Assembly: GCF_030020805.1 (NCBI RefSeq)
Contig: NZ_CP125098.1
Location: 2,460,001 to 2,524,000 of the forward strand
Reading direction: 5' to 3'
Length of the DNA: 64,000 bases
DNA from: Paenibacillus sp. RC67
GTDB lineage: Bacteria; Bacillota; Bacilli; Paenibacillales; NBRC-103111
The notes under the pieces are model-generated. The model was not told the origin of the DNA, searched no databases, and saw only the letters and a program-made list of their open reading frames with translations. The position numbers and the translations under genes are program-made. Shown piece by piece: positions 1-64,000 of the stretch (within the stretch, counting starts at the first letter, position 1; each line of letters starts with the position of its first letter).

Positions 1-89
1 AATCGATTCAGGATGAATTGACTGTGGATACAGTAGAGACACTGGATTCTATTTTGGAGAAAATCATGTCATTTATACATTCCCAATAA
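1..89 (+). CDS. 3' end of an unidentified gene (partial)
   Basis: An open frame (codons from base 3) enters from the left edge and ends at TAA 87-89. The visible 28 residues end in LEKIMSFIHSQ and are acidic and probably helical. A strong terminator hairpin follows within 15 bases, which supports a real gene end. The family cannot be named from so little sequence; a helical C-terminus like this occurs in small transcription regulators, but that is a guess. Confidence 0.45.
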   Translation, partial: SIQDELTVDTVETLDSILEKIMSFIHSQ

Positions 90-103
90 GCGAAGGTCAG
101 TTA

Positions 104-152
104 AAAGTACACCAGGAGGAAGGATTACCTTCCACGAGTGTACTTTATTTTT
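104..152. terminator. Intrinsic terminator, probably bidirectional
   Basis: AAAGTACAC (104-112) pairs with GTGTACTTT (138-146). An inner GGAAGG/CCTTCC pair extends the stem, and ATTTTT follows on the plus strand. It ends the plus-strand gene at 89 and overlaps the last codons of the convergent minus-strand small membrane gene. Confidence 0.75.
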
Positions 153-373
153 CGAGAGAAATGTTTGTCTTTATCATCCCCTTGGTCGTCCCGTTCTTCT
201 TTCTCTTGTTTCTCCTCATGAATCTCAATGGGGGTTTGTCCGGTTATGTTATCGAATGGAGTAAAGTCATTGCTTGGGATACCTTTGCCGGAAATGATTT
301 TGGCGCTTATGATTCCTAATAAGACTAAAATAGGCACAATCAGGGACAGAGTAACGTATAAACCAAAGTCCAT
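125..373 (-). CDS. Small single-span membrane protein, DUF3951-like
   Basis: This 82-residue protein has an N-terminal hydrophobic helix (about residues 6-29), a short GKGIPSNDFTPFDNITGQ segment, then a highly charged tail rich in E, K and D. The layout and the TPFDDITGQ-like motif resemble the short Bacillus and Paenibacillus proteins grouped as DUF3951, whose function I do not know. The start is ATG at 371-373, preceded on the minus strand by GAAAGGACT at suitable spacing. The gene stands alone between a bidirectional terminator and the divergent EamA gene. The DUF assignment is from memory and moderately secure; the coding call is stronger. Confidence 0.7.
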   Translation of the reverse strand: MDFGLYVTLSLIVPILVLLGIISAKIISGKGIPSNDFTPFDNITGQTPIEIHEEKQEKEERDDQGDDKDKHFSRKIKYTRGR

Positions 374-624
374 ATAGATTAGTCCTTTCCATAGTGAATC
401 AATGAGCTTACAATGCTAGGCTTCCGATGAAAATTACATATTATACGAATGGTATTCCAATTAGTTTCGATTTTAGTTCGAATTAGTTGATTCCATTATC
501 TGTGAGAGGGAAAAACATAAACGACCGCTTGAATATTTCTGCCGCTTCGCTTATAGTGTTAGATTGTGTGAGTCTTTAACAGACTTCACGGGTGGGTGAG
601 GGAAATCATAAAGAAGGAAAAGAC

Positions 625-1527
625 ATGACATCTCAGAACCGTTGGAAGGCCATTTGGTTCGTCTTGTTGGGCGCCGCCTCTTATGGCGTGTTGTCAACTT
701 TCGTTAAGCTGGGTTACGAAAGCGGCTTTACGGCATCGGAAATTACGGGCAGCCAAGTGCTGTTTGGCTTAATTGTGCTGTGGCTCTTAAGCTTACCGAA
801 GCTTCGTCAAATGAAAGGAATATCACGCAGCATCATTCTGAAGCTTATTGCGGGCGGTACGTTTACAGGACTAACTGGTTATTTTTACTACCAATCGCTT
901 CAAGTGTTGGATGCATCGTTCGCGGTATTGCTCCTGTTCCAATTTACATGGATGGGGATGCTGCTCGATTGGATTGTGGCAAGAAGAGTGCCCACATTTT
1001 TTCAGTGGATAGCTATGGTACTGACACTCATAGGTACGATCATGGCCTCCGGTATTTTGTCGGGTACGATGGACCGACCAAGCGCAAGCGGCATTGGACT
1101 CGGCTTACTGGCTGCCTGCTGCTACACGATGTTCATCTTCTTCAGTGGAAGAGTAGCCACTCATTTACCCGCGCTGTTCCGCAGCACGTGGATGATTACA
1201 GGGGCTGCAGTGATCGTGTTGATCTTGATGCCACCGCAGTTTCTATGGAACGGTTCGCTTGGCCAAGGCTTATGGAAGTGGGGAATTTTATTAAGCGTAT
1301 TTGGCATGATTCTCCCACCATTCCTGTATGCCAAGGGAGCGCCATTTATTGAAACAGGGTTAGCCGCTGTATTGGGCTCTGTGGAACTTCCCGTCGTAAT
1401 TATTTGTTCCGCGTTGCTGCTTCATGAATCCACTTATGTTCTGCAGTGGGTTGGTATTGGAGTTATCTTGCTCGGTGTCATGGTGTCGGAACGAAAGATA
1501 GCAGCTCCAGCTGAAGGAAAAGCTTAA
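625..1527 (+). CDS. EamA/DMT-family transporter
   Basis: A 300-residue, highly hydrophobic protein with about ten predicted membrane helices in two repeats of five, the EamA (drug/metabolite transporter) architecture. The first EamA half begins AIWFVLLGAASYGVLSTFVK. The second begins near SGIGLGLLAACCYTMFIFF and ends in VGIGVILLGVMVSERK. Members export or import small metabolites such as amino acids; the substrate cannot be read from sequence. A frame-compatible GTG lies upstream at 592, but ATG 625 sits 8 bases after AGAAGGAAA and gives the usual family N-terminus, so I chose 625. The gene is monocistronic and ends at a terminator. Confidence 0.9.
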   Translation: MTSQNRWKAIWFVLLGAASYGVLSTFVKLGYESGFTASEITGSQVLFGLIVLWLLSLPKLRQMKGISRSIILKLIAGGTFTGLTGYFYYQSLQVLDASFAVLLLFQFTWMGMLLDWIVARRVPTFFQWIAMVLTLIGTIMASGILSGTMDRPSASGIGLGLLAACCYTMFIFFSGRVATHLPALFRSTWMITGAAVIVLILMPPQFLWNGSLGQGLWKWGILLSVFGMILPPFLYAKGAPFIETGLAAVLGSVELPVVIICSALLLHESTYVLQWVGIGVILLGVMVSERKIAAPAEGKA

Positions 1528-1568
1528 ACGACCCGATTGAGAGTATCGTGAGCATATACTAAACGTTA

Positions 1569-1607
1569 AAAAAGCAGCACCTGTTTAAACAGGTTGCTGC
1601 TTTTTTT
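1569..1607. terminator. Bidirectional intrinsic terminator
   Basis: AAAGCAGCACCTG and CAGGTTGCTGCTTT form a long stem around TTTAAA, with an A-run before and a T-run after. It lies between the convergent EamA and DUF2264 genes and can serve both. Confidence 0.9.
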
Positions 1608-1647
1608 GTAATTTGTTGGAGCAAGAATATGACAACTCAGTTGAGTG

Positions 1648-2790
1648 TTAATATAGCGCTTTGTCGATAGGGAAGCTTTGAGCGTTCCAAGCTTTCTTAT
1701 TAGTCCAGTCCGCCTCGCCTTGCCAGAACGGGTCATTGGCAGGCAAACCGAGAGGAAGAAATACGGCAGAGCATAAGTAGAGGCTTCCTGTAGAAATATA
1801 AGTTTCTCCGATTTCTGGCTGATGACCGCAGAAGCCAATAGTAAGCCATCCATCCTCATCAAAAGTCCCCGGCGCGTTGATCACACGTTTCATAACGGCT
1901 GTTAATGCGCAGCGTACTTGAGCTGGCTCAAGGCTTGCATCCAATTGATGCTGGAGAGCCATCTGACTGAGCAGTTGGAAGGCTCCGAACCGATACGCCA
2001 ATGAGCGTCCGACGGCAGGAAACGTTCCTTCAGGAGAAATGGATCTTTCCTGCTGAACCGCATAGCGGCGCGCACGGCGGATGACATTTTCCTCCATATC
2101 CGCCCAAGTCGGATCTTCTCCTTTGAGTGTACTGATGATGTCTACGAGCATAGGCTGTATCACGAAGCTATTGTAATAATCAGCGTGGAAATCCGGGCCG
2201 TCCCCATAGATGCCGTCCCCTTTATACCACAGCTCATGCTGTCTAAGAGCATAATCGACGCGCATTCTGTCCCAATCGGCGCCTGCACGGTACAGTGCTG
2301 TTTCAATCATAGCGGAGAATAACAGCCAGTTGTTATAGTAAGGCTTGCGGGTGCGAGTTGATTTTAATGCCTCGATGACATTTTGCTTAACTTGGTCTCC
2401 AAGCTTGTTCCACAGTTCTTCCGGTGCCCGTACAAGAGCATGCGATAAGAATGCGGCGTCCACAATCGGCTGATAGCCTTCTGAGAAATTCATAAAATCA
2501 GGAGATGAGGGATCCGTTGCCGCTTCAATAGCGCCTCTTGCCTGCTCGGCATATCGTTCCCGCAGTCGACCTTCCTCGCCTTCACGACTGCCGTGTTCAA
2601 GCCAAGGAGCCATCCCGGTCAATAAGCGTCCTAGCGCTTCCAAGTAAGTGTACATATGCCGATCGTCCATTTTGCGTTCAATAGGCATTTTCGCTTTTAA
2701 CTGACGATGATTTAAATGATGAAGTACGGGTTGAGCGATTCGGCTCATCGTGTCAATCCAATAAATGCGGTCTGCGCTTCCTAGTGACAT
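1648..2790 (-). CDS. DUF2264 domain-containing protein
   Basis: A 380-residue soluble protein with no signal peptide. The N-terminus (LEALGRLLTGMAPWLEHG), central YNNWLLFSAMIETALYRAGADWD and the YNSFVIQPMLVDI segment match my memory of DUF2264. That family is common in Paenibacillus and Bacteroides beside carbohydrate genes, and its helical repeats suggest a toroid like glycoside-processing enzymes. The reaction is unknown to me. The start ATG is preceded by GAGAGGGGA on the minus strand. It is divergent from the serine hydrolase gene with about 230 bp between them. A sugar-related role would agree with the cre-like site in that gap, but this is inference. Confidence 0.82.
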   Translation of the reverse strand: MSLGSADRIYWIDTMSRIAQPVLHHLNHRQLKAKMPIERKMDDRHMYTYLEALGRLLTGMAPWLEHGSREGEEGRLRERYAEQARGAIEAATDPSSPDFMNFSEGYQPIVDAAFLSHALVRAPEELWNKLGDQVKQNVIEALKSTRTRKPYYNNWLLFSAMIETALYRAGADWDRMRVDYALRQHELWYKGDGIYGDGPDFHADYYNSFVIQPMLVDIISTLKGEDPTWADMEENVIRRARRYAVQQERSISPEGTFPAVGRSLAYRFGAFQLLSQMALQHQLDASLEPAQVRCALTAVMKRVINAPGTFDEDGWLTIGFCGHQPEIGETYISTGSLYLCSAVFLPLGLPANDPFWQGEADWTNKKAWNAQSFPIDKALY

Positions 2791-2925
2791 GGCGATAATC
2801 CCCTCTCATAAGTAAAACAAGCTTCGATTCTATTTGCTCACCATTTTACAACAAATTACGACATGGGTCATTGGTGAACCTAACAATAATATTTGTGGAA
2901 AAAAGCTGTAAAATTATAATTGATT

Positions 2926-2953
2926 TTTACATAGACAATTTATGGATTATAAT
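2926..2953 (+). promoter_or_regulatory. Sigma-A promoter of the serine hydrolase gene
   Basis: TTTACA (2926-2931), a 16-base spacer and a perfect TATAAT (2948-2953). Transcription would start near 2960, about 64 bases before the ATG at 3024. Confidence 0.65.
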
Positions 2954-2975
2954 GTAATATTCAACAGACATCTTT

Positions 2976-2989
2976 TGTTAGCGCTTGCA
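2976..2989. promoter_or_regulatory. cre-like CcpA operator
   Basis: TGTTAGCGCTTGCA matches the catabolite-responsive element pattern TGWNANCGNTNWCA at 13 of 14 positions. It lies just downstream of the predicted transcription start, where CcpA normally acts as a roadblock. This suggests glucose repression of the serine hydrolase gene. Confidence 0.5.
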
Positions 2990-3023
2990 TTAATGATTAG
3001 AGCTAATGGAGGTTAAAGAAGTA

Positions 3024-4169
3024 ATGAGCCAAGAAATGGTTGAATCTATGTATGATGTACAATACGGCACAATCGATGCCACTCCGGAAGAAGCGGGCTA
3101 TTACGCACCTAAGCTGGATGAGCTTGACGCTCATTTTATGGAACTGGTTCAGACGGGAGAGCTGCAGTGCGCCAGCTATTTATTATCACGTAACGGTAAA
3201 GTGTTTGCAAGTCGATCTATGGGAAAGCTTGATTTTCGGGATGAACATAAATTATTTTTACCTGACTCCATCCGGCGCATTGCTTCGGTAACGAAGCTGT
3301 TTACCTCCTTGGCTGTTATGAAGCTAATGGAAGAAGGGAAGCTGCTGCTGGATCAACCGATCGCGAGCTGGATTCCGGAATTTGACACACCGATGCACAA
3401 AGGAATTACTGTTTTTCACCTGCTTACCCATACTTCAGGGATGGCAGCTGATTCGGGTTATTTCACGGAACCTTACCCACGTGGTTGGTGGGAGGGTGCT
3501 AAAGGTGACAATTGGATCAAGTCCATGCTGGCAGGAACGCTGCTTAATGAGCCCGGTAAAGCTTGGAATTACTCAAGCTCAGGCTTTGCCGTGTTAGGGG
3601 AGCTAATCTCTATCCTATCCGGGCTGGAATATGAGAAGTATATTGAGCGTAATCTGATAGAACCAGTAGGGATGGAAAGTACCTTCTTCAAAGTGCCGGA
3701 GAATCTGCATGAGCAGGTATGCGTCACGAGCGAATGGGACTTGCCTCGAACGGACAAGGCAGATGAATCTAATAAGAAGCGTCCGCCAAGAGCCGGCGGT
3801 GGTCTGCATTCGACCCTTCGCGACTTGTGGCAGCTTGGGCAAATGATGCTTAACCACGGAGAATGCGATGGTAGACGCATACTTGGCCGCAAAACAATAG
3901 AACTAATGACACGAAATCACTTACATAATGTGCCTGGCTTTCACTGGGGCGCCCGCAAACCCGCGATCAAATACGGCTTAGGGGTTCAGCTGAGGGAAAT
4001 CGGGCTTGCATCGCCGGAAACTTACTCGCATGAAGGAGCGGGGCGCTGCGCAATTTATATTGATCCTGTCGAGCAATTCATAGCCGTTTATATGGTTCCG
4101 ACGAATACAAGATTTATCGAACGCTCGGTTGTTCATCCAAGATCGATCATGTGGTCTGGTATTTTATAA
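3024..4169 (+). CDS. Serine hydrolase, class C beta-lactamase/esterase fold
   Basis: A 381-residue protein of the beta-lactamase-related (PF00144) family of penicillin-binding-like esterases and peptidases. The catalytic SxxK tetrad is S88-V-T-K91 in RIASVTKLF. The second motif is Y183-S-S in WNYSSSGFAVLG, and an H-E-G near the C-terminus (THEGAG region) stands for the KTG box. LLTHTSGM before the second motif is also typical. No signal peptide is visible, so it is probably cytoplasmic. ATG 3024 was chosen over the in-frame ATG 3006 because GGAGG at 3008-3012 overlaps the earlier start and is well placed for the later one. Substrate unknown; the cre-like site suggests a link to carbon metabolism. 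Confidence 0.87.
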   Translation: MSQEMVESMYDVQYGTIDATPEEAGYYAPKLDELDAHFMELVQTGELQCASYLLSRNGKVFASRSMGKLDFRDEHKLFLPDSIRRIASVTKLFTSLAVMKLMEEGKLLLDQPIASWIPEFDTPMHKGITVFHLLTHTSGMAADSGYFTEPYPRGWWEGAKGDNWIKSMLAGTLLNEPGKAWNYSSSGFAVLGELISILSGLEYEKYIERNLIEPVGMESTFFKVPENLHEQVCVTSEWDLPRTDKADESNKKRPPRAGGGLHSTLRDLWQLGQMMLNHGECDGRRILGRKTIELMTRNHLHNVPGFHWGARKPAIKYGLGVQLREIGLASPETYSHEGAGRCAIYIDPVEQFIAVYMVPTNTRFIERSVVHPRSIMWSGIL

Positions 4170-4222
4170 TCTTCCTCTGAGCAAGCAGTAGAATCTACTC
4201 GTGGGATACTCAGTATCCAGTT

Positions 4223-4256
4223 CCCGTTACGTCTAAGCAGGCGTACGGGATTTTTT
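4223..4256 (+). terminator. Intrinsic terminator after the serine hydrolase gene
   Basis: CCCGTTACG pairs with CGTACGGG (one bulge) and is followed by ATTTTTT. A perfect palindrome, GGATACTCAGTATCC (4204-4218), lies just before it; its role is unknown. Confidence 0.7.
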
Positions 4257-4269
4257 ATGTTGCATGGTC

Positions 4270-4306
4270 GGTTTACCTACGCTGGAAACTCAGGTATACC
4301 TGCACG
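4270..4306. promoter_or_regulatory. Direct repeat with a 12-bp palindrome upstream of the ECF sigma gene
   Basis: GGTTTACCTACG (4270-4281) is repeated 23 bases later as GGTATACCTGCACG (4293-4306). The second copy is inside the perfect palindrome CAGGTATACCTG. A GGAAAC, which resembles an ECF -35 box, sits between the copies at 4284-4289. I do not see a convincing matched ECF -10, so this is a candidate control region only. Confidence 0.35.
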
Positions 4307-4395
4307 CCAAAATTTGATATTCTAAGTAGAGTTCATTGAGTGCAACATTTTATGAATAACGTTCGTTTATATAGTTGCAAGAGAGGGGGATCCCA

Positions 4396-4953
4396 GTGGT
4401 AGCGCCAGAACTGATAAAGGCTGCCCAGTCGGGCGATCGCGACGCTCTAATTACCCTACTGCGTGAAATAGAAAATCATGTATATCGAACTGCTTATTAC
4501 ATTCTGGGCAATGAGCAGGACGCTATGGATGCCGCACAGGAAGCGTTAATACGTATTTATACCAAAATTAATTCTTATGAAGAGAAAGCTCAGTTCAAAA
4601 CGTGGGTTCAGAGAATTGTCACTAATTTATGCATAGACAAATTCAGAAGGTCCAAGCCTACCGTTTCCATTGACGAGCATGAGCTTAACTTTACTGCAAA
4701 TAAGACGGTAGAAGATGAGGTTATGTCCGCATATATTGCCCAAGATATTAAAGAGGCAATTGATAAGCTGCCGGAACATCATCGATCGGTTGTTGTACTG
4801 CGATATTTGCAGGATTTCTCCTACAACGAAATTGCCGAATCTTTGGATTTGCCCATCAACACGGTGAAGTCTTATTTATTCAGGGCAAGGCAGCAGTTAC
4901 AAACGTTGTTGCAGGATTACAAAAAAACCAAGAGTGATGCTGTCAGAGGCTAA
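4396..4953 (+). CDS. ECF-subfamily RNA polymerase sigma factor
   Basis: A 185-residue extracytoplasmic-function sigma factor. Region 2 is visible in YRTAYYILGNEQDAMDAAQ and the FKTWVQRIVTNLCIDKFRR core- and -10-binding segment. Region 4 is the helix-turn-helix RYLQDFSYNEIAESLDLPINTVKSYLFRAR. There is no region 1 or 3. GTG 4396 was chosen because AGGGGG lies 6 bases upstream; an in-frame TTG at 4375 overlaps that site. The next gene encodes a zinc-type anti-sigma factor, a standard pairing in which the anti-sigma factor holds the sigma at the membrane until an envelope signal arrives. Target genes are unknown, although the pair may regulate itself. Confidence 0.92.
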   Translation: MVAPELIKAAQSGDRDALITLLREIENHVYRTAYYILGNEQDAMDAAQEALIRIYTKINSYEEKAQFKTWVQRIVTNLCIDKFRRSKPTVSIDEHELNFTANKTVEDEVMSAYIAQDIKEAIDKLPEHHRSVVVLRYLQDFSYNEIAESLDLPINTVKSYLFRARQQLQTLLQDYKKTKSDAVRG

Positions 4954-5051
4954 TCACTGAAACGGTTTGCGTATCTTCATCAAGGTCTTATTTATTCTGC
5001 TTCGTATTTGTAAATATCAATTGTGAATTGTTCAGAAAGGTAGTGTGCGGG

Positions 5052-6440
5052 ATGATGTGTCAAGAGGTGATCGAACTCATGCAGAGATACCTCGATCAGG
5101 ATCTCGATAAATTAGAATATGAACAAATGCTGGGACATCTGCAGCACTGCTCGGAATGTACGGAGCTGTTCCAGCGTTTGGTATCTTTGTCTCAAGAACT
5201 AGAACAATTACCAAAGGTAACACCGGCTTACAGCTTGGTGGATGCTATTATGCCGAAGCTTCAGAGGATAGACGAAGGCTTCCCGGCAGTAGAATATCCG
5301 GCGGCGCCTGTGGTTACTTTTCCGGATAAGTATAAGGACGCACAAATCGCTGAAGAGGCGAAGGCACACGTCGAGCATGCAGCTGGATGGCGCAAAAAGA
5401 TGCGCGGACTTGTTTCAATGCGGATAGTTGGTGGTGTTGTTGCCGCCGGCTTGGTACTCGGATTTTTCGTGTTTGAGCAGCAGGACCAGAAAGGCAGCAT
5501 GAAGGATGCAGGGTCTATGTTGTTGTCCTCTACAGCATCACAAAGCAAAGCCGAGAACATGGCGAAGCAGGATACGGCACCAAGTGCTAGCAGCAAGAAA
5601 GCGGCTGAACCAACTGGTGCGGGAGGTACCTCGAATCAGCCGGCCGATCAAAAGGCAGCGATGGATACTTATCAGCCGGATTCCGCTGCGAAAGCACCCG
5701 CGCCTGCTCCTGCTCCAGCCCAGAGACAAGAAAGTAAGGCTCAAGCTAGCGCTGATGGAAACAAACCAGTGGCATCAACGGATATGCCTCAGAAGAAGAG
5801 TGCAGATGCGAGAACAGCAGAACCTTCCAAGGAACAGGTGCAGCAGCCTTCTACGGATAGTAGTACGGTCAATGATTCCAATACGTCGTCATCTTCGTCT
5901 ACTGAGCCGAAGTCGAAAGAGGCTCCTGTTAATGAGGAATTGGCTCCTCCGCCTGTAGATTCGACGGCTGGTGGAAGAGGATTATCGGCTAACAAAACGG
6001 GTGCACCGAATTCGGCCCAATCCTTTGCCAATCCAGACTCAGCATTGTCTGATAGTACTGGAGGCAGCGCTTCTTCGTTTGCAGCCAATCAGAATGAAAC
6101 TGCGACTGGAGATCAGCAGAATGGTGATAACGTTAATAAAGAGAAGTCAGGGGAAATGGGATTGAACCAACTGTACTCAGTGAGTTCAACCGGCAGTCCA
6201 AGTACATTAACATCCCAGAGTAAGGTCTATGTTGCTTCTATCAACGACAAGCGTCAAGTCGTTATTACCGACAATCAACAGAAGGTATTATTCACATCCA
6301 GTCATACCTGGACGGAGAAGGATAAAATCGAACTGGTTGAATGGACAGAGAGTCAACTGTTGACTTATCGGGTAACTAATGAATCGGGAACTATAACCTA
6401 TGTCATTAATGCAAAAGACAAAACGGAGTTAAAAAAATAA
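5052..6440 (+). CDS. Membrane-anchored zinc-finger anti-sigma factor with long extracytoplasmic tail
   Basis: A 462-residue protein. The N-terminal ~60 residues are a ZAS (zf-HC2) anti-sigma domain with H29-x3-C33-x2-C36 (HLQHCSEC). One membrane helix follows at about 123-141. Residues ~150-365 are a low-complexity segment rich in A, S, Q, K and P. The last ~90 residues look folded and beta-rich (VYVASINDKRQVVITDNQQKVLF). It should bind the ECF sigma factor encoded 98 bases upstream and sense a signal outside the membrane, perhaps through the C-terminal domain. ATG 5052 follows AGAAAGG at 11 bases; an in-frame TTG at 5028 is less likely. The tail is much longer than in minimal anti-sigma factors and may span the cell wall (inference). 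Confidence 0.87.
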   Translation: MMCQEVIELMQRYLDQDLDKLEYEQMLGHLQHCSECTELFQRLVSLSQELEQLPKVTPAYSLVDAIMPKLQRIDEGFPAVEYPAAPVVTFPDKYKDAQIAEEAKAHVEHAAGWRKKMRGLVSMRIVGGVVAAGLVLGFFVFEQQDQKGSMKDAGSMLLSSTASQSKAENMAKQDTAPSASSKKAAEPTGAGGTSNQPADQKAAMDTYQPDSAAKAPAPAPAPAQRQESKAQASADGNKPVASTDMPQKKSADARTAEPSKEQVQQPSTDSSTVNDSNTSSSSSTEPKSKEAPVNEELAPPPVDSTAGGRGLSANKTGAPNSAQSFANPDSALSDSTGGSASSFAANQNETATGDQQNGDNVNKEKSGEMGLNQLYSVSSTGSPSTLTSQSKVYVASINDKRQVVITDNQQKVLFTSSHTWTEKDKIELVEWTESQLLTYRVTNESGTITYVINAKDKTELKK

Positions 6441-6447
6441 ATTGTTT

Positions 6448-6480
6448 ACGCCGCGGCCAGTCACCAATCCGGCGCGGCGT
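6448..6480 (+). terminator. GC-rich hairpin after the anti-sigma gene
   Basis: ACGCCGCG (6448-6455) pairs with CGCGGCGT (6473-6480) eight bases after the stop codon. There is no T-run after it, so it may be only a weak terminator or a 3' end stabiliser. Confidence 0.45.
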
Positions 6481-6583
6481 AATATAATATGGTGTAGCGT
6501 CACTCTACGAGCGCGTCGTATGACCACCACGAGGAAGGTTTCTAGAGCTTTCCTCATAGTGTTTATATAGATGGGGTTTCGTG

Positions 6584-6630
6584 CAAAGGGATTATGTCCA
6601 AAACCTGCAGGTTTTGACGTAATCCCTTTG
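6584..6630. repeat. 47-bp near-perfect palindrome upstream of holA
   Basis: CAAAGGGATTA...AAAACC and GGTTTT...TAATCCCTTTG form a stem of about 21 bp around TGCA, with one mismatch and one bulged base. The sequence TTGTTGTTGC follows, so it could be a poor terminator. It ends 43 bases before the holA start. No second copy was seen in the window. Confidence 0.8.
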
Positions 6631-6673
6631 TTGTTGCTACAATGTCAAAAGAAGAAAGTAGGGGTGATCGGAG

Positions 6674-7693
6674 ATGGATTATAAATCCGCATTGAAACAA
6701 ATTCAGCAGGGGAAGTTTGCTCCTGTTTATGTGTGCTATGGTGCTGAATCGTACTTGATACATGCATTAATAGATAAGTTGACGGAGCGTCTTGTAGAAC
6801 CCGATCAACGGCCTTTCGCGGTGAACAAATATGACTTGTCAGAAACATCGCTTGATACCGTAATTGAAGAAGCGGAAACGCTGCCGTTTATGGTGCCTCG
6901 CAAGCTGGTTATTGCAACAAATGCTCTGTTTCTTACCGGTGCAAAGGAAAGTGCCAAGGTAGATCATAAGCCGGAACGATTAATCCAATACATGAAGACG
7001 CCAACTGATTTTTCCGTTGTCGTGCTGACAGTTGATGCGGACAAGCTCGATGAAAGAAAGAAGCTGGTCAAGACATTAAAGGAAGCGGATTGTCTGGTTT
7101 CCTGCGCTTCACTGTCTGCCGACGATTTATCGCATTGGGTGAAGCAGGAGGCTGACAAGGCAGGATTCACGTTCGCACCAGGAGTAGCAGAACAGTTCAT
7201 CCTGTATACCGGAACCAGCTTGCAGGCATTATCAAGTGAATTGGAAAAGTGTGCACTGTTTGTGGGTCGCGGGGGGATGCTTACGGAGGATGCTCTGGAG
7301 CAACTGGTCACGCGTTCCATAGAGCAGAATATTTTTATACTGATTGAGCATATTGTTCAGCTTCAATTAGAGAAGGCATTCACGATGCTGTCAGAGTTGA
7401 TTCGCAGAAAGGAAGAGCCGATTAAGATCATGGCTCTTATTGCTCGGCAATTCCGTATCATGTTTCAGGTGAAAGATCTTCAGCAGCAGGGATATTCTCA
7501 GCAGCAAATGGCCACCCAGCTTGGACTCCATCCTTATGCTGTAAAGATTGCCTCAGGTCAAAGCAACCGATTTGAATTAAAACAGCTCGCTAATATATTA
7601 AATCAATTGTCTGATTTGGATTACCAAATGAAGAGCGGGAAAATCGATAAAGTATTGGGGCTGGAGATGTTCCTTCTAAAGCTTATTGCTTAA
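6674..7693 (+). CDS. holA: DNA polymerase III subunit delta
   Basis: A 339-residue protein of the HolA/YqeN family, the clamp-loader wrench subunit that opens the DnaN sliding clamp and loads it on DNA. Family hallmarks are the N-terminus (ALKQIQQGKFAPVYVCYGAESYLI), the LPFMVPRKLVIA segment, and the C-terminal helical collar ending in KSGKIDKVLGLEMFLLKLIA. There is no functional Walker A site, as expected for delta. Start is ATG 6674 with GGAG/AGGGGTGATC upstream. It is followed convergently by rpsT, the conserved Bacillota order. Confidence 0.95.
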   Translation: MDYKSALKQIQQGKFAPVYVCYGAESYLIHALIDKLTERLVEPDQRPFAVNKYDLSETSLDTVIEEAETLPFMVPRKLVIATNALFLTGAKESAKVDHKPERLIQYMKTPTDFSVVVLTVDADKLDERKKLVKTLKEADCLVSCASLSADDLSHWVKQEADKAGFTFAPGVAEQFILYTGTSLQALSSELEKCALFVGRGGMLTEDALEQLVTRSIEQNIFILIEHIVQLQLEKAFTMLSELIRRKEEPIKIMALIARQFRIMFQVKDLQQQGYSQQQMATQLGLHPYAVKIASGQSNRFELKQLANILNQLSDLDYQMKSGKIDKVLGLEMFLLKLIA

Positions 7694-7713
7694 GCTAACC
7701 GACGGATATATAT

Positions 7714-7776
7714 AATAACCCCACAAAGTGGGGTCTTGGCTACGATGCTGATTCAGGTACTTTTGGGGGGTGCCCC
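7714..7776 (-). repeat. Dispersed intergenic repeat, copy A (inverted)
   Basis: On the minus strand this reads GGGGCA...AAAGTACCTGAATC...CTTTGTGGGGTTATT and matches the plus-strand copies at 21746-21810 and 60857-60920. Its ends pair as CCCC-AAAGT/ACTTT-GGGG. It lies between convergent holA and rpsT. This copy is the most diverged of the three. Confidence 0.8.
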
Positions 7777-7787
7777 GAAATATATAT

Positions 7788-7826
7788 AAAAAAACGACCG
7801 ATTCCCTGGGGAATCGGTCGTTTTTT
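7788..7826. terminator. Bidirectional terminator between holA and rpsT
   Basis: AAAAAACGACCGATTCCC and GGGAATCGGTCGTTTTTT form a perfect stem around a very short loop. Runs of A and T on the two sides let it end transcripts from both strands. Confidence 0.95.
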
Positions 7827-7829
7827 GTA

Positions 7830-8102
7830 TTAAGCCTGAGCAGAAATCGCGTTCAGTTTTTTCGCTAAACGGGATTTTTTGCGGGCAGCGGCATTTTTAT
7901 GGATTAAACCTTTAGTTGCTGCTTTGTCCAGTTTTTTGCTGGCAGCAATCAAGGCTGCTTTTGCAGTGTCCACATTGTTGCTGGCTGCAGCAGTTTCAAA
8001 GCTCTTAACTGCAGTGCGAAGAGCGGATTTGTGAGATGCGTTGCGAAGACGACGCTTTTCACTTACTTTTACTCTTTTAATCGCGGATTTAATGTTCGGC
8101 AT
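7830..8102 (-). CDS. rpsT: 30S ribosomal protein S20
   Basis: A 90-residue basic helical protein matching bS20: [21 protein letters not shown] at the start, the [11 protein letters not shown] helix, and [22 protein letters not shown] before the C-terminus. It binds 16S rRNA early in small-subunit assembly. The minus-strand start has AGGAGGTGA 7 bases upstream. Convergent with holA and divergent from gpr, as in B. subtilis. Confidence 0.97.
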
Positions 8103-8229
8103 TGACGTTCACCTCCTAATACGACTTGCATAAAAATCATTTCGATGCCTATTTGTTGACAACTCTAGATATTCTAACATGACCCATATCAAAATGCAAT
8201 AGAGTCATTGGGCAGGTCTGACAATTGTT

Positions 8230-8260
8230 TGAATAGCGTCAATCCCTTTGTCACACACTA
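8230..8260 (+). promoter_or_regulatory. Sigma-G-type forespore promoter of gpr
   Basis: TGAATA (8230-8235), an 18-base spacer and CACACTA (8254-8260), close to the B. subtilis sigma-F/sigma-G pattern (GHATR, then CATNHTA). gpr is a known forespore gene. The same arrangement appears before the ger operon at 33975-34005. Confidence 0.6.
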
Positions 8261-8295
8261 ATTACGCATGCTTACGTTGAAAGGAGAAATGCCCA

Positions 8296-9288
8296 ATGGA
8301 TTTAAGCGATTATTCGGTCCGTACGGATTTAGCACTGGAAGCTCATGATTTGGCTTCATCAACCGGTCAAATCATTCCGGGAGTACATAGGTCAGTAGAA
8401 AATCAGGATGGTATTCGCATCAGCACAATCGATATTACTTCAAATGAAGGTGCTCAAGCAATTGGTAAGCTGCCGGGTCATTACATTACTATAGAAGTTC
8501 CCGAGCTGCGCCAAAAGGACAGTGATTTGCAGGATCGAGTCGCTATGGTTATTGCAAAAGAGTTCGAGGCCTTCTTGGCAAAGCTCAACATAAGCCCAAT
8601 GGCGAAAGTGTTGGTTATCGGTCTCGGCAACTGGAACGTTACCCCCGATGCGCTAGGACCGATTGTTGTTGAAAATATAATGGTTACCCGCCATTATTTC
8701 GAGCTGATGCCTGGGCAAGTAAGTCCCGGTTACCGTCCTGTCAGTGCTGTAGCTCCCGGCGTCCTGGGGACCACTGGTATTGAAACAGGAGAAATTGTTC
8801 AAGGGATCGTTGAGAAGTCTAAACCGGATTTGGTTATTGCCATTGACGCTTTAGCTTCCCTTTCTCTGGAAAGAGTTAATACGACCATTCAAATAGCTGA
8901 TACTGGCATTCATCCAGGGTCGGGTATCGGAAATAAACGAAAAGGCTTGACGCTGGAGACATTAGGCGTTCCGGTTATAGCCATAGGCGTACCGACCGTT
9001 GTTTTTGCCTCTACTATCGTTAACAATGCTTTCGATATGATGCATAACCATTTTCAGAAGCAGACCGATAACACGGGCAAAATATTAGGACTGCTGGATA
9101 ACATGCAGGAAAGTGAACGGTTGGAGCTGGTGAAGGAAGTGCTGAATCCACTTGGGCATGACCTGCTGGTTACTCCAAAAGAAATCGATCAGTTCATTGA
9201 AGACATTGCCAACATCATTGCCAGCGGCTTAAATGCAGCGCTCCATGAAGCCATAGATGCCGACAATGTCTCTGCCTATACGCATTAA
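8296..9288 (+). CDS. gpr: Germination protease (GPR endopeptidase)
   Basis: A 330-residue member of peptidase family A25/U3. It is made in the forespore as a zymogen and degrades small acid-soluble spore proteins at germination, freeing DNA and amino acids. Recognisable segments are YSVRTDLALEAHD at the N-terminus (the pro-peptide cleavage region), KVLVIGLGNWNVTPDALGP, and DLVIAIDALASLSLERVNTTIQIADTGIHPGSG. The gene has GAAAGGAGAA upstream of the ATG, a sigma-G-like promoter, and a terminator after it. Confidence 0.96.
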   Translation: MDLSDYSVRTDLALEAHDLASSTGQIIPGVHRSVENQDGIRISTIDITSNEGAQAIGKLPGHYITIEVPELRQKDSDLQDRVAMVIAKEFEAFLAKLNISPMAKVLVIGLGNWNVTPDALGPIVVENIMVTRHYFELMPGQVSPGYRPVSAVAPGVLGTTGIETGEIVQGIVEKSKPDLVIAIDALASLSLERVNTTIQIADTGIHPGSGIGNKRKGLTLETLGVPVIAIGVPTVVFASTIVNNAFDMMHNHFQKQTDNTGKILGLLDNMQESERLELVKEVLNPLGHDLLVTPKEIDQFIEDIANIIASGLNAALHEAIDADNVSAYTH

Positions 9289-9312
9289 ATAGCTTCGCAT
9301 ACCTTGAGAATA

Positions 9313-9360
9313 ACGCCAGACAAGGCTGCTAATATAGCGGCTGAAGCTTGGCGTTTTTTT
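9313..9360 (+). terminator. Intrinsic terminator after gpr
   Basis: ACGCCA pairs with TGGCGT, with an inner imperfect stem, followed by TTTTTTT. Confidence 0.8.
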
Positions 9361-9489
9361 CGTCTTTAGCGTTCCTAGTAACTGGGAGAATCATGACTAT
9401 GAAGTTGTAGTTCTATCTTCTAGCAAACACTCATAGATTTGAATTAGAGGTTGGGTGACAAGAGATTGTCGTGTGCTAGGTTACTAGAA

Positions 9490-9585
9490 AGCTTTCCTAC
9501 GGAAAGCTCAGCAACGCTTACGAAGACAGCTTTCCTAAAGGAAAGCTTAGCAACGCTTACGAAGAAAGTTTTCCTACGGAAAACT
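9490..9585. repeat. Tandem hairpin array upstream of spoIIP
   Basis: Three units at a 38-39-bp period, each starting with a small perfect hairpin: AGCTTTCC-TAC-GGAAAGCT (9490-9508), AGCTTTCC-TAAA-GGAAAGCT (9528-9547) and AGTTTTCC-TAC-GGAAAACT (9567-9585). The first two are followed by a linker containing AGCAACGCTTACGAAG. The third runs into the spoIIP Shine-Dalgarno GAGGAGGG (9588-9595). This fills most of the 314-bp gpr-spoIIP gap together with the gpr terminator. Confidence 0.9.
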
Positions 9586-9602
9586 CTGAGGAGGGAACCC
9601 CA

Positions 9603-10856
9603 TTGAAATGGACGGCAGTAACGGTGAATCTGAACAAATATCGCAAAGCGGGACAAGACCTGGGTGTGTATTTCCGCATCATAAGTGTTTTGGTTGCAGG
9701 CTGCCTGTTTTTTTTCATAGCACTAGGATTGCTAGGATATGCACAGTCTAAGTGGAGCAGCACGACACCATCTACTTCAATGAAAGGGCTGGCAGCAGCC
9801 GTATCGAGCCGTTTCTTTATGGACATGCTGGGGATGGAAATGCCTCATTTGCAGAAAGACAGGCAATCGTTCACCTTTTCCCAAGCTAATGTTTCCGGGT
9901 TTTTATTCTCATTGGTCACTGATCTTAATTTTAAGGATCCGAAGACGTTCATTGCCAGAGAAATGCCGGGGCTGACCGAGGATCGTTCGGTCGTTCTACG
10001 CAAAAGCAGCACCACGGGCGATGATGGTCCGGAGGATTACAGCCCCAAAGCCGACGCGCTTCCGAAAAGTGGAGAAGGCGCTGAAGGTTCTATTACTGCG
10101 AATCCTACAGCTCCCAAAGACGGGGATGCCGTTGTCGGACCAGCTGTACCAGCCCCTGCTGCGCAGCCCCCGAAGATGGCCGGGAAAAATGTTGCCTTTA
10201 TCTATCAAACGCATAATACCGAGTCCTATTTGCCGGAGCTTCCCGGAGTTACTGATCCTGATAAAGCCTATGACTCCAAGAAGAACGTAACGCTGGTAGG
10301 CTTGAGACTTGCCCAGAAGCTGGAGCAGGACGGCATTGGAGCGGTTCATTCCGACCTCAACTATCCAGCGATAGAGAAAAAGTTTTATTATCCGTATTCT
10401 TACAAATACTCGCTAAAAACGCTGCAGGAGGCAAGCACCTCTCACCCGGATTTGAAATTTTATTTTGATATTCATAGAGACTCGCAGCGGCGTGAAAAAA
10501 CGACGGCAACATTTAACGGAAAAGACTACGCGCAGTTGTATTTCATCATTGGGGGCAAAAATCCGGACTGGAAAGAAAATGAACAGTTCGCCTCCCAAAT
10601 CCATCAAGTGCTAGAAGCTAAATATCCGGGTTTATCCAAGGGGATGTTCGCCAAAGCGGCAGAGGGCAACGGTGTCTACAATCAGAACTTCTCACCGAAT
10701 AGCATACTTATCGAAGTGGGTGGTGTGGATAACTCTCTTGAAGAATGCTACCGGACAGCGGATGTATTGGCTCAAGCCATTACTGAAGTCGTGCTGAACG
10801 TACAAAAAGTGGATGGTGGAGTACAGAACGATGCTAAGGAAGCTAAGAAAAATTAG
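9603..10856 (+). CDS. spoIIP: Stage II sporulation protein P
   Basis: A 417-residue peptidoglycan amidase/endopeptidase that, with SpoIID and SpoIIM, drives membrane migration during engulfment. One N-terminal membrane anchor (about residues 27-50) is followed by a linker rich in P and A, then the SpoIIP domain. The zinc and catalytic motifs IYQTHNTESYLP, YFDIHRDSQRRE and the C-terminal NSILIEVGGVDNSLEE are all present. The start is TTG 9603, 7 bases after GAGGAGGG; no nearby ATG fits. The gpr-spoIIP-yqxA-lepA order is conserved. Confidence 0.95.
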   Translation: MKWTAVTVNLNKYRKAGQDLGVYFRIISVLVAGCLFFFIALGLLGYAQSKWSSTTPSTSMKGLAAAVSSRFFMDMLGMEMPHLQKDRQSFTFSQANVSGFLFSLVTDLNFKDPKTFIAREMPGLTEDRSVVLRKSSTTGDDGPEDYSPKADALPKSGEGAEGSITANPTAPKDGDAVVGPAVPAPAAQPPKMAGKNVAFIYQTHNTESYLPELPGVTDPDKAYDSKKNVTLVGLRLAQKLEQDGIGAVHSDLNYPAIEKKFYYPYSYKYSLKTLQEASTSHPDLKFYFDIHRDSQRREKTTATFNGKDYAQLYFIIGGKNPDWKENEQFASQIHQVLEAKYPGLSKGMFAKAAEGNGVYNQNFSPNSILIEVGGVDNSLEECYRTADVLAQAITEVVLNVQKVDGGVQNDAKEAKKN

Positions 10857-10886
10857 TGGACGAACGGGCCAACGGGGGCGGAAACA

Positions 10887-11267
10887 ATGAGAAAGTTTTA
10901 TGTCAGACTGCTTCTTGTCGTTCTTGGAATCGGATTCTGTATATTTTTTGGAGTGGATTTGGCGACTCGTGGTGTTGAGAGAATCCAAGGTCCTGTAGCA
11001 TCGGACACAGCAATCGTAAAACCTTGGCAGCCCGCCTCCAAACAACAGGAAACGAAAATGAACGCTCCAACTCCAAAGCCGCCAGCCCCTTCTAATGCAG
11101 CTAAAGAAGAAAAGACGAAGGAACAGGTGGAGCCTCCCGAACCTAGAGCTGAAATTTCCAAAGCATCGGGTATCAACCGACTAGGTAATAAAATAGGCGA
11201 GCTGCTGCAAATCCTGGCCTTTCATACGATCAAGTTGTTTGTCGCTCTGTTCGATACCATTACCTGA
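10887..11267 (+). CDS. yqxA: YqxA family protein (DUF3679-like)
   Basis: A 126-residue protein with an N-terminal membrane helix (about residues 6-27), a central segment rich in P, K and E, and a C-terminal amphipathic region (NRLGNKIGELLQILAFHTIKLFVALFDTIT). In B. subtilis the spoIIP-lepA interval holds yqxA, a DUF3679 gene of similar size; position and layout agree. Function is not established. Its 31-base distance from spoIIP suggests cotranscription. Confidence 0.78.
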   Translation: MRKFYVRLLLVVLGIGFCIFFGVDLATRGVERIQGPVASDTAIVKPWQPASKQQETKMNAPTPKPPAPSNAAKEEKTKEQVEPPEPRAEISKASGINRLGNKIGELLQILAFHTIKLFVALFDTIT

Positions 11268-11361
11268 AAAAGCTTTCCGTCAAGCATCCATTGCTGCGCA
11301 CCCTCACAACTGCTATAATTAGAGGTATTGTAAATTTGTAGGTTAGTGAGGGTCTCCGCAG

Positions 11362-13174
11362 ATGGATATTCAAGCAAGACAGAAGAAGATAAGAAACTTT
11401 TCGATTATTGCCCATATCGACCATGGTAAGTCGACTTTGGCCGATCGGATTTTGGAGTTCACTGGAGCTCTCTCCTCGCGTGAGATGCAGGAGCAGGTCC
11501 TGGACCAAATGGATCTGGAGCGGGAGCGGGGCATTACGATTAAGCTGCAGGCCGTACGTTTAAACTATCGTGCGGATGACGGAGAAGAATATATTTTAAA
11601 TTTGATCGATACACCGGGACACGTCGATTTCACTTATGAAGTGTCACGAAGCTTGGCAGCCTGTGAAGGCGCATTGTTAGTCGTGGATGCAGCTCAAGGG
11701 ATTGAGGCGCAAACACTGGCTAACGTATATCTGGCGCTGGATAACAATTTGGAGATTTTGCCGGTCATTAATAAAATCGACTTGCCGAGTGCGGATCCCG
11801 AGCGGGTGAAGCAGGAAGTCGAAGATGTTATTGGACTTGATGCAAGCGATGCGGTTCTGGCTTCGGCTAAAGCCGGTATAGGTATCAAGGAAATATTGGA
11901 GCAGGTCGTACAGCGTGTCCCTGCACCTACGGGAAGTCCTGACGAGCCCTTGAAGGCTCTTATTTTCGACTCGCACTATGATCCTTACAAAGGGGTTATC
12001 GTGTACGTTAGGGTTATTGACGGCTCGATCCGCGCAGGCTCCAAAATCAAGTTTATGGCAACGGAAAAAGTGTTTGAAGTTATTGAGGTAGGTGCGTTTA
12101 AGCCGCGCATGTCCATTGTGGATTCATTGGATATCGGGGATGTAGGCTTTATAGTAGCTGGTATTAAAAATGTTGGTGACACGCGTGTCGGGGATACGGT
12201 GACCGATGCTAAAAATCCGGCACTCGAAGCACTGCCAGGTTACCGTAAGATTAACCCGATGGTATTCTGCGGTTTGTATCCGATCGAGACCAGTGACTAC
12301 AACGATTTGCGTGAAGCGCTGGAAAAACTGCAGCTCAACGATGCGTCATTAAGCTTTGAGCCAGAAACATCGACGGCTCTCGGATTTGGTTTCCGCTGCG
12401 GCTTCCTTGGATTGCTGCACATGGACGTTATCCAGGAACGGATTGAGCGTGAGTTCAATATTCCGCTTATTACGACGGCACCAAGCGTTGTGTTCAAAGT
12501 TACCCAGACGAACGGCGAAGTTATGACCATCGAGAATCCATCCTTGTTCCCTGAGGTGGGCAAGATCGACTTTGTCGAGGAGCCTTATGTCAAAGCGGCG
12601 GTTATCGTGCCTAACGACTATGTTGGGGCGATTATGGAGCTTTGCCAAGGCAAGCGCGGCGAGTTCGTAAACATGGAATATTTGGACACAACCCGTGTTA
12701 CGCTAACGTACCAGATTCCATTGGCCGAAATTGTCTATGATTTCTTTGATCAATTGAAGTCAAGCACGAAAGGCTATGCCTCCTTTGATTACGAGCTGTC
12801 GGGTTACAGAAGATCCAATCTCGTCAAAATGGATATCTTGCTGAACGGGGAGCAAGTGGACGCACTGTCGTTCATCGTTCACCGTGACCGTGCATTCAAT
12901 CGTGGGCGCATTATTTGCGAAAAGCTGAAGGATCTCATTCCGCGTCAAATGTTCGAGGTGCCTATTCAGGCCGCGATCGGACAAAAAAATCATTTCCCGT
13001 GAAACGGTTAAAGCGATGCGCAAAAACGTATTGGCCAAATGTTACGGCGGCGATATTTCACGGAAACGGAAGCTGTTGGAGAAGCAGAAGGAAGGTAAAA
13101 AACGGATGAAGCAGGTCGGAAGCGTTGAGGTTCCGCAAGAAGCGTTCATGGCCGTTTTAAGAATAGACGAGTAG
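11362..13174 (+). CDS. lepA: Elongation factor 4 (LepA), frameshifted near the 3' end
   Basis: A ribosome back-translocase GTPase of about 604 residues when reconstructed. G1 is [14 protein letters not shown]2/G3 lie around RERGITIK and [12 protein letters not shown], and G4 is NKID. EF4-specific C-terminal segments are present. The ATG 11362 frame stops at 13002 after IGQKNHFP, instead of the conserved [21 protein letters not shown]. That expected tail, through [22 protein letters not shown] to a TAG at 13172-13174, continues in the +1 frame. The switch falls at a run of seven A (12983-12989); removing one A restores the gene. This could be an assembly error, a real mutation or transcript slippage on the A-run. 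EF4 is usually intact, so an error is my first guess. Confidence 0.9.
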
Positions 13175-13185
13175 AACTTAAGGAG

Positions 13186-13216
13186 GCAGGTGCGCCGAGC
13201 AAGCGCATCTGCTTTT
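13186..13216 (+). terminator. Intrinsic terminator after lepA
   Basis: GCAGGTGCGC pairs with GCGCATCTGC (one G-U type pair) around a 7-base loop, followed by TTTT. Confidence 0.75.
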
Positions 13217-13243
13217 CCATTAGAAGGGGAAGGAGGAACTTGA

Positions 13244-14401
13244 ATGATGTACCAACGGCAAGAAACGCCTCAGGCTGTTTATATCCACATCCCTTTTTGC
13301 ACGAACAAATGCCATTACTGCGATTTTAATTCGTTTGTGTTAAAGGGTCAGCCAGTGATGGATTATTTGGACGCGCTGGAGCGTGAGATGGAACAGACGG
13401 TTGCTGCGGTGCCGCCAGGAGAGATTGAAACGATCTTTGTAGGCGGAGGAACTCCGACCGTATTGCTGCCAGACCAGATGGAGAGCTTTTTGAAAAGAGT
13501 CAGGACGTACTTTCCTAACCAATCGCCAAACATCGAATTTTCGATGGAAGCCAATCCGGGAACAACGGACTTAGAGAAGCTGCAGGCTATGAAAGAGGGG
13601 GGCGTTAACCGAATCAGCTTCGGCGTGCAGTCCTTTGACAATGCCCTTCTGGAGGGAATCGGTAGGATTCATAATACGGATGATGTGTATCGTAGTCTGG
13701 AGAATGCCCGTAAAGTTGGCTTTACTAATATGTCCATCGATTTAATGTTCGGGCTTCCCAAGCAGACGGTAGCTATCATGAACGATACAATAGACAAGGC
13801 ATTAGCGTTAAATTTGCCTCATTACTCCATTTACAGCTTGAAAGTGGAAGAGAACACGCTGTTCCATACGCTGTACCAGAAAAACCAGCTTCCTCTGCCG
13901 GAGGAAGACGAAGAGCTGAATATGTTTCTGCTTATAATGGAGCGACTGAAGAATGCGGGATATTCGCAGTATGAGATTAGCAACTTCGCTAAATCGGGCT
14001 TCGAAAGCCGTCATAACAGTATGTACTGGCTGAACCGCAGCTATTACGGGATCGGTGCAGGTGCGCATGGCTATACCTATGGTATCCGCCATATCAATAT
14101 CAAGGGCGTTCAGCCCTATATCGATGCTACCCGTCAGGGACTGCCTATTCTTGAAAAGCATGAAATCTCCGAGCAGGATGCTATGGAAGATTTCATGATG
14201 GTCGGATTGCGTCTCTTGCGCGGTGTAGACAGGGCGGACTTCAATAAGCAGTTTGGGCGTGAACTGGAGTCGGTGTTTGGAACGGAACTAAACAAGCTTC
14301 TGGGACAGCAGCTGCTAGAGATCACAGATAGCGGCTACCGCTTATCTGCTCAAGGAGTGCTGCTTGGCAATGAGGTGTTCGGCGCATTTTTAAGTGAATA
14401 A
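13244..14401 (+). CDS. hemW: Radical SAM heme chaperone HemW
   Basis: A 385-residue radical SAM protein of the HemW (formerly HemN-like) family, which binds heme and delivers it to respiratory proteins; it is not the true coproporphyrinogen dehydrogenase. The cluster motif C-x3-C-x2-C is CTNKCHYC in YIHIPFCTNKCHYCDFNSF. The glycine-rich SAM segment is ETIFVGGGTPTVL, and the family signature VNRISFGVQSFD and C-terminal winged-helix-like domain follow. ATG 13244 lies 7 bases after AAGGAGG. The lepA-hemW-hrcA order is conserved. Confidence 0.95.
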   Translation: MMYQRQETPQAVYIHIPFCTNKCHYCDFNSFVLKGQPVMDYLDALEREMEQTVAAVPPGEIETIFVGGGTPTVLLPDQMESFLKRVRTYFPNQSPNIEFSMEANPGTTDLEKLQAMKEGGVNRISFGVQSFDNALLEGIGRIHNTDDVYRSLENARKVGFTNMSIDLMFGLPKQTVAIMNDTIDKALALNLPHYSIYSLKVEENTLFHTLYQKNQLPLPEEDEELNMFLLIMERLKNAGYSQYEISNFAKSGFESRHNSMYWLNRSYYGIGAGAHGYTYGIRHINIKGVQPYIDATRQGLPILEKHEISEQDAMEDFMMVGLRLLRGVDRADFNKQFGRELESVFGTELNKLLGQQLLEITDSGYRLSAQGVLLGNEVFGAFLSE

Positions 14402-14553
14402 TCGTATGGAACGAACCTGGCTTCTGCCGGGTTTTTCTTATTGTGCTGGGTTCCTGAAATTTACAAGGTTGAGCATTTTTCTTATTGAATTTTTTATACG
14501 TCCTGTTGTATATTTATTCATATCGAATTTTTACTATGAATGGTGGGTTTTCT

Positions 14554-15015
14554 ATGGCAGTCACATGCAGAAAAGCAACAGAAGAGGATATTGATACTTT
14601 ATATGAAATTATACAAGGATATGCAGAGCAAGGGATCATGCTGCCCCGATCAAAGGAGATATTGAGGGAGCAGTTGGATACCTTTGTCGTGGCTGTTATA
14701 GAAGACCGATTGGTCGGCTGCGGTTCTTTAACGCGGTTAGGTCAGGATCTTGTTGAGATTCGTTCACTAGGGGTAACGGGCGGTTACAAAGGGCAAGGAA
14801 TCGGAAGATCACTTATTGATTCATTAGTAGAGGAAGCAAAACGGCAGGAAATACCAAAAGTAATGGCATTAACCTACGAAGTAGCTTTCTTTGAGAAAAA
14901 TGGCTTCACCGTTGTTCAAAAAGAGATTTTTCCTGAGAAGGTATGGCGCGACTGTATTCACTGTAAAAAGCAGCAATGCTGCGACGAAATAGCCGTTTTG
15001 AAGCGGTTGGATTGA
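14554..15015 (+). CDS. GNAT-family N-acetyltransferase
   Basis: A 153-residue acetyltransferase. Motif A is VEIRSLGVTGGYKGQGIGRSLIDSL, with the acetyl-CoA-binding Q/R-x-x-G-x-G/A loop (GQGIGR). The end, AFFEKNGFTVV..FPEKVWRDCIHC..CDEIAV, resembles the short ArgA-like N-acetylglutamate synthase domains often annotated as N-acetyltransferase in Bacillota. An arginine-biosynthesis role is possible but not shown. An in-frame ATG at 14485 would add a hydrophobic 23-residue leader that does not look like family sequence, so I chose ATG 14554, preceded by GGTGGG. Confidence 0.85.
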   Translation: MAVTCRKATEEDIDTLYEIIQGYAEQGIMLPRSKEILREQLDTFVVAVIEDRLVGCGSLTRLGQDLVEIRSLGVTGGYKGQGIGRSLIDSLVEEAKRQEIPKVMALTYEVAFFEKNGFTVVQKEIFPEKVWRDCIHCKKQQCCDEIAVLKRLD

Positions 15016-15016
15016 C

Positions 15017-15047
15017 TTGACACAGACCTTCGGGTCTGTTATTTTTG
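15017..15047 (+). promoter_or_regulatory. Candidate heat-shock operon promoter overlapping a terminator hairpin
   Basis: TTGACA (15017-15022), a 17-base spacer and TATTTT (15040-15045) form a plausible sigma-A promoter just upstream of CIRCE. The spacer is occupied by the hairpin ACAGACC-TTCG-GGTCTGT (15022-15039) followed by TATTTTTG, which also looks like the terminator of the acetyltransferase gene. An alternative -10 is TATTAT at 15049-15054, which lacks a good -35. Confidence 0.5.
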
Positions 15048-15056
15048 TATTATGAT

Positions 15057-15083
15057 TTAGCACTCAACAGTTCGGAGTGCTAA
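15057..15083. promoter_or_regulatory. CIRCE operator (HrcA binding site)
   Basis: TTAGCACTC, nine bases, GAGTGCTAA: a perfect match to the CIRCE consensus. HrcA, encoded 82 bases downstream, represses from this site and is released when heat stress titrates the chaperonin. It places hrcA, the following chaperonin and probably grpE-dnaK-dnaJ under heat-shock control. Confidence 0.97.
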
Positions 15084-15164
15084 CGACGAAGAAATAAAAA
15101 GGTAGTTGAAGAAGAGTCTTATTATTCAAACAACTATTATTGAAATATTTTGGGAGGGTTGAAC

Positions 15165-16190
15165 ATGTTGACCGAACGCCAACGACATATTTTGAGTGCT
15201 ATCGTAGATGATTATATTCGTTCAGCAGAGCCTGTAGGTTCCCGCAGTATATCCAAACGCGGAAATGTGGGATTCAGCCCTGCCACCATTCGTAACGAAA
15301 TGTCCGACTTGGAAGAGATGGGGTTCTTGGAACAGCCGCACACGTCCGCAGGGCGTATCCCATCACACAAAGGCTACCGTTATTATGTCGATCATCTTGT
15401 CACTTTCGGCAGTTTAGCGGAGCATGAGGTCGAGGCTCTTAAATCTTTTTTTTCAGAGAAAATGCAGGAGATGGAGCAAGTCATTCAGCACGTTGCAATG
15501 ATGTTGTCCAATCTCACAAACTATACATCCATTGTCATGGGACCGGAAATGTTCAGCACGACGCTGCGTCATTTGCAGATCGTGCCGTTGAATGAGCGTA
15601 CCGCTGTTGCCATTATCGTAACGAATACGGGGCATGTCGAGAACAAAACGGTAACGATTCCGGAAGGAATTCCTGTCTCAGAAATCGAGAAGTTCGTCAA
15701 TTTACTCAACGCCAGACTTCAGAATGTGCCGCTGCTTCATTTTAAATCCAAGCTGTTCAGCGAAATCGGCGAGGAGATGCGCAGCTACGTAAGCGGCTAT
15801 GAAGAACTGATGTCAATGCTCAATAACATCGTCGATCCGGACGAAGAAAATCGAATTTTCTTGGGTGGAACGACTAACATGCTGACGCAGCCAGAGTTTC
15901 AAGATATGGAGAAGGTTAAGAACATTCTTGATTTGCTCGCAGAGACGCCAATTCTTGCCAAGCTGATAACGGGAACGCCATCAGGCATACAAGTTAAGAT
16001 CGGCAGTGAGAATTCGGTAGCAGCAATCAACGATTGCAGTCTTATAACTGCCTCTTATTCGTTTGGCGGCAAGCATCTTGGAACCGTCGGTATTCTGGGA
16101 CCCACACGGATGGATTACGGTAAAGTGATTAATTTGCTGGACCACTTGTCAAAAGATATGACGTTGATGCTGGAGCGATGGTATAAATGA
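15165..16190 (+). CDS. hrcA: Heat-inducible transcriptional repressor HrcA
   Basis: A 341-residue repressor of class I heat-shock genes. The N-terminal winged helix MLTERQRHILSAIVDDYI..AEPVGSRSI..ATIRNEMSDLEEMGFLEQPHTSAGR is diagnostic. The central and C-terminal domains (PEFQDMEKVKNILDLL, GSENSVAAINDCSLITASY, GTVGILGPTRMDYGKVI) are complete. ATG 15165 lies 6 bases after GGGAGGG. Its TGA overlaps the ATG of the next gene (ATGA), so the two are probably translationally coupled. Confidence 0.97.
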   Translation: MLTERQRHILSAIVDDYIRSAEPVGSRSISKRGNVGFSPATIRNEMSDLEEMGFLEQPHTSAGRIPSHKGYRYYVDHLVTFGSLAEHEVEALKSFFSEKMQEMEQVIQHVAMMLSNLTNYTSIVMGPEMFSTTLRHLQIVPLNERTAVAIIVTNTGHVENKTVTIPEGIPVSEIEKFVNLLNARLQNVPLLHFKSKLFSEIGEEMRSYVSGYEELMSMLNNIVDPDEENRIFLGGTTNMLTQPEFQDMEKVKNILDLLAETPILAKLITGTPSGIQVKIGSENSVAAINDCSLITASYSFGGKHLGTVGILGPTRMDYGKVINLLDHLSKDMTLMLERWYK

Positions 16191-17728
16191 GCCAAATCAA
16201 GCCTGTCACGCATGAAAGCGATGATACGTATGCAACACTGTTGAATAATGCCGGAGCTATCCGTGCAATTTGTTCGGCTGTTGAAGGTACTCTCGGGCCT
16301 AAGGGTCTGGACACGATGCTGGTCGGCGGACAGGGTGAAGTCATTATTACGAATGACGGTGTGACCATTTTGGAAAAAATGGACGTTACCCATCCAGCTG
16401 CACGCCTGCTTATCCAAGTAGCCCGCTCGCAGCAGCAGCAGGTAGGCGACGGAACAACTACAGCTACCGTATTGGCGGGAGCTCTGGTAGCTGAAGGGGT
16501 AGCTCAGGTTACACGCGGAGTTCCTGTAGCCAAAGTCGTAAGGGGGATTCAGCAGGGGGTTGCTGCGGCTCTGGCTTCGCTTGCCAAGCGAAGCCGGCGT
16601 ATTGAAGGCTTAAAAGATCCGCTTCTATATCGTATAGGATATATAGCGGGGCGTGAGCATTCCGATTTGGCGGAGCTAGTACTCGAAGGAGCTCGGCGAT
16701 TAGGAGTGCATAAACTGCAGGAGGAAAACTTCCGATTTGCAGATGTGGTTATTTCGCACAGCCGTGCTGTAAGTGAAGTGTGGCCCGGACTTCTGATTCA
16801 GAAGAAGCCTATCAACTCGCAGCTGGATTTTCCGCCAGATGCAGCTTCTGTGCTTGTTTTTCAGGATGCTTTCGAACCGGAGACGATCGATGAGGAAGCA
16901 CTCATGACTGAGGCAGGCTTTCAGAAGCAAATGCAGCTGAAGGAACAGTTCCGCAAGTCGCTCGAGAAGCTCGTCGAGCTGCAAGTGGGGCTGATCATTG
17001 CGGATCGAGGAGTGAATGCAGAGGCGGAGCAGTTTTGTACCGATCACGGAATCATGGTCGTACAGCGAGTGCCGCGCTCTGATCTCCGACTTGTCTGCGA
17101 ATACACAGGAGCTCGCCCTATTCGCCGCAGCGGGCTTCGCAAGCCTTCCTCGGAGCTCGCAGGTTATCTTGGCTTCGCCGGACGAGTTTCATACGACGAG
17201 CGTCTAGAGTGCGTACGCATGGCGGAAGGCAAAGGCCGGACGCAGGTGACCATCGTCGTTGGCGCAAGCACGAGCGAGGTTGTTGGCGAGCGGCTGCGCA
17301 TCGCAAAAGATGCAGCCTCGGCTGTACAGGCTGCTCTGCGCGGCGGGTGCTTGCCCGGTGGAGGTGCAGCCGAGATGGCTGCCGCCTACGAGCTGGATCG
17401 TCTGAGAGAGACGATCCAGGGCATGGAGGGCTTCGGCGTAGCCGCCGTTGCACAGGCGCTGCGCAAGCCACTTGCGCAAATCGTCGTCAACGCGGGCTAC
17501 AACCCGCTTGAGAAGGTGGAAGAAGTGAAGGCCGCGCAAATTAATGCGGGCTCTGATGCGCTTGGTATCGATTGTGATACCGGCGCGGTAATCGACATGC
17601 TGGAGCAGGGCGTTGTCGACCCTGCTCACGTGAAGCTGCATGCCTTGCAGGCAGCAGGCGAGGTGGCAGCCGCCGTACTTCGCATTCACACAGTGATTAA
17701 GATGAAGCAGCCTCGTACGGAGGAATAA
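16187..17728 (+). CDS. Group III (archaeal-type, thermosome-like) chaperonin
   Basis: A 513-residue chaperonin of the TCP-1/thermosome type rather than GroEL. Visible motifs: LGPKG (36-40) followed by LDTMLV where thermosomes have MDKMLV; NDGVTIL (56-62); KMDVTHPAARLL; GDGTTTA (87-93); the ATPase aspartate D375 in IAKDAAS; PGGGA (390-394); and a C-terminal DTGAVIDMLEQGVVDPAHVK like the thermosome end. Residues ~235-265 (EEALMTEAGFQKQMQLKEQFRKSL in segments) fit the helical protrusion that forms a built-in lid, so no GroES should be needed. It is shorter than thermosomes (~545) and lacks a Gly/Met tail. It overlaps hrcA by 4 bp, precedes grpE and is under CIRCE. Archaeal-like chaperonins in bacterial dnaK operons are known, first from Carboxydothermus. 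GC rises in its 3' half. Confidence 0.92.
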   Translation: MSQIKPVTHESDDTYATLLNNAGAIRAICSAVEGTLGPKGLDTMLVGGQGEVIITNDGVTILEKMDVTHPAARLLIQVARSQQQQVGDGTTTATVLAGALVAEGVAQVTRGVPVAKVVRGIQQGVAAALASLAKRSRRIEGLKDPLLYRIGYIAGREHSDLAELVLEGARRLGVHKLQEENFRFADVVISHSRAVSEVWPGLLIQKKPINSQLDFPPDAASVLVFQDAFEPETIDEEALMTEAGFQKQMQLKEQFRKSLEKLVELQVGLIIADRGVNAEAEQFCTDHGIMVVQRVPRSDLRLVCEYTGARPIRRSGLRKPSSELAGYLGFAGRVSYDERLECVRMAEGKGRTQVTIVVGASTSEVVGERLRIAKDAASAVQAALRGGCLPGGGAAEMAAAYELDRLRETIQGMEGFGVAAVAQALRKPLAQIVVNAGYNPLEKVEEVKAAQINAGSDALGIDCDTGAVIDMLEQGVVDPAHVKLHALQAAGEVAAAVLRIHTVIKMKQPRTEE

Positions 17729-17849
17729 CGCGCTTTTATCCGGTCACCCTCAGTTCGGTCAACTATGCTTGCTTACATCTGGGATGGTCTGGTTAAAATA
17801 AATAAATAGGAACATTACTATCGGATTCGGATCAAGGAGGTGACAGATA

Positions 17850-18422
17850 TTGAGTACGGAACAAAAAAACCAATTCGAAAACCAAGCGGACAACGGGCCA
17901 GAGGTTGACGCTACATATAACGAAGATGCCGATACTGCAGCAAACCAACAGCAGGAAACGGCAAGCGAGCAGGATGGTGAGCTGGAGCAGCTTCGTCAGC
18001 TAGCAGAAGAGCATTACCAGCGCTCCATTCGCGCACAAGCGGATTTCGATAACTTCAGAAGACGTACGCGTCAAGAAAAAGAGGAATTCGCTAAGTATGC
18101 GTCCTTGAAGGTGGTTGAGCAGCTTCTCCCGGTAGTGGATAACTTCGAGAGAGCTTTGGCCGCTAGTAAAGACAGCAATGATTACGATGCGCTGTTGAAG
18201 GGCGTCGAGATGATTTTCCGCCAATTGGATCAAGCTCTTGCCAATGAGGGCTTGAAAGCAATGGATGCTGTAGGGCAACCGTTTAATCCAGAGTTCCATC
18301 AAGCGATCATGCAAGTGGAGTCTGATGAGTACGAGGAAGGCATCGTTGTGGAAGAAGTGCAAAAAGGTTACATGCTCAAAGATAAAGTGCTGCGTCCTGC
18401 AATGGTGAAAGTAAGCTCCTAG
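17850..18422 (+). CDS. grpE: Nucleotide exchange factor GrpE
   Basis: A 190-residue co-chaperone that releases ADP from DnaK. An acidic, disordered N-terminus (about 1-45) is followed by the long helix (LRQLAEEHYQRSIRAQADFDNFRRRTRQEKEEFAKYA). The conserved C-terminal beta domain has GQPFNPEFHQAIMQVES and VEEVQKGYMLKDKVLRPAMVKVS. TTG 17850 is the start, 6 bases after AAGGAGGTGA. The 121-base gap after the chaperonin gene shows no convincing terminator, so one operon is likely. Confidence 0.96.
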   Translation: MSTEQKNQFENQADNGPEVDATYNEDADTAANQQQETASEQDGELEQLRQLAEEHYQRSIRAQADFDNFRRRTRQEKEEFAKYASLKVVEQLLPVVDNFERALAASKDSNDYDALLKGVEMIFRQLDQALANEGLKAMDAVGQPFNPEFHQAIMQVESDEYEEGIVVEEVQKGYMLKDKVLRPAMVKVSS

Positions 18423-18514
18423 TTCAATCAGCATTTTTCATCGTCATCTATCATGACATCCATCAATAACATAAACGCTTCAAGCGATTGTTTGTAAATT
18501 TAAAGGAGGTTTAA

Positions 18515-20362
<1,848 letters not shown>

Positions 20363-20397
20363 TTTCCCGGTAGTTATACCCTATAGTGTATGGAACG

Positions 20398-20426
20398 GTC
20401 AAAGCCGCCTGTCGGCTTTGACTTTC
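20398..20426 (+). terminator. Hairpin between dnaK and dnaJ
   Basis: GTCAAAGCCG pairs with CGGCTTTGAC around CCTGT, followed by TTTCCC. A weak T-run suggests partial termination, which would lower dnaJ relative to dnaK. Confidence 0.65.
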
Positions 20427-20569
20427 CCTATGTAGAATAGGAATTTGGCTATTGGCGATAAAACCTACTTGCTTATGAAGCGATTTTTGCTATAGCAAAA
20501 CTTTAGGTCGTTCATCGTGGGATACGTCGTTAGACGTTTTCTCATGGCTTTAAGAATGGGAGTGGAACA

Positions 20570-21685
20570 ATGAGCAAACGCGATTTTTACGAGGTACTTG
20601 GGGTAGGCAAGGAAGCTTCGCAAGATGAAATTAAAAAGGCTTATCGCCAAATGGCCCGGCAATTCCATCCAGACGTTAACAAAGCTCCAGATGCTGAACA
20701 AAAGTTTAAGGAAGCGAAGGAAGCTTATGACGTTCTAAGTGATGACCAGAAAAAAGCGCAATATGACCGATTTGGTCACGTCGATCCGAATCAGGGAATG
20801 GGCGGCGCCGGCGGTGCCGATTTTGGTGGCTTTGGCGATTTGTTCGATATGTTTTTTGGTGGCAACGGTCAACGTCGCAACCCGAATGCACCTCAAAGAG
20901 GCAACGATTTGCAGTACACGCTAACTATCGAATTTAAAGAAGCGGTGTTTGGCAAAGAAACGGACATTCATATTCCGCGCACGGAAACTTGCGAGACCTG
21001 TCATGGTAATGGTGCGAAACCTGGAACGAAGCCTGAAACTTGTACCGTGTGTAAAGGCAGCGGTCAGCAGGAAGTCATTCAGAATACGGCTTTTGGCCGG
21101 ATCGTCAATCGCCGGGTATGTTCGGCCTGCGGAGGCCAGGGCGTAACGATCAAGGAAAAATGCGGCACTTGTCACGGATCCGGAAAAGTGAAAAAACAGC
21201 GCACTATTCATCTTAATATTCCTGCGGGCGTTGATGACGGAGCTCAGCTTCGTGTTTCCGGTGAAGGCGAATCGGGTACCCGCGGAGGTCCAGCCGGTGA
21301 TTTATACGTTGTCATTCGCGTGAAGTCGCATGATTTCTTCGAGCGTGAAGGCGACGATATTTATTGCGAAATCCCTCTGACCTTTGCGCAAGCTGCGCTT
21401 GGTGACGAGATTGAGATTCCTACACTAACTGAGAAGGTTAAGCTGAAAATTCCGGCCGGGACACAAACCGATACGTACTTCCGCTTGAAAGGCAAAGGCG
21501 TACCTCGTTTAAGAGGTTACGGTCAAGGGGATCAGCACGTGAAGGTCGTTGTCGTCACGCCGACGAATATGAATGACGAGCAAAAAGAACTGCTGCGAGA
21601 ATTTTCCCGCCTCAGCGGAGAAAACACTCATGAACAGCAGCAATCCATCTTTGAGCGCATGAAAAAAGCGTTTTTAGGGGACTAA
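20570..21685 (+). CDS. dnaJ: Molecular chaperone DnaJ (Hsp40)
   Basis: A 371-residue class A J-protein. The J domain (about 1-70) contains the HPD triad in RQFHPDVNK and stimulates DnaK ATPase. A G/F-rich linker is [13 protein letters not shown]. Four C-x2-C-x-G-x-G zinc motifs are [24 protein letters not shown] and CGTCHGSG. The C-terminal substrate domains follow ([19 protein letters not shown]). The start has GGGAGTGG upstream. A terminator follows directly. Confidence 0.97.
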
Positions 21686-21693
21686 AGGGAAGG

Positions 21694-21727
21694 ACACACT
21701 GCAGGGAAACCCGCAGTGTGTTTTTTT
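21694..21727 (+). terminator. Intrinsic terminator after dnaJ
   Basis: ACACACTGC pairs with GCAGTGTGT around a 10-base loop, followed by TTTTTT. Confidence 0.93.
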
Positions 21728-21745
21728 AAAAATAATTTAAGTTAA

Positions 21746-21810
21746 GGGGCTCCCCGCAAAGTACCTGAATTCACTTCGAAGCTAAAGACTTCACTTTGTG
21801 GGGTTATTTT
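21746..21810 (+). repeat. Dispersed intergenic repeat, copy B
   Basis: Reads GGGGCTCCCCGCAAAGTACC, TGAATTCACTTCGAAGCTAA, then ACTTCACTTTGTGGGGTTATTTT. CCCCGCAAAGT pairs with ACTTTGTGGGG across about 30 bases, and a T-rich end follows. Nearly identical to 60857-60920 and related to 7714-7776. It lies just after the dnaJ terminator. Confidence 0.88.
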
Positions 21811-21890
21811 ATTTTGAATATTAACATCGGTTTTGCGGACAATAGGAGGAGGTTTTTTAACTTATTTAGAAAAAGGAGTGTTGGTGACTC

Positions 21891-22040
21891 ATGCCTAAGA
21901 AACAACAATCGAATCAACAAAATCAGAAGCTGCTTGTAGCAAAGAACGAGGATGTTGAATATAATGCTGAATTTGCCGATGAAGAAGATCTGGAGGCTCT
22001 TGAACGTGCAGAGCAGGCAGATTCCAGACAGCAATCTTGA
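21891..22040 (+). CDS. YfhD family small protein
   Basis: A 49-residue, very hydrophilic protein: a lysine/glutamine-rich start (MPKKQQSNQQNQK) and an acidic end, DVEYNAEFADEEDLEALERA. The second half matches my memory of YfhD family proteins, where a D-V-E-[FY]-x-x-E-x-A-D-x-E-D-L-E-A stretch is conserved. Function unknown; family members are small and lack a hydrophobic core. AAAAGGAGTG lies about 11 bases before the ATG, and the alternative upstream starts hit a stop at once. Its 28-base distance to the next gene suggests a two-gene unit. Confidence 0.75.
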   Translation: MPKKQQSNQQNQKLLVAKNEDVEYNAEFADEEDLEALERAEQADSRQQS

Positions 22041-22068
22041 GACCTAGGTTGCAGGAGGCGAACTAATT

Positions 22069-22461
22069 GTGACTGAAAAAAGCATATTGGCCTTTTTCCA
22101 ATCTCCCGATCAAGCCGAACGGATTGTACCCAAGCTGAAAGCATTGCGAGTAGTCGATGTTTCAGTGGACTCCATTCATCATAATGGTGCAGCAGGTGTC
22201 AGTGAGTCCATGAACCCGGTAACCGGGACTTTCCCTGGACTCTCCTTTTTGACCTATGGAACGGAAGGGCAAGGAATCGATGAGCGGATTCTCTCCGCGG
22301 CAAGTGTTGATGCAAGCGGTATGAGTGCGCCTATGGAAGAAGTGTTTGGTGGAGATTTTAGCGGAACGGATCGGATGGATACCCTGCTAACCGTTGTCGT
22401 TAATGAGCCTTATTATGAGCAAGCTCTTCGCGTCATTACAGAAGCCGGAGGGAAAATATAA
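22069..22461 (+). CDS. Conserved protein of unknown function
   Basis: A 130-residue soluble protein. The N-terminal part, ILAFFQSPDQAERIVPKLKALRVVDVSVDSI, and the C-terminal TLLTVVVNEPYYEQALRVITEAGGKI resemble a ferredoxin-like (beta-alpha-beta) fold split by a middle section rich in G, S and M. I do not recognise a named family; the pattern of a helix that counts residues against a VVV strand is loosely like stress proteins that sense or sequester ligands, but that is speculation. GTG 22069 follows AGGAGGCG. It lies between the dnaJ and prmA units and ends at its own terminator. Confidence 0.75.
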   Translation: MTEKSILAFFQSPDQAERIVPKLKALRVVDVSVDSIHHNGAAGVSESMNPVTGTFPGLSFLTYGTEGQGIDERILSAASVDASGMSAPMEEVFGGDFSGTDRMDTLLTVVVNEPYYEQALRVITEAGGKI

Positions 22462-22470
22462 GGCAGGTCA

Positions 22471-22498
22471 AAAGCTTCCTGATTCGGGAAGCTTTTTT
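22471..22498 (+). terminator. Intrinsic terminator upstream of prmA
   Basis: AAAGCTTCC pairs with GGAAGCTTT around a short loop, followed by a T-run. Confidence 0.88.
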
Positions 22499-22569
22499 GT
22501 TTGCAAGAATTATTGTATACTGGGAATCATGTGCATTGCCTTAGTTGAACGTTTAGGGAGGATTTAGAC

Positions 22570-23547
22570 ATGCGTTGGCATGAAGTTACCGTACATACGA
22601 CAGAAGAAGCAATTGAGATGATTTCGAATTTTATCCATGAGCTCGGAGCAGGCGGGGTTTCCATAGAGGAATCAGGAACCTTGAACAAGGAGAGAGACAC
22701 ATCGCTTGGCCAATGGTACGAGAAGCCGCTTAACGATATTCCAGAAGGCCGTGCTATAATCAAAGGTTATTTCTCCGATAATACGGAAATGGATACCATT
22801 ATGGAATCTTTGAAGCGCTCTGTCGAGCAGTTAACCGAGTTTGACGTTGATACAGGAAACCCGACTTATGAACTTAAAGAAGTGGACGATGAGGATTGGG
22901 CCAATGCTTGGAAGCAATATTTCAAGCCTCTTCGCATTTCGGAACGTTTGACGATCAAGCCAACTTGGGAGGAATATAATCCAGGACCTGAGGAGCTGAT
23001 TATTGAGCTGGACCCAGGAATGGCTTTCGGCACAGGTACTCATGCTACTACTTCCTTGTGTCTTAAAACGCTGGAGAAGGTCATTCAAGGCGGAGAAGAT
23101 GTAATCGATGTAGGCACAGGCTCCGGTGTACTTGCTATCGCAGCGTCCAAGCTAGGGGCTAAGCATGTTTTGGCTGTAGATTTGGATCCGGTAGCTGTGT
23201 CCAGCGCTACGGAAAACACCAGATTGAACGGGCTGGAGTCCAACATTACGATTAAATTGTCCGACTTGCTCGGTGTTCTTAGAGAGAGCGAAGTGGCGGG
23301 CTCTGAGGTATCGTTGGGCGTGAAAGTACCGGTACAGGTCGTAGTAGCCAATATATTGGCTGAAATTATTCTTCTGTTTGTGAAGGATGTCTATGATGTG
23401 CTGGCACCAGGCGGTACTTACGTTGTGTCTGGAGTTATCCAAAGCAAACAGAAAGACGTTGAAAAAGGATTGGCTGAAGCAGGATTTACAGTCACTGAGG
23501 TCCATGAGGATCAAGATTGGGTTGTAATTATCGCTCGAAAGCTGTAG
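22570..23547 (+). CDS. prmA: Ribosomal protein L11 methyltransferase
   Basis: A 325-residue SAM-dependent enzyme that trimethylates ribosomal protein L11. The N-terminal substrate domain begins MRWHEVTVHTTEEAIEMISNFI. The catalytic domain has IELDPGMAFGTGTHATTSLC, motif I VIDVGTGSGVLAIAASKLG, and the VVANILAEIIL post-motif. The start has GGGAGGA upstream. The dnaJ-prmA-rsmE-mtaB order is conserved in Bacillota, here with a protease gene between prmA and rsmE. Confidence 0.96.
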   Translation: MRWHEVTVHTTEEAIEMISNFIHELGAGGVSIEESGTLNKERDTSLGQWYEKPLNDIPEGRAIIKGYFSDNTEMDTIMESLKRSVEQLTEFDVDTGNPTYELKEVDDEDWANAWKQYFKPLRISERLTIKPTWEEYNPGPEELIIELDPGMAFGTGTHATTSLCLKTLEKVIQGGEDVIDVGTGSGVLAIAASKLGAKHVLAVDLDPVAVSSATENTRLNGLESNITIKLSDLLGVLRESEVAGSEVSLGVKVPVQVVVANILAEIILLFVKDVYDVLAPGGTYVVSGVIQSKQKDVEKGLAEAGFTVTEVHEDQDWVVIIARKL

Positions 23548-23563
23548 TTGGGAGGCAATGGAT

Positions 23564-24235
23564 TTGAGTTCATTTTTACCGTTTCCGCTGGAGCAGCTTC
23601 CCTTTGTATTCATCGTGCTGCTGATAGGCTTCACGATACATGAATTTGCTCACGCCTTTTTTGCCGACCGGTTCGGGGATCCAACTCCCCGTTCCATGGG
23701 ACGGCTGACGTTAAACCCGAGAGTTCATCTGGATTGGCTCGGGATGATCTTTTTTCTCATTATTGGAATAGGCTGGGCTAAGCCCGTACTCGTTAACCGT
23801 TCCAAATTCAAGAGTCCCCGTATCATGGGAATCATCGTTTCGATAGCAGGACCTGTCAGCAACCTTATTCTTGCATTTATCAGTCTTATTGTGTTTTATT
23901 TGCTGATGAGGTTCCATGCATTGGACAATGTGTCCAATGGGGTTAGCGTGGCAGTCAAGCTGTTTTTTAACTTAATGATTTTGCAAAATATTTTTCTGTT
24001 TATTTTGAATTTGCTTCCGCTGCCTCCTTTGGATGGCTATAGGATCGTTGAAGATTTGCTTCCGACCTCCATCATGATGAAAATAAAGGCTTATGAGCAA
24101 TGGCTGTTTTATGCCATCCTGTTAATGTTCTTTATTCCACCGATCCGGAGGGTAACGATTGGGCCCGTATTCGCCCTGCAGTGGGATATTCTTGATGCTA
24201 TGAATCGAGTTGTTTTTATGATCTTCGGCAAATAA
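23564..24235 (+). CDS. Site-2-type (M50 family) membrane metalloprotease
   Basis: A 223-residue polytopic membrane protein. The zinc motif HEFAH is in GFTIHEFAHAFFADRFGDPTP within the first helix. The second motif is LLPLPPLDGYRI, supplying the third zinc ligand (LDG). About five or six membrane helices are predicted. There is no PDZ domain, as in the short YwhC/YdgD-like branch. Substrate unknown. ATG 23558 lies only 2 bases from GGAGG, so TTG 23564 (8 bases away) is the better start; both are in frame and differ by two residues. The gene begins 16 bases after prmA and is probably cotranscribed with it. Confidence 0.9.
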   Translation: MSSFLPFPLEQLPFVFIVLLIGFTIHEFAHAFFADRFGDPTPRSMGRLTLNPRVHLDWLGMIFFLIIGIGWAKPVLVNRSKFKSPRIMGIIVSIAGPVSNLILAFISLIVFYLLMRFHALDNVSNGVSVAVKLFFNLMILQNIFLFILNLLPLPPLDGYRIVEDLLPTSIMMKIKAYEQWLFYAILLMFFIPPIRRVTIGPVFALQWDILDAMNRVVFMIFGK

Positions 24236-24375
24236 TCTGTAGGGGGAGCTGGAGAATGATTAGTGCTGATCCCCCTTGGGTATTGCTGTAAACGGTGGCT
24301 TTTTCATAAAAAAAGTTGTATGATGAAATTTGATTCCTAAGCAGTTGACATGAGAAAGAGGAAGTAGATAATACC

Positions 24376-25179
24376 ATGCAGCGTTACTTTATTGCTCCTG
24401 AGCTTTTTTCGGACACGTCTGTTGCGATCATCGGAGACGATGCCCATCATTTGGGGCGCGTCATGCGTGCAAAAGCGGGAGATCAAGTTATTGTTAGTGA
24501 TGGAATGAGCCGTGAGGCATTGGTAAGACTTAGAGAGCCGGAGAAGGATCGGGTAGAAGCCGATATCGTTGAATGGCTGCCGATGACCCAAGAACCGGTG
24601 GTTGAAGTTTGGATAGCGCAGAGCTTGCCCAAGGGCGACAAGATGGAGCTCGTCATTCAAAAGGGAACCGAGATCGGCGCAGATCGGTTTGTTCCGTTTG
24701 TTTCGGAGCGGACAGTAGTCCAATTGGATGCTAAAAAAGAAGGAAAACGAATTGAGCGTTGGCAAAAGATTGCCAAAGAAGCTGCCGAGCAGGCTCATCG
24801 TAACCGAGTACCTGGTGTTGAGACACCCCATTCTTGGAAGCAGCTTTTACAGCTGATCCCGCAAATGGATGCTGCTTGGATTTGCTATGAGAAGCAATCC
24901 GGATTAACACTAAGAAAACAGATTCAAGAAGCTTTGTCCAAAAGCAAAGCGTTTCGTATAGATTCGTCTGACAGTGAAGCAACCGGAGAATTGGGACAAA
25001 GATTGAAGCTGATGCTGATCATTGGCCCTGAAGGCGGTTTTACTGAGCAGGAAGTAAAAGCGGCAGAAGCGGCAGGCTGCCATTCTGTTAGCTTGGGAAG
25101 ACGTATATTGCGAACGGAAACGGCAGCAATGGTTGGTCTTACATGTATTTTGTACGAAACCGGTGAGATGGGAGGATAA
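24376..25179 (+). CDS. rsmE: 16S rRNA (uracil-1498-N3)-methyltransferase
   Basis: A 267-residue SPOUT-class enzyme. The N-terminal PUA-like domain contains HHLGRVMRAKAGDQVIVSDG. The knotted catalytic part carries SLPKGDKMELVIQKGTEIGADRFVPF and IIGPEGGFTEQEV, with the SLGRRILRTETAAM end typical of RsmE. It modifies U1498 in helix 44 of 16S rRNA. The ATG at 24376 is preceded by AAAGAGGAAG. It is 5 bases from mtaB. Confidence 0.96.
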   Translation: MQRYFIAPELFSDTSVAIIGDDAHHLGRVMRAKAGDQVIVSDGMSREALVRLREPEKDRVEADIVEWLPMTQEPVVEVWIAQSLPKGDKMELVIQKGTEIGADRFVPFVSERTVVQLDAKKEGKRIERWQKIAKEAAEQAHRNRVPGVETPHSWKQLLQLIPQMDAAWICYEKQSGLTLRKQIQEALSKSKAFRIDSSDSEATGELGQRLKLMLIIGPEGGFTEQEVKAAEAAGCHSVSLGRRILRTETAAMVGLTCILYETGEMGG

Positions 25180-25184
25180 CGAAG

Positions 25185-26525
25185 ATGCCTACAGTTGCGT
25201 TTCATACGTTAGGCTGTAAAGTTAATTTTTACGATACGGAAGCGATTTGGCAGCTGTTCAAGCATGAAGGCTATGAACAGGTCGATTTTGAGTCAACAGC
25301 GGATGTATATGTTATCAACACTTGTACCGTAACCAATACGGGCGATAAAAAGAGCAGGCAGATGATTCGTCGTGCGGTTCGCCGTAACCCCGAAGCGATT
25401 ATAGCTGTCACAGGCTGCTATGCTCAAACCTCTCCTGCAGAGATTATGGCGATTCCCGGTGTGGATCTCGTCATTGGTACACAGGATCGGGATAAAATTA
25501 TTCCTTATGTTCAGCAGCTTGAGAACGAGCGCAAACCGATTAATGCAGTTCGTAATATCATGAAAACCAGACAGTTCGAAGAGCTGGATGTTCCTGATTT
25601 TGCAGATCGTACAAGGGCATTTCTGAAAATTCAGGAAGGCTGTAACAACTTCTGTACATTCTGTATTATCCCTTGGTCTCGCGGTCTGATGAGAAGCCGG
25701 GAGCCGGAAAGCGTGTTGAAGCAAGCGCATATGCTCGTTGATGCAGGCTATCAAGAAATTGTTCTGACAGGTATTCATACGGGCGGGTATGGAGAAGATA
25801 TGGAGAACTACAGTTTAGCCAAACTGCTGTGGGATTTAGATAAAGTGGACGGGCTCAAACGTATTCGTATCAGCTCTATCGAAGCGAGTCAAATCACTGA
25901 TGAAGTGTTGGAGGCGCTCCAAGGGTCGGATAAAATGTGCCGCCACCTTCACATTCCGCTTCAAGCCGGTCATGATGCGGTTCTAGCCAGAATGCGCCGT
26001 AAGTATACGACGGCTGAGTTTGGTAACAAGATTGAAAGAATCCATAAGATAATGCCTGGAGTCGCCATTACGACTGACGTCATCGTCGGCTTCCCTGGAG
26101 AAACGGAAGAAATGTTCCGTGAGGGCTACCGCTTTATGGAGCAAATGCAGTTCTCCGAAATGCATGTATTCCCGTACTCCAAACGTACAGGAACTCCTGC
26201 AGCACGTATGGAGGATCAAATTGATGAAGAAATTAAAAATGTCCGTGTACACGAGTTGATTGATTTGTCTGAACGGATGCAGCTTGCTTATGCTAAGCAA
26301 TTTGTCGGGCAAGTTCTTGAAGTCATCCCGGAACGCGCCCATAAAGGTGAGGCGAACAGCGGGCTTATCATGGGCTACTCCGATAATTATATTCAGTTGG
26401 TATTTGAAGGAAGCGAAGATTGGATCGGCAGCGTATGCAATGTGAAAGTGACCGAGGCGGGTGTTAATGAATCCCGTGGGCAGCTGCTGCGTCTTCCTGA
26501 AATGCCGCGAGTATTGATCGTGTAG
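25185..26525 (+). CDS. mtaB: tRNA (t6A37) methylthiotransferase MtaB
   Basis: A 446-residue radical SAM methylthiotransferase that converts t6A37 to ms2t6A37 in ANN-decoding tRNAs. The N-terminal domain has cysteines in TLGCKVNFYDTE, INTCTVTNTGD and VTGCYAQ for the auxiliary cluster. The radical SAM motif is C-N-N-F-C-T-F-C. A TRAM-like RNA-binding domain lies at the C-terminus (FVGQVLEVIPERAHKGE). It follows rsmE closely. In B. subtilis rpsU comes next; here rpsU is about 30 kb away. Confidence 0.96.
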   Translation: MPTVAFHTLGCKVNFYDTEAIWQLFKHEGYEQVDFESTADVYVINTCTVTNTGDKKSRQMIRRAVRRNPEAIIAVTGCYAQTSPAEIMAIPGVDLVIGTQDRDKIIPYVQQLENERKPINAVRNIMKTRQFEELDVPDFADRTRAFLKIQEGCNNFCTFCIIPWSRGLMRSREPESVLKQAHMLVDAGYQEIVLTGIHTGGYGEDMENYSLAKLLWDLDKVDGLKRIRISSIEASQITDEVLEALQGSDKMCRHLHIPLQAGHDAVLARMRRKYTTAEFGNKIERIHKIMPGVAITTDVIVGFPGETEEMFREGYRFMEQMQFSEMHVFPYSKRTGTPAARMEDQIDEEIKNVRVHELIDLSERMQLAYAKQFVGQVLEVIPERAHKGEANSGLIMGYSDNYIQLVFEGSEDWIGSVCNVKVTEAGVNESRGQLLRLPEMPRVLIV

Positions 26526-26536
26526 AGCAGTAATAA

Positions 26537-26580
26537 GCAAGGATTTCATTCTGGTTATAGGGTGAAATCCTTGTTCTTTC
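26537..26580 (+). terminator. Intrinsic terminator after mtaB
   Basis: CAAGGATTTCA pairs with TGAAATCCTTG, followed by TTCTTTC. The T-run is interrupted. Confidence 0.65.
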
Positions 26581-26606
26581 TCAACTAAACGGAAAGGGTG
26601 GGCCGC

Positions 26607-27035
26607 ATGAAAGAAATATCTGCTGGAGGGGTTGTTTTTCGTAAAGAAGGAAATGAAACGCATGTTCAGATGATTCAGGATCGCTATGGCAAGATCACGC
26701 TTCCCAAAGGGAAAATGGAGCCTGGAGAAACCGTGGAGCAAACGGCGCTTCGGGAGATTTTGGAAGAAACGGGTATTGTCGGAGCGATTGTGGAGCCCAT
26801 TGAAACGATTAAATATCAATTTACAATGTCAGGTGTCGGTCTTGTCGATAAGGAGGTTCACTACTTCCTGGTTGAGGCAACAGGAGGAACACTACATGCT
26901 CAGGTCGAAGAAATTCGTGGGGTAGAATGGCTTCATCCGCTCGAGGCATGGCACCAACAGACCCATTCCGGTTACGGAAACAACGATAGTGTATTGAAGA
27001 AGGCATTACATGCTTTAGGATATGAAGTAAAGTGA
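26607..27035 (+). CDS. NUDIX hydrolase
   Basis: A 142-residue phosphohydrolase. The Nudix box G-x5-E-x7-REUxEExGU is present as GKMEPGE, then REILEETGI (about residues 40-62), which binds the metal and cleaves a nucleoside diphosphate linkage. N-terminal SAGGVVFRKEGNETHVQMIQDRYGKITLPKG is common to small housekeeping Nudix enzymes of the MutT/Ap4A type. The substrate cannot be told from sequence. ATG 26607 follows AAAGGGTGG; an in-frame GTG at 26598 overlaps that site. Confidence 0.9.
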   Translation: MKEISAGGVVFRKEGNETHVQMIQDRYGKITLPKGKMEPGETVEQTALREILEETGIVGAIVEPIETIKYQFTMSGVGLVDKEVHYFLVEATGGTLHAQVEEIRGVEWLHPLEAWHQQTHSGYGNNDSVLKKALHALGYEVK

Positions 27036-27116
27036 CTTTAACGCCATAGCATAGGTCCAAAGGATTTAAGCTGATGTGCAAGAAAGTCTTGTCTTCCATC
27101 GCGTAAGCTCCAAAAC

Positions 27117-27154
27117 CACCAGACTTGTGTCCTAGCTCTGGTGCTTTTCATTTT
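27117..27154 (+). terminator. Intrinsic terminator after the NUDIX gene
   Basis: CACCAGA pairs with TCTGGTG, followed by CTTTTCATTTT. Confidence 0.75.
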
Positions 27155-27225
27155 ATTAAAATAAATAGTGTTTAGGCAGTAAGCTATGGCTTGCTTCACA
27201 GCGCATTTTGGGAGGAACGGCTACA

Positions 27226-28599
27226 TTGGCATCGATAATATTAAACAAGAAAAGAAAGAAACGGTTGGAAGCAGGTCATCCGTGGATTTTCAAAACAGAA
27301 GTAGAACGACTCGAGGGTGAGGCAGAGCCAGGTCAGCTAGTAGAAGTATATAACCATTTGGGGCAATATGCGGCGACAGGCTATTGGAATCCCGCTTCTC
27401 AGATCGTCGTGAGAGTTGTCTCCTATGAGCCGCTGGCGGAAATGACGCATGACTTTTTCGTGGAGCGGTTTCAACGCTGCTTAGAGCATAGAGAGAGATT
27501 TCTGCAGGATGCGAGATCCTATAGACTTGTTTACGGCGAGGCGGACTTTTTGCCTGGCTTGATTGTAGATCGTTTCGAGAATAGTTTAGTCGTTCAAATA
27601 TTGACGCTCGGCATGGACCGCGTTCGTGAGTCTATTGTATCCGCGTTAGTAGAGGTGATGCGCCCCTCCGGAATTTACGAGCGCAGTGACGTATCTGTAC
27701 GCGAATTGGAAGGCTTAGAGCAGCGCACCGGGCTGTTGTATGGAGAATGCACGCAGCATGTTCGCATAACAGAGAACGGATTGCTGATGGATATCGATAT
27801 TATGCAGGGCCAGAAAACCGGTTATTTCTTTGATCAGCGTGAAAACCGTGCAGCCATTGCTCCACTGATGCTAGGTTGGGGTAAACGAAGCGGGATCGAG
27901 CTGAAAGAGGTCGTGACAGAAGACGGTACAACCCAAGGTATTAAAGCACCTTTCAATGCCAATGGCAAGCAGGTAACTTTTCCGTTATGGGATGGCGCGA
28001 CGGTGCTGGAATGCTTTTCCCACACAGGAAGCTTTACGCTGAATGCGTGCAAATACGGTGCAAAGAAAGTTACTTGCCTGGATATATCCGAGCACGCTAT
28101 TGAAAGTGCGAGGACGAATGTGAAGCTGAACGGCTTCGAGGATCGAGTAGAATTTGTTGTCGCTGATGCTTTCGAATACTTGCGCGAGCAGGTCAGGGGC
28201 CAAGATCAGCGATTAGAACGTGGACAGGCGGACAAGAAGAAGGTGGACACCTCTCAGCCGCTTCAAGCCAAAAGCAAAACATGGGATGTCGTTATTCTTG
28301 ATCCTCCGGCGTTCGCCAAAACGAGAAGCGCAGTAGAAGGGGCTTGCAGAGGCTATAAGGACATTAACCTCCATGGAATGAAGCTGGTCAATGAAGGTGG
28401 TTATCTAGTTACAGCCAGCTGCTCGTACCACATGAAACCGGAGCTGTTTTTGGAGACCATCCACGCTGCGGCAATCGACGCCAAAAAAATATTGCGGTTA
28501 ATCGAATTTCGGGCTGCGGGCAAGGATCATCCTCGTATCCTAGGTGTGGATGAAGGGCATTACCTTAAATTTGCGATTTTTGAAGTTAGAAGTAAATAA
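27226..28599 (+). CDS. Class I SAM-dependent rRNA methyltransferase, RlmI-like
   Basis: A 457-residue enzyme of the RlmI/YwbD group. The N-terminal PUA domain is LNKKRKKRLEAGHPWIFKTEV. A central domain has YGEADFLPGLIVDRF. The Rossmann domain carries QKTGYFFDQRENR, CFSHTGSFTLNACK, and the catalytic-type DVVILDPPAFAK. RlmI makes m5C in 23S rRNA; the target here is inferred only. Two insertions relative to the usual layout are visible: about 35 residues between the QREN motif and motif I, and about 20 charged residues before the DPPAF motif. TTG 27226 is preceded by GGGAGGAAC and gives the expected N-terminus. Confidence 0.88.
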   Translation: MASIILNKKRKKRLEAGHPWIFKTEVERLEGEAEPGQLVEVYNHLGQYAATGYWNPASQIVVRVVSYEPLAEMTHDFFVERFQRCLEHRERFLQDARSYRLVYGEADFLPGLIVDRFENSLVVQILTLGMDRVRESIVSALVEVMRPSGIYERSDVSVRELEGLEQRTGLLYGECTQHVRITENGLLMDIDIMQGQKTGYFFDQRENRAAIAPLMLGWGKRSGIELKEVVTEDGTTQGIKAPFNANGKQVTFPLWDGATVLECFSHTGSFTLNACKYGAKKVTCLDISEHAIESARTNVKLNGFEDRVEFVVADAFEYLREQVRGQDQRLERGQADKKKVDTSQPLQAKSKTWDVVILDPPAFAKTRSAVEGACRGYKDINLHGMKLVNEGGYLVTASCSYHMKPELFLETIHAAAIDAKKILRLIEFRAAGKDHPRILGVDEGHYLKFAIFEVRSK

Positions 28600-28625
28600 T
28601 GGGGATAGACTAACCCAAATAATGA

Positions 28626-28677
28626 AACAGCGGCGAACTGGGAAATAATAAAAATTCCTAGACAGCCGCTGTTTTTT
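28626..28677 (+). terminator. Intrinsic terminator after the methyltransferase gene
   Basis: AACAGCGGC pairs with GCCGCTGTT across a ~33-base loop, then TTTTT. The following ~200 bases to the Fur box contain only a weak second hairpin near 28788-28808 (AGCC/GGCT, then TTTTTTT). Confidence 0.75.
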
Positions 28678-28875
28678 ATTAAGGTTAGGTTATGAATTTT
28701 TACATTGACTCGAAGCTTACGATAGCCTACCTTCCGGTCCCATATTGAATTTATCCATTCCTCTAGTTCTTCATAAGCGGTAAGCAAGCCAACTGCGGCT
28801 TTTTTTGCTTTTTAAGGGTACGGGATGCTTGTGCAAGCAAATGGGCTTGAAATTACAGTGTGCTGAACTTATAAT

Positions 28876-28894
28876 GGTAATGATAATTATTCTC
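28876..28894. promoter_or_regulatory. Fur box upstream of the nitroreductase gene
   Basis: GGTAATGATAATTATTCTC matches the classical 19-bp Fur consensus GATAATGATAATCATTATC at 16 of 19 positions. It lies 48 bases before the start codon, so the gene is probably repressed by Fur when iron is plentiful. Confidence 0.7.
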
Positions 28895-28942
28895 AAATGT
28901 TAGATTAGAAAGCAATGGCTAAGAAAAGGTGGTAGTCGACAA

Positions 28943-29539
28943 ATGACTCAATTGATCAATATAGAAATGCCTTTATGGGAGGCTATTAAAGACCGTAGAA
29001 GTGTAGGAAGAGTGAAGCAGGACCCTGTAGATATTTCATTAATTGAGACGCTGTTGGAAGCAGCGAATTGGGCACCTAGTCATCATGCCACAGAACCGTG
29101 GCGCCTCTTCGTCATGACGGGGGGCGGTAGACAAGCTCTGGCAGATGCTTATGCCGATATTGCGGCGGAGGCAGCCCCAAATGCAGTTTATGAAGAGCTG
29201 CAGACGTTGAGACGTAAGGCGGGTGATAAAGCCTTCCGCGCGCCAGTGGTCATCGCTGTAGCTGTTTCACCGTCTACAGCACCGAACGTGAATCGAATGG
29301 AGGAATTTGCCGCAGCGCATTCCGCCGTCCAGAATATGCTATTGACCGCACATGCTCTGGGTCTTGGCGCTATATGGCGTTCAGGTGAGCCTGCCTATCA
29401 TCCAAGAATGAAGCAAGCGTTCGGCTTGACTGAATCGGAAGCAGTAGTCGGCTTGATCTATGTCGGTTACCCTGATATGCAGCAGATGTCAGGCAAAAGA
29501 AAGCCGGTGACTGACAAAACAGTATGGATGACAGAATAG
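28943..29539 (+). CDS. Nitroreductase family protein
   Basis: A 198-residue FMN-dependent oxidoreductase. The N-terminal AIKDRRSVGRVKQDPVD with R-R-S binds FMN phosphate. LLEAANWAPSHHATEPWRLFVM and AVQNMLLTAHALGLGAIWRSG are family hallmarks of the YdjA/TdsD branch. The physiological substrate is unknown. The Fur box upstream ties it to iron starvation; a flavin or ferric-chelate reduction role would fit but is inference. The start has AAAGGTGGT upstream. Confidence 0.9.
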   Translation: MTQLINIEMPLWEAIKDRRSVGRVKQDPVDISLIETLLEAANWAPSHHATEPWRLFVMTGGGRQALADAYADIAAEAAPNAVYEELQTLRRKAGDKAFRAPVVIAVAVSPSTAPNVNRMEEFAAAHSAVQNMLLTAHALGLGAIWRSGEPAYHPRMKQAFGLTESEAVVGLIYVGYPDMQQMSGKRKPVTDKTVWMTE

Positions 29540-29553
29540 TCTCCTACAGGACG

Positions 29554-29602
29554 AACTCCTTACAGCTAGAAGCTATCAAGCTTCAGCGAGAGGGAGTTTT
29601 TT
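29554..29602 (+). terminator. Intrinsic terminator after the nitroreductase gene
   Basis: AACTCC pairs with GGAGTT with an inner AGAAGCT/AGCTTC stem, followed by TTTTT. Confidence 0.75.
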
Positions 29603-29653
29603 GTTTGACCTTCAAATATAAGGGGTCCACGAAACTCTCCGTTCACATCGTAT

Positions 29654-29842
29654 TTACCGATTATTGATATATAGCGTAATTAATGTTGGCATCACGAGAG
29701 TTAGGCAAGCCATCATCCCCACTCCAATAGCCCCGCGATAGTTTTTTTGTCTCCATAACTTGGGAGCGAGACTGCCGACATATACGCAGCCCCAGAGGGA
29801 TATAACGCACAGAAGGAACAATTTGAAGGTTTGCACGATCAT
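29654..29842 (-). CDS. Small membrane protein at the end of the ger operon
   Basis: A 62-residue protein with two hydrophobic helices (about 4-26 and 38-58) separated by a short basic turn (PKLWRQKNYRG). Its ATG overlaps the gerC stop codon by four bases (ATGA), and GGAAGGAGAT lies upstream, so it is translated as part of the ger operon. Small extra membrane subunits of this kind (GerD-like aside, for example the GerKD or GerVB-type small proteins) have been reported beside some germinant receptor genes; I cannot assign this one to a named family. Confidence 0.75.
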   Translation of the reverse strand: MIVQTFKLFLLCVISLWGCVYVGSLAPKLWRQKNYRGAIGVGMMACLTLVMPTLITLYINNR

Positions 29843-31146
29843 TGGATCTCATCTCCTTCCATAGCAGGACCGACTTGGTCTCCGTAACGACGCATTTTAA
29901 AGTTGATGTCTACATCGAATTCGATATCTTTTATTCGCTTGTCCCATTGAAACTCATCCCACTCTTTTTGTGTAGAAAAGGTTGTTTTGACGCGGTTATT
30001 GATATGATAACAATCCGTTTGCCATTCATGGAGTGTCTTACGGAGCAGCTCGATGGATTGCTCCCTGATTTGCTTCTCGATACTTTTTTCAAGTTTTTTT
30101 TCATTTTCCGGTTTCGTGTAGTCTACATTCGTTTGAACACTTATTAAGTCTCCTTCCATAGAGGCATGAAAGGATACCTTAACTGAATCGTTTGTTCGGG
30201 TGACCTTCATCTTGATTTGCCTTTGAGCTTTCATATCGATGGTAAGATTCAGTTTGGTGTCTGCGGGATCAGAGAAATCCCAACTTGTCTTCAAAAAGTC
30301 GCCGCGCAGCATATTCAGAATACGCGTTTCGGAGCCTTTGAGAAAGCCAGCAAGTTTGCTGCTCTTGTACACAGCAGTGCCAAAAAATTCAACGGGCGTT
30401 TCTCCCGCTCTGTGGATTTTACCTGCGTTTTGATTACCGGAAAAGGGCTGAGAAGCTTCTGAGCCGGATGTCCCAACGGGTTCTGGAAAGCCTGCCTTAT
30501 TCTGTCGAACATCAATACGAGGAGCGGTTTGAATGGTAATCGCACCACTCCCGACATTCTCAATATCCATAATAAAGTCGTGAAACCGGGGATTGCGCGG
30601 GATCACAGATCCCATATCATTCGGATCCAACTCCAGCTCGAACCATAAGCTGATATCCGTTTCCGTTGTGGGCATGATATTTTTGATAAAAGTTTCTGCT
30701 TTTCCATGGCTAGTCAGAACGTACATGGTTCTTCTAAATTCACGATTACGCACAACCTCGCTTAGGATCGGCATAATTCCTTTACGAGCTATCGTTTCAC
30801 CAAATATAAATACCTTCGAGTGGATAAGGGTGAGCTTACGGGCGATAAAGCTTTGGCTTGTTTGGATGGCTGTAGCAATGTTCGCGCTTTCCACCGTGTA
30901 AAGGGAAAGGATCTTCTTTTCACTGCCTCCCGAGCTTTGTCCCCCTCCTCCAGAGGAGACATTAATGGACTTCGGTGCAGCAATCGCGAAGGTGAATAGG
31001 TAATCATTTTGGGGTCCAGGGTCAACGCCAATTGCAACAATGAAGGCCATATTCTCGGGATCCAGCCGATCCCAGCAGCCGGACAACAACGGCACTAACA
31101 AGACGAATACCAGTGAAGTTTTAATTCCCCGCCAAAAGCTTCTCAC
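29839..31146 (-). CDS. gerC: Ger(x)C family spore germination lipoprotein
   Basis: A 435-residue lipoprotein, the C subunit of a nutrient germinant receptor at the spore inner membrane. The signal peptide ends in the lipobox LLSGC (FVLLVPLLSGCWDRLDPENM), whose cysteine is lipidated. CWDRxE/P-like start and the C-terminal domain are typical. GTG 31146 overlaps the gerB stop (GTGA), with AGAGAGGG upstream. The frame is open another ~75 codons upstream, but that part overlaps gerB and is not family-like. Which receptor (GerA, B, K or other) cannot be told. Confidence 0.93.
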   Translation of the reverse strand: MRSFWRGIKTSLVFVLLVPLLSGCWDRLDPENMAFIVAIGVDPGPQNDYLFTFAIAAPKSINVSSGGGGQSSGGSEKKILSLYTVESANIATAIQTSQSFIARKLTLIHSKVFIFGETIARKGIMPILSEVVRNREFRRTMYVLTSHGKAETFIKNIMPTTETDISLWFELELDPNDMGSVIPRNPRFHDFIMDIENVGSGAITIQTAPRIDVRQNKAGFPEPVGTSGSEASQPFSGNQNAGKIHRAGETPVEFFGTAVYKSSKLAGFLKGSETRILNMLRGDFLKTSWDFSDPADTKLNLTIDMKAQRQIKMKVTRTNDSVKVSFHASMEGDLISVQTNVDYTKPENEKKLEKSIEKQIREQSIELLRKTLHEWQTDCYHINNRVKTTFSTQKEWDEFQWDKRIKDIEFDVDINFKMRRYGDQVGPAMEGDEIQ

Positions 31147-32237
31147 GACTTTTTCCCTCTCTGCCTGTACATCCCCACGAGCCATGTTAAAATAGGCAAG
31201 CAAATGGAAAAGATAGAACCGTAATTCCGCAAAATATCTCGATCCAAAGCTATCGCCTCCATCTCGCTTTCTGGTAGAATCGAGAAGCTGTACACTAAAA
31301 TGGCTAGAGGAAATACAAGCAGCCGATGCTTGGGCAGATGCAAAATTTGCGATAAAGTAGTCGCGCTGCAATACATTCCTACCGCGAGTTTAATTACAGT
31401 ACACAGCAGCCAAACGACCAGAAAAATGATTTCCACCCGTTGGATCCAACGTCCCGATATAATGATCCTGCTAATTTCGAATACCGGTGTATTAATTCTG
31501 GAAATGGTTGGATATGGAAATACAAATAGACAAACTATGACCGTACTTAGCAAAATTAAAGAAGAGACGCCCATACACCACCACCCCGCGCGTCCCCATT
31601 CTTGCTCTTTACGCATGAGTGGCAGCAGAAATCCGAAGACAAGCATCTCGGAGAATAAAGAGGTTTTGATAATGCCGGAACTCAGGATGATCGATTTACC
31701 GTTTCCCCATAGGGGAGCTAAGGCATCCGATTCCGCATGGGTGTATAGTCCGCCAATAAGCAGGACCAACAGACTCGATAGGATTAACCCGAGAAATAAC
31801 CAGGATATGCGTCCTAATGCTTCAATCCCAGAGTGGGCCACAACGGATACAGGGAGTAGAAGCGACACGAGGATGACGGTAAGTGGTGTTTTGATCAAAA
31901 TATCGGTCGCCAAAATCTCCGAAAATTCTCTAAGTACGATAAAGGTGATCATGAAAAAGAAGATGAAGTAACTTAAATTAATTAGGGTGCCCACATAAGG
32001 TCCCATGATTTCTTCTGTACCCGTAATAAGGGATGAGCCCTGCTTGCTGTTCTTGATGACACCACGTATCCCAAGCCAGGATAAGGGACAAAGCAGCATG
32101 GCAATGAGAACAATCATCCACGCGGCAGTTCCGCCGAGTTCAGTCATCGACCTAGGAAACGGCAGGAAGATTTTGGTTATGATAAAAATAATCCCGATCG
32201 ATGTCACTTCGCGTACACCGATGTGATGCTGTCTCAC
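31143..32237 (-). CDS. gerB: GerAB/ArcD-type germinant receptor permease subunit
   Basis: A 364-residue membrane protein with about ten helices, the B subunit of a germinant receptor and a member of the APC transporter superfamily. The start (MRQHHIGVREVTSIGIIFIITK) and segments such as LPFPRSMTELGGTAAWMIVLI are characteristic. GerB binds the germinant in the membrane, by analogy with B. subtilis GerAB. It overlaps gerA by four bases (ATGA) and gerC by three. Confidence 0.93.
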   Translation of the reverse strand: MRQHHIGVREVTSIGIIFIITKIFLPFPRSMTELGGTAAWMIVLIAMLLCPLSWLGIRGVIKNSKQGSSLITGTEEIMGPYVGTLINLSYFIFFFMITFIVLREFSEILATDILIKTPLTVILVSLLLPVSVVAHSGIEALGRISWLFLGLILSSLLVLLIGGLYTHAESDALAPLWGNGKSIILSSGIIKTSLFSEMLVFGFLLPLMRKEQEWGRAGWWCMGVSSLILLSTVIVCLFVFPYPTISRINTPVFEISRIIISGRWIQRVEIIFLVVWLLCTVIKLAVGMYCSATTLSQILHLPKHRLLVFPLAILVYSFSILPESEMEAIALDRDILRNYGSIFSICLPILTWLVGMYRQRGKKS

Positions 32238-33904
32238 GGTTTTTCCTCCTTTTGCGGATTATTTGTATTCGTTGGTATTTTGTTGATAATTTTGGGACGG
32301 ATAGAGAAAGGACGGAGCCTTTGATTTCGCAATGCTCCTCTAACCATGGTGTCATTGCTCTGACGATGCGGCGTAATAGGTGCAAGAATTGGCACGCCGA
32401 ACGAGCTGCTACCTACCCTGAAGGATAACAGCATCATGGATAGAAGTACGACTCCAACCAAACCGAGAAAGGATGCGGCAAGCAAATAAACAAAGCGGAG
32501 AATACGTGCGGCAAACTGCATGTTGTAGTTAGGAATCGTATAGGATGCCAGAGCGGTTGTTGCCGTGATAATAACGACAATGGGACTTACGATATTGGCT
32601 TGAACTGCAGCTTGCCCGAGAATCAGGGCCCCCACGATACCGATGGTAGGTCCGATGACACTCGGTATCCGAACTCCTGCTTCACGTATCAGCTCGAACA
32701 TCGATTCCAGCATAAAAGCTTCTGCCGCTACAGGAATCGGGACTGTTTCCCGTGTTCCTGCAATGGCTACAATTAATGGCGTTGGAATCATTTCCTGATG
32801 GAAATTGGCGACACCGACATAGATGGCCGGTAAATACAACGAGATAAAGAAGCCGATAGTACGAATTATGCGCAGAAAGGTGCTGTAAGGCCACCTTAGA
32901 TTTGCATCCTCCGCTGTCTGCAGGAAAAGAGGGAAGTGCGCTGGGACTATTAATGCAAAGGGTGAGTTGTCAACAATAATGCCCACATAGCCTTCGGAAA
33001 TATGGGCTGCTACCCGATCGGGGCGCTCCGTCCCTAGAACATTGGGATAAATAGCATTGGGATGATCTTCAATGAATTGTTCAATCATCCCGCTATCGCC
33101 GATGTAATCATACTGGATAGCGGCAATACGCTTTCGGGTTTCAGAGACAATCTCTTCATTAGCGATCGATTTTAAATAGATCATGGCAATCTCGGTTCGC
33201 GATATCGTGCCCACCCTGCCCCATTCGACCATGAGGTCCGGTGTGCGCAGCCGCCTTCGGATCATCGAGACGTTAGTTTCAATATCCTCTGTAAAGCCTT
33301 CGTTGGAACCACGTACGACTGTCTCGGTTCTCGGGGCATCAATGGCTTTTTTCTCCCAGCCCTGGACTTGTACTATTACGGCCTCGTCCATTCCATCTAC
33401 GAAAATTGCGGCTGAGCCCTTCAAAATATCGTTCACAATCGTTCGAAGCAAGTCAGTGGAAGAGACCTGACATTCCGTTATGATTTCGCCCATGATGGTT
33501 TCAGCGTTCATCCAAGTGTCTTCTGGCAGGTGCATAGTCATCAAGGGTAGGAGTGTTGTCCGGTTCAAATGCTCCCAATCTACCTGGCCTTCTAAATAAA
33601 TAGCAGCCCCAAGTAAGGTAGAGTGTCCAATCAGAAACTGACGCACGATGAGTCCGTGGTTCTGAGGATAAGAGAAATGCTGCTTAAACCACTCCATATT
33701 AACGCTCAGTTGGGTTGACAGAAGTCCGTAGTCTTTCACCAGATCGTCCAGCTGCGGCATACTTGTTGTTTTAGCCTCCGAGCTTCCCAGAGGAGTAACC
33801 TCCTCAGACTGATTCTGGTCTCCCCAATGGCCTAAGGAAAAACGATTAGGGTCGGCCTCCAAATCCGCTATGAAGTATTTTTTCATTTTCTTCCAGCGGA
33901 CCAT
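32234..33904 (-). CDS. gerA: GerA family spore germination protein
   Basis: A 556-residue A subunit of a germinant receptor. The cytoplasmic N-terminal domain (~290 residues) has GSAAIFVDGMDEAVIVQVQGWEKKAI and family-typical RGSNEGFTEDIETNVSMIRRRLRTPDL. The membrane domain of about five helices includes SPFALIVPAHFPLFLQTAED and PVPVAAEAFMLESMFELIREAGVRIP-like segments. ATG 33904 follows AGGAG at 9-10 bases; an upstream in-frame ATG at 33955 has no good ribosome site. A sigma-G-like promoter lies 71 bases upstream. Confidence 0.93.
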   Translation of the reverse strand: MVRWKKMKKYFIADLEADPNRFSLGHWGDQNQSEEVTPLGSSEAKTTSMPQLDDLVKDYGLLSTQLSVNMEWFKQHFSYPQNHGLIVRQFLIGHSTLLGAAIYLEGQVDWEHLNRTTLLPLMTMHLPEDTWMNAETIMGEIITECQVSSTDLLRTIVNDILKGSAAIFVDGMDEAVIVQVQGWEKKAIDAPRTETVVRGSNEGFTEDIETNVSMIRRRLRTPDLMVEWGRVGTISRTEIAMIYLKSIANEEIVSETRKRIAAIQYDYIGDSGMIEQFIEDHPNAIYPNVLGTERPDRVAAHISEGYVGIIVDNSPFALIVPAHFPLFLQTAEDANLRWPYSTFLRIIRTIGFFISLYLPAIYVGVANFHQEMIPTPLIVAIAGTRETVPIPVAAEAFMLESMFELIREAGVRIPSVIGPTIGIVGALILGQAAVQANIVSPIVVIITATTALASYTIPNYNMQFAARILRFVYLLAASFLGLVGVVLLSMMLLSFRVGSSSFGVPILAPITPHRQSNDTMVRGALRNQRLRPFSIRPKIINKIPTNTNNPQKEEKP

Positions 33905-33974
33905 GTCATTCATCTCCTGTATCGTGAGGGATATGTGCTCATTCTTGTATAACATTACCAGTCAATAATGAAGA

Positions 33975-34005
33975 TAGTTTGTACTGTAACCCATAGAGCT
34001 ATTCA
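33975..34005 (-). promoter_or_regulatory. Sigma-G-type promoter of the ger operon
   Basis: On the minus strand: TGAATA (34005-34000), an 18-base spacer, then CAAACTA (33981-33975). This matches the layout before gpr and the known sigma-G control of germinant receptor operons. Confidence 0.6.
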
Positions 34006-34109
34006 TTAGCGTCCGTAACGTATCCGGAAAGCGGTTGTCATGGTATGATGCTATGAGAGGAACAGAGCAGTCTAACGCAAAAACAAGCTATTACAGGAGG
34101 GACTTGGAG

Positions 34110-35210
34110 ATGAAGGTTAACTATCAATTTACGCTCATTGAGGATGAGACCAGCCCTAATTCGATTCTGATCGATGAATCCACTGCTTATGCTTGTTCAC
34201 GAGGCTATGGTTACGCCAGATCGGTTAAGCCATCAAAAAATGAGGATCTGCGTGACTCCTGGCCGGGAGATTACTTTGACAAGCCGGTGCCAACGTTGTT
34301 AGTGGATGTGCCGTACGGAGCCTACAAGGTGTCCGTCACTGTAGGTAATTCAGAAGCAGCCTCTGTAACCACGGTCAAGGCTGGACTCGGCAGACTTATG
34401 CTGGATAACATTCGTATGGAAGCAGGGCAGACGGCTCGGCTTGCCTTTGCTGTATTTGTTGAAGATGGTCAGCTGAAGCTAGCATTTTCGGGGGAAGCGC
34501 CAAGTGTAAGAGCTATCGAAATCGAACGTGCACCGCATCTCCCTACGCTATTTTTGGCTGGTGACTCTACGGTTACGGATCAGCCGTCCGGTCAATATCC
34601 CTATGCTGGTTGGGGACAGATGCTAGGCAAGTTTCTAGGTCCTGATATAGCAATATTGAACCATGCCCGCTCTGGAAGAAGCTCGAAGAGCTTTATTAAG
34701 GAGAATCGGTTGAACAACATCTGGAACAAAATGAAGGCTTCTGATTATTTGTTCATTCAATTCGCGCACAACGACGAGAAAGATAACGACGGAGGAACCG
34801 AGCCGTTCACATCATATCAGCAATATTTGAAGGAATACATCGACGGTGCCCGTCAACGGGGGGCCTATCCCGTATTGGTAGCCCCAATGCACAGACGGTT
34901 CTTTGATGAGCAGCACTGCATTAAAAACACTCACGGAGAGTACATAGAAGCGATGCGGCAGCTTGCGGAACAGGAAGGTGTACCGTTTCTGGATCTGGCA
35001 GCCAAAAGCAAACGTTTGTTCGATAATCTGGGTGAAGAAGCTACCAAAGCCATCTTTATGTGGGCTGATCCTGGAGCTTTGCCTAATTTGCCAGAAGGCG
35101 TTCAGGACAACACTCATTTTAGCCAATATGGCGGCGTGGAAATGGCCAAGTTGGTCGTGGAATGCATTCAGGAAGCAGGCAGCGAGCCATTGAATAAGTA
35201 TTTGCGTTAA
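34110..35210 (+). CDS. SGNH hydrolase, rhamnogalacturonan acetylesterase-like
   Basis: A 366-residue protein. The N-terminal ~140 residues form a beta-rich domain (GYARSVKPS..SWPGDYFDKPVPTLLVDVPYGAYKV) of the galactose-binding type often fused to these esterases. The SGNH part has block I LFLAGDSTVTD (nucleophile Ser), block II around LNHARSGRSSKSF (Gly), block III FIQFAHNDEKD (Asn), and block V DNTHFSQYGG (His/Asp). It would remove acetyl groups from pectic rhamnogalacturonan. No signal peptide is visible. An in-frame start at 34035 exists, but ATG 34110 has AGGAGGG and GGAG upstream. Confidence 0.87.
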   Translation: MKVNYQFTLIEDETSPNSILIDESTAYACSRGYGYARSVKPSKNEDLRDSWPGDYFDKPVPTLLVDVPYGAYKVSVTVGNSEAASVTTVKAGLGRLMLDNIRMEAGQTARLAFAVFVEDGQLKLAFSGEAPSVRAIEIERAPHLPTLFLAGDSTVTDQPSGQYPYAGWGQMLGKFLGPDIAILNHARSGRSSKSFIKENRLNNIWNKMKASDYLFIQFAHNDEKDNDGGTEPFTSYQQYLKEYIDGARQRGAYPVLVAPMHRRFFDEQHCIKNTHGEYIEAMRQLAEQEGVPFLDLAAKSKRLFDNLGEEATKAIFMWADPGALPNLPEGVQDNTHFSQYGGVEMAKLVVECIQEAGSEPLNKYLR

Positions 35211-35236
35211 ATTTCATTGGAACTGAGTATAGAGAG

Positions 35237-35265
35237 CCGGAGAGCTGCAGAGCGTCCGGTTTTTT
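35237..35265 (+). terminator. Intrinsic terminator after the esterase gene
   Basis: CCGGA pairs with TCCGG around 13 bases, followed by TTTTTT. The rest of the ~240-base gap to addB shows no feature I can support. Confidence 0.65.
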
Positions 35266-35504
35266 GTATTAGTTGAATCTTAATAAACGCTACGATTGAA
35301 GTTTTTAGAGAACATTTTGACTCGTATTGGGCTATCTTCTGCAGTTTGAAGTTATCGGAACAAATGTTCTTGTTAGAACTATTATGTTATACTAATCCAA
35401 AACATCCCTTTCCCTTTAATCCTTATTTTTTGGTAGAATAATAGAGTTAGGGAGTTATTTTACAAAAGAGCAGTTAGGTCTTTGTTCATAGAGGAGGAAG
35501 CGGC

Positions 35505-38500
35505 ATGGCGATCCGTTTTGTGTTGGGGAGATCCGGCAGCGGAAAAAGCGAATATTGTTTGCGTAATATAAAAGATAAGCTGATAGAGTCGCCGAGCGGA
35601 AGACCGATTATCCTGCTTGTTCCGGAGCAAGCTACGTTTCAGGCAGAATATGCGTTGGTGTCTACTCCTGAGCTAGGGGGTACGCTTCGTGCACAAGTGT
35701 TAAGCTTTCGCAGGCTGGCATGGCGCGTGATGCAGGAAGCGGGAGGAACAGCGCGATTGCCTATAGATGAGACGGGCAAGAAGCTGCTTTTACATAAAAT
35801 AATACATAAACAAAAAGATCGATTGAAGCTGTTTTCCGCAACAGCGGATCAAATGGGCTTCATCGAGAAAATAAATGATTTGTTTAAAGAATTTAAACGC
35901 TACTGCGTCACGGCCGAAGGTTTATCCCAATTTGTGGAAAGTTCGCCCGTGCAGTCACAGTCGTTGTCAATAAAAGAGAAGCTAAACGATCTTCAGGTGA
36001 TATACGGAGAATTCGAGCACGAGCTGTCCCGTGCCTATTTGGACGGAGAGGATTATCTGACACTACTCGCGACACAGCTATCGCAATCGGATTATGTCCG
36101 CGGTGCAGAGTGCTATATTGATGGCTTTCACGGATTCACCCCACAGGAATTTGCAGTTATTGAAAGCTTGGCCGCTGTTTGCAGTGATGTGACGATGACA
36201 CTTTGCTTAGACCGGGAATACCGGCTGGGAGAGAAGCCTCATGAGCTTGATTTATTTCATCCGACAGCCAGAACTATGCTTCAAATGCTCGAGAGGATGG
36301 ACAATCTTCAGATTCCAATCAAGGAAACGGTTGTGTTGAACGATAATCCGCCGATTCGTTTTCATAAGAGTCCAATGCTGGCTTATATGGAGAGATCCTT
36401 TGAACAAAGGGTTAAGAAGCCTTTCCCTAGTCAACAGAAGGGGGAGCTGGAAGGGGTTCGGCTTACCGCAGCAGTGAACCGGAGAGCGGAGGTTGAAGGA
36501 GCTGCCCGTCATATTTTGCACCTTGTCCGAGAGGAGCAGGTTCGTTTTCGGGATATAACGGTAACCGTGAGGAACGCCGAGGTATATGGTGACCTGCTGT
36601 CTTCAACATTCACCGATTTCGGTATTCCGTATTTTTTTGATCAAAAAAGGACGGTTATGCACCATCCTTTGGTCGAGCTGATCCGCTCGTCACTAGAGGT
36701 GATACTACATTATTGGAAGTACGATGCAGTGTTTCGCTGTGTTAAAACAGACTTTTTTCTACCCATCGATTATAGCGAAATGGAGACCAAGCTGGACCGC
36801 CATGCTATGGATCAGCTGGAAAACTATGTGCTTGCTTTTGGGATCCAAGGGGCAAGATGGTTTGACGGTAGGCCGTGGACCTATTCGATGCGTTCGAGTC
36901 TAGAGCAGCCGGATACGTCTGCAAGCGAAACGGAGACTGCTTTTTTAAATAAAATGAATGCTTGCCGCAGTAGGGTCGTCGAGCCACTGTATACTTTTCA
37001 AGAGCGAATGAAGCGTAGTCGGACGGTTCAAGAGCAAGTCAAGGCGCTATATGAACTGCTGGTGGAGCTTCAAGTTCCACAAAGGTTGGAAAGCTGGAGT
37101 TCGAAAGCGATTCGCGACGGCAAGCCTGAAAAAGCCCGTGAGCACGCTCAAGTATGGGATCGGATTATCGATATGTTCGATCAATTGGTCGAGCTGCTTG
37201 GAGATGAGGAAGCATCGACGGATACTTTTGCTGGTCTCCTGGAAACGGGAATGGAAAGTATTAAGCTCGGCTTAGTCCCGCCTTCACTGGATCAGGTTCT
37301 GATCGGGAGTATGGACCGGACCCGGACAGGGAACGTCAAGCATGTCTTTGTGCTGGGCGTGAACGAGGGTGTCATTCCATCTAAGATGAAAGAGGACAGT
37401 GTTCTGAGCGAACCGGAGAGGGAGAAGCTGACAGGACTTGGACTTCCAATGGCGGAAGGGAGCCGCAGAAAGCTGCTGGATGAGCAGTTCCTTATTTATT
37501 GCTCATTTAGTACGCCTTCCCAATGTTTGTGGCTCAGTTATCCTCTGGCTGACGAGGAAGGCAAGATGCTGCTTCCTTCGGAAATCATCCGACATACGAA
37601 GCGAATGTTCCCGGGAGTGAAAGAACGGCTCTTGATGAGTGAGCCCATAATGGGGATGAGTTTGACCGAACAACTTGGTTATGTAGCGAGTCCAGGTAAT
37701 GCCCTATCCTACCTTGTCGTCCAGCTGAAACAGTGGATGAAAGGGGAGCCGATATCGGAGGTCTGGTGGTCGGTCTACAATTGGTTTGTACGTCAGCCGG
37801 GTTGGGGTGCGCGTTTAGGGTTAACCTTGAGATCGCTTCAATATACGAACGAAGCTAAACCGCTTAGTCTTACCACGAGCAGACTATTGTACGGTGAACA
37901 TGTACTTACCAGCGTTTCCAGAATGGAGCGGTTTGTCGCTTGTCCATTCTCACAGTTTGCATCTCATGGTTTACGGCTGCAGGAAAGACGAATATATAGA
38001 CTTCAAGCGCCGGATATAGGCCAGCTGTTCCATGCGGCGCTCAGCTTGTTTGCTGAGCAGGTCGCTCAAGATGGCGGTGACTGGGGAAGTCTAACGGCGG
38101 ATGAATGCATGGTCAAAGCCGATAGTGTCGTCGATTTGCTGGCGCCCCGGTTACAGAGCGAGATATTGTTCAGTTCCCAACGAAATCACTATATTGCCCG
38201 TAAGCTGAAGCAAATTATCGGTCGTTCGGCTATGATGCTAGGTCAGCATGCAAAGTATGGTCTATTCGAGCCGATAGGTCTCGAAATTGGGTTTGGCTCG
38301 GATCAGGAGATTCCTCCACTTTCCTATTTGCTGGATAATGGCATCAGAATGGACGTAAGGGGCCGGATTGACCGGGTGGATCGGGCGGATACAGAACAAG
38401 GCACGCTGCTGCGTGTTATTGACTATAAATCAAGTGCGACGGCTCTCCATTTATCGGAGGTTTATTACGGCTTGTCGCTTCAGATGCTCACCTATCTCGA

Positions 38501-39203
38501 CGTAATTATGACACATGCCAAAGCATGGCTAGGTACAGATGCCAAGCCGGCAGGAGTGCTGTATTTCCACGTGCATAATCCACTCCTTCAGACACAAAAC
38601 CGGATTTCGGTAGAAAAAGCGGAGGAAGAGATACGCAAGAAGTTCAAAATGAGAGGTCTTATTCGTGCAGATGCAGAAACCGCTCGACTGATGGACGACG
38701 CCTTGGCCACTTCGAGCGGACATTCGCAGCTGATTCCGGTTGCGCTCAAGAATGACGGAAGCTTCTACAAATCATCTTCGGTTGCAGACGATGCCCAGTG
38801 GACGGTTATGCGCAATTACGTTCGTAAGACGATCAAGGAAATCGGGTCTTCCATGACAGGAGGCGACGTCGGGATTCAGCCTTACCGGATGGGAGCCGAG
38901 GTAGCCTGTACATTCTGTTCATTTAAACCGGTCTGCCAGTTCGATACGCAGTTTGAGGCGAACGGACATCGGCTGCTTACGCCGTTGGGCAAAGACCGCG
39001 CCTTGGACATGATGAAGGAACGGACGGAAGCTCCTGAATCTTCGCCGCAGGTGGTCCCTTTCCGCTCGGCAAGAGCTAGTAAGAAGCAGGATGCTTTATC
39101 CATAGAGTTCATCGATGAGAGTACATCTGACGTAGATTTGCTGCAAACTGATGAGCTGAACAATCCAACAGGAGGTAAGACGAATGATCAACAAGATACC
39201 TAA
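35505..39203 (+). CDS. addB: ATP-dependent helicase/nuclease AddB
   Basis: A 1232-residue subunit of AddAB, which resects double-strand breaks and generates recombinogenic ends at Chi-like sites. The N-terminus carries a Walker A, GRSGSGKSEYC. The C-terminal nuclease domain has LLRVIDYKSSA and the iron-sulfur cysteines: one in RFVACPFSQFASHGL and three in ACTFCSFKPVCQF. Length is slightly above the usual ~1150-1170. The start has GGAGGAAG upstream. The end overlaps addA by 20 bases, showing tight coupling. Confidence 0.97.
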   Translation: MAIRFVLGRSGSGKSEYCLRNIKDKLIESPSGRPIILLVPEQATFQAEYALVSTPELGGTLRAQVLSFRRLAWRVMQEAGGTARLPIDETGKKLLLHKIIHKQKDRLKLFSATADQMGFIEKINDLFKEFKRYCVTAEGLSQFVESSPVQSQSLSIKEKLNDLQVIYGEFEHELSRAYLDGEDYLTLLATQLSQSDYVRGAECYIDGFHGFTPQEFAVIESLAAVCSDVTMTLCLDREYRLGEKPHELDLFHPTARTMLQMLERMDNLQIPIKETVVLNDNPPIRFHKSPMLAYMERSFEQRVKKPFPSQQKGELEGVRLTAAVNRRAEVEGAARHILHLVREEQVRFRDITVTVRNAEVYGDLLSSTFTDFGIPYFFDQKRTVMHHPLVELIRSSLEVILHYWKYDAVFRCVKTDFFLPIDYSEMETKLDRHAMDQLENYVLAFGIQGARWFDGRPWTYSMRSSLEQPDTSASETETAFLNKMNACRSRVVEPLYTFQERMKRSRTVQEQVKALYELLVELQVPQRLESWSSKAIRDGKPEKAREHAQVWDRIIDMFDQLVELLGDEEASTDTFAGLLETGMESIKLGLVPPSLDQVLIGSMDRTRTGNVKHVFVLGVNEGVIPSKMKEDSVLSEPEREKLTGLGLPMAEGSRRKLLDEQFLIYCSFSTPSQCLWLSYPLADEEGKMLLPSEIIRHTKRMFPGVKERLLMSEPIMGMSLTEQLGYVASPGNALSYLVVQLKQWMKGEPISEVWWSVYNWFVRQPGWGARLGLTLRSLQYTNEAKPLSLTTSRLLYGEHVLTSVSRMERFVACPFSQFASHGLRLQERRIYRLQAPDIGQLFHAALSLFAEQVAQDGGDWGSLTADECMVKADSVVDLLAPRLQSEILFSSQRNHYIARKLKQIIGRSAMMLGQHAKYGLFEPIGLEIGFGSDQEIPPLSYLLDNGIRMDVRGRIDRVDRADTEQGTLLRVIDYKSSATALHLSEVYYGLSLQMLTYLDVIMTHAKAWLGTDAKPAGVLYFHVHNPLLQTQNRISVEKAEEEIRKKFKMRGLIRADAETARLMDDALATSSGHSQLIPVALKNDGSFYKSSSVADDAQWTVMRNYVRKTIKEIGSSMTGGDVGIQPYRMGAEVACTFCSFKPVCQFDTQFEANGHRLLTPLGKDRALDMMKERTEAPESSPQVVPFRSARASKKQDALSIEFIDESTSDVDLLQTDELNNPTGGKTNDQQDT

Positions 39204-42200
39204 ACCGGAAGGAGCAACATGGACGGATGATCAGTGGGACGCGATCTCGATCCATGGTCATGATATGCTCGTCGCTGCTGCAGCCGGATCCGGTAAAACG
39301 GCTGTCTTGGTAGAGCGAATTATTCGTCGGATCTCCGATGAGCAGGATCCTGTCGATGTGGATAGGTTGCTCGTAGCTACGTTCACGAATGCGGCTGCTG
39401 CGGAAATGAGGCATAGAATCAGCGAAGCGCTTGAAAAAACATTGGAACGCCATCCGGAGTCGGATCATGTACGCAAACAGCTGGCTCTGATCGGGAGAGC
39501 CTCCATCACAACGCTTCATTCTTTCTGCTTGGAAGTGATTCAAACCCATTATCAGAAAATCGCACTCGATCCCGGGTTTCGCATCGCCAATGAAACGGAA
39601 AGCGAATTGATGAGACAGGATCTAATCGAAGAGCTGTTTGAGGAGCAATACGAGGCTGCTACGGAGGAAGGCGATTTTTGGAGGCTGGCAGAATGGTTCA
39701 GCGGAGATAAGAGCGATGATTCGTTGTATCGGCTTGTACAGCGTCTGTACGATGAATCTCGGAGTCATCCCAAGCCATCACAATGGCTTAAAGAAATGGC
39801 TGGTATGTTCGAAAGAGCCGAAGGAACGCCTAATCCTTGGCTGCCAAGTCTGCTTGCTTCGGTACGGTTGGAACTTGAAGGAGTCGCTTCCGTGCTGAGA
39901 GAAGCCGTCCATGTGGCTGAGCAGCCTGGCGGTCCTTCTCCTTATTTGTACAATCTGAAAGAGGATCTTGAAGCCGTTACTTACTTGCAGGAGGTAGCTG
40001 CTTATTCGTGGGAGCATTTATATGACTCCTTCCAAGGTACGGCTTTCGGAAAGCTTAAACCTTGCAAGGGAGATCAATATGATAAAGAGCTTCAGGAGCA
40101 AGTAAAGGATCTCAGAAACCGGGCCAAGGATCAGCTGTCTGGAATAGGAGAGGAGCTGTTTGGCCGTACGCCAGAGCAGTATGATGAAGAACTGCGTGTC
40201 ATGGCTCCTTTGATGAAAACTCTAATTGAGCTCGTCATAGAGTTCGGTCGGCGGTATCAAAAGGCCAAAAAGGCCAAAGGGCTTGTTGATTTCGGTGATT
40301 TGGAGCATTATTGCCTTCAAATTTTGTCAGAGGACGACAGTGAGAATGGGCAGCTAGCTCCATCACAGGCTGCACTTAGCTATCAAGAGCATTACGTTGA
40401 AGTGCTCTTGGATGAATATCAGGATACGAACCGGGTGCAGGAATCGATCGTTGCTTTAATATCGCGGACAGCACCGGGCAACCGATTTATGGTTGGCGAT
40501 GTGAAGCAAAGCATCTATCGGTTTCGTCTGGCGGAGCCAGGACTATTTTTAGAAAAATATAAGAGCTACCAAAACAAAGGCACGGAACCGGGACAGCGGA
40601 TTGATCTGGCTCAAAACTTCCGCAGCCGGTTGTCTGTCGTTCACGGAGTTAACTATATATTCAAGCAGCTGATGGGCGAGACGGTAGGAGAAATCGCCTA
40701 CGATGAAAAGGCAGAGCTCAAATACGGGGCTTCCTATTATCCGGAATGGAATACAGCGATCAATGGCTCAGAAGCTGCGGAGCTGATTTTGATAGATCGG
40801 TCGGATGTAGAAAGCGGCAATGGGGCTGAAGATCTAGAAATAGCACATCAAGATGGAGCTAACACGGAGGAGAGCGCAGGAAACGTCGAAGCGGCTGATC
40901 CGGCCCTTGAAGGCAAAGAACTGGAGACGGTTCAGCTGGAGGCGAGGGCTATTGCAGCTCAAATCCATAAGCTGCTCGGCTCGAACGGGGAACAAGCTTT
41001 TCAAGTGTATGATAAATCAACGAGCGGCAAACGCAATATTACCTATCGGGATATGGTGATTTTGCTAAGAGCAACCCAGCAGTGGTCTCCCGTACTTATT
41101 GAGGAGCTCCGTCAGCAGGGTATTCCAGCTTATGCCGAGCTGAATTCGGGGTATTTCTCGGCTACCGAGGTGGAAATCCTGTTGTCTCTGCTCAAGCTGA
41201 TAGATAACCCATATCAAGATATCCCGCTCGCGTCCGTATTGCGTTCGCCTATCGTACAGCTTTCCACAGAACAGCTGGCCCAGATTCGGATTACTGGAAA
41301 ATACGCCTCATTTTATGATGCGGTCCGTGCTTACTCTAAGGACAGTGACAAAGAGACTGAATATGAGTCGGAGGAAGCTGAGGAAACAGGTATACCGGAG
41401 CAGCAGTTGACGGAGGATAGGCAGGGAAATGCTGCCTGGAAGGAAGTTGCAGCAGCTTATTCGGATGAAATGGGTAAGGGAATTGAAATACCTTCATCAG
41501 CTGTTGATGATGAATCCGACGCCAAGAATAAAGTACAGCGGTTTTTGAAAAGGCTGCGTGCATGGAGAGAAGCGGCAAAAGAAGGGTCTCTATCCGATTT
41601 GATCTGGGCTATTTACAGAGAGACGGGTTTCTATGATTTTGTAGGAGGTCTGCCTGGAGGTCAGCAGCGTCAGGCGAATTTACGTGCATTATACGACCGG
41701 GCGCGCCAGTATGAAGCTACATCATTTAGAGGATTGTTTCGCTTTCTGCGGTTTATTGAGCGGATGAGGGATAGCGGGGGCGATTTGGGTACCGCCAGAG
41801 CATTAGGTGAGCAGGAAGATGTTGTTCGCATTATGTCCATACATAAGAGTAAAGGCTTGGAGTTCCCTGTCGTGTTTGTCGCCGGAATGGCGAAACGGTT
41901 TAATCAGCGGGATTTGACGGACGCTTTTATGGTGCATAAGGATCTTGGTTTCGGACCGAAATGGATGGACAACGAAGCCAGAATCAGTTACCCTACTTTA
42001 CCTTGGCTTGCCATTCGCAGAAAAATGCGCATGGAGATGCTCGCAGAGGAAATGCGAGTACTCTATGTGGCGCTGACCCGTGCCAGAGAAAAGCTGTACT
42101 TGTTAGCTACGGTAAAAGGGACGGACAAGCTGCTCCAAAGCTGGGGAAGGGCGTTGGAGCATGAGCAGCCGTTATTGCCTGATGACACAATTGCCCGTGC

Positions 42201-43227
42201 CAAATGCTATTTGGATTGGATCGGTCCTGCACTGATGCGGCATCCTGACGGGAAGGAATTGAGGGATTATGCAGGGATCTCTTACCGTATGCCTTATTTT
42301 ATGGTAGACGAGCCGTCCAAATGGCAGGTTCATTGGCTGCGCCATGAGCTGTTCTCTGCAATACAAGAAGCGGCCGTCGTCTATGAAGTGTCCGAGGAAC
42401 GGAAGCAAGCTGTGTTCAGGCTGGAGCCTGTAGCAGGAGATGGTGATTCGGAGAATCTGCTTGCATCGCAAATACAAGATAGACTTTCCTGGTCTTATGA
42501 TTTTGAGAAGGCATCCTCGCTTCTTTCCAAAACATCCGTAACGGAATTAAAAAGGTTGTCCGAGCATCATAAGCTGCTGGAGCTTCTTTCTGAGGAGACG
42601 CCTGCCGGAGAATCCGACTTTATTATGGATCAAGGCCAGAAGAAGGATTATCGGCCTGCCATTGTAAGGCGGCCTCGTTTTATGGAGCAATCAAAGCTGA
42701 ATGCGGCTGAGCGAGGAACTGTATTTCACTCGGTGATGCAGCATATGCCGATTCATTTTTCGCCTACTGCCGAGGATGTCAAGGAAACCCTGGCTGAAAT
42801 GGTTCGTAAAGAGCTGCTAACCGATGCTCAAAAAGAGGTCATCGATGCTGAGGTTATCGTATCCTTCTTCCATAGCGATCTCGGAAAACGACTCTTGCAA
42901 TCGAAGGCGGTACACAGGGAAGTGCCTTTCAGCTACGGGCTTCCGGCAAGGGAAGTGTACAGCGGTACGGATGAAGCCTCCTCCGAAGAAACGATTTTGC
43001 TGCAAGGGGTTATTGACTGTGTGTTTGAAGAGCAGGACGGTTTAGTGCTGCTTGATTATAAGACAGACCATTTGAAGGGGCAGGGCGAAAAATCGCTGCA
43101 AGCGGTGCGGGAGCGTTATCAGCTTCAGCTGGATTTGTATGCTCAAGCTATTTCGAAAATTTGGAGACGTCCGGTGACGGGTAAATATATCTTTTTATTT
43201 GATGGGGCTCATATTTTGGAGCTGTAG
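39184..43227 (+). CDS. addA: ATP-dependent helicase/nuclease AddA
   Basis: A 1347-residue UvrD-type helicase plus RecB-like nuclease, partner of AddB. Motif Ia/Walker A is AAAGSGKTAVLVERI (about residues 34-48). Motif II is LLDEYQDTNR, motif III includes GDVKQSIYRFRLAEP, motif V/VI are IHKSKGLEFPVVFVAG and LYVALTRAREKLYL. The nuclease motif near the C-terminus is LVLLDYKTDHL. A low-conservation acidic stretch (DVESGNGAEDLEIAHQDG region) and another at SKDSDKETEYESEEAEE are insertions. Length is a little above the ~1230 of B. subtilis. Confidence 0.97.
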   Translation: MINKIPKPEGATWTDDQWDAISIHGHDMLVAAAAGSGKTAVLVERIIRRISDEQDPVDVDRLLVATFTNAAAAEMRHRISEALEKTLERHPESDHVRKQLALIGRASITTLHSFCLEVIQTHYQKIALDPGFRIANETESELMRQDLIEELFEEQYEAATEEGDFWRLAEWFSGDKSDDSLYRLVQRLYDESRSHPKPSQWLKEMAGMFERAEGTPNPWLPSLLASVRLELEGVASVLREAVHVAEQPGGPSPYLYNLKEDLEAVTYLQEVAAYSWEHLYDSFQGTAFGKLKPCKGDQYDKELQEQVKDLRNRAKDQLSGIGEELFGRTPEQYDEELRVMAPLMKTLIELVIEFGRRYQKAKKAKGLVDFGDLEHYCLQILSEDDSENGQLAPSQAALSYQEHYVEVLLDEYQDTNRVQESIVALISRTAPGNRFMVGDVKQSIYRFRLAEPGLFLEKYKSYQNKGTEPGQRIDLAQNFRSRLSVVHGVNYIFKQLMGETVGEIAYDEKAELKYGASYYPEWNTAINGSEAAELILIDRSDVESGNGAEDLEIAHQDGANTEESAGNVEAADPALEGKELETVQLEARAIAAQIHKLLGSNGEQAFQVYDKSTSGKRNITYRDMVILLRATQQWSPVLIEELRQQGIPAYAELNSGYFSATEVEILLSLLKLIDNPYQDIPLASVLRSPIVQLSTEQLAQIRITGKYASFYDAVRAYSKDSDKETEYESEEAEETGIPEQQLTEDRQGNAAWKEVAAAYSDEMGKGIEIPSSAVDDESDAKNKVQRFLKRLRAWREAAKEGSLSDLIWAIYRETGFYDFVGGLPGGQQRQANLRALYDRARQYEATSFRGLFRFLRFIERMRDSGGDLGTARALGEQEDVVRIMSIHKSKGLEFPVVFVAGMAKRFNQRDLTDAFMVHKDLGFGPKWMDNEARISYPTLPWLAIRRKMRMEMLAEEMRVLYVALTRAREKLYLLATVKGTDKLLQSWGRALEHEQPLLPDDTIARAKCYLDWIGPALMRHPDGKELRDYAGISYRMPYFMVDEPSKWQVHWLRHELFSAIQEAAVVYEVSEERKQAVFRLEPVAGDGDSENLLASQIQDRLSWSYDFEKASSLLSKTSVTELKRLSEHHKLLELLSEETPAGESDFIMDQGQKKDYRPAIVRRPRFMEQSKLNAAERGTVFHSVMQHMPIHFSPTAEDVKETLAEMVRKELLTDAQKEVIDAEVIVSFFHSDLGKRLLQSKAVHREVPFSYGLPAREVYSGTDEASSEETILLQGVIDCVFEEQDGLVLLDYKTDHLKGQGEKSLQAVRERYQLQLDLYAQAISKIWRRPVTGKYIFLFDGAHILEL

Positions 43228-43311
43228 AGCTTCACTGCTGATAAATCGGTAGGATGTCGATAGCATCTGTACTCTACTTAGCACCAATGAGCCTGAAAGG
43301 ATGGATGTTCG

Positions 43312-44475
43312 ATGCGGATATTGCATACCGCAGATTGGCATTTTGGCCGCCAGTTGGAGGGCAGAAGCCGGTTGGAAGAGCAGGAAGCGTTTGTGGAGGA
43401 ACTGCATCGTCTCGTTGAAGATCAATGCATTGACCTGGTGCTAATTGCAGGGGATGTCTATGATTCAGTGAATCCTCCAGCAGCAGCAGAGCAATTGTTC
43501 TATGACTCGCTGGCGCGATTGGCAGACAATGGGAAAAGACCAGTAGCCGTCATTGCCGGCAACCACGATCACCCGGACCGATTGGCTGCGGCTGCACCGC
43601 TGGCGCAAAAGCTGGGCGTTCTCTTGGCGGGATTGCCTGAAGACCGGCATGAGCTTATAGATATTAAGCGGACTGGGGAACGGGCCTGCTTGTTCTCTCT
43701 ACCTTATCCTTCGGAATCAAGGCTTAAGGAATTGTTATCAGATAATGTAGAGGAAGAGCTGCTGCGGGCGGCTTACTCGGATCGAGTCAAATACATTGCA
43801 GCACAGCAGGCCAAGCATTATCGTCACGATACAGTTAATTTGCTAATGAGTCATATTTATGTGCTCGGCGGAGCGGAGAGCGAATCGGAGCGGCCGATTC
43901 AGGTCGGTGGCGCCTATACTGTCGATACGACGGCATTAGCAGTAGGAGCTCAATATGTTGCTTTAGGTCATCTGCATCGGCCGCAAACCATTAAGGCTTC
44001 TTCCTTGATGCGTTATAGCGGATCGCCTCTGGCCTACAGCTTTTCGGAAGCGGGACAAGCCAAATCCGTGACGGTTCTGGATGTACAGCCAGGCGGAGAG
44101 CCGAAGCTGGAAGAGCTGTTCTTAACAAGCGGTCGTCCGTTAACACGTTGGAGAGCTGAGGATGGGATAACTCAGGTGCATACATGGCTTGAAGAAGGAA
44201 AAGACGATAGGGCCTGGATCGATTTGGAAATTCATATGACAGAAGCAATGTCAATAGAGCAAATTCAAACGCTGCGTAAAGCCCGTGAAGGGATTGTTAA
44301 TATCCGTCCGATTTATCCGGAGATGGAAGCGGCAGCCGCTTCAGCCGTATCAATGCGGAGTATGCCTATGGATGAACTGTTCCGCCGTTATTATGCGAGA
44401 CAGACGGGCGGAGCCGAGCCGGAAGGGGAATTGGTGAGGCTGTTTATGGAGCTGCTGGAAGCTCCTCAGGGTTAA
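43312..44475 (+). CDS. sbcD: Exonuclease subunit SbcD (Mre11 family)
   Basis: A 387-residue metallophosphoesterase that, with SbcC, cleaves DNA hairpins and blocked ends. Metal-binding motifs are HTADWHFGR (D8, H10), LIAGDVYD, AGNHDHPDR, LMSHIYV and LGHLHRPQ. The C-terminal capping and SbcC-binding segment follows. ATG 43312 is preceded by GAAAGGATG. The operon-like order addB-addA-sbcD-sbcC groups end-processing nucleases. Confidence 0.96.
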   Translation: MRILHTADWHFGRQLEGRSRLEEQEAFVEELHRLVEDQCIDLVLIAGDVYDSVNPPAAAEQLFYDSLARLADNGKRPVAVIAGNHDHPDRLAAAAPLAQKLGVLLAGLPEDRHELIDIKRTGERACLFSLPYPSESRLKELLSDNVEEELLRAAYSDRVKYIAAQQAKHYRHDTVNLLMSHIYVLGGAESESERPIQVGGAYTVDTTALAVGAQYVALGHLHRPQTIKASSLMRYSGSPLAYSFSEAGQAKSVTVLDVQPGGEPKLEELFLTSGRPLTRWRAEDGITQVHTWLEEGKDDRAWIDLEIHMTEAMSIEQIQTLRKAREGIVNIRPIYPEMEAAAASAVSMRSMPMDELFRRYYARQTGGAEPEGELVRLFMELLEAPQG

Positions 44476-44503
44476 GGAAAGTGGAGAAAGGGGGAATCAA
44501 GGC

Positions 44504-47500
44504 ATGAGGCCGATTTATTTGCAAATGGCTGGATTGCAAAGCTACCGGGAGCTGCAGGAGATCGATTTCACAGGGTTGTGCGATGCTGGCGTATTCGGGA
44601 TCTTCGGGCCAACGGGAAGTGGCAAATCGACGATTCTGGATGCAATGACTTTAGCGTTATTCGGTAAAGTCGAAAGGGCGGCTAACGGGACTCAGGGTAT
44701 TATGAATCACGCCGAGCAGACATTAACCGTATCGTTTACCTTTGAACTGGGCCATGCCTCCGGCGCACAGCGCTATAGGGTAGACCGCCAATTCAAAAGG
44801 GGCGGTGAGGTGTCGGTCAATAATACAGTCAGCAGGCTCATTCATTATAAAGATGGTGAGACCGTTGTGCTGGCGGATAAAGCGGGGGAAGTGAATCTGC
44901 AGGTTCAGGACATTTTGGGCTTGTCGATGCAGGACTTCACGAGAGCGGTTGTGCTTCCGCAGGGCAAATTCGCTGAGTTTCTCGCTTTGAAGGGCAGCGA
45001 CAGGAGGCAGATGCTGCAGCGGCTGTTCCATTTGGAGCCTTATGGAGACCAGCTGAGTGCCAAAACCGCAGTCCGTTTCAAGGAAACGGACGTGGCGATC
45101 AAGGAGCTCAGCGCCGAGCAGCAGGGGCTCGGTGACGCTTCGCAGCCGGCGCTCGATGCCGCGGCGGCTGCGCTTGAAGCGGCTTCGCAGGCTGCTCAAC
45201 AGCTGCGCGAGCAGCTTGCCGCCTGCGAGGCGCGCTCCGCGGAGCAGAGCCGCGTGCGTGAGCTGCAGCAGGCACTCGCGGCCGCGCGGCAGCAGCACGC
45301 GCAGCATGCGGCCCGCGCGCCGCATGTGCTCGCGCTGCAGGCGAAGCTCGCCCGCGCTGCGCAGGCGGAGCTCGCGCAGCCGTACGCGCGGCAGCGCGAG
45401 CAGGCGCTGGCGCGGCTCACGCGTGAGCGCGACGCAGCCGCAGGCGCCGAGGCGGCGCTGCGGAGCGCGCAAGCTGCGCTGGCGCAAGTGCAAGCGGCGC
45501 ATACCGCCGCGCGTGACGCGCTCGCGGCGCAGGAGGCGCCGCTGCTGCTGCGCCTCGACAAGCTGCAGCAGGCGCTCGCGCTTGCCGCGGAGCTAGCGCA
45601 GCAGCGGGAGGTGCTTGCGAAGCTGGCTGCGCAGGAAGCTCAGTCGGCAGCCTCGCTTGCCGAAGCGCAGGAGCATCTTTTGCGTGAGCAGGAGCTGCGC
45701 GAAAAGGCCATGAAGCGACAAGCCGACTTGAAGGCGGAGCTTAAGCAGATAGAGGTTCCGAGCGAGATACGGGAGCGGCTGCAAGAGGCGCTGCAGGAGA
45801 AGCGGACGATCGAACAGTGGAGGCGTCAGCTTGAAGAGCAGCGTGTCGAACGTGATCGTCATGAGGCGGAACTGGTAGCCATGCAGCAGGAGCAAGCTTC
45901 CTTGCATGACAAAGAAAGCCAGTGGGGGCAAGGCTTGGCCGCTTGGCTGCAGGATGTATCTGAGACTTATGCGGCGACAAGCGGTCAGGAGCAAAGGCTG
46001 ACTGGCATCATTGAAGCTGTCCCTACGCTGCTTGCAGAATACAAGGCTCAAGGTCGTGAAGCCGAGTTGAGGGCGATGGCAGCAGCTTTAGCCGTTAAAC
46101 TCGAATCCGGCGATCCCTGCCCTGTGTGTGGGTCAACGCATCATCCAGAGCTGTATTCGCTTCACGAGCTCGAAGCGGCAGCTGGCTCAGAAAACGCTGC
46201 TGCGCTTACCCGCTTGGAGCAGCTGCAGCTTCAAGCAAGGCAGCAGCAGCTCGCAGCCAGTCAGCTGAGATTGAGCTTGAATGGGGTAGTTCAGCAGTGG
46301 AAGCCGGTACTGCCGCAGCTGCAAGCGAATGCGGCATTGGCGGAAGCCGCCGCGGCAATTGAGGCTTGGTTTTGGGAACAGGCATCCGAGCAGCAAGAGA
46401 CCGTCTATAACCTTGAGTCTAGTGACCTCTCATCAGCAGAGCAGCAGCTGCAATCCCTTTATCGTGTGGCGGAAAGCGGTTTGCTTCAAGGAAATAAACA
46501 ATATCAGCAGCTGCAAAAGAGATTACAGGAGCTTCTGCAGCTAAGAGGCAGTATAGATCGTTTGGGAGGAGAGCTGCAATCCAAACAGCATACATTACAT
46601 ACGATTCTAGCCGGAGTCCGTCAAAAAACAGAGAAGGTCCAGCATACTGTCGACGAGCTCACAGAAGCATGGACACGGAAATTTACCGATATCGATTATA
46701 AGCTTGTCGAGACCGCTGCAGAGAAGCAGCGGCAGAGTCAGCAGCAAGCAGAAGATATTCGCCAGCGGTTGGATAAAAGCGTGAGCTTTATTGATGAAAA
46801 GCTGTTGTTGATCAGTGAGCTTCAGCAGCGGTTGAACGAGCTGGACCGTCAAGGTGTCCAGCTGAAGACTGAACGGAAAAACAGCCATCTGCTGGTTGAA
46901 GAGAAAGCTGCAAGACTTAAGGAATGGGCAGGTAATGAAGATGTTCAAGTTCAGATTACTGCTTCATCCAAGCAACTGAATGGACTACGACAAGTCAATG
47001 AGCAAACGAAGCTTGATTATGAGACGGCTCAATCGGCTGGACAGCAAGCCGCACAAGCGTATGCAGCTGCTCAGAAGGCGGCACAAACCGCGGTCGAGCA
47101 GTCGGAACAGGCAGAGGAAGAGTGGAAGCACCAGTCCGCTGTTCACAGCTTTGACTCACCTGAAGAAGTCATGTCTGCACTCGTTGCTGACGATGTCAAA
47201 CGCACATGGACTGCCGAGGTCGAAGACTATGGCAAGCTGGAACATCAGCTTAAGACACAGGAAGGTCAGTTAGCTGAACAGTTGGGCGGAAGAAGCATTA
47301 CCGAGGAGCAGTGGGCAGTATTAGAGGCGGAGCTCTCCGAGTGTAAGCGTCAGGACGAAGCTGCGCTTCAGGCGAAGGCGAAGGCGGAACGGGATTGGGA
47401 ATCGCTTCAGGCCAAGCATGATAGATGGAGCGAACTGGAGTCCCGGCGACTAGTCAAGCAAAGTGAACTCACCCTACTGAGCAAGCTTCAGTCGGTATTG

Positions 47501-47977
47501 CGGGGGAATGCCTTTGTCGAATTTTTAGCCGAAGAGCAGCTGATGCAGGTTAGCCGTGTGGCATCCGAACGTCTTGGACAGTTGACCCGTCAAAAATATG
47601 CAATCGAAGTCGATTCCTCCGGAGGCTTCATCATTCGAGACGATTCCAATGGAGGTGTCAAGAGACCGGTTTCCACTTTATCTGGCGGTGAAACTTTCTT
47701 AACTTCCTTGTCACTGGCTTTGGCATTATCCGCTCAAATTCAATTGAAAGGGCAATACCCTCTGGAATTCTTTTTCCTCGACGAAGGATTCGGTACGCTC
47801 GATCAAGATTTGTTGGAAACAGTAATTGTAGCCTTGGAGAAGCTTCATTTCGATAAGCTTACGGTAGGTGTAATTAGCCACGTGCCTGAGCTTAGGGCAC
47901 GACTTCCTCGCCGGTTGGTTGTTCAGCCTGCTGAAGCAGGAGGCAAAGGAAGCAGCGTTTATTTAGAAACCTTATAG
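44504..47977 (+). CDS. sbcC: Exonuclease subunit SbcC (Rad50 family)
   Basis: A 1157-residue SMC-like ATPase. Walker A is FGPTGSGKSTILDAM near the N-terminus. The signature LSGGETFLTSLSLALALS and Walker B FFFLDEGFGTLD are near the C-terminus. The two are joined by long coiled-coil arms around a zinc hook, C-P-V-C in GDPCPVCGSTHHPE (about residue 545). The first coil, encoded by ~45090-45660, is extremely rich in Ala, Gln, Leu and Arg, and its DNA is about 75% GC, far above the flanks. It pairs with SbcD, encoded 28 bases upstream. Confidence 0.96.
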   Translation: MRPIYLQMAGLQSYRELQEIDFTGLCDAGVFGIFGPTGSGKSTILDAMTLALFGKVERAANGTQGIMNHAEQTLTVSFTFELGHASGAQRYRVDRQFKRGGEVSVNNTVSRLIHYKDGETVVLADKAGEVNLQVQDILGLSMQDFTRAVVLPQGKFAEFLALKGSDRRQMLQRLFHLEPYGDQLSAKTAVRFKETDVAIKELSAEQQGLGDASQPALDAAAAALEAASQAAQQLREQLAACEARSAEQSRVRELQQALAAARQQHAQHAARAPHVLALQAKLARAAQAELAQPYARQREQALARLTRERDAAAGAEAALRSAQAALAQVQAAHTAARDALAAQEAPLLLRLDKLQQALALAAELAQQREVLAKLAAQEAQSAASLAEAQEHLLREQELREKAMKRQADLKAELKQIEVPSEIRERLQEALQEKRTIEQWRRQLEEQRVERDRHEAELVAMQQEQASLHDKESQWGQGLAAWLQDVSETYAATSGQEQRLTGIIEAVPTLLAEYKAQGREAELRAMAAALAVKLESGDPCPVCGSTHHPELYSLHELEAAAGSENAAALTRLEQLQLQARQQQLAASQLRLSLNGVVQQWKPVLPQLQANAALAEAAAAIEAWFWEQASEQQETVYNLESSDLSSAEQQLQSLYRVAESGLLQGNKQYQQLQKRLQELLQLRGSIDRLGGELQSKQHTLHTILAGVRQKTEKVQHTVDELTEAWTRKFTDIDYKLVETAAEKQRQSQQQAEDIRQRLDKSVSFIDEKLLLISELQQRLNELDRQGVQLKTERKNSHLLVEEKAARLKEWAGNEDVQVQITASSKQLNGLRQVNEQTKLDYETAQSAGQQAAQAYAAAQKAAQTAVEQSEQAEEEWKHQSAVHSFDSPEEVMSALVADDVKRTWTAEVEDYGKLEHQLKTQEGQLAEQLGGRSITEEQWAVLEAELSECKRQDEAALQAKAKAERDWESLQAKHDRWSELESRRLVKQSELTLLSKLQSVLRGNAFVEFLAEEQLMQVSRVASERLGQLTRQKYAIEVDSSGGFIIRDDSNGGVKRPVSTLSGGETFLTSLSLALALSAQIQLKGQYPLEFFFLDEGFGTLDQDLLETVIVALEKLHFDKLTVGVISHVPELRARLPRRLVVQPAEAGGKGSSVYLETL

Positions 47978-48063
47978 GCGGTCATTACGTAGTTACCTAC
48001 ATGAGAAATTTAGTTTGAACAACCCGCAGCCGGTTTACAGGCAGCGAGAGAGGGGAAAGAGAC

Positions 48064-49383
48064 ATGGCTGCTGTACCTAACATCATATCCCGATGCATCA
48101 AAAGCTTGCTTGCACTAACGGTAGCTTGTGGTTTGTGGCTCGGAGCTTCCCCTGCGCATGCCGATCCAATTTGGGATCGGTGGAAGGCAGCTGAAGCGGC
48201 AGTTAACCGGGGCAATCCGGGAGAAGCTGTGCCGCATTGGGAGTTTCTAGTTGATTATTATGCCTCTATCGAAGATTGGCAGAGCGCCGCACTGTTCAGT
48301 GGAAAGCTGGATGAATATTTTGATGACATCCAAGATTACGACAACGCTATCCACTACTACGAGCTAGAGAATAAATATTGGCTGCTTTACGGCAAAGATT
48401 GGGGAGCTGTTGACCTTCAACGCGCCGAGCAAATCCGAACGATTCTAGATGTCTACATGTCCACTCAGGATATGGAGACATTGAAAAAGCAAGGAGCACC
48501 GGCTAACGGAAAGCTGGCCAAATTCGAGCCAGAGTATGGAATGTATATCGGAATGTATTCCGAACAAGATCCTGCGATGCAAAACAATTTCACCAAATCG
48601 AAAGCTCTTTATGGGAAAAATCATGCACTGTATTTAGCATATTCCCAGGTAGGAAATCCTTTTCCCCAGCAGTACGCGGTTAGAGCGAAGGAAGCGGGGG
48701 CGGCATTGCAAATTGCATGGGAGCCTTCCAAGGGACTGGACTCCGTACAAGATGATTCGTCGCTCCGGCAATGGGCACGTGCTGCCAAAGCTTCAGGAAT
48801 TCCTATCTTTTTGCGCTATGCGAGTGAGATGAACGGGAATTGGGTCGTATGGCATGGCGATCCGCAAAAATATATAGAAAAGTTCAAGCTTGTCCATGAT
48901 GTCATGGCAGAGGAAGCACCAAATGTGGCTATGGTATGGAGTCCGGGAGATGTGCCGGCTTACTCTATGGATGCCTATTATCCTGGCGATGATTATGTCG
49001 ATTGGGTCGGTGTCAGCATGTATACCGAGCCGTATGAGAATGGTGATCCTAAGCAGGCTAACATGCAGGCAACGAGCCCTATCGAACGGCTGGATTACTT
49101 GTACAAAACGTATTCAAATCGTAAGCCTTTAATGATCAGTGAAACAGCCGTTTCTCATTATGCTCACATCCCACAGGAAGCGTTTACGGATTATGGACTT
49201 TTGAATCTTCACCGATTATATGAAATTATGCCGCTCAAATATCCTCGGTTGAAGTCGATTACGTACTTCAATGTGGATTTGAAAAATCGGGAATCGCAAA
49301 ACAATTATTTGCTCGGCGCTAACGAACAAATGAAGAACCTTTACAGCCGAATGATTGCTTCCCCTTTTTATTTATCAAGGTAG
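48064..49383 (+). CDS. GH26-like secreted glycoside hydrolase (5' part of a frameshifted gene)
   Basis: 439 residues to an in-frame TAG. A signal peptide (about 1-33, ALTVACGLWLGASPAHA) is followed by a helical, TPR-like region (35-140). A beta/alpha barrel follows, with a GH26-type acid/base glutamate E255 in FLRYASEMNGNW and a nucleophile glutamate E360 in KPLMISETAVSH. GH26 enzymes include beta-mannanases; the substrate is uncertain. The stop is probably not native: right after LYLSR*, the frame one base back reads VEQGAKPSDGTGHVKLDNK and leads straight into the stalk-domain sequence. A missing base near 49377-49380 (AAG GTA restored from AGG TAG) would fuse them. Confidence 0.78.
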   Translation: MAAVPNIISRCIKSLLALTVACGLWLGASPAHADPIWDRWKAAEAAVNRGNPGEAVPHWEFLVDYYASIEDWQSAALFSGKLDEYFDDIQDYDNAIHYYELENKYWLLYGKDWGAVDLQRAEQIRTILDVYMSTQDMETLKKQGAPANGKLAKFEPEYGMYIGMYSEQDPAMQNNFTKSKALYGKNHALYLAYSQVGNPFPQQYAVRAKEAGAALQIAWEPSKGLDSVQDDSSLRQWARAAKASGIPIFLRYASEMNGNWVVWHGDPQKYIEKFKLVHDVMAEEAPNVAMVWSPGDVPAYSMDAYYPGDDYVDWVGVSMYTEPYENGDPKQANMQATSPIERLDYLYKTYSNRKPLMISETAVSHYAHIPQEAFTDYGLLNLHRLYEIMPLKYPRLKSITYFNVDLKNRESQNNYLLGANEQMKNLYSRMIASPFYLSR

Positions 49384-49418
49384 AGCAGGGAGCGAAGCCT
49401 TCTGACGGGACTGGCCAT

Positions 49419-50186
49419 GTGAAGCTGGATAATAAGGACAATACATTCACGGTCAAAACGAAGATAACGCCTTGGGTAAAAATTCCGGATATTTATATAG
49501 GTAAAATCGATTATTCGATCAACGGAGCCATCGTTGAATCCCAGACGAGTCCTCCATTCGGTATCGAGCTGAATGCAGGTCAGGTACCCGAAGGTTCCAT
49601 TATCCAGTTAACGGTCTACAACAGAAATGGGACTAAAGTAATTTCCAAATCATTTGCAATGTCTTCCCAGGTTTCCGTTGTTCTGGATGGCAAGCCGCAG
49701 GTCTATGAACAGCCGCCTGTTATTAGGGACGGGAATACTTTGACGCCATTACGAGCAATCTTCGAAGCGATGGGCGCAACCGTTTCATGGGATGAACGCA
49801 CGCAAACGGCGACCGGGCGCAAAGGGAACACGACCGTATCCTTGAAAATCGGTGATCGTCAGGCATTGAAAAATGGACAGCCTATCCAGTTGGAAGCAGC
49901 TGCTCAGTTAATCAATGGGCATACGATGGCTCCTGCACGGTTCATCGGTGAGGCTTTCGGAGGAGAGCTGAAGTGGGATGGAACCACGAGAACTGTTACG
50001 ATCAAATCTGCAAATGGAAAGACCGCCTTTAACTCGGCTGCCTCGGAACAGGGGCAGCTTCAGGAACAGCAAAAACCCGATTCTCAAGAAGAATCGGGTT
50101 GGCTTTCCAAGCTTGCTTTAACCGCGGGTCTTATAATTCAATCCGCCATTTCATTTATAGTTCATTTCGTATCCTCTATACTCTAG
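49419..50186 (+). CDS. Copper amine oxidase N-terminal (stalk) domain protein (3' part of a frameshifted gene)
   Basis: 255 residues from a GTG that is only the first start codon in this frame. The region opens with an Ig-like beta domain (KIDYSINGAIVESQTSPPFGIELNAG). Two copies of the Cu_amine_oxidN1/stalk repeat follow: VVLDGKPQVYEQPPVIRDGNTLTPLRAIFEAMGATVSWD and LKNGQPIQLEAAAQLINGHTMAPARFIGEAFGGELKWD. A hydrophobic C-terminal helix ends it. These repeats are common at the ends of secreted Paenibacillus proteins. The frame stays open upstream into the GH26-like gene, there is no ribosome site before the GTG, and no signal peptide. I read it as the rest of the preceding gene. Its last 11 bases overlap the convergent oxidoreductase gene. 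Confidence 0.75.
   Translation: MKLDNKDNTFTVKTKITPWVKIPDIYIGKIDYSINGAIVESQTSPPFGIELNAGQVPEGSIIQLTVYNRNGTKVISKSFAMSSQVSVVLDGKPQVYEQPPVIRDGNTLTPLRAIFEAMGATVSWDERTQTATGRKGNTTVSLKIGDRQALKNGQPIQLEAAAQLINGHTMAPARFIGEAFGGELKWDGTTRTVTIKSANGKTAFNSAASEQGQLQEQQKPDSQEESGWLSKLALTAGLIIQSAISFIVHFVSSIL
50071..50100 (-). terminator. Minus-strand terminator inside the stalk-domain coding region
   Basis: On the minus strand AACCCGATTC pairs with GAATCGGGTT around a 7-base loop and runs into TTTTTGC. It lies 76 bases past the stop of the TetR-oxidoreductase frame, so it should end that transcript although it lies in the sense strand of the opposing gene. Confidence 0.75.
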
Positions 50187-52131
50187 CCGGTACTTTAACA
50201 TCCTCGATAATCGCTTTCGCAACTAGGCGGGCACTTGAAAATGCTCTTTCCGCCAACTCACCTTTACCGACACAACCATCTCCGCAGAAATAAAACGGCA
50301 CATGTTCCAAACGTGTAGGCAGCAGCTCGTTCGTGACGATATTCTTCACACTCGATACCATAGCTTTCTTGGAAACGCGCTTCACAGCGGTTTCATCCCG
50401 CCAGCCTGGATAGTAGTGATCGAACAAGTCTTCCATTTGCTTCGTTTTCTTATCCAAATATTGTTTGCGCTCTTGCTCGTCCGCGAAGCTATCGCTCAGG
50501 TACGCAATACCTTGCAGCAGCTGACCGCCTTCAGGCACCAGCGTATGATCTGTTGCCGAAACGTCGCTGATAAACATCTTATTGTCCATATCGCTGATAT
50601 AGGAGAACGGACGTGCCACGACACGATTAAGCCCGATATCGTAAACCATAACCTCGGTAGCTGTATTATTTTCATAAGGAGCTAGGAACGGTTCCCATGG
50701 CGTGCCTCTGAGCAGCTTGCAAGTTTGCTGAACCGGCATTGCAAAAATGACGCGGTCAAAGCTTTCCTCGCGATTTTTTGTTTTTAGTTGGTACTTACGG
50801 TCCGCGTATTGGATAGATTCAACGCCTTCTTGGAGCGCTAGCTCCCAACGGCTGGAAATTTCAATTTTTTGACGCAGTTGATTTGTAATAACTGCCCAGC
50901 TTCCCAATACGTAGTTAACCGGACGGCTGGATAGGAACAAATTATGATAATATTCGCTGATAACAGGACCCGGTACCTTGCGTGCTTCCTCTGGAGTAAT
51001 AAAGAAATTGGAGCAGACCAGGTGCTCCCAAAGCTCCTTAACGTCCTCGTCCGCATCGGAATGAGCGAGATAGTCACCAAGCGTCTCATAGTTTTTTACG
51101 TTATGGATGTGTGCAATAATAGCTGTGATTTCTCCAACGAAACGTACTTTTTGCATAGTGTTTAACAATTCGGTCCGCATCAGGTTGACGAAGTCAAGTG
51201 GAGCTGGTGTCAGCTGATCGTGTTTGGCGTACATAACTTTACGTTTGTCCACCTGTTTGGAGCTGAAGGAAAGACCTAGCTCACGTTCCATGGTCGATAT
51301 TTCGTGACGATCAATCCCGTAGATGGCATGAGCGCCGTAGTTAAGCGTAAAGCCTGCTTTCTCGTAAGTAAAAGCGCGACCGCCCAATTGCGGGCTTCTT
51401 TCAAAAAGTACGCCCTCCACACCCTGCTGCTCCGACAAATAAGCGGCCGCCGTCAAACCGGACAATCCGCCTCCAATAATTGCGATTCTCATCTTTTTTT
51501 CCTCCTTAGCGCTATGCGCAAGCCAACTCGCATTGAGTCCGACTTGCCTCGTTTCTACCGAGATGGATGATTCTTGTTGTTCCAAACGTAGACCTGACCA
51601 AACCCATGCCAGGTTGCTGCGCATTAAACCAGGTAAGTCCACTTCCTCTTGAGAGCACCACATCCACAATGTACCTCTGTATGCGGTAATCAGCAGCCTA
51701 ACTTTATTCGGCTCCGGGAGCCAGTGAAGCAGCCGATCGAACAGTAACTGAAATTGTTCATCTTCAATTTTTTTGACGGACTCGTTTTGTAGAGATAGGG
51801 CAATTAAACTGCGTACCAGACGGGGATAAGCCTGGATATTGGACGCTAAGTCTAAAAAGAGTCTGTTGATATGTCCTTCTAAGGATTGGACTTGGGATGG
51901 AGTTTTTACGGCCCACTCGCTGATCGTTTGGATTTGCTTGCGGAATATCTCCCGTAAAATTTCATCCTTTCCTTTGAAATAATGATAAAAGGTTCCTTTT
52001 GACGTGTTCGTAGCGGCGATGATGTCGTCAACGGAAACTTGTTCGTAACCACGCTCTATAAACAAGCGAAGGGCAACCTCAATCATATATTCCCGTTTTT
52101 TTCTCGTTGCCGATCGCATCAACCCATTCAT
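50176..52131 (-). CDS. TetR regulator fused in frame to an FAD-dependent oxidoreductase
   Basis: A 651-codon frame. Residues 1-~200 are a TetR/AcrR repressor: helix-turn-helix in EQVSVDDIIAATNTSKGTFYHYFKGKDEIL and a helical ligand domain. From codon 214 (ATG 51492) begins a 438-residue flavoprotein of the amine oxidase/phytoene desaturase type: the FAD dinucleotide-binding site MRIAIIGGGLSGLTAAAYL, LFERSPQLGGRAFTYE, and the C-terminal PFYFCGDGCVGKGELAERAFSSA. The flavoprotein has its own perfect AAGGAGG 9 bases before ATG 51492, and stops (TAG, TAA) lie in another frame just before it. So two genes seem joined by a lost stop or an indel. ATG 52131 follows GAGGTG; the earlier ATG 52164 lies inside the -10 box. 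Confidence 0.8.
   Translation of the reverse strand: MNGLMRSATRKKREYMIEVALRLFIERGYEQVSVDDIIAATNTSKGTFYHYFKGKDEILREIFRKQIQTISEWAVKTPSQVQSLEGHINRLFLDLASNIQAYPRLVRSLIALSLQNESVKKIEDEQFQLLFDRLLHWLPEPNKVRLLITAYRGTLWMWCSQEEVDLPGLMRSNLAWVWSGLRLEQQESSISVETRQVGLNASWLAHSAKEEKKMRIAIIGGGLSGLTAAAYLSEQQGVEGVLFERSPQLGGRAFTYEKAGFTLNYGAHAIYGIDRHEISTMERELGLSFSSKQVDKRKVMYAKHDQLTPAPLDFVNLMRTELLNTMQKVRFVGEITAIIAHIHNVKNYETLGDYLAHSDADEDVKELWEHLVCSNFFITPEEARKVPGPVISEYYHNLFLSSRPVNYVLGSWAVITNQLRQKIEISSRWELALQEGVESIQYADRKYQLKTKNREESFDRVIFAMPVQQTCKLLRGTPWEPFLAPYENNTATEVMVYDIGLNRVVARPFSYISDMDNKMFISDVSATDHTLVPEGGQLLQGIAYLSDSFADEQERKQYLDKKTKQMEDLFDHYYPGWRDETAVKRVSKKAMVSSVKNIVTNELLPTRLEHVPFYFCGDGCVGKGELAERAFSSARLVAKAIIEDVKVPARV
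51490..51508 (-). promoter_or_regulatory. Internal ribosome binding site and start of the oxidoreductase
   Basis: Minus strand: AAGGAGGAAAAAAAG followed by ATG (51492-51490). A strong Shine-Dalgarno at normal spacing inside a longer open frame implies that the oxidoreductase is also, or mainly, made as a separate protein starting here. Confidence 0.75.
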
Positions 52132-52162
52132 TCCGACCCACCTCACAAGTCTTTTCGGCTCC

Positions 52163-52191
52163 ATTATACCTAATATTAGACTTCGAGTCTA
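52163..52191 (-). promoter_or_regulatory. TetR gene promoter with palindromic operator
   Basis: Minus strand: -35 TAGACT (52191-52186), 17-base spacer, perfect -10 TATAAT (52168-52163). The perfect palindrome TAGACT-TCG-AGTCTA (52177-52191) covers the -35 region, the usual place for autorepression by a TetR protein. Confidence 0.65.
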
Positions 52192-52241
52192 TAAGTGATA
52201 TCGGCTATAAATGAACGGTGTGAACTAATATTTTGCGCAGC

Positions 52242-52253
52242 AGACTAGAGTCT
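52242..52253. promoter_or_regulatory. Second, related inverted repeat on the efeO side
   Basis: AGACT-AG-AGTCT has the same half-sites as the TetR-gene palindrome (AGACT-TCG-AGTCT), with a centre one base shorter. If the TetR protein binds both, it could also affect the divergent efe operon. Confidence 0.4.
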
Positions 52254-52306
52254 TTATGTACACTAAAAAAACAATTGAAAATGCGCATAAACTGTGATAG
52301 TTTATT

Positions 52307-52321
52307 TGAGAATGATTATCA
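52307..52321. promoter_or_regulatory. Fur box upstream of the efe operon
   Basis: TGAGAATGATTATCA matches the 7-1-7 Fur consensus TGATAATNATTATCA at all but one position. It lies 46 bases before the efeO start and 26 bases after a possible -35 TTGAAA (52275-52280). Confidence 0.78.
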
Positions 52322-52366
52322 GTGTCTTTTAGAAGCTATTTTAATATAAGGAGATGTCTTTCTATA

Positions 52367-53236
52367 ATGATTACCCGTAATGTCGTCTCAGCAATCGTGA
52401 TTTCATCTACATTAGTATTTACCGGATGCGGTGCCAATAAAGCGAGCGTACAGCCTTCTCCCGCGCCTGTTACTAAGGATGCTTCCAATAAAGCTGCTGC
52501 GGCAGATAATGCTGCTTTGAAGCCTGCCCTTGATCAGTATCGCAAATTTGTAATCGAACAATGTGACTTATTTGTTAAACAAACCGGTGATTTTGTAGCT
52601 GCGGTGAAAGCGGGAGATCTTGCCAAGAGTCAGGCGCTGTATGCACCTGCACGCATGTATTACGAGAGAATTGAGCCGATTGCTGAAGCACTGGGTGATC
52701 TTGACCCGGATATTGATGCACGTGAAGATGATGTTGATCCAAAAGACTGGAAAGGATTCCACCGTTTGGAGAAAGCACTGTGGCAGGACAAAACGACCAA
52801 GGGCCAAGAAGCGGTTGCGGATGAACTGCTCAAAAATAGCAAGCTGCTTAGAGCCAAGGTGGAAACAGTGGAGATTGACGCCAATATGCTTGTTACCGGT
52901 GCTGTAGAACTGCTGAACGAGGTTTCTGCAACGAAAGTAACAGGCGAGGAAGAACGTTATTCTCATACGGATTTGTACGACTTCGCAGCGAATGTGGAAG
53001 GAGCGGCCAAAATTTTTGAAATTTTAAAGCCGGAGCTTCAGAAAAAAGATGCAGCATTAGTTAAAACCATCGATGACCGTTTTAAAGAACTGACAGCCTT
53101 GTTGGCGCCTTACAAAAAAGACAACGGCTACGTATTGTACACGGAGCTCAAGCCTGATCAAGTCAAAAAGCTGAGCCAGTCTATAGACGCTTTGGCGGAG
53201 CCGCTTTCAAATATGGGCAAATTGTTGGGGGCGTAG
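52367..53236 (+). CDS. efeO: Iron uptake lipoprotein EfeO
   Basis: A 289-residue lipoprotein of the imelysin/M75 family that binds iron outside the membrane and feeds the EfeU permease. The lipobox is VFTGCGANK (lipidated Cys ~22). The M75 metal motif GxHxxE is GFHRLEKALW. The acidic DPDIDAREDDVDP stretch also suits metal binding. There is no separate N-terminal cupredoxin domain, as in the short Gram-positive form. ATG 52367 has AAGGAGATG upstream and yields a proper signal peptide; the frame is open to 52322 but that start lacks a ribosome site. Confidence 0.93.
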   Translation: MITRNVVSAIVISSTLVFTGCGANKASVQPSPAPVTKDASNKAAAADNAALKPALDQYRKFVIEQCDLFVKQTGDFVAAVKAGDLAKSQALYAPARMYYERIEPIAEALGDLDPDIDAREDDVDPKDWKGFHRLEKALWQDKTTKGQEAVADELLKNSKLLRAKVETVEIDANMLVTGAVELLNEVSATKVTGEEERYSHTDLYDFAANVEGAAKIFEILKPELQKKDAALVKTIDDRFKELTALLAPYKKDNGYVLYTELKPDQVKKLSQSIDALAEPLSNMGKLLGA

Positions 53237-53240
53237 TAGG

Positions 53241-54536
53241 ATGGACGACACTACTAAGCAAGACCAAGAGCCTCATTCGGATCAAAAGTCGACGGTAAGC
53301 CGGAGAGATGTCCTCAAGATGGCGGGTGCAGGAGGAATCGGGCTGTTGCTCGGTTCTGTTGGTGTCGGAGGTTTGCTCACCGGAGCGGGAAAGATTGCTA
53401 AGTCGGCATCAGTTCCAACAGACAGGAGCGATATTAGCATTCCTTTCTATGATAAGTATCAAGCTGGGATCTTGACTCCCGCACAAAACTTTCTATGCTT
53501 TGCTGCTTTTGATTTAACAACCAAACAGGCTGCTGATGTTACGAAGCTATTTCGTGCTTGGACCGAAGCCTCTGCGAAAATGACAGAGGGGCAAATGGTC
53601 GGTCCCAATAATGATCAGCAGAGCCTTCCGCCTGAGGATACAGGTGAAGCTGTTGGATTGAATCCGAATCAGCTAACGATAACCTTCGGTGTCGGACCCG
53701 CAATGTTCGACGAACGATTCGGCTTGGCGGCCAAGCGACCGGAGGCATTTGTGGATTTTCCTAAGTTTTCTGGAGAGCGTCTGCGTGATGAATGGTGTGG
53801 GGGCGACATAGGTGTTCAAGTGTGTGCGGATGATTTGCAGGTTGCGTTTCACGCAATTCGAAATTTAGCCCGTATTGCTCGGGGCACTGCTGTACTCAAA
53901 TGGACGCAAGAAGGCTTCCAACGGTCGGCTACAGCAGCGAATGTCAACGAGACACCTCGGAATTTGTTGGGGTTTAAAGATGGCACCGGAAATCCGGATG
54001 TACAGGACAGCAAGCTGATGAACGATTTGATCTGGGTACAGCCTTCCGATGGTCCGTCCTGGATGCAGAATGGCACTTATATGGCGGTGAGACGTATCCG
54101 TATGCGGATAGAAGTGTGGGACCGTTCAACACTTAATGATCAGGAAGCTACTTTTGGCCGTTATCGCAGCAGCGGAGCACCATTGGGTCAGAAAAGTGAA
54201 TTCGATCCTATGCAGCTAGATGCCAAAAATGAAGAAGGTAAACCTGTGATTCCCGCTAATTCGCATATCCGACTAGCTCATGGAGAAGACAAAGAAAAGA
54301 TTTTACGACGTTCTTATTCTTATTCAAGCGGTATTGATAAACAAACAGGTCAGCTGGATGCAGGACTCTTCTTTATTTGCTACAACCGAGATCCGCGGAA
54401 GCAGTTTATTCCAATCCAGCAGCGTTTAGCCAAAAACGATGCGTTGAATGCATACATTTTCCATATGGGCAGCGCTATGTTCGCCTGTTTTCCAGGTACT
54501 CGTCAAGGCGGATACGTGGGGGAAGGTTTATTGTGA
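53241..54536 (+). CDS. efeB: Deferrochelatase/DyP-type peroxidase EfeB
   Basis: A 431-residue heme peroxidase exported by the Tat pathway. The twin-arginine signal is SRRDVLKMAGAGGIG (about 19-33). The DyP signature GxxDG is GFKDGTGNPDV, supplying the distal Asp, with the conserved Arg in SHIRLAHGEDKEKILRRSYSY. In the Efe system it oxidises ferrous iron for EfeU and may take iron from heme. It starts 4 bases after the efeO stop. Confidence 0.94.
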   Translation: MDDTTKQDQEPHSDQKSTVSRRDVLKMAGAGGIGLLLGSVGVGGLLTGAGKIAKSASVPTDRSDISIPFYDKYQAGILTPAQNFLCFAAFDLTTKQAADVTKLFRAWTEASAKMTEGQMVGPNNDQQSLPPEDTGEAVGLNPNQLTITFGVGPAMFDERFGLAAKRPEAFVDFPKFSGERLRDEWCGGDIGVQVCADDLQVAFHAIRNLARIARGTAVLKWTQEGFQRSATAANVNETPRNLLGFKDGTGNPDVQDSKLMNDLIWVQPSDGPSWMQNGTYMAVRRIRMRIEVWDRSTLNDQEATFGRYRSSGAPLGQKSEFDPMQLDAKNEEGKPVIPANSHIRLAHGEDKEKILRRSYSYSSGIDKQTGQLDAGLFFICYNRDPRKQFIPIQQRLAKNDALNAYIFHMGSAMFACFPGTRQGGYVGEGLL

Positions 54537-54572
54537 GCGCGTACGGAATCCGGTTGAGAGGAAATGAGAATC

Positions 54573-56372
54573 ATGAAGAAAAGTAAAATCTACTTAATGA
54601 AGTGGGTCGGTTGGTTGATGATCGCCGCCCTTCTTTTTGTTCCGTTTGCTGGAAAAGGATGGGCAGCGGAGGTGGACCCTGATATTGAGAAGCTGATGCC
54701 TCTTATTGGCGGTGCTTTAGTTGAAGCGGGAGATCAGCATTGGAGCGAGGCTGCCAAGGAGCTGGACTTGTTCGAAGTTCAGTGGAAGCAGATACAGTCT
54801 CCAAAGTCGGCGCTTTATGACAATGTAACATCAACCATGGCCGAAGCGAAGCTAGCGATAAAGGATGCATCGAGTAAGCCTGATGCCGTGTACCCAGCGG
54901 TGTCAAAGCTGGCCAAAGCTACGGGTAGCTTCGTATCCGACTTGGAGAAGGCTGCAGATAAGGGCGACGGCAAAAAAGCGGCTAAGATCCTATTACCTTT
55001 TTTGCAGCAATGCTTGACTGAAATCAGTCAAAATGATTGGACAAAAGCGCAGAACACATTCAAACAATTTACCAATCAATGGTCAAAAGCGGAAAATGCG
55101 ATACGCGCAGACAACGATCAAATTTATGGTCAGATTGAAACAAAAACTACGATGGCCAGAGTTTCGGTGCAAGCCGACCCGCCGAGATCTGAAGCCGCAA
55201 CCGCTGGCATTAAAGATTTGATTCAAACCATTAACGATTACGTGAACGGCTCATTAACGGTGCAATCACCCGTATCAGGCAAGCAGACTGTCGCTGATGG
55301 TTTAGACATCTTACAAAAGGCGGAGGCAAGTATAGGCTCAAGCAAAGCTGCAGAAGCTGCTGTACATATGCAGAGCTTTATTACTTTATGGCCTTCAGTT
55401 GAGGGTGTGGTTCGAACCAAAGCCCCTGATCTGTATACTAAGGTTGAAAATGAAATGACGGAGGCATTGAGCCGACTACTTTCCAATCCGCCGCGGACAC
55501 AGGAAGCTAGTTCGATTATCCAAACGATGCAGCTGGAGCTGACGCCCTTCGCTGCGCAAACAAGCTATTCAGCATGGGATGCGGGACTTATTCTGCTGCG
55601 CGAAGGGGTAGAGGCCTTATTGGTGCTTGCAGCACTGGTGGCTTTTCTTCATAGGACAGGGAATTCCAGCAAACAAAAATGGATTTGGTGTGGTGCGGCA
55701 GCTGGATTGGTTATGAGCGGCGGCCTAGCGGTCCTCTTGAATTACATGATTGCCAATGTAGCATCAGGCAGCACGCGTGAAATGCTGGAAGGCATTACGG
55801 GGCTTGTTTCCGTTCTTCTGATGCTCACTGTAGGCGCCTGGCTGCATAAAAAAACACAGGTTAATGCGTGGAACCGTTATATAGAAAAACAAGTAGGCGT
55901 AGCGCTAGCCAGTGGTAACCTCTGGTCCTTATTTATTGTGGCTTGCTTGTCTATTTTGAGAGAAGGCGCGGAAACAACCATTTTCTATATTGGAATGGCT
56001 CCTTCTATTCAATTAGGACAACTGATCATTGGAATTGCCTCTGCAATTGTTATTTTAGTTGTTCTTGGATATATCATTGTAAAAGGAAGCATACGGCTTC
56101 CTATTCGGACGTTTTTCCAAGTGGCGACTTTGCTCATTTATTATCTGGTCATTAAATTCCTTGGCGAAAGCATCCATTCCCTTCAGGTGGCGGGTAAATT
56201 ATCTTCGCATGTCCCTGGATTTATTCCATCTTGGGGTTGGCTTGGCGTATACCCGACATGGGAAACGCTTGTGCCTCAGCTATTGGTGCTCGTTTATATT
56301 TTGATTCAAGTAGTGAGATACAGCAGAAAGAGGAGAGAAAATTCCAATCCAATGGAATCAAACCCTGTCTAA
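54573..56372 (+). CDS. efeU: EfeU/FTR1-family iron permease with extended extracytoplasmic domain
   Basis: A 599-residue protein. A signal/anchor (about 8-32, ending GWAAE) is followed by ~290 extracytoplasmic residues forming three tandem repeats of ~85 residues (about 38-122, 138-224, 242-327), each with a pattern of W, F/W and a helix-rich end. The seven-helix FTR1 permease follows, with both iron-binding REGxE motifs: LREGVEALLVL and, ~125 residues later, LREGAETTIFY. It imports ferric iron made by EfeB. ATG 54573 is preferred over ATG 54564, which is too close to GAGAGGAAA. Gene order O-B-U differs from B. subtilis U-O-B. Confidence 0.93.
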   Translation: MKKSKIYLMKWVGWLMIAALLFVPFAGKGWAAEVDPDIEKLMPLIGGALVEAGDQHWSEAAKELDLFEVQWKQIQSPKSALYDNVTSTMAEAKLAIKDASSKPDAVYPAVSKLAKATGSFVSDLEKAADKGDGKKAAKILLPFLQQCLTEISQNDWTKAQNTFKQFTNQWSKAENAIRADNDQIYGQIETKTTMARVSVQADPPRSEAATAGIKDLIQTINDYVNGSLTVQSPVSGKQTVADGLDILQKAEASIGSSKAAEAAVHMQSFITLWPSVEGVVRTKAPDLYTKVENEMTEALSRLLSNPPRTQEASSIIQTMQLELTPFAAQTSYSAWDAGLILLREGVEALLVLAALVAFLHRTGNSSKQKWIWCGAAAGLVMSGGLAVLLNYMIANVASGSTREMLEGITGLVSVLLMLTVGAWLHKKTQVNAWNRYIEKQVGVALASGNLWSLFIVACLSILREGAETTIFYIGMAPSIQLGQLIIGIASAIVILVVLGYIIVKGSIRLPIRTFFQVATLLIYYLVIKFLGESIHSLQVAGKLSSHVPGFIPSWGWLGVYPTWETLVPQLLVLVYILIQVVRYSRKRRENSNPMESNPV

Positions 56373-56419
56373 TTGTGCCTATAGACGGCTTACGGATGAG
56401 AATCCCAAATTTTATTCAA

Positions 56420-56459
56420 AAAACTTCGTAATTTCTTTGAATGCGGAGTTTCTTTTTTG
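56420..56459 (+). terminator. Intrinsic terminator after efeU
   Basis: AAACTTCG pairs with CGGAGTTT (one mismatch), followed by CTTTTTT. Confidence 0.7.
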
Positions 56460-56531
56460 CCGAAAATTAGGTATAGTATATAGGTAAAAATGAAACGGTC
56501 ATAGTTTAAGTAGCTGGGAGGACAACCCGTC

Positions 56532-56876
56532 ATGGAATGTATTTTTTGTAAAATTGTAGAGGGAACCATTCCTTCCAAAAAGGTGTATGAAAATGAGCAT
56601 GTGGTTGCGTTTCACGATATACAGCCGGCAGCTCCCGTACATATCTTGATTATTCCCAAGAAACACATCGCTACCATGAACGACGTTGAGCCCGGCGACT
56701 GGGGTTTGATCGGCGAAATTCATCGTGCCGCCCAAGAAATTGCTAAGCAGGAAGGTGTGGCGGATAGCGGTTATCGGCTCATTAATAACTGCGGCAAGGA
56801 TGGAGGACAAGTCGTTTTTCACATTCATTATCACTTGCTTGCGGGTGAAAAACTGGGTCCTCTCAATGCTAAGTAA
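56532..56876 (+). CDS. HIT-family nucleotide hydrolase
   Basis: A 114-residue histidine-triad protein of the HINT type. The N-terminus MECIFCKIVEGTIPSKKVYENE has the usual C-x-x-C, and the catalytic triad is HIHYH in GQVVFHIHYHLLAGEKLG. HINT proteins hydrolyse AMP-lysine and similar phosphoramidates; the physiological role in Bacillota is unclear. The start has GGGAGGAC upstream. It lies just before the rpsU promoter. Confidence 0.95.
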   Translation: MECIFCKIVEGTIPSKKVYENEHVVAFHDIQPAAPVHILIIPKKHIATMNDVEPGDWGLIGEIHRAAQEIAKQEGVADSGYRLINNCGKDGGQVVFHIHYHLLAGEKLGPLNAK

Positions 56877-56894
56877 AGAATCTTTTTCCTTAGG

Positions 56895-56924
56895 TTGACA
56901 CCTAGTTTATGTATACCATATAAT
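56895..56924 (+). promoter_or_regulatory. Sigma-A promoter of rpsU-yqeY
   Basis: Perfect TTGACA (56895-56900) and perfect TATAAT (56919-56924) with an 18-base spacer, about 59 bases before the rpsU start. Confidence 0.8.
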
Positions 56925-56982
56925 GAAATTTGATGAACGCTTTTTTCGTCTTGGACGGTCTGTTCGGAGGGAGGGAAAACTG

Positions 56983-57156
56983 GTGTCAGAAACTCGAGTT
57001 CGCAAAAATGAAACTATAGATGCTGCACTTCGCCGCTTTAAACGCTCCATCGCAAAAGATGGCGTACTAGCGGAGGTTAAAAAACGCAAGCATTATGAGA
57101 AGCCAAGCGTGAAACGTAAGAAGAAGTCAGAGGCTGCTCGTAAGAGAAAGTTCTAG
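56983..57156 (+). CDS. rpsU: 30S ribosomal protein S21
   Basis: A 57-residue basic protein: [21 protein letters not shown] followed by the K/R-rich tail [13 protein letters not shown]. The start is GTG 56983, 7 bases after GGAGGGAGGG, and matches the family N-terminus exactly; the longer frame to 56923 adds non-family residues and would lie on the promoter. S21 helps initiation on the small subunit. Confidence 0.96.
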
Positions 57157-57168
57157 GGGGCTTAATCG

Positions 57169-57612
57169 ATGAGCTTAAGCGAGAAATTAAACGAAGATAT
57201 GAAGCTTGCGATGAAGAGCCAGGCCAAGTTCAAACTAACCGTAATCCGTATGGTTCGTGCAGCTATCAAGAATATTGAGATAGATCAGCGTAAAACCTTA
57301 GATGACCAGGAAGTACTTGATGTTCTGAGTCGTGAGATCAAACAGCGTAAAGATTCCCTCCAAGAATTTGAAAAGGCCGGTCGCGATGATTTGGCCGAAA
57401 CCGTTAAGGCAGAGATAGAAATTCTGATGGAGTACTTACCGCAACAGTTATCTGAGGAAGAAGTAAAAGCCATTGTACAGCAGACCATCCAAGAAGTGGG
57501 TGCTTCTTCTAAAGCGGATATGGGAAAAGTCATGGGTGCTTTAATGCCTAAGGTGAAAGGACGGGCTGATGGCAAAGTTGTCAATCAAGCCGTTCAACAA
57601 CTATTATTATAG
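57169..57612 (+). CDS. yqeY: GatB/YqeY domain protein
   Basis: A 147-residue protein matching Yqe[36 protein letters not shown], then [17 protein letters not shown] and [25 protein letters not shown]. It resembles the tail domain of GatB, the tRNA-dependent amidotransferase subunit, so a tRNA-related role is suspected but not shown. It starts 12 bases after rpsU and ends at a terminator. Confidence 0.95.
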
Positions 57613-57620
57613 TATGATGA

Positions 57621-57653
57621 AAGACACTCCTGTTTCAGGGGTGTCTTTTTTTT
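57621..57653 (+). terminator. Intrinsic terminator after yqeY
   Basis: AAGACACTCC pairs with GGGGTGTCTT (one G-T type pair) and is followed by TTTTTTTT. Confidence 0.93.
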
Positions 57654-57764
57654 AGAGGATTCGCCTCTTAGGTGAGGAAATTTTTGCAAGTTTGAATCGA
57701 ATCGGCTATGCTTTACGTAAGGAATGTATGTGATTTGGAAAATGGTTGAAGGGGGTCATTGCTG

Positions 57765-59159
57765 ATGTTGAATGCTAAGCCTGGATCATGGCTGGTAAGG
57801 TCAAGCTTGCTGCTTCTATTGGCGTTGTTCTTGCTAATGCCATTGGGAACCGCTTTTGCGGTTGACGGCAATCCGGCTTCTGCTTCGTCATCCGTTCCTA
57901 AGTCTGCCCCGGTCGTTGTCATTCCGGTACATCAAACGATTGAGACGGGTCTGCAAAAGTTTCTTGAGCGAGCTATGAAGGAAGCTGAAGAATCTAAGGC
58001 CATGTACATTGTTCTCGACATTGATACGTTGGGTGGCAGAGTGGACTCGGCTGAAGACATTGGAGAGCTGATACGCAACAGTAAAGCGCCGACCATTGCC
58101 TATGTGCATGGGAGAGCCGTTTCTGCAGGCAGCTACATTGCGTTGAATGCAAGCAAGATTGTTATGGAGCCAGGAAGTACTATGGGGGCAGCGGCTGTTG
58201 TAGATTCCTCTGGTGCTGAGGTGGGAAATGTTAAGGTTATTGCTCACTGGGCAAGTCAAATGCGATCTGCAGCTGAGTTAAGAGGGCGTGATCCGCAAAT
58301 TGCTGAAGCAATGGTAGACAAAAATGCGGGAGTTGAACTGAAGGCCATCAATCGTACGGTGGCTAAGGGGCAGCTAGTTTCATTGACTGCAGACGAAGCG
58401 GTGAAAGTAGGATATGCGGAAAGCATAGCGGCTGATATGGATGAAGTGATTCGTTTCATAGGGGCGTCAGAGCATCCCGTAGTGCATTTGGAGCCTACCG
58501 CAGCCGAATCGTTCTCGCGCTTTTTGACGCAGCCAAGCATATCGATACTTCTGTTGTTTATCGGTATTGCTGGAATTGCGATCGAGCTGTTCGTCCCTGG
58601 TTTTGGATTGCCAGGAATTTTAGGTCTGCTCGGGTTCGGTCTGTATTTCTTCGGACATTATATTGTTGGGTTCGCGGGGGTGGAGGATATTGCTCTCTTT
58701 ATCATCGGGGTTGTACTGCTAGTCATTGAGATTTTTGTATCAAGCTTCGGTATACTTGGTATTTTGGGCATTGCCTGTTTGTTCAGCAGTGTCGTCATGG
58801 CAGCCTACAATACGAAGCAAGCGGCGCTCCATTTATCCGTGGCCTTTGTACTCGCAATCATTGTCGTAGCTATTGTCGTCCGCATTTTTAAACATCGTGG
58901 TGTATGGAATCGTTTTATTCTTAAGGATGAGCTAACGACGGAGAAAGGCTACACGCCCGTTAGGGAGCGTTCAGATTTACTGGGCAAGACAGGAACATCC
59001 ATCACGCCTCTTCGTCCGTCGGGAACTATTTATGTCGGCGATGAGCGTGTCGATGTTGTGACATCCGGGGAGTTCATAGCTCTGAATAAACAAGTTGTAA
59101 TCGTGCACGTGGAAGGCTCGCGGGTTGTTGTGCGGGAAATCAACGACGTACTGCATTAA
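57765..59159 (+). CDS. nfeD: NfeD family membrane-bound serine protease (YqeZ-like)
   Basis: A 464-residue protein. A signal peptide (about 10-32) is followed by a ClpP-like protease domain with the nucleophile serine in GRAVSAGSYIALNA and the lysine-containing helix ahead. A four-helix membrane region (about 245-370, GLLGFGLYFFGHYIVGFAG) and a C-terminal OB-fold (LLGKTGTSITPLRPSGTIYVG) complete the long NfeD form. NfeD proteins act with the flotillin-like protein encoded next door, in membrane organisation. ATG 57765 follows AAGGGGGTC. Confidence 0.93.
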   Translation: MLNAKPGSWLVRSSLLLLLALFLLMPLGTAFAVDGNPASASSSVPKSAPVVVIPVHQTIETGLQKFLERAMKEAEESKAMYIVLDIDTLGGRVDSAEDIGELIRNSKAPTIAYVHGRAVSAGSYIALNASKIVMEPGSTMGAAAVVDSSGAEVGNVKVIAHWASQMRSAAELRGRDPQIAEAMVDKNAGVELKAINRTVAKGQLVSLTADEAVKVGYAESIAADMDEVIRFIGASEHPVVHLEPTAAESFSRFLTQPSISILLLFIGIAGIAIELFVPGFGLPGILGLLGFGLYFFGHYIVGFAGVEDIALFIIGVVLLVIEIFVSSFGILGILGIACLFSSVVMAAYNTKQAALHLSVAFVLAIIVVAIVVRIFKHRGVWNRFILKDELTTEKGYTPVRERSDLLGKTGTSITPLRPSGTIYVGDERVDVVTSGEFIALNKQVVIVHVEGSRVVVREINDVLH

Positions 59160-59160
59160 T

Positions 59161-59267
59161 GGATGGTGCAAAAAACTCTAAGTACATGCTTACGATGCCA
59201 GTTAGTGGATGGCACAAAAAACTCAAAGTATATGCTTACGATGCCAGTTTTTTGCTGGCGCAAAAAA
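59161..59267. repeat. Tandem repeat array upstream of floA
   Basis: Two full units at a 46-bp period (59161 and 59207), GGATGG-[TG/CA]-CAAAAAACTC then ATGCTTACGATGCCAGTT, and a partial third unit from ~59247 ending GCAAAAAACTTTT. The third unit runs into the floA Shine-Dalgarno AGGAGG (59272-59277). GCCAG/CTGGC forms a small hairpin at 59240-59256. It shares GCTTACGA with the array before spoIIP. The array fills the nfeD-floA gap. Confidence 0.88.
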
Positions 59268-59286
59268 CTTTTAGGAGGTTCAAACT

Positions 59287-60276
59287 ATGGATTCAATCGT
59301 TTACGTACTACTTTTGGCAGCGATTATTATTATAGCGTTGTCCGTATTTTTAAGCTTCGTTCCGATTATGCTGTGGATTTCGGCGTTAGCGTCGGGGGTA
59401 CGCATCGGAATAATTACACTCGTCGCGATGCGTCTGCGTCGTGTTATACCAAGCCGTATCGTGAATCCCTTGATCAAAGCCACTAAAGCAGGAATTGAGC
59501 TCACGATAAATCAGTTGGAGAGTCATTTCCTTGCTGGTGGTAACGTAGACCGGGTTGTCAATGCCTTAATTGCAGCGCACCGTGCCAATATTCATTTGGA
59601 GTTCGAACGCGCGGCTGCGATTGATTTGGCTGGTCGTGACGTGCTCCAAGCGGTTCAAATGAGTGTTAACCCGCGTGTCATCGAAACTCCAACCGTATCT
59701 GCAGTGGCAAAAGACGGTATTGAAGTGAAGGTAATTGCCAGAGTAACAGTCCGTGCTAATATCGATCGATTAGTCGGTGGAGCCGGGGAAGAAACCATTA
59801 TCGCTCGTGTCGGCGAAGGGATTGTAACGACCGTTGGTTCATCTAATTCCCATAAAGACGTTCTTGAGAATCCGGATATGATCTCAAGAACCGTATTGGG
59901 CAAAGGACTTGATGCAGGTACGGCATTCGAAATCTTGTCCATTGATATCGCGGACGTGGATGTAGGTAAAAATATCGGCGCTCACTTGCAAACCGAACAA
60001 GCGGAAGCTGACAAGCGTATTGCGCAGGCTAAAGCAGAAGAACGTCGTGCTATGGCTGTTGCGCAGGAGCAGGAAATGAAGGCCAAAGTCGTGGAGATGA
60101 AAGCCAAGGTGGTTGAATCCGAATCACAAGTGCCGCTCGCGATGGCTGAAGCTCTTCGGAGTGGTAAGCTCGGGGTAATGGAGTATATGAATTTGAAAAA
60201 TATTGACGCTGATACGCAAATGCGTTCTTCTTTGGGAAAAATGAATGATACGGGTAAACATGAAGATCAGGAATAA
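59287..60276 (+). CDS. floA: Flotillin-like protein FloA
   Basis: A 329-residue SPFH/flotillin-like scaffold of functional membrane microdomains. An N-terminal hydrophobic hairpin ([30 protein letters not shown], given in part) anchors it to the membrane. [25 protein letters not shown] lies in the SPFH domain. The charged coiled coil is [34 protein letters not shown] in segments, and the end is the EMx[17 protein letters not shown] motif. ATG follows AGGAGG by 9 bases. The nfeD-floA pairing is conserved. Confidence 0.96.
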
Positions 60277-60312
60277 TGCTTCCTGCATGAACCGACAAAG
60301 GAGCGTGCACGC

Positions 60313-60798
60313 ATGAAGCTTTTACAATTATTACTCAACAACTGGTATATGTTAGTGATATTGTTTATTATTTTGAGCAATATCGGAAAAATGTTTAAAT
60401 CGAAGTCTTCAAATGAACCTGGTAAGCAAGCGTCTCCGAAGCAGAGCATGCCTCCATTTGCGGGAGGAGGATCAGGTTGGGGACGGACTGTCAAACAAAC
60501 AGTTACTCAGGCAAAGGACGTCATATCGCGTTCTGAGCAGCCTAAGAAGCGACCGGAACCGAAACCCAGGGAACAGTCAAAAACGGCTCAGAGGACCATT
60601 CCAGAGCTGGAAACAGTGGATGTTTGGAAGGACTCTCCACTTGAGAGCAATAGACAGATCCGTTCTAACAGAGATTCGTCACATCGTACTGATTCAGGAA
60701 ACACGCTGAAGCGACCATCGGCTAACCTATTGGCACAAGGGGTCATTTGGGCTGAGATTCTCGGGCCGCCAAGAGCCAAGAAGCCTTTTCGAAAATAA
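60313..60798 (+). CDS. Membrane-anchored protein of unknown function
   Basis: A 161-residue protein with one N-terminal membrane helix (about 8-25, NNWYMLVILFIILSNIG), then a long basic, disordered region rich in K, P, S and R, and a short hydrophobic end NLLAQGVIWAEILGPPRAKKP that looks like a conserved docking motif. I recognise no family. It holds the position of B. subtilis yqfB, between floA and yqfC, but does not clearly resemble it. The ATG follows AAAGGAGCG. A partner role for FloA is inferred from position only. Confidence 0.8.
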   Translation: MKLLQLLLNNWYMLVILFIILSNIGKMFKSKSSNEPGKQASPKQSMPPFAGGGSGWGRTVKQTVTQAKDVISRSEQPKKRPEPKPREQSKTAQRTIPELETVDVWKDSPLESNRQIRSNRDSSHRTDSGNTLKRPSANLLAQGVIWAEILGPPRAKKPFRK

Positions 60799-60810
60799 AA
60801 CCTGATCTTA

Positions 60811-60849
60811 GAAGCACCAGACCAACAATTGTTGGTCCGGTGCTTCTTT
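60811..60849 (+). terminator. Intrinsic terminator after the unknown gene
   Basis: GAAGCACC and GACCAACA pair with TGTTGGTC and GGTGCTTC to form a ~17-bp stem around AT, followed by TTTATTT. Confidence 0.9.
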
Positions 60850-60856
60850 ATTTCGA

Positions 60857-60920
60857 GGGCTCCCCGCAAAGTATCTGAATGCACTTCGAAGCTAAAGGCT
60901 CCACTTTGTGGGGTTATTTT
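60857..60920 (+). repeat. Dispersed intergenic repeat, copy C
   Basis: Reads GGGCTCCCCGCAAAGTATCT, GAATGCACTTCGAAGCTAA, then GGCTCCACTTTGTGGGGTTATTTT, nearly identical to copy B at 21746-21810. The outer CCCCGCAAAGT/ACTTTGTGGGG pairing is kept although the middle differs at several positions. It lies just after a terminator, like copy B. Confidence 0.88.
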
Positions 60921-61055
60921 GTGCGTTTTGCATAACTTGCATTGATGCGTCTTCATAATTGGTGGCTTTCCAGCATATGGTGTAAATAGCCTCTGCTGCA
61001 TTTAATGGGTACGTTAAAGACATTTCACAAAGTAACAACACTGAGGGGGAATCGT

Positions 61056-61334
61056 ATGCGCAGTCTAACTCGTAAATTCAATCAATTCACCGCCAAGCTG
61101 CTGGACCTTCCCCAGGATGTTATTCTGGATCTTCCCCGTATGACGCTTATTGGGAATATGCAGCTTTACATAGAAAACCACCGGGGCGTTCTACATTTCT
61201 CAAACGAGCTGATGAAGCTGGCCTTAAATAAAGGAAGCTTGGAGGTTCGCGGCAAGCAGCTCGTCATACGGGCTATTTTTTCAGAGGAAGTTTTTATCGA
61301 AGGGGTTATAGAAGACGTCAAATTTATCCCGTAA
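61056..61334 (+). CDS. yqfC: Sporulation protein YqfC
   Basis: A 92-residue protein of the YqfC/YabP family. MRSLTRKFNQFTAKLLDLPQDVILDLPRMTLIGNMQLYIENHRGVL is the characteristic N-terminal half; it is followed by KGSLEVRGKQLVIRAIF. It is a mother-cell (sigma-E) gene in B. subtilis; function in the spore is not known. ATG 61056 has GAGGGGGAA upstream; an in-frame ATG at 61005 is non-family. yqfD follows at 14 bases. Confidence 0.93.
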   Translation: MRSLTRKFNQFTAKLLDLPQDVILDLPRMTLIGNMQLYIENHRGVLHFSNELMKLALNKGSLEVRGKQLVIRAIFSEEVFIEGVIEDVKFIP

Positions 61335-61348
61335 AGAGGTGTCTGACA

Positions 61349-62530
61349 GTGAAATCATCTTTTCTCTTATCGATGCGCGGTTATGTCCTGATTGAAGTCA
61401 GAGGAGGACGGTTCGAGAAGCTAGTCAATGCTTTGATGGAACAACGGATGACGATTTGGGATATCCGTATTGTGGACGAGACAAATGCGGAGCTGTATAT
61501 TGTCCTCAAGGATTTTTTCAGGCTTCGTCCGGTTTTAAAAGAGACAGGCTGCCGTGTGCATGTCCGCAAGAGGTATGGCGTTCCTTTTTTGTTGGACAAA
61601 CTCGAGAAAAGAAAGATTTTTGCCCTTGGACTCATTGGTTTTGTCATCGGGTTATATATGTTATCCTCTGTTGTCTGGCAGGTTCGTGTAGAAGGAAATG
61701 AGTTGATTAGTAAACAGCAGGTGCTGGAAGCAGCCAAAGAGCAAGGGATTTATAAGCTCCAATGGAAATACAGGCTGAAAAACACCGATGTCATGTCTAG
61801 GGCGCTGCAAGGCCAGCTGCCTGGCACCGCATGGGTTGGAGTTGAGGTGCATGGCACCCATATCGTTATTAAAATCGTGGAGGCAACGGTGCCTGATAAA
61901 CAGCCGCTGCTGAGTCCGCGTCATCTGGTTGCTTCCAAAAGCGGTATGATTACTTACATCTTAGCTGAGAAGGGAAGACCTTTGGTAAAAGCCAATACGT
62001 ATGTGAAAAAAGGGGACATCCTTATATCAGGTGTTTTGGGCGATGATGTGAACCGGCAGACGGTGGTGGCATCAGGTGAAGTGAGGGGCTTGGTATGGTA
62101 TACGCCTCAGGTAGAGGTGCCGTTAACGCAGCAGTATAAAGTCTATACTGGAGAAGTAAAGGATCGTTCCTATTTTGTCGTAGGCAATCGCGCCTTACAA
62201 CTGACAGGATACGGGAAAACGGGGTTTGAGCAATTCGAGACAATTCCTGAAAGAAAAACGCTTCAGCTCGGGAAATTTGTTCTACCCATCGGTTGGCTGC
62301 ATGAACGAGTTATGCAAGTCAATATCATGGAAAAGGCTACGGACCCCCAAGAGGCTAAAAAGCTTGGAATAGAAGCGGCGAAGAAGGAAATTTTGGCGTC
62401 TGCGGGTAAAGAAGCGAAGGTCGTCAATGAAAAAATTTTGCATGAAAAGACGGAGAATGGTAAAGTTTATATGGAAGTACATTTGGAAGTGGAAGAATCT
62501 ATCACTCAAGAGCAACCTATCGTTCCATAA
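61349..62530 (+). CDS. yqfD: Sporulation protein YqfD
   Basis: A 393-residue membrane-bound protein of the YqfD/SpoIVFB-independent family. Segments: MRGYVLIEVRGGRFEKLVNALM, the single membrane helix near FALGLIGFVIGLYMLSSVVWQ, the POTRA-like region VRVEGNELISKQQVLEAAKEQGI, and AKKLGIEAAKKEILASAGKEAKVVNEKILHE. A mother-cell sporulation role is known, its mechanism is not. GTG 61349 follows AAAGAGGTG by 7 bases. Confidence 0.94.
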   Translation: MKSSFLLSMRGYVLIEVRGGRFEKLVNALMEQRMTIWDIRIVDETNAELYIVLKDFFRLRPVLKETGCRVHVRKRYGVPFLLDKLEKRKIFALGLIGFVIGLYMLSSVVWQVRVEGNELISKQQVLEAAKEQGIYKLQWKYRLKNTDVMSRALQGQLPGTAWVGVEVHGTHIVIKIVEATVPDKQPLLSPRHLVASKSGMITYILAEKGRPLVKANTYVKKGDILISGVLGDDVNRQTVVASGEVRGLVWYTPQVEVPLTQQYKVYTGEVKDRSYFVVGNRALQLTGYGKTGFEQFETIPERKTLQLGKFVLPIGWLHERVMQVNIMEKATDPQEAKKLGIEAAKKEILASAGKEAKVVNEKILHEKTENGKVYMEVHLEVEESITQEQPIVP

Positions 62531-62558
62531 CGCGTTCGCTTGAAGGAGAAGAGGCCTG

Positions 62559-63524
62559 TTGATTGACAATGCACGCATCGTGAAAGTAGCATTAAAAAAC
62601 ACGGCGGAAGGGCTTGCTTTGTTTGGTCCGCAGGACAAGTTTCTGCAAATGATCGAGCAGCAAACCGAAGCCAGAATTCAGTCTCGCGAAGAAGAAATCG
62701 TCATTCAAGGATCAGCGGCTGAAACGGAATCACTGCAGCAGTTATTTGAAGTGCTGTTGGAGCTTGTTCGTAACAACTACATTTTAAACGAGCGCGATAT
62801 TCACTATGCTTTGGAATTGTCCAAGCAGATGAAAGTCGACCAGTTGCTTGATTTGTTCAAAGGGGAAATCACGACTACGCATAAAGGTAAGCCTATTCGG
62901 GTAAAAACGATTGGCCAAAAGCAGTACGTGTCCACCATCAAGCAAAAAGATATCGTGTTCGGGATCGGGCCTGCAGGTACGGGCAAAACGTACTTGGCTG
63001 TCGTATTGGCAGTCGCGGCACTCAAGGAAGGTAAGGTCAAGCGGATCGTGCTGACGCGGCCTGCGGTGGAGGCTGGAGAGAGCTTGGGCTTCTTACCCGG
63101 CGATTTACAAGAAAAGGTTGACCCTTACTTACGTCCATTGTATGATGCTCTTAATGACGTGTTAGGTCCTGATCAGGTGATTAAGTCATTAGAAAGAGGA
63201 CTTATCGAAATCGCTCCATTAGCCTATATGCGCGGCAGAACATTGGATGATTCCTTTATTATTTTGGACGAAGCGCAGAACACGACTCCCGAGCAGATGA
63301 AGATGTTTTTGACCCGTCTTGGCTTCGGTTCGAAGATGGTCATAACCGGTGATGTCACCCAGATCGATCTTCCAAGGGGCAAGTCGTCCGGTTTAGTGGA
63401 AGCGCAACGCATTCTAAAGCAGATTGAAGAAATCGGATTTATCATGTTTTCTGAAGCGGATGTTGTCCGACACTCATTAGTTCAGAAGATTATTGTTGCT
63501 TACCAAGAGGATAAAGAAAAATAG
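62559..63524 (+). CDS. phoH: PhoH family ATPase
   Basis: A 321-residue P-loop protein. Walker A is GIGPAGTGKTYLAVVLA (about residues 132-148), Walker B DSFIILDEAQNTTPEQMKMFLTRLG, and GDVTQIDLP is sensor-like. The N-terminal KH-like/PhoH-L domain is also present. PhoH-like proteins are linked to RNA metabolism and ribosome quality. TTG 62559 is the start, 4-8 bases after GAAGGAGAAGAGG. The yqfD-phoH-pgpH order is conserved. Confidence 0.95.
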   Translation: MIDNARIVKVALKNTAEGLALFGPQDKFLQMIEQQTEARIQSREEEIVIQGSAAETESLQQLFEVLLELVRNNYILNERDIHYALELSKQMKVDQLLDLFKGEITTTHKGKPIRVKTIGQKQYVSTIKQKDIVFGIGPAGTGKTYLAVVLAVAALKEGKVKRIVLTRPAVEAGESLGFLPGDLQEKVDPYLRPLYDALNDVLGPDQVIKSLERGLIEIAPLAYMRGRTLDDSFIILDEAQNTTPEQMKMFLTRLGFGSKMVITGDVTQIDLPRGKSSGLVEAQRILKQIEEIGFIMFSEADVVRHSLVQKIIVAYQEDKEK

Positions 63525-63574
63525 CTCTTTTTCAATGATTAGCAGAAGAGCTGTGAAAGGGATGACCTTTCGAG

Positions 63575-64000
63575 ATGAAGAACCAGGTTTCGATCCAAGG
63601 CAAGTTTCAATATAAGCTTGCTGGCTGGAAATACAGCGCCCTTGTGCGCTTTCTTCTGTTTTTAGTGCTTACTGTCATTTTTTACATGGCTTTAATGAGC
63701 AAACTGATCCCGCAGACCTATGATATTCGTGTCGGCTCCACGGCGGAAAAGGATATATTGGCTCCCCGAGCCATCGAGAACGCCGTCGCAACGGAGCAGG
63801 CCAAAGAGGATGCAGCGCAGCGGGTACAGCCGGTTTATCGAATCGTCGCGTTGAAGAATGAAGTTCTTATGGAAGCGTTATTCGAGAAATTGCAGCAAAT
63901 TAATGCAGATACGGAAGTTACGCTTGGGGATAAGGTAAACATTTTCAAAACGGTTATTCCTAATCTTATTGACGATCATGTAGATAAACAGATTAAGACG
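63575..64000 (+). CDS. pgpH: 7TM-HD c-di-AMP phosphodiesterase PgpH (N-terminal part, cut by window edge)
   Basis: 142 codons remain open to the end of the window. An N-terminal membrane helix (about 28-47, FLLFLVLTVIFYMALMSKLIP) is followed by the start of the 7TMR-HD extracellular domain (YDIRVGSTAEKDILAPRAIENAVATEQAKEDAAQRVQPVYR in segments), typical of YqfF/PgpH. Position after phoH agrees. The HD domain lies beyond the window, so activity cannot be checked. ATG 63575 has GAAAGGGATGACC upstream at rather long spacing. Confidence 0.88.
   Translation, partial: MKNQVSIQGKFQYKLAGWKYSALVRFLLFLVLTVIFYMALMSKLIPQTYDIRVGSTAEKDILAPRAIENAVATEQAKEDAAQRVQPVYRIVALKNEVLMEALFEKLQQINADTEVTLGDKVNIFKTVIPNLIDDHVDKQIKT

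Follow-up and report, generated by a model that had tools for sequence, protein, structure and literature searches.

Among Group III chaperonins, Ch-CPN from Carboxydothermus hydrogenoformans has had both its structure and its ATPase described (PMC5635000). The genes of this group are reported to lie in the dnaK operon, with one exception, and four residues at the lid tip of Ch-CPN (Leu237, Phe243, Tyr246, and Phe253) have been termed strictly conserved in Group III (An et al. 2017, PMC5635000). Expression of Group III in Escherichia coli gave heat protection (PMC5220055), and a hand-over of clients from DnaK to the Group III chaperonin has been proposed because of the shared operon (PMC5220055; PMC5635000). 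For the Firmicutes, a review (PMC5904260, citing Techtmann and Robb 2010) places the type III gene in the dnaK operon and the type I and type III genes both under regulation by HrcA. The occurrence of archaeal-like chaperonins in bacterial dnaK operons, mentioned in a preliminary description of the locus presented here, is published, as An et al. and that review attest. The kind of protein, its position in the dnaK operon, and the control of both chaperonin types by HrcA in Firmicutes are already described; the additions made here are modest, and concern the breadth of Group III in this lineage, its repeated losses, variation at one residue of the lid tip, and two traits of the HrcA regulon.

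The locus was analyzed within a stretch of 64,000 nucleotides, referred to as the window, and its features are collected in Table 1. The Group III chaperonin gene (cpn) is joined to hrcA by an overlap of the type ATGA (16187-16190), where the ATG of cpn shares bases with the hrcA stop codon (16188-16190). The CIRCE operator at the head of the operon is perfect, at a chance level of 0.04 matches per shuffled window with up to 3 mismatches allowed. The promoter-like site in front of it ends at 15045, which puts the CIRCE where transcription is expected to begin; the number of promoter-like sites in the consensus scan was not above chance, and this one is argued for mainly by its position beside the CIRCE. 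Between cpn and grpE, neither an internal terminator nor a further CIRCE was found on the + strand, and the promoter-like site located there (17772-17799) is at chance level only. The Rfam search returned 0 matches within the window. The overlap, the perfect CIRCE, and the placement of cpn ahead of grpE-dnaK-dnaJ had been reported in the preliminary description; the genes are all on the same strand, the ORF coordinates agree, and its account of the locus is right in every structural detail. Elsewhere in the window (50176-52164, - strand), an ORF of 662 amino acids combines a TetR DNA-binding domain (residues 28-73) with a flavin amine-oxidoreductase domain (residues 234-653), an unusual pairing of a regulator with an enzyme in one protein.

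Table 1. Features of the hrcA-cpn-grpE-dnaK-dnaJ locus, in coordinates of the window.
Feature	Position	Strand	Basis or detail
Promoter-like TTGACA-17-TATTTT, extended TG	15017..15045	+	10/12 consensus matches; ends 11 bases before CIRCE
CIRCE operator (HrcA binding site)	15057..15083	+	0 mismatches
hrcA, heat-shock repressor, 341 aa	15165..16190	+	PF01628 7.6e-69, PF03444 1.4e-6
Group III chaperonin gene (cpn)	16187..17728	+	513 aa; PF00118 Cpn60_TCP1 E 4e-106
Built-in lid / helical protrusion, residues about 235-265	16889..16981	+	Lid-segment length and model helices
grpE, nucleotide exchange factor; TTG start preceded by AAGGAGGTGA	17850..18422	+	Sequence and conserved order
dnaK (Hsp70)	18521..20362	+	Sequence and conserved order
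dnaJ (Hsp40)	20570..21685	+	Sequence and conserved order

The protein encoded by cpn is a Group III chaperonin, an assignment carried by the tree, the key residues, the missing nucleotide-sensing insertion of the Group II type, and the AlphaFold2 model. In a maximum-likelihood tree of 70 rows built with IQ-TREE, in which named sequences stand for Group II (archaeal) and Group I (bacterial), Groups I, II, and III each form one side of a branch, and the window protein falls in the Group III clade (support 98/99), together with Paenibacillaceae Group III sequences and separate from the GroEL clade. Thermosome models outrank GroEL models in NCBIfam, both staying far under their cut-offs (TIGR02339, thermosome, 271 bits against 671; TIGR02348, GroEL, 148 bits against 582), as expected of a protein that is neither Group I nor Group II. 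An identity as GroEL is ruled out by the tree, the TIGR02348 score, and the presence of a lid, and an identity as archaeal thermosome by the tree, the TIGR02339 score, and the absence of the nucleotide-sensing loop (22 residues in this region versus 28 in Group II). When solved chains are ranked by sequence, the ancestral Group III chaperonin ACIII (9rwq) comes first with 603 bits, followed by Ch-CPN (5x9u) with 426 and thermosomes with about 197.

All the thermosome-type motifs listed in the preliminary description are present: GPKGLDTMLV (37-46), NDGVTIL (56-62), HPAA (69-72), GDGTTT (87-92), and PGGGA (390-394). The catalytic and nucleotide-binding residues N56, D57, D88, R156, and D375 are kept. 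D57 and D375 form the catalytic Asp pair that matches Asp56 and Asp373 of Ch-CPN, and R156 is the equivalent of Arg155 at the gamma-phosphate, a position occupied by Arg in 43 of 44 aligned Group III rows. The residues of the inter-ring ball-and-socket contact (V112, M413, and L441) are also kept.

The helical protrusion that had been placed at about residues 235-265 is real. The lid segment counts 37 residues, a length between those of GroEL (17) and Group II (41), and the AlphaFold2 model (pLDDT 87, pTM 0.83), the structure prediction that had been called for, keeps a built-in lid with helices at 236-239 and 242-264. The best VIA structure matches of this model are 5x9v (Z 45.1, 492 residues, rmsd 4.0), 9rwq (Z 43.3, with an rmsd of 1.3 over 341 residues that covers the equatorial and intermediate domains, the apical domain of 9rwq being unmodelled), and 5x9u (Z 41.2). 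With tree, lid, predicted fold, and solved relatives in agreement, the archaeal-type (group III) assignment made beforehand holds. At the lid tip, L239, F245, and F255 are retained from the set described in Ch-CPN, and Tyr246 is replaced by Gln248 (window 16928-16930), so that the lid tip of this chaperonin may differ from that of Ch-CPN. The same position is Tyr in 29, Gln in 10, His in four, and Phe in one of the 44 aligned Group III rows; as judged from this alignment, it is not strictly conserved across the family.

Full-length cpn genes without internal stops, 84-100% identical, are found in 13 of the 13 genomes of the genus. The gene is further present in 91 of the 104 genomes of the family and, in samples drawn evenly rather than as a census, in 58 of 151 genomes of the order, 53 of 300 of the class, and 127 of 398 of the phylum. 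Of the 66 loci compared, 64 have the complete order CIRCE-hrcA-cpn-grpE-dnaK: hrcA lies upstream behind a perfect CIRCE in 65 of them, the remaining one (L066) being cut by the start of its contig, and grpE and dnaK lie downstream in 65, with L069 as the exception. Truncated copies of cpn occur in three of these loci (L092, L107, and L108). The ATGA overlap with hrcA is restricted to the surroundings of the window's lineage, and short gaps separate the two genes elsewhere. In view of this phylum-wide distribution and near-constant gene order, the arrangement is one of old vertical inheritance.

Two loci depart from the common order. In a distant genome (G733; L069 2073-5983, in cpn orientation), the gene directly after CIRCE-hrcA-cpn is dnaJ-like, and the locus lacks both grpE and dnaK. 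Outside the Bacillota, an Armatimonadota MAG (L133 373-2509) has a Group III chaperonin gene whose product is 45% identical; grpE comes next, without dnaK. The contig ends just upstream, and this copy may reflect a transfer or a binning error.

Established in this analysis are the family of the protein, its conserved catalytic residues, lid, and predicted fold, the gene order and the operator, and the coexistence with GroEL treated below. The function proposed, which is held to be very probable, is that of an ATP-driven folding chamber with a built-in lid, co-induced with DnaK-DnaJ-GrpE upon HrcA derepression and active alongside GroEL-GroES. By analogy with its relatives, and with Ch-CPN in particular (PMC5635000), the subunits would assemble into a homo-hexadecamer of two stacked octameric rings, which would capture non-native proteins. 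ATP binding would make the apical domains swing inward, so that their own helical lids shut each chamber without GroES, and ATP hydrolysis would reopen it, again as in the relatives. The genes hrcA, cpn, grpE, dnaK, and dnaJ are predicted to share one transcript, from a promoter that HrcA would repress at the CIRCE. Upon heat or misfolding, HrcA would be inactivated, and the levels of HrcA, the chaperonin, and DnaK-DnaJ-GrpE would rise together, as would those of groESL and htpG. The clients are probably partly folded proteins, which may be handed over by DnaK-DnaJ or shared with them; the evidence for this link with DnaK is gene order only, and L069 and the Armatimonadota MAG, without dnaK beside cpn, are counter-cases. 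The chaperonin would work alongside GroEL-GroES and would not replace them.

Other accounts of the gene's origin and present state are much less likely. The idea that the hrcA-dnaK operon recently acquired a thermosome gene from an archaeon by horizontal transfer would draw on the thermosome-like motifs only, and it is rejected on the tree, where the archaeal Group II clade (100/99) stands apart from the Group III clade; with Group III found at one locus throughout the phylum, tracking the family, its probability is practically negligible. The gene could also be a dispensable relic within the family, kept by inertia and in the course of being lost. A tree of HrcA, GrpE, and DnaK does force at least five changes in cpn presence or absence by well-supported branches (eight by parsimony), which are best read as repeated losses, since cpn is ancestral, and one family copy (G015) is truncated at residue 279. 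Another truncated copy (G091), counted as a minus row in this tree, is weak evidence of decay, since the completeness of its assembly is 84% and the HrcA match there, too, begins only at residue 57. Against a relic, all 13 genomes of the genus carry full-length copies, and the catalytic residues are intact, which points to constraint on cpn in the genus and makes inertia very unlikely. Twelve family genomes without cpn retain hrcA, the perfect CIRCE, and grpE-dnaK, and such repeated losses within one family, from an operon otherwise intact, amount to a natural experiment.

The position of cpn next to hrcA raises the question of whether the chaperonin acts on the repressor itself. The preliminary description had proposed that this chaperonin, in the place of GroEL, may titrate HrcA, and had called for a search of the rest of the genome for groES-groEL. 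Both genes are present (L010 2731-3012 and 3137-4765), behind a CIRCE with one mismatch. More generally, GroEL was found in 79 of the 80 Group III genomes tested. The only candidate for a genome relying on Group III without GroEL (G763) was rejected: its assembly is fragmented into about 300 contigs, two copies occur in a sibling of the same genus (G823), and the gap is therefore attributed to the assembly. A self-contained feedback loop, in which HrcA would depend for its folding or activity chiefly on the Group III chaperonin and not on GroEL, would fit the adjacency of hrcA and cpn throughout the phylum, their overlap in the genus, and the demonstration in other bacteria that HrcA is a client of GroE (PMC8533110). 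It is nonetheless most improbable and the proposal is not supported, given this widespread GroEL and its CIRCE, the persistence of hrcA and its perfect operator in those twelve cpn-less family genomes, and the divergence of HrcA relative to GrpE, which shows no shift after cpn loss (mean residual -0.007, sd 0.035, n = 11), a comparison of few lineages based on sequence alone and therefore weak as a negative. Among HrcA positions, only two weak columns (163 and 201) change with cpn loss, and both are confounded by ancestry. The conserved adjacency and shared regulation would suit an additional, non-exclusive role, in which GroEL and the Group III chaperonin both stimulate HrcA and the operon senses two chaperonin loads. 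This is unlikely, as co-regulation with DnaK explains the gene order just as well and, within the same limits, the HrcA sequence bears no sign of adaptation to cpn loss. Its fuller form, with the Group III chaperonin as a second HrcA activator and the operon, by reading both loads, repressing itself, groESL, and htpG accordingly, is more doubtful still. The preferred reading remains that of a folding chamber co-induced with DnaK.

The HrcA regulon of this genome shows two further features. The mismatch in the main groE CIRCE (L010 2660-2686) affects the innermost position of one arm, and the same one-base mismatch recurs in 14 of 14 other genomes (L247-L251 and L253-L261), whereas the operator of the hrcA operon is perfect in every locus where it can be read. 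This pattern suggests that groE may be under weaker HrcA control than the hrcA operon, with or without the cpn gene. A third CIRCE of this genome stands immediately before htpG (Hsp90; L011 3353-3379, corresponding to C1 6987352-6987378), and a CIRCE precedes htpG in every one of the 14 genomes examined from the family and order (L228-L232, L234, L236, L237, L239, and L241-L245). To our knowledge, htpG of Bacillus subtilis is not under HrcA. Behind the intact groEL lies a broken second groEL (L010 about 5650-6948; C1 about 674150-675450), which misses its first 54 codons and has internal deletions; its neighbors are genes for a PIN-domain protein and a phage-type integrase.

Group III chaperonins, for which a thermophile has provided the best-studied case, are thus inherited as a rule within a large Bacillota family, where they coexist with GroEL. 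A tractable host could answer what they fold and whether DnaK feeds them.

Among the known systems, GroEL and the rest of Group I share with this protein the chaperonin fold and the GDGTTT motif. They belong to a separate clade, have no lid segment, and work with GroES, and groEL occupies its own CIRCE-controlled operon in the same genome. The archaeal thermosomes of Group II are alike in fold, built-in lid, and catalytic aspartates; they differ in their separate clade, in an identity of about 30%, in a lid longer by about four residues, and in a nucleotide-sensing insertion of 6-7 residues. ACIII is the top match by sequence, and its close structural agreement concerns the equatorial and intermediate domains; it is a reconstructed protein, unlike the natural one described here. 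Ch-CPN (5x9u and 5x9v) shares the clade, the catalytic Asp/Asp/Arg set, the built-in lid, the lack of a nucleotide-sensing insertion of the Group II type, the conserved ball-and-socket residues, and the location of its gene in the dnaK operon. It is 43% identical over the structural alignment and belongs to another branch inside Group III, with Tyr246 at the lid tip where the window protein has Gln248, and its host is an extreme thermophile, unlike the Paenibacillaceae lineage that carries cpn.
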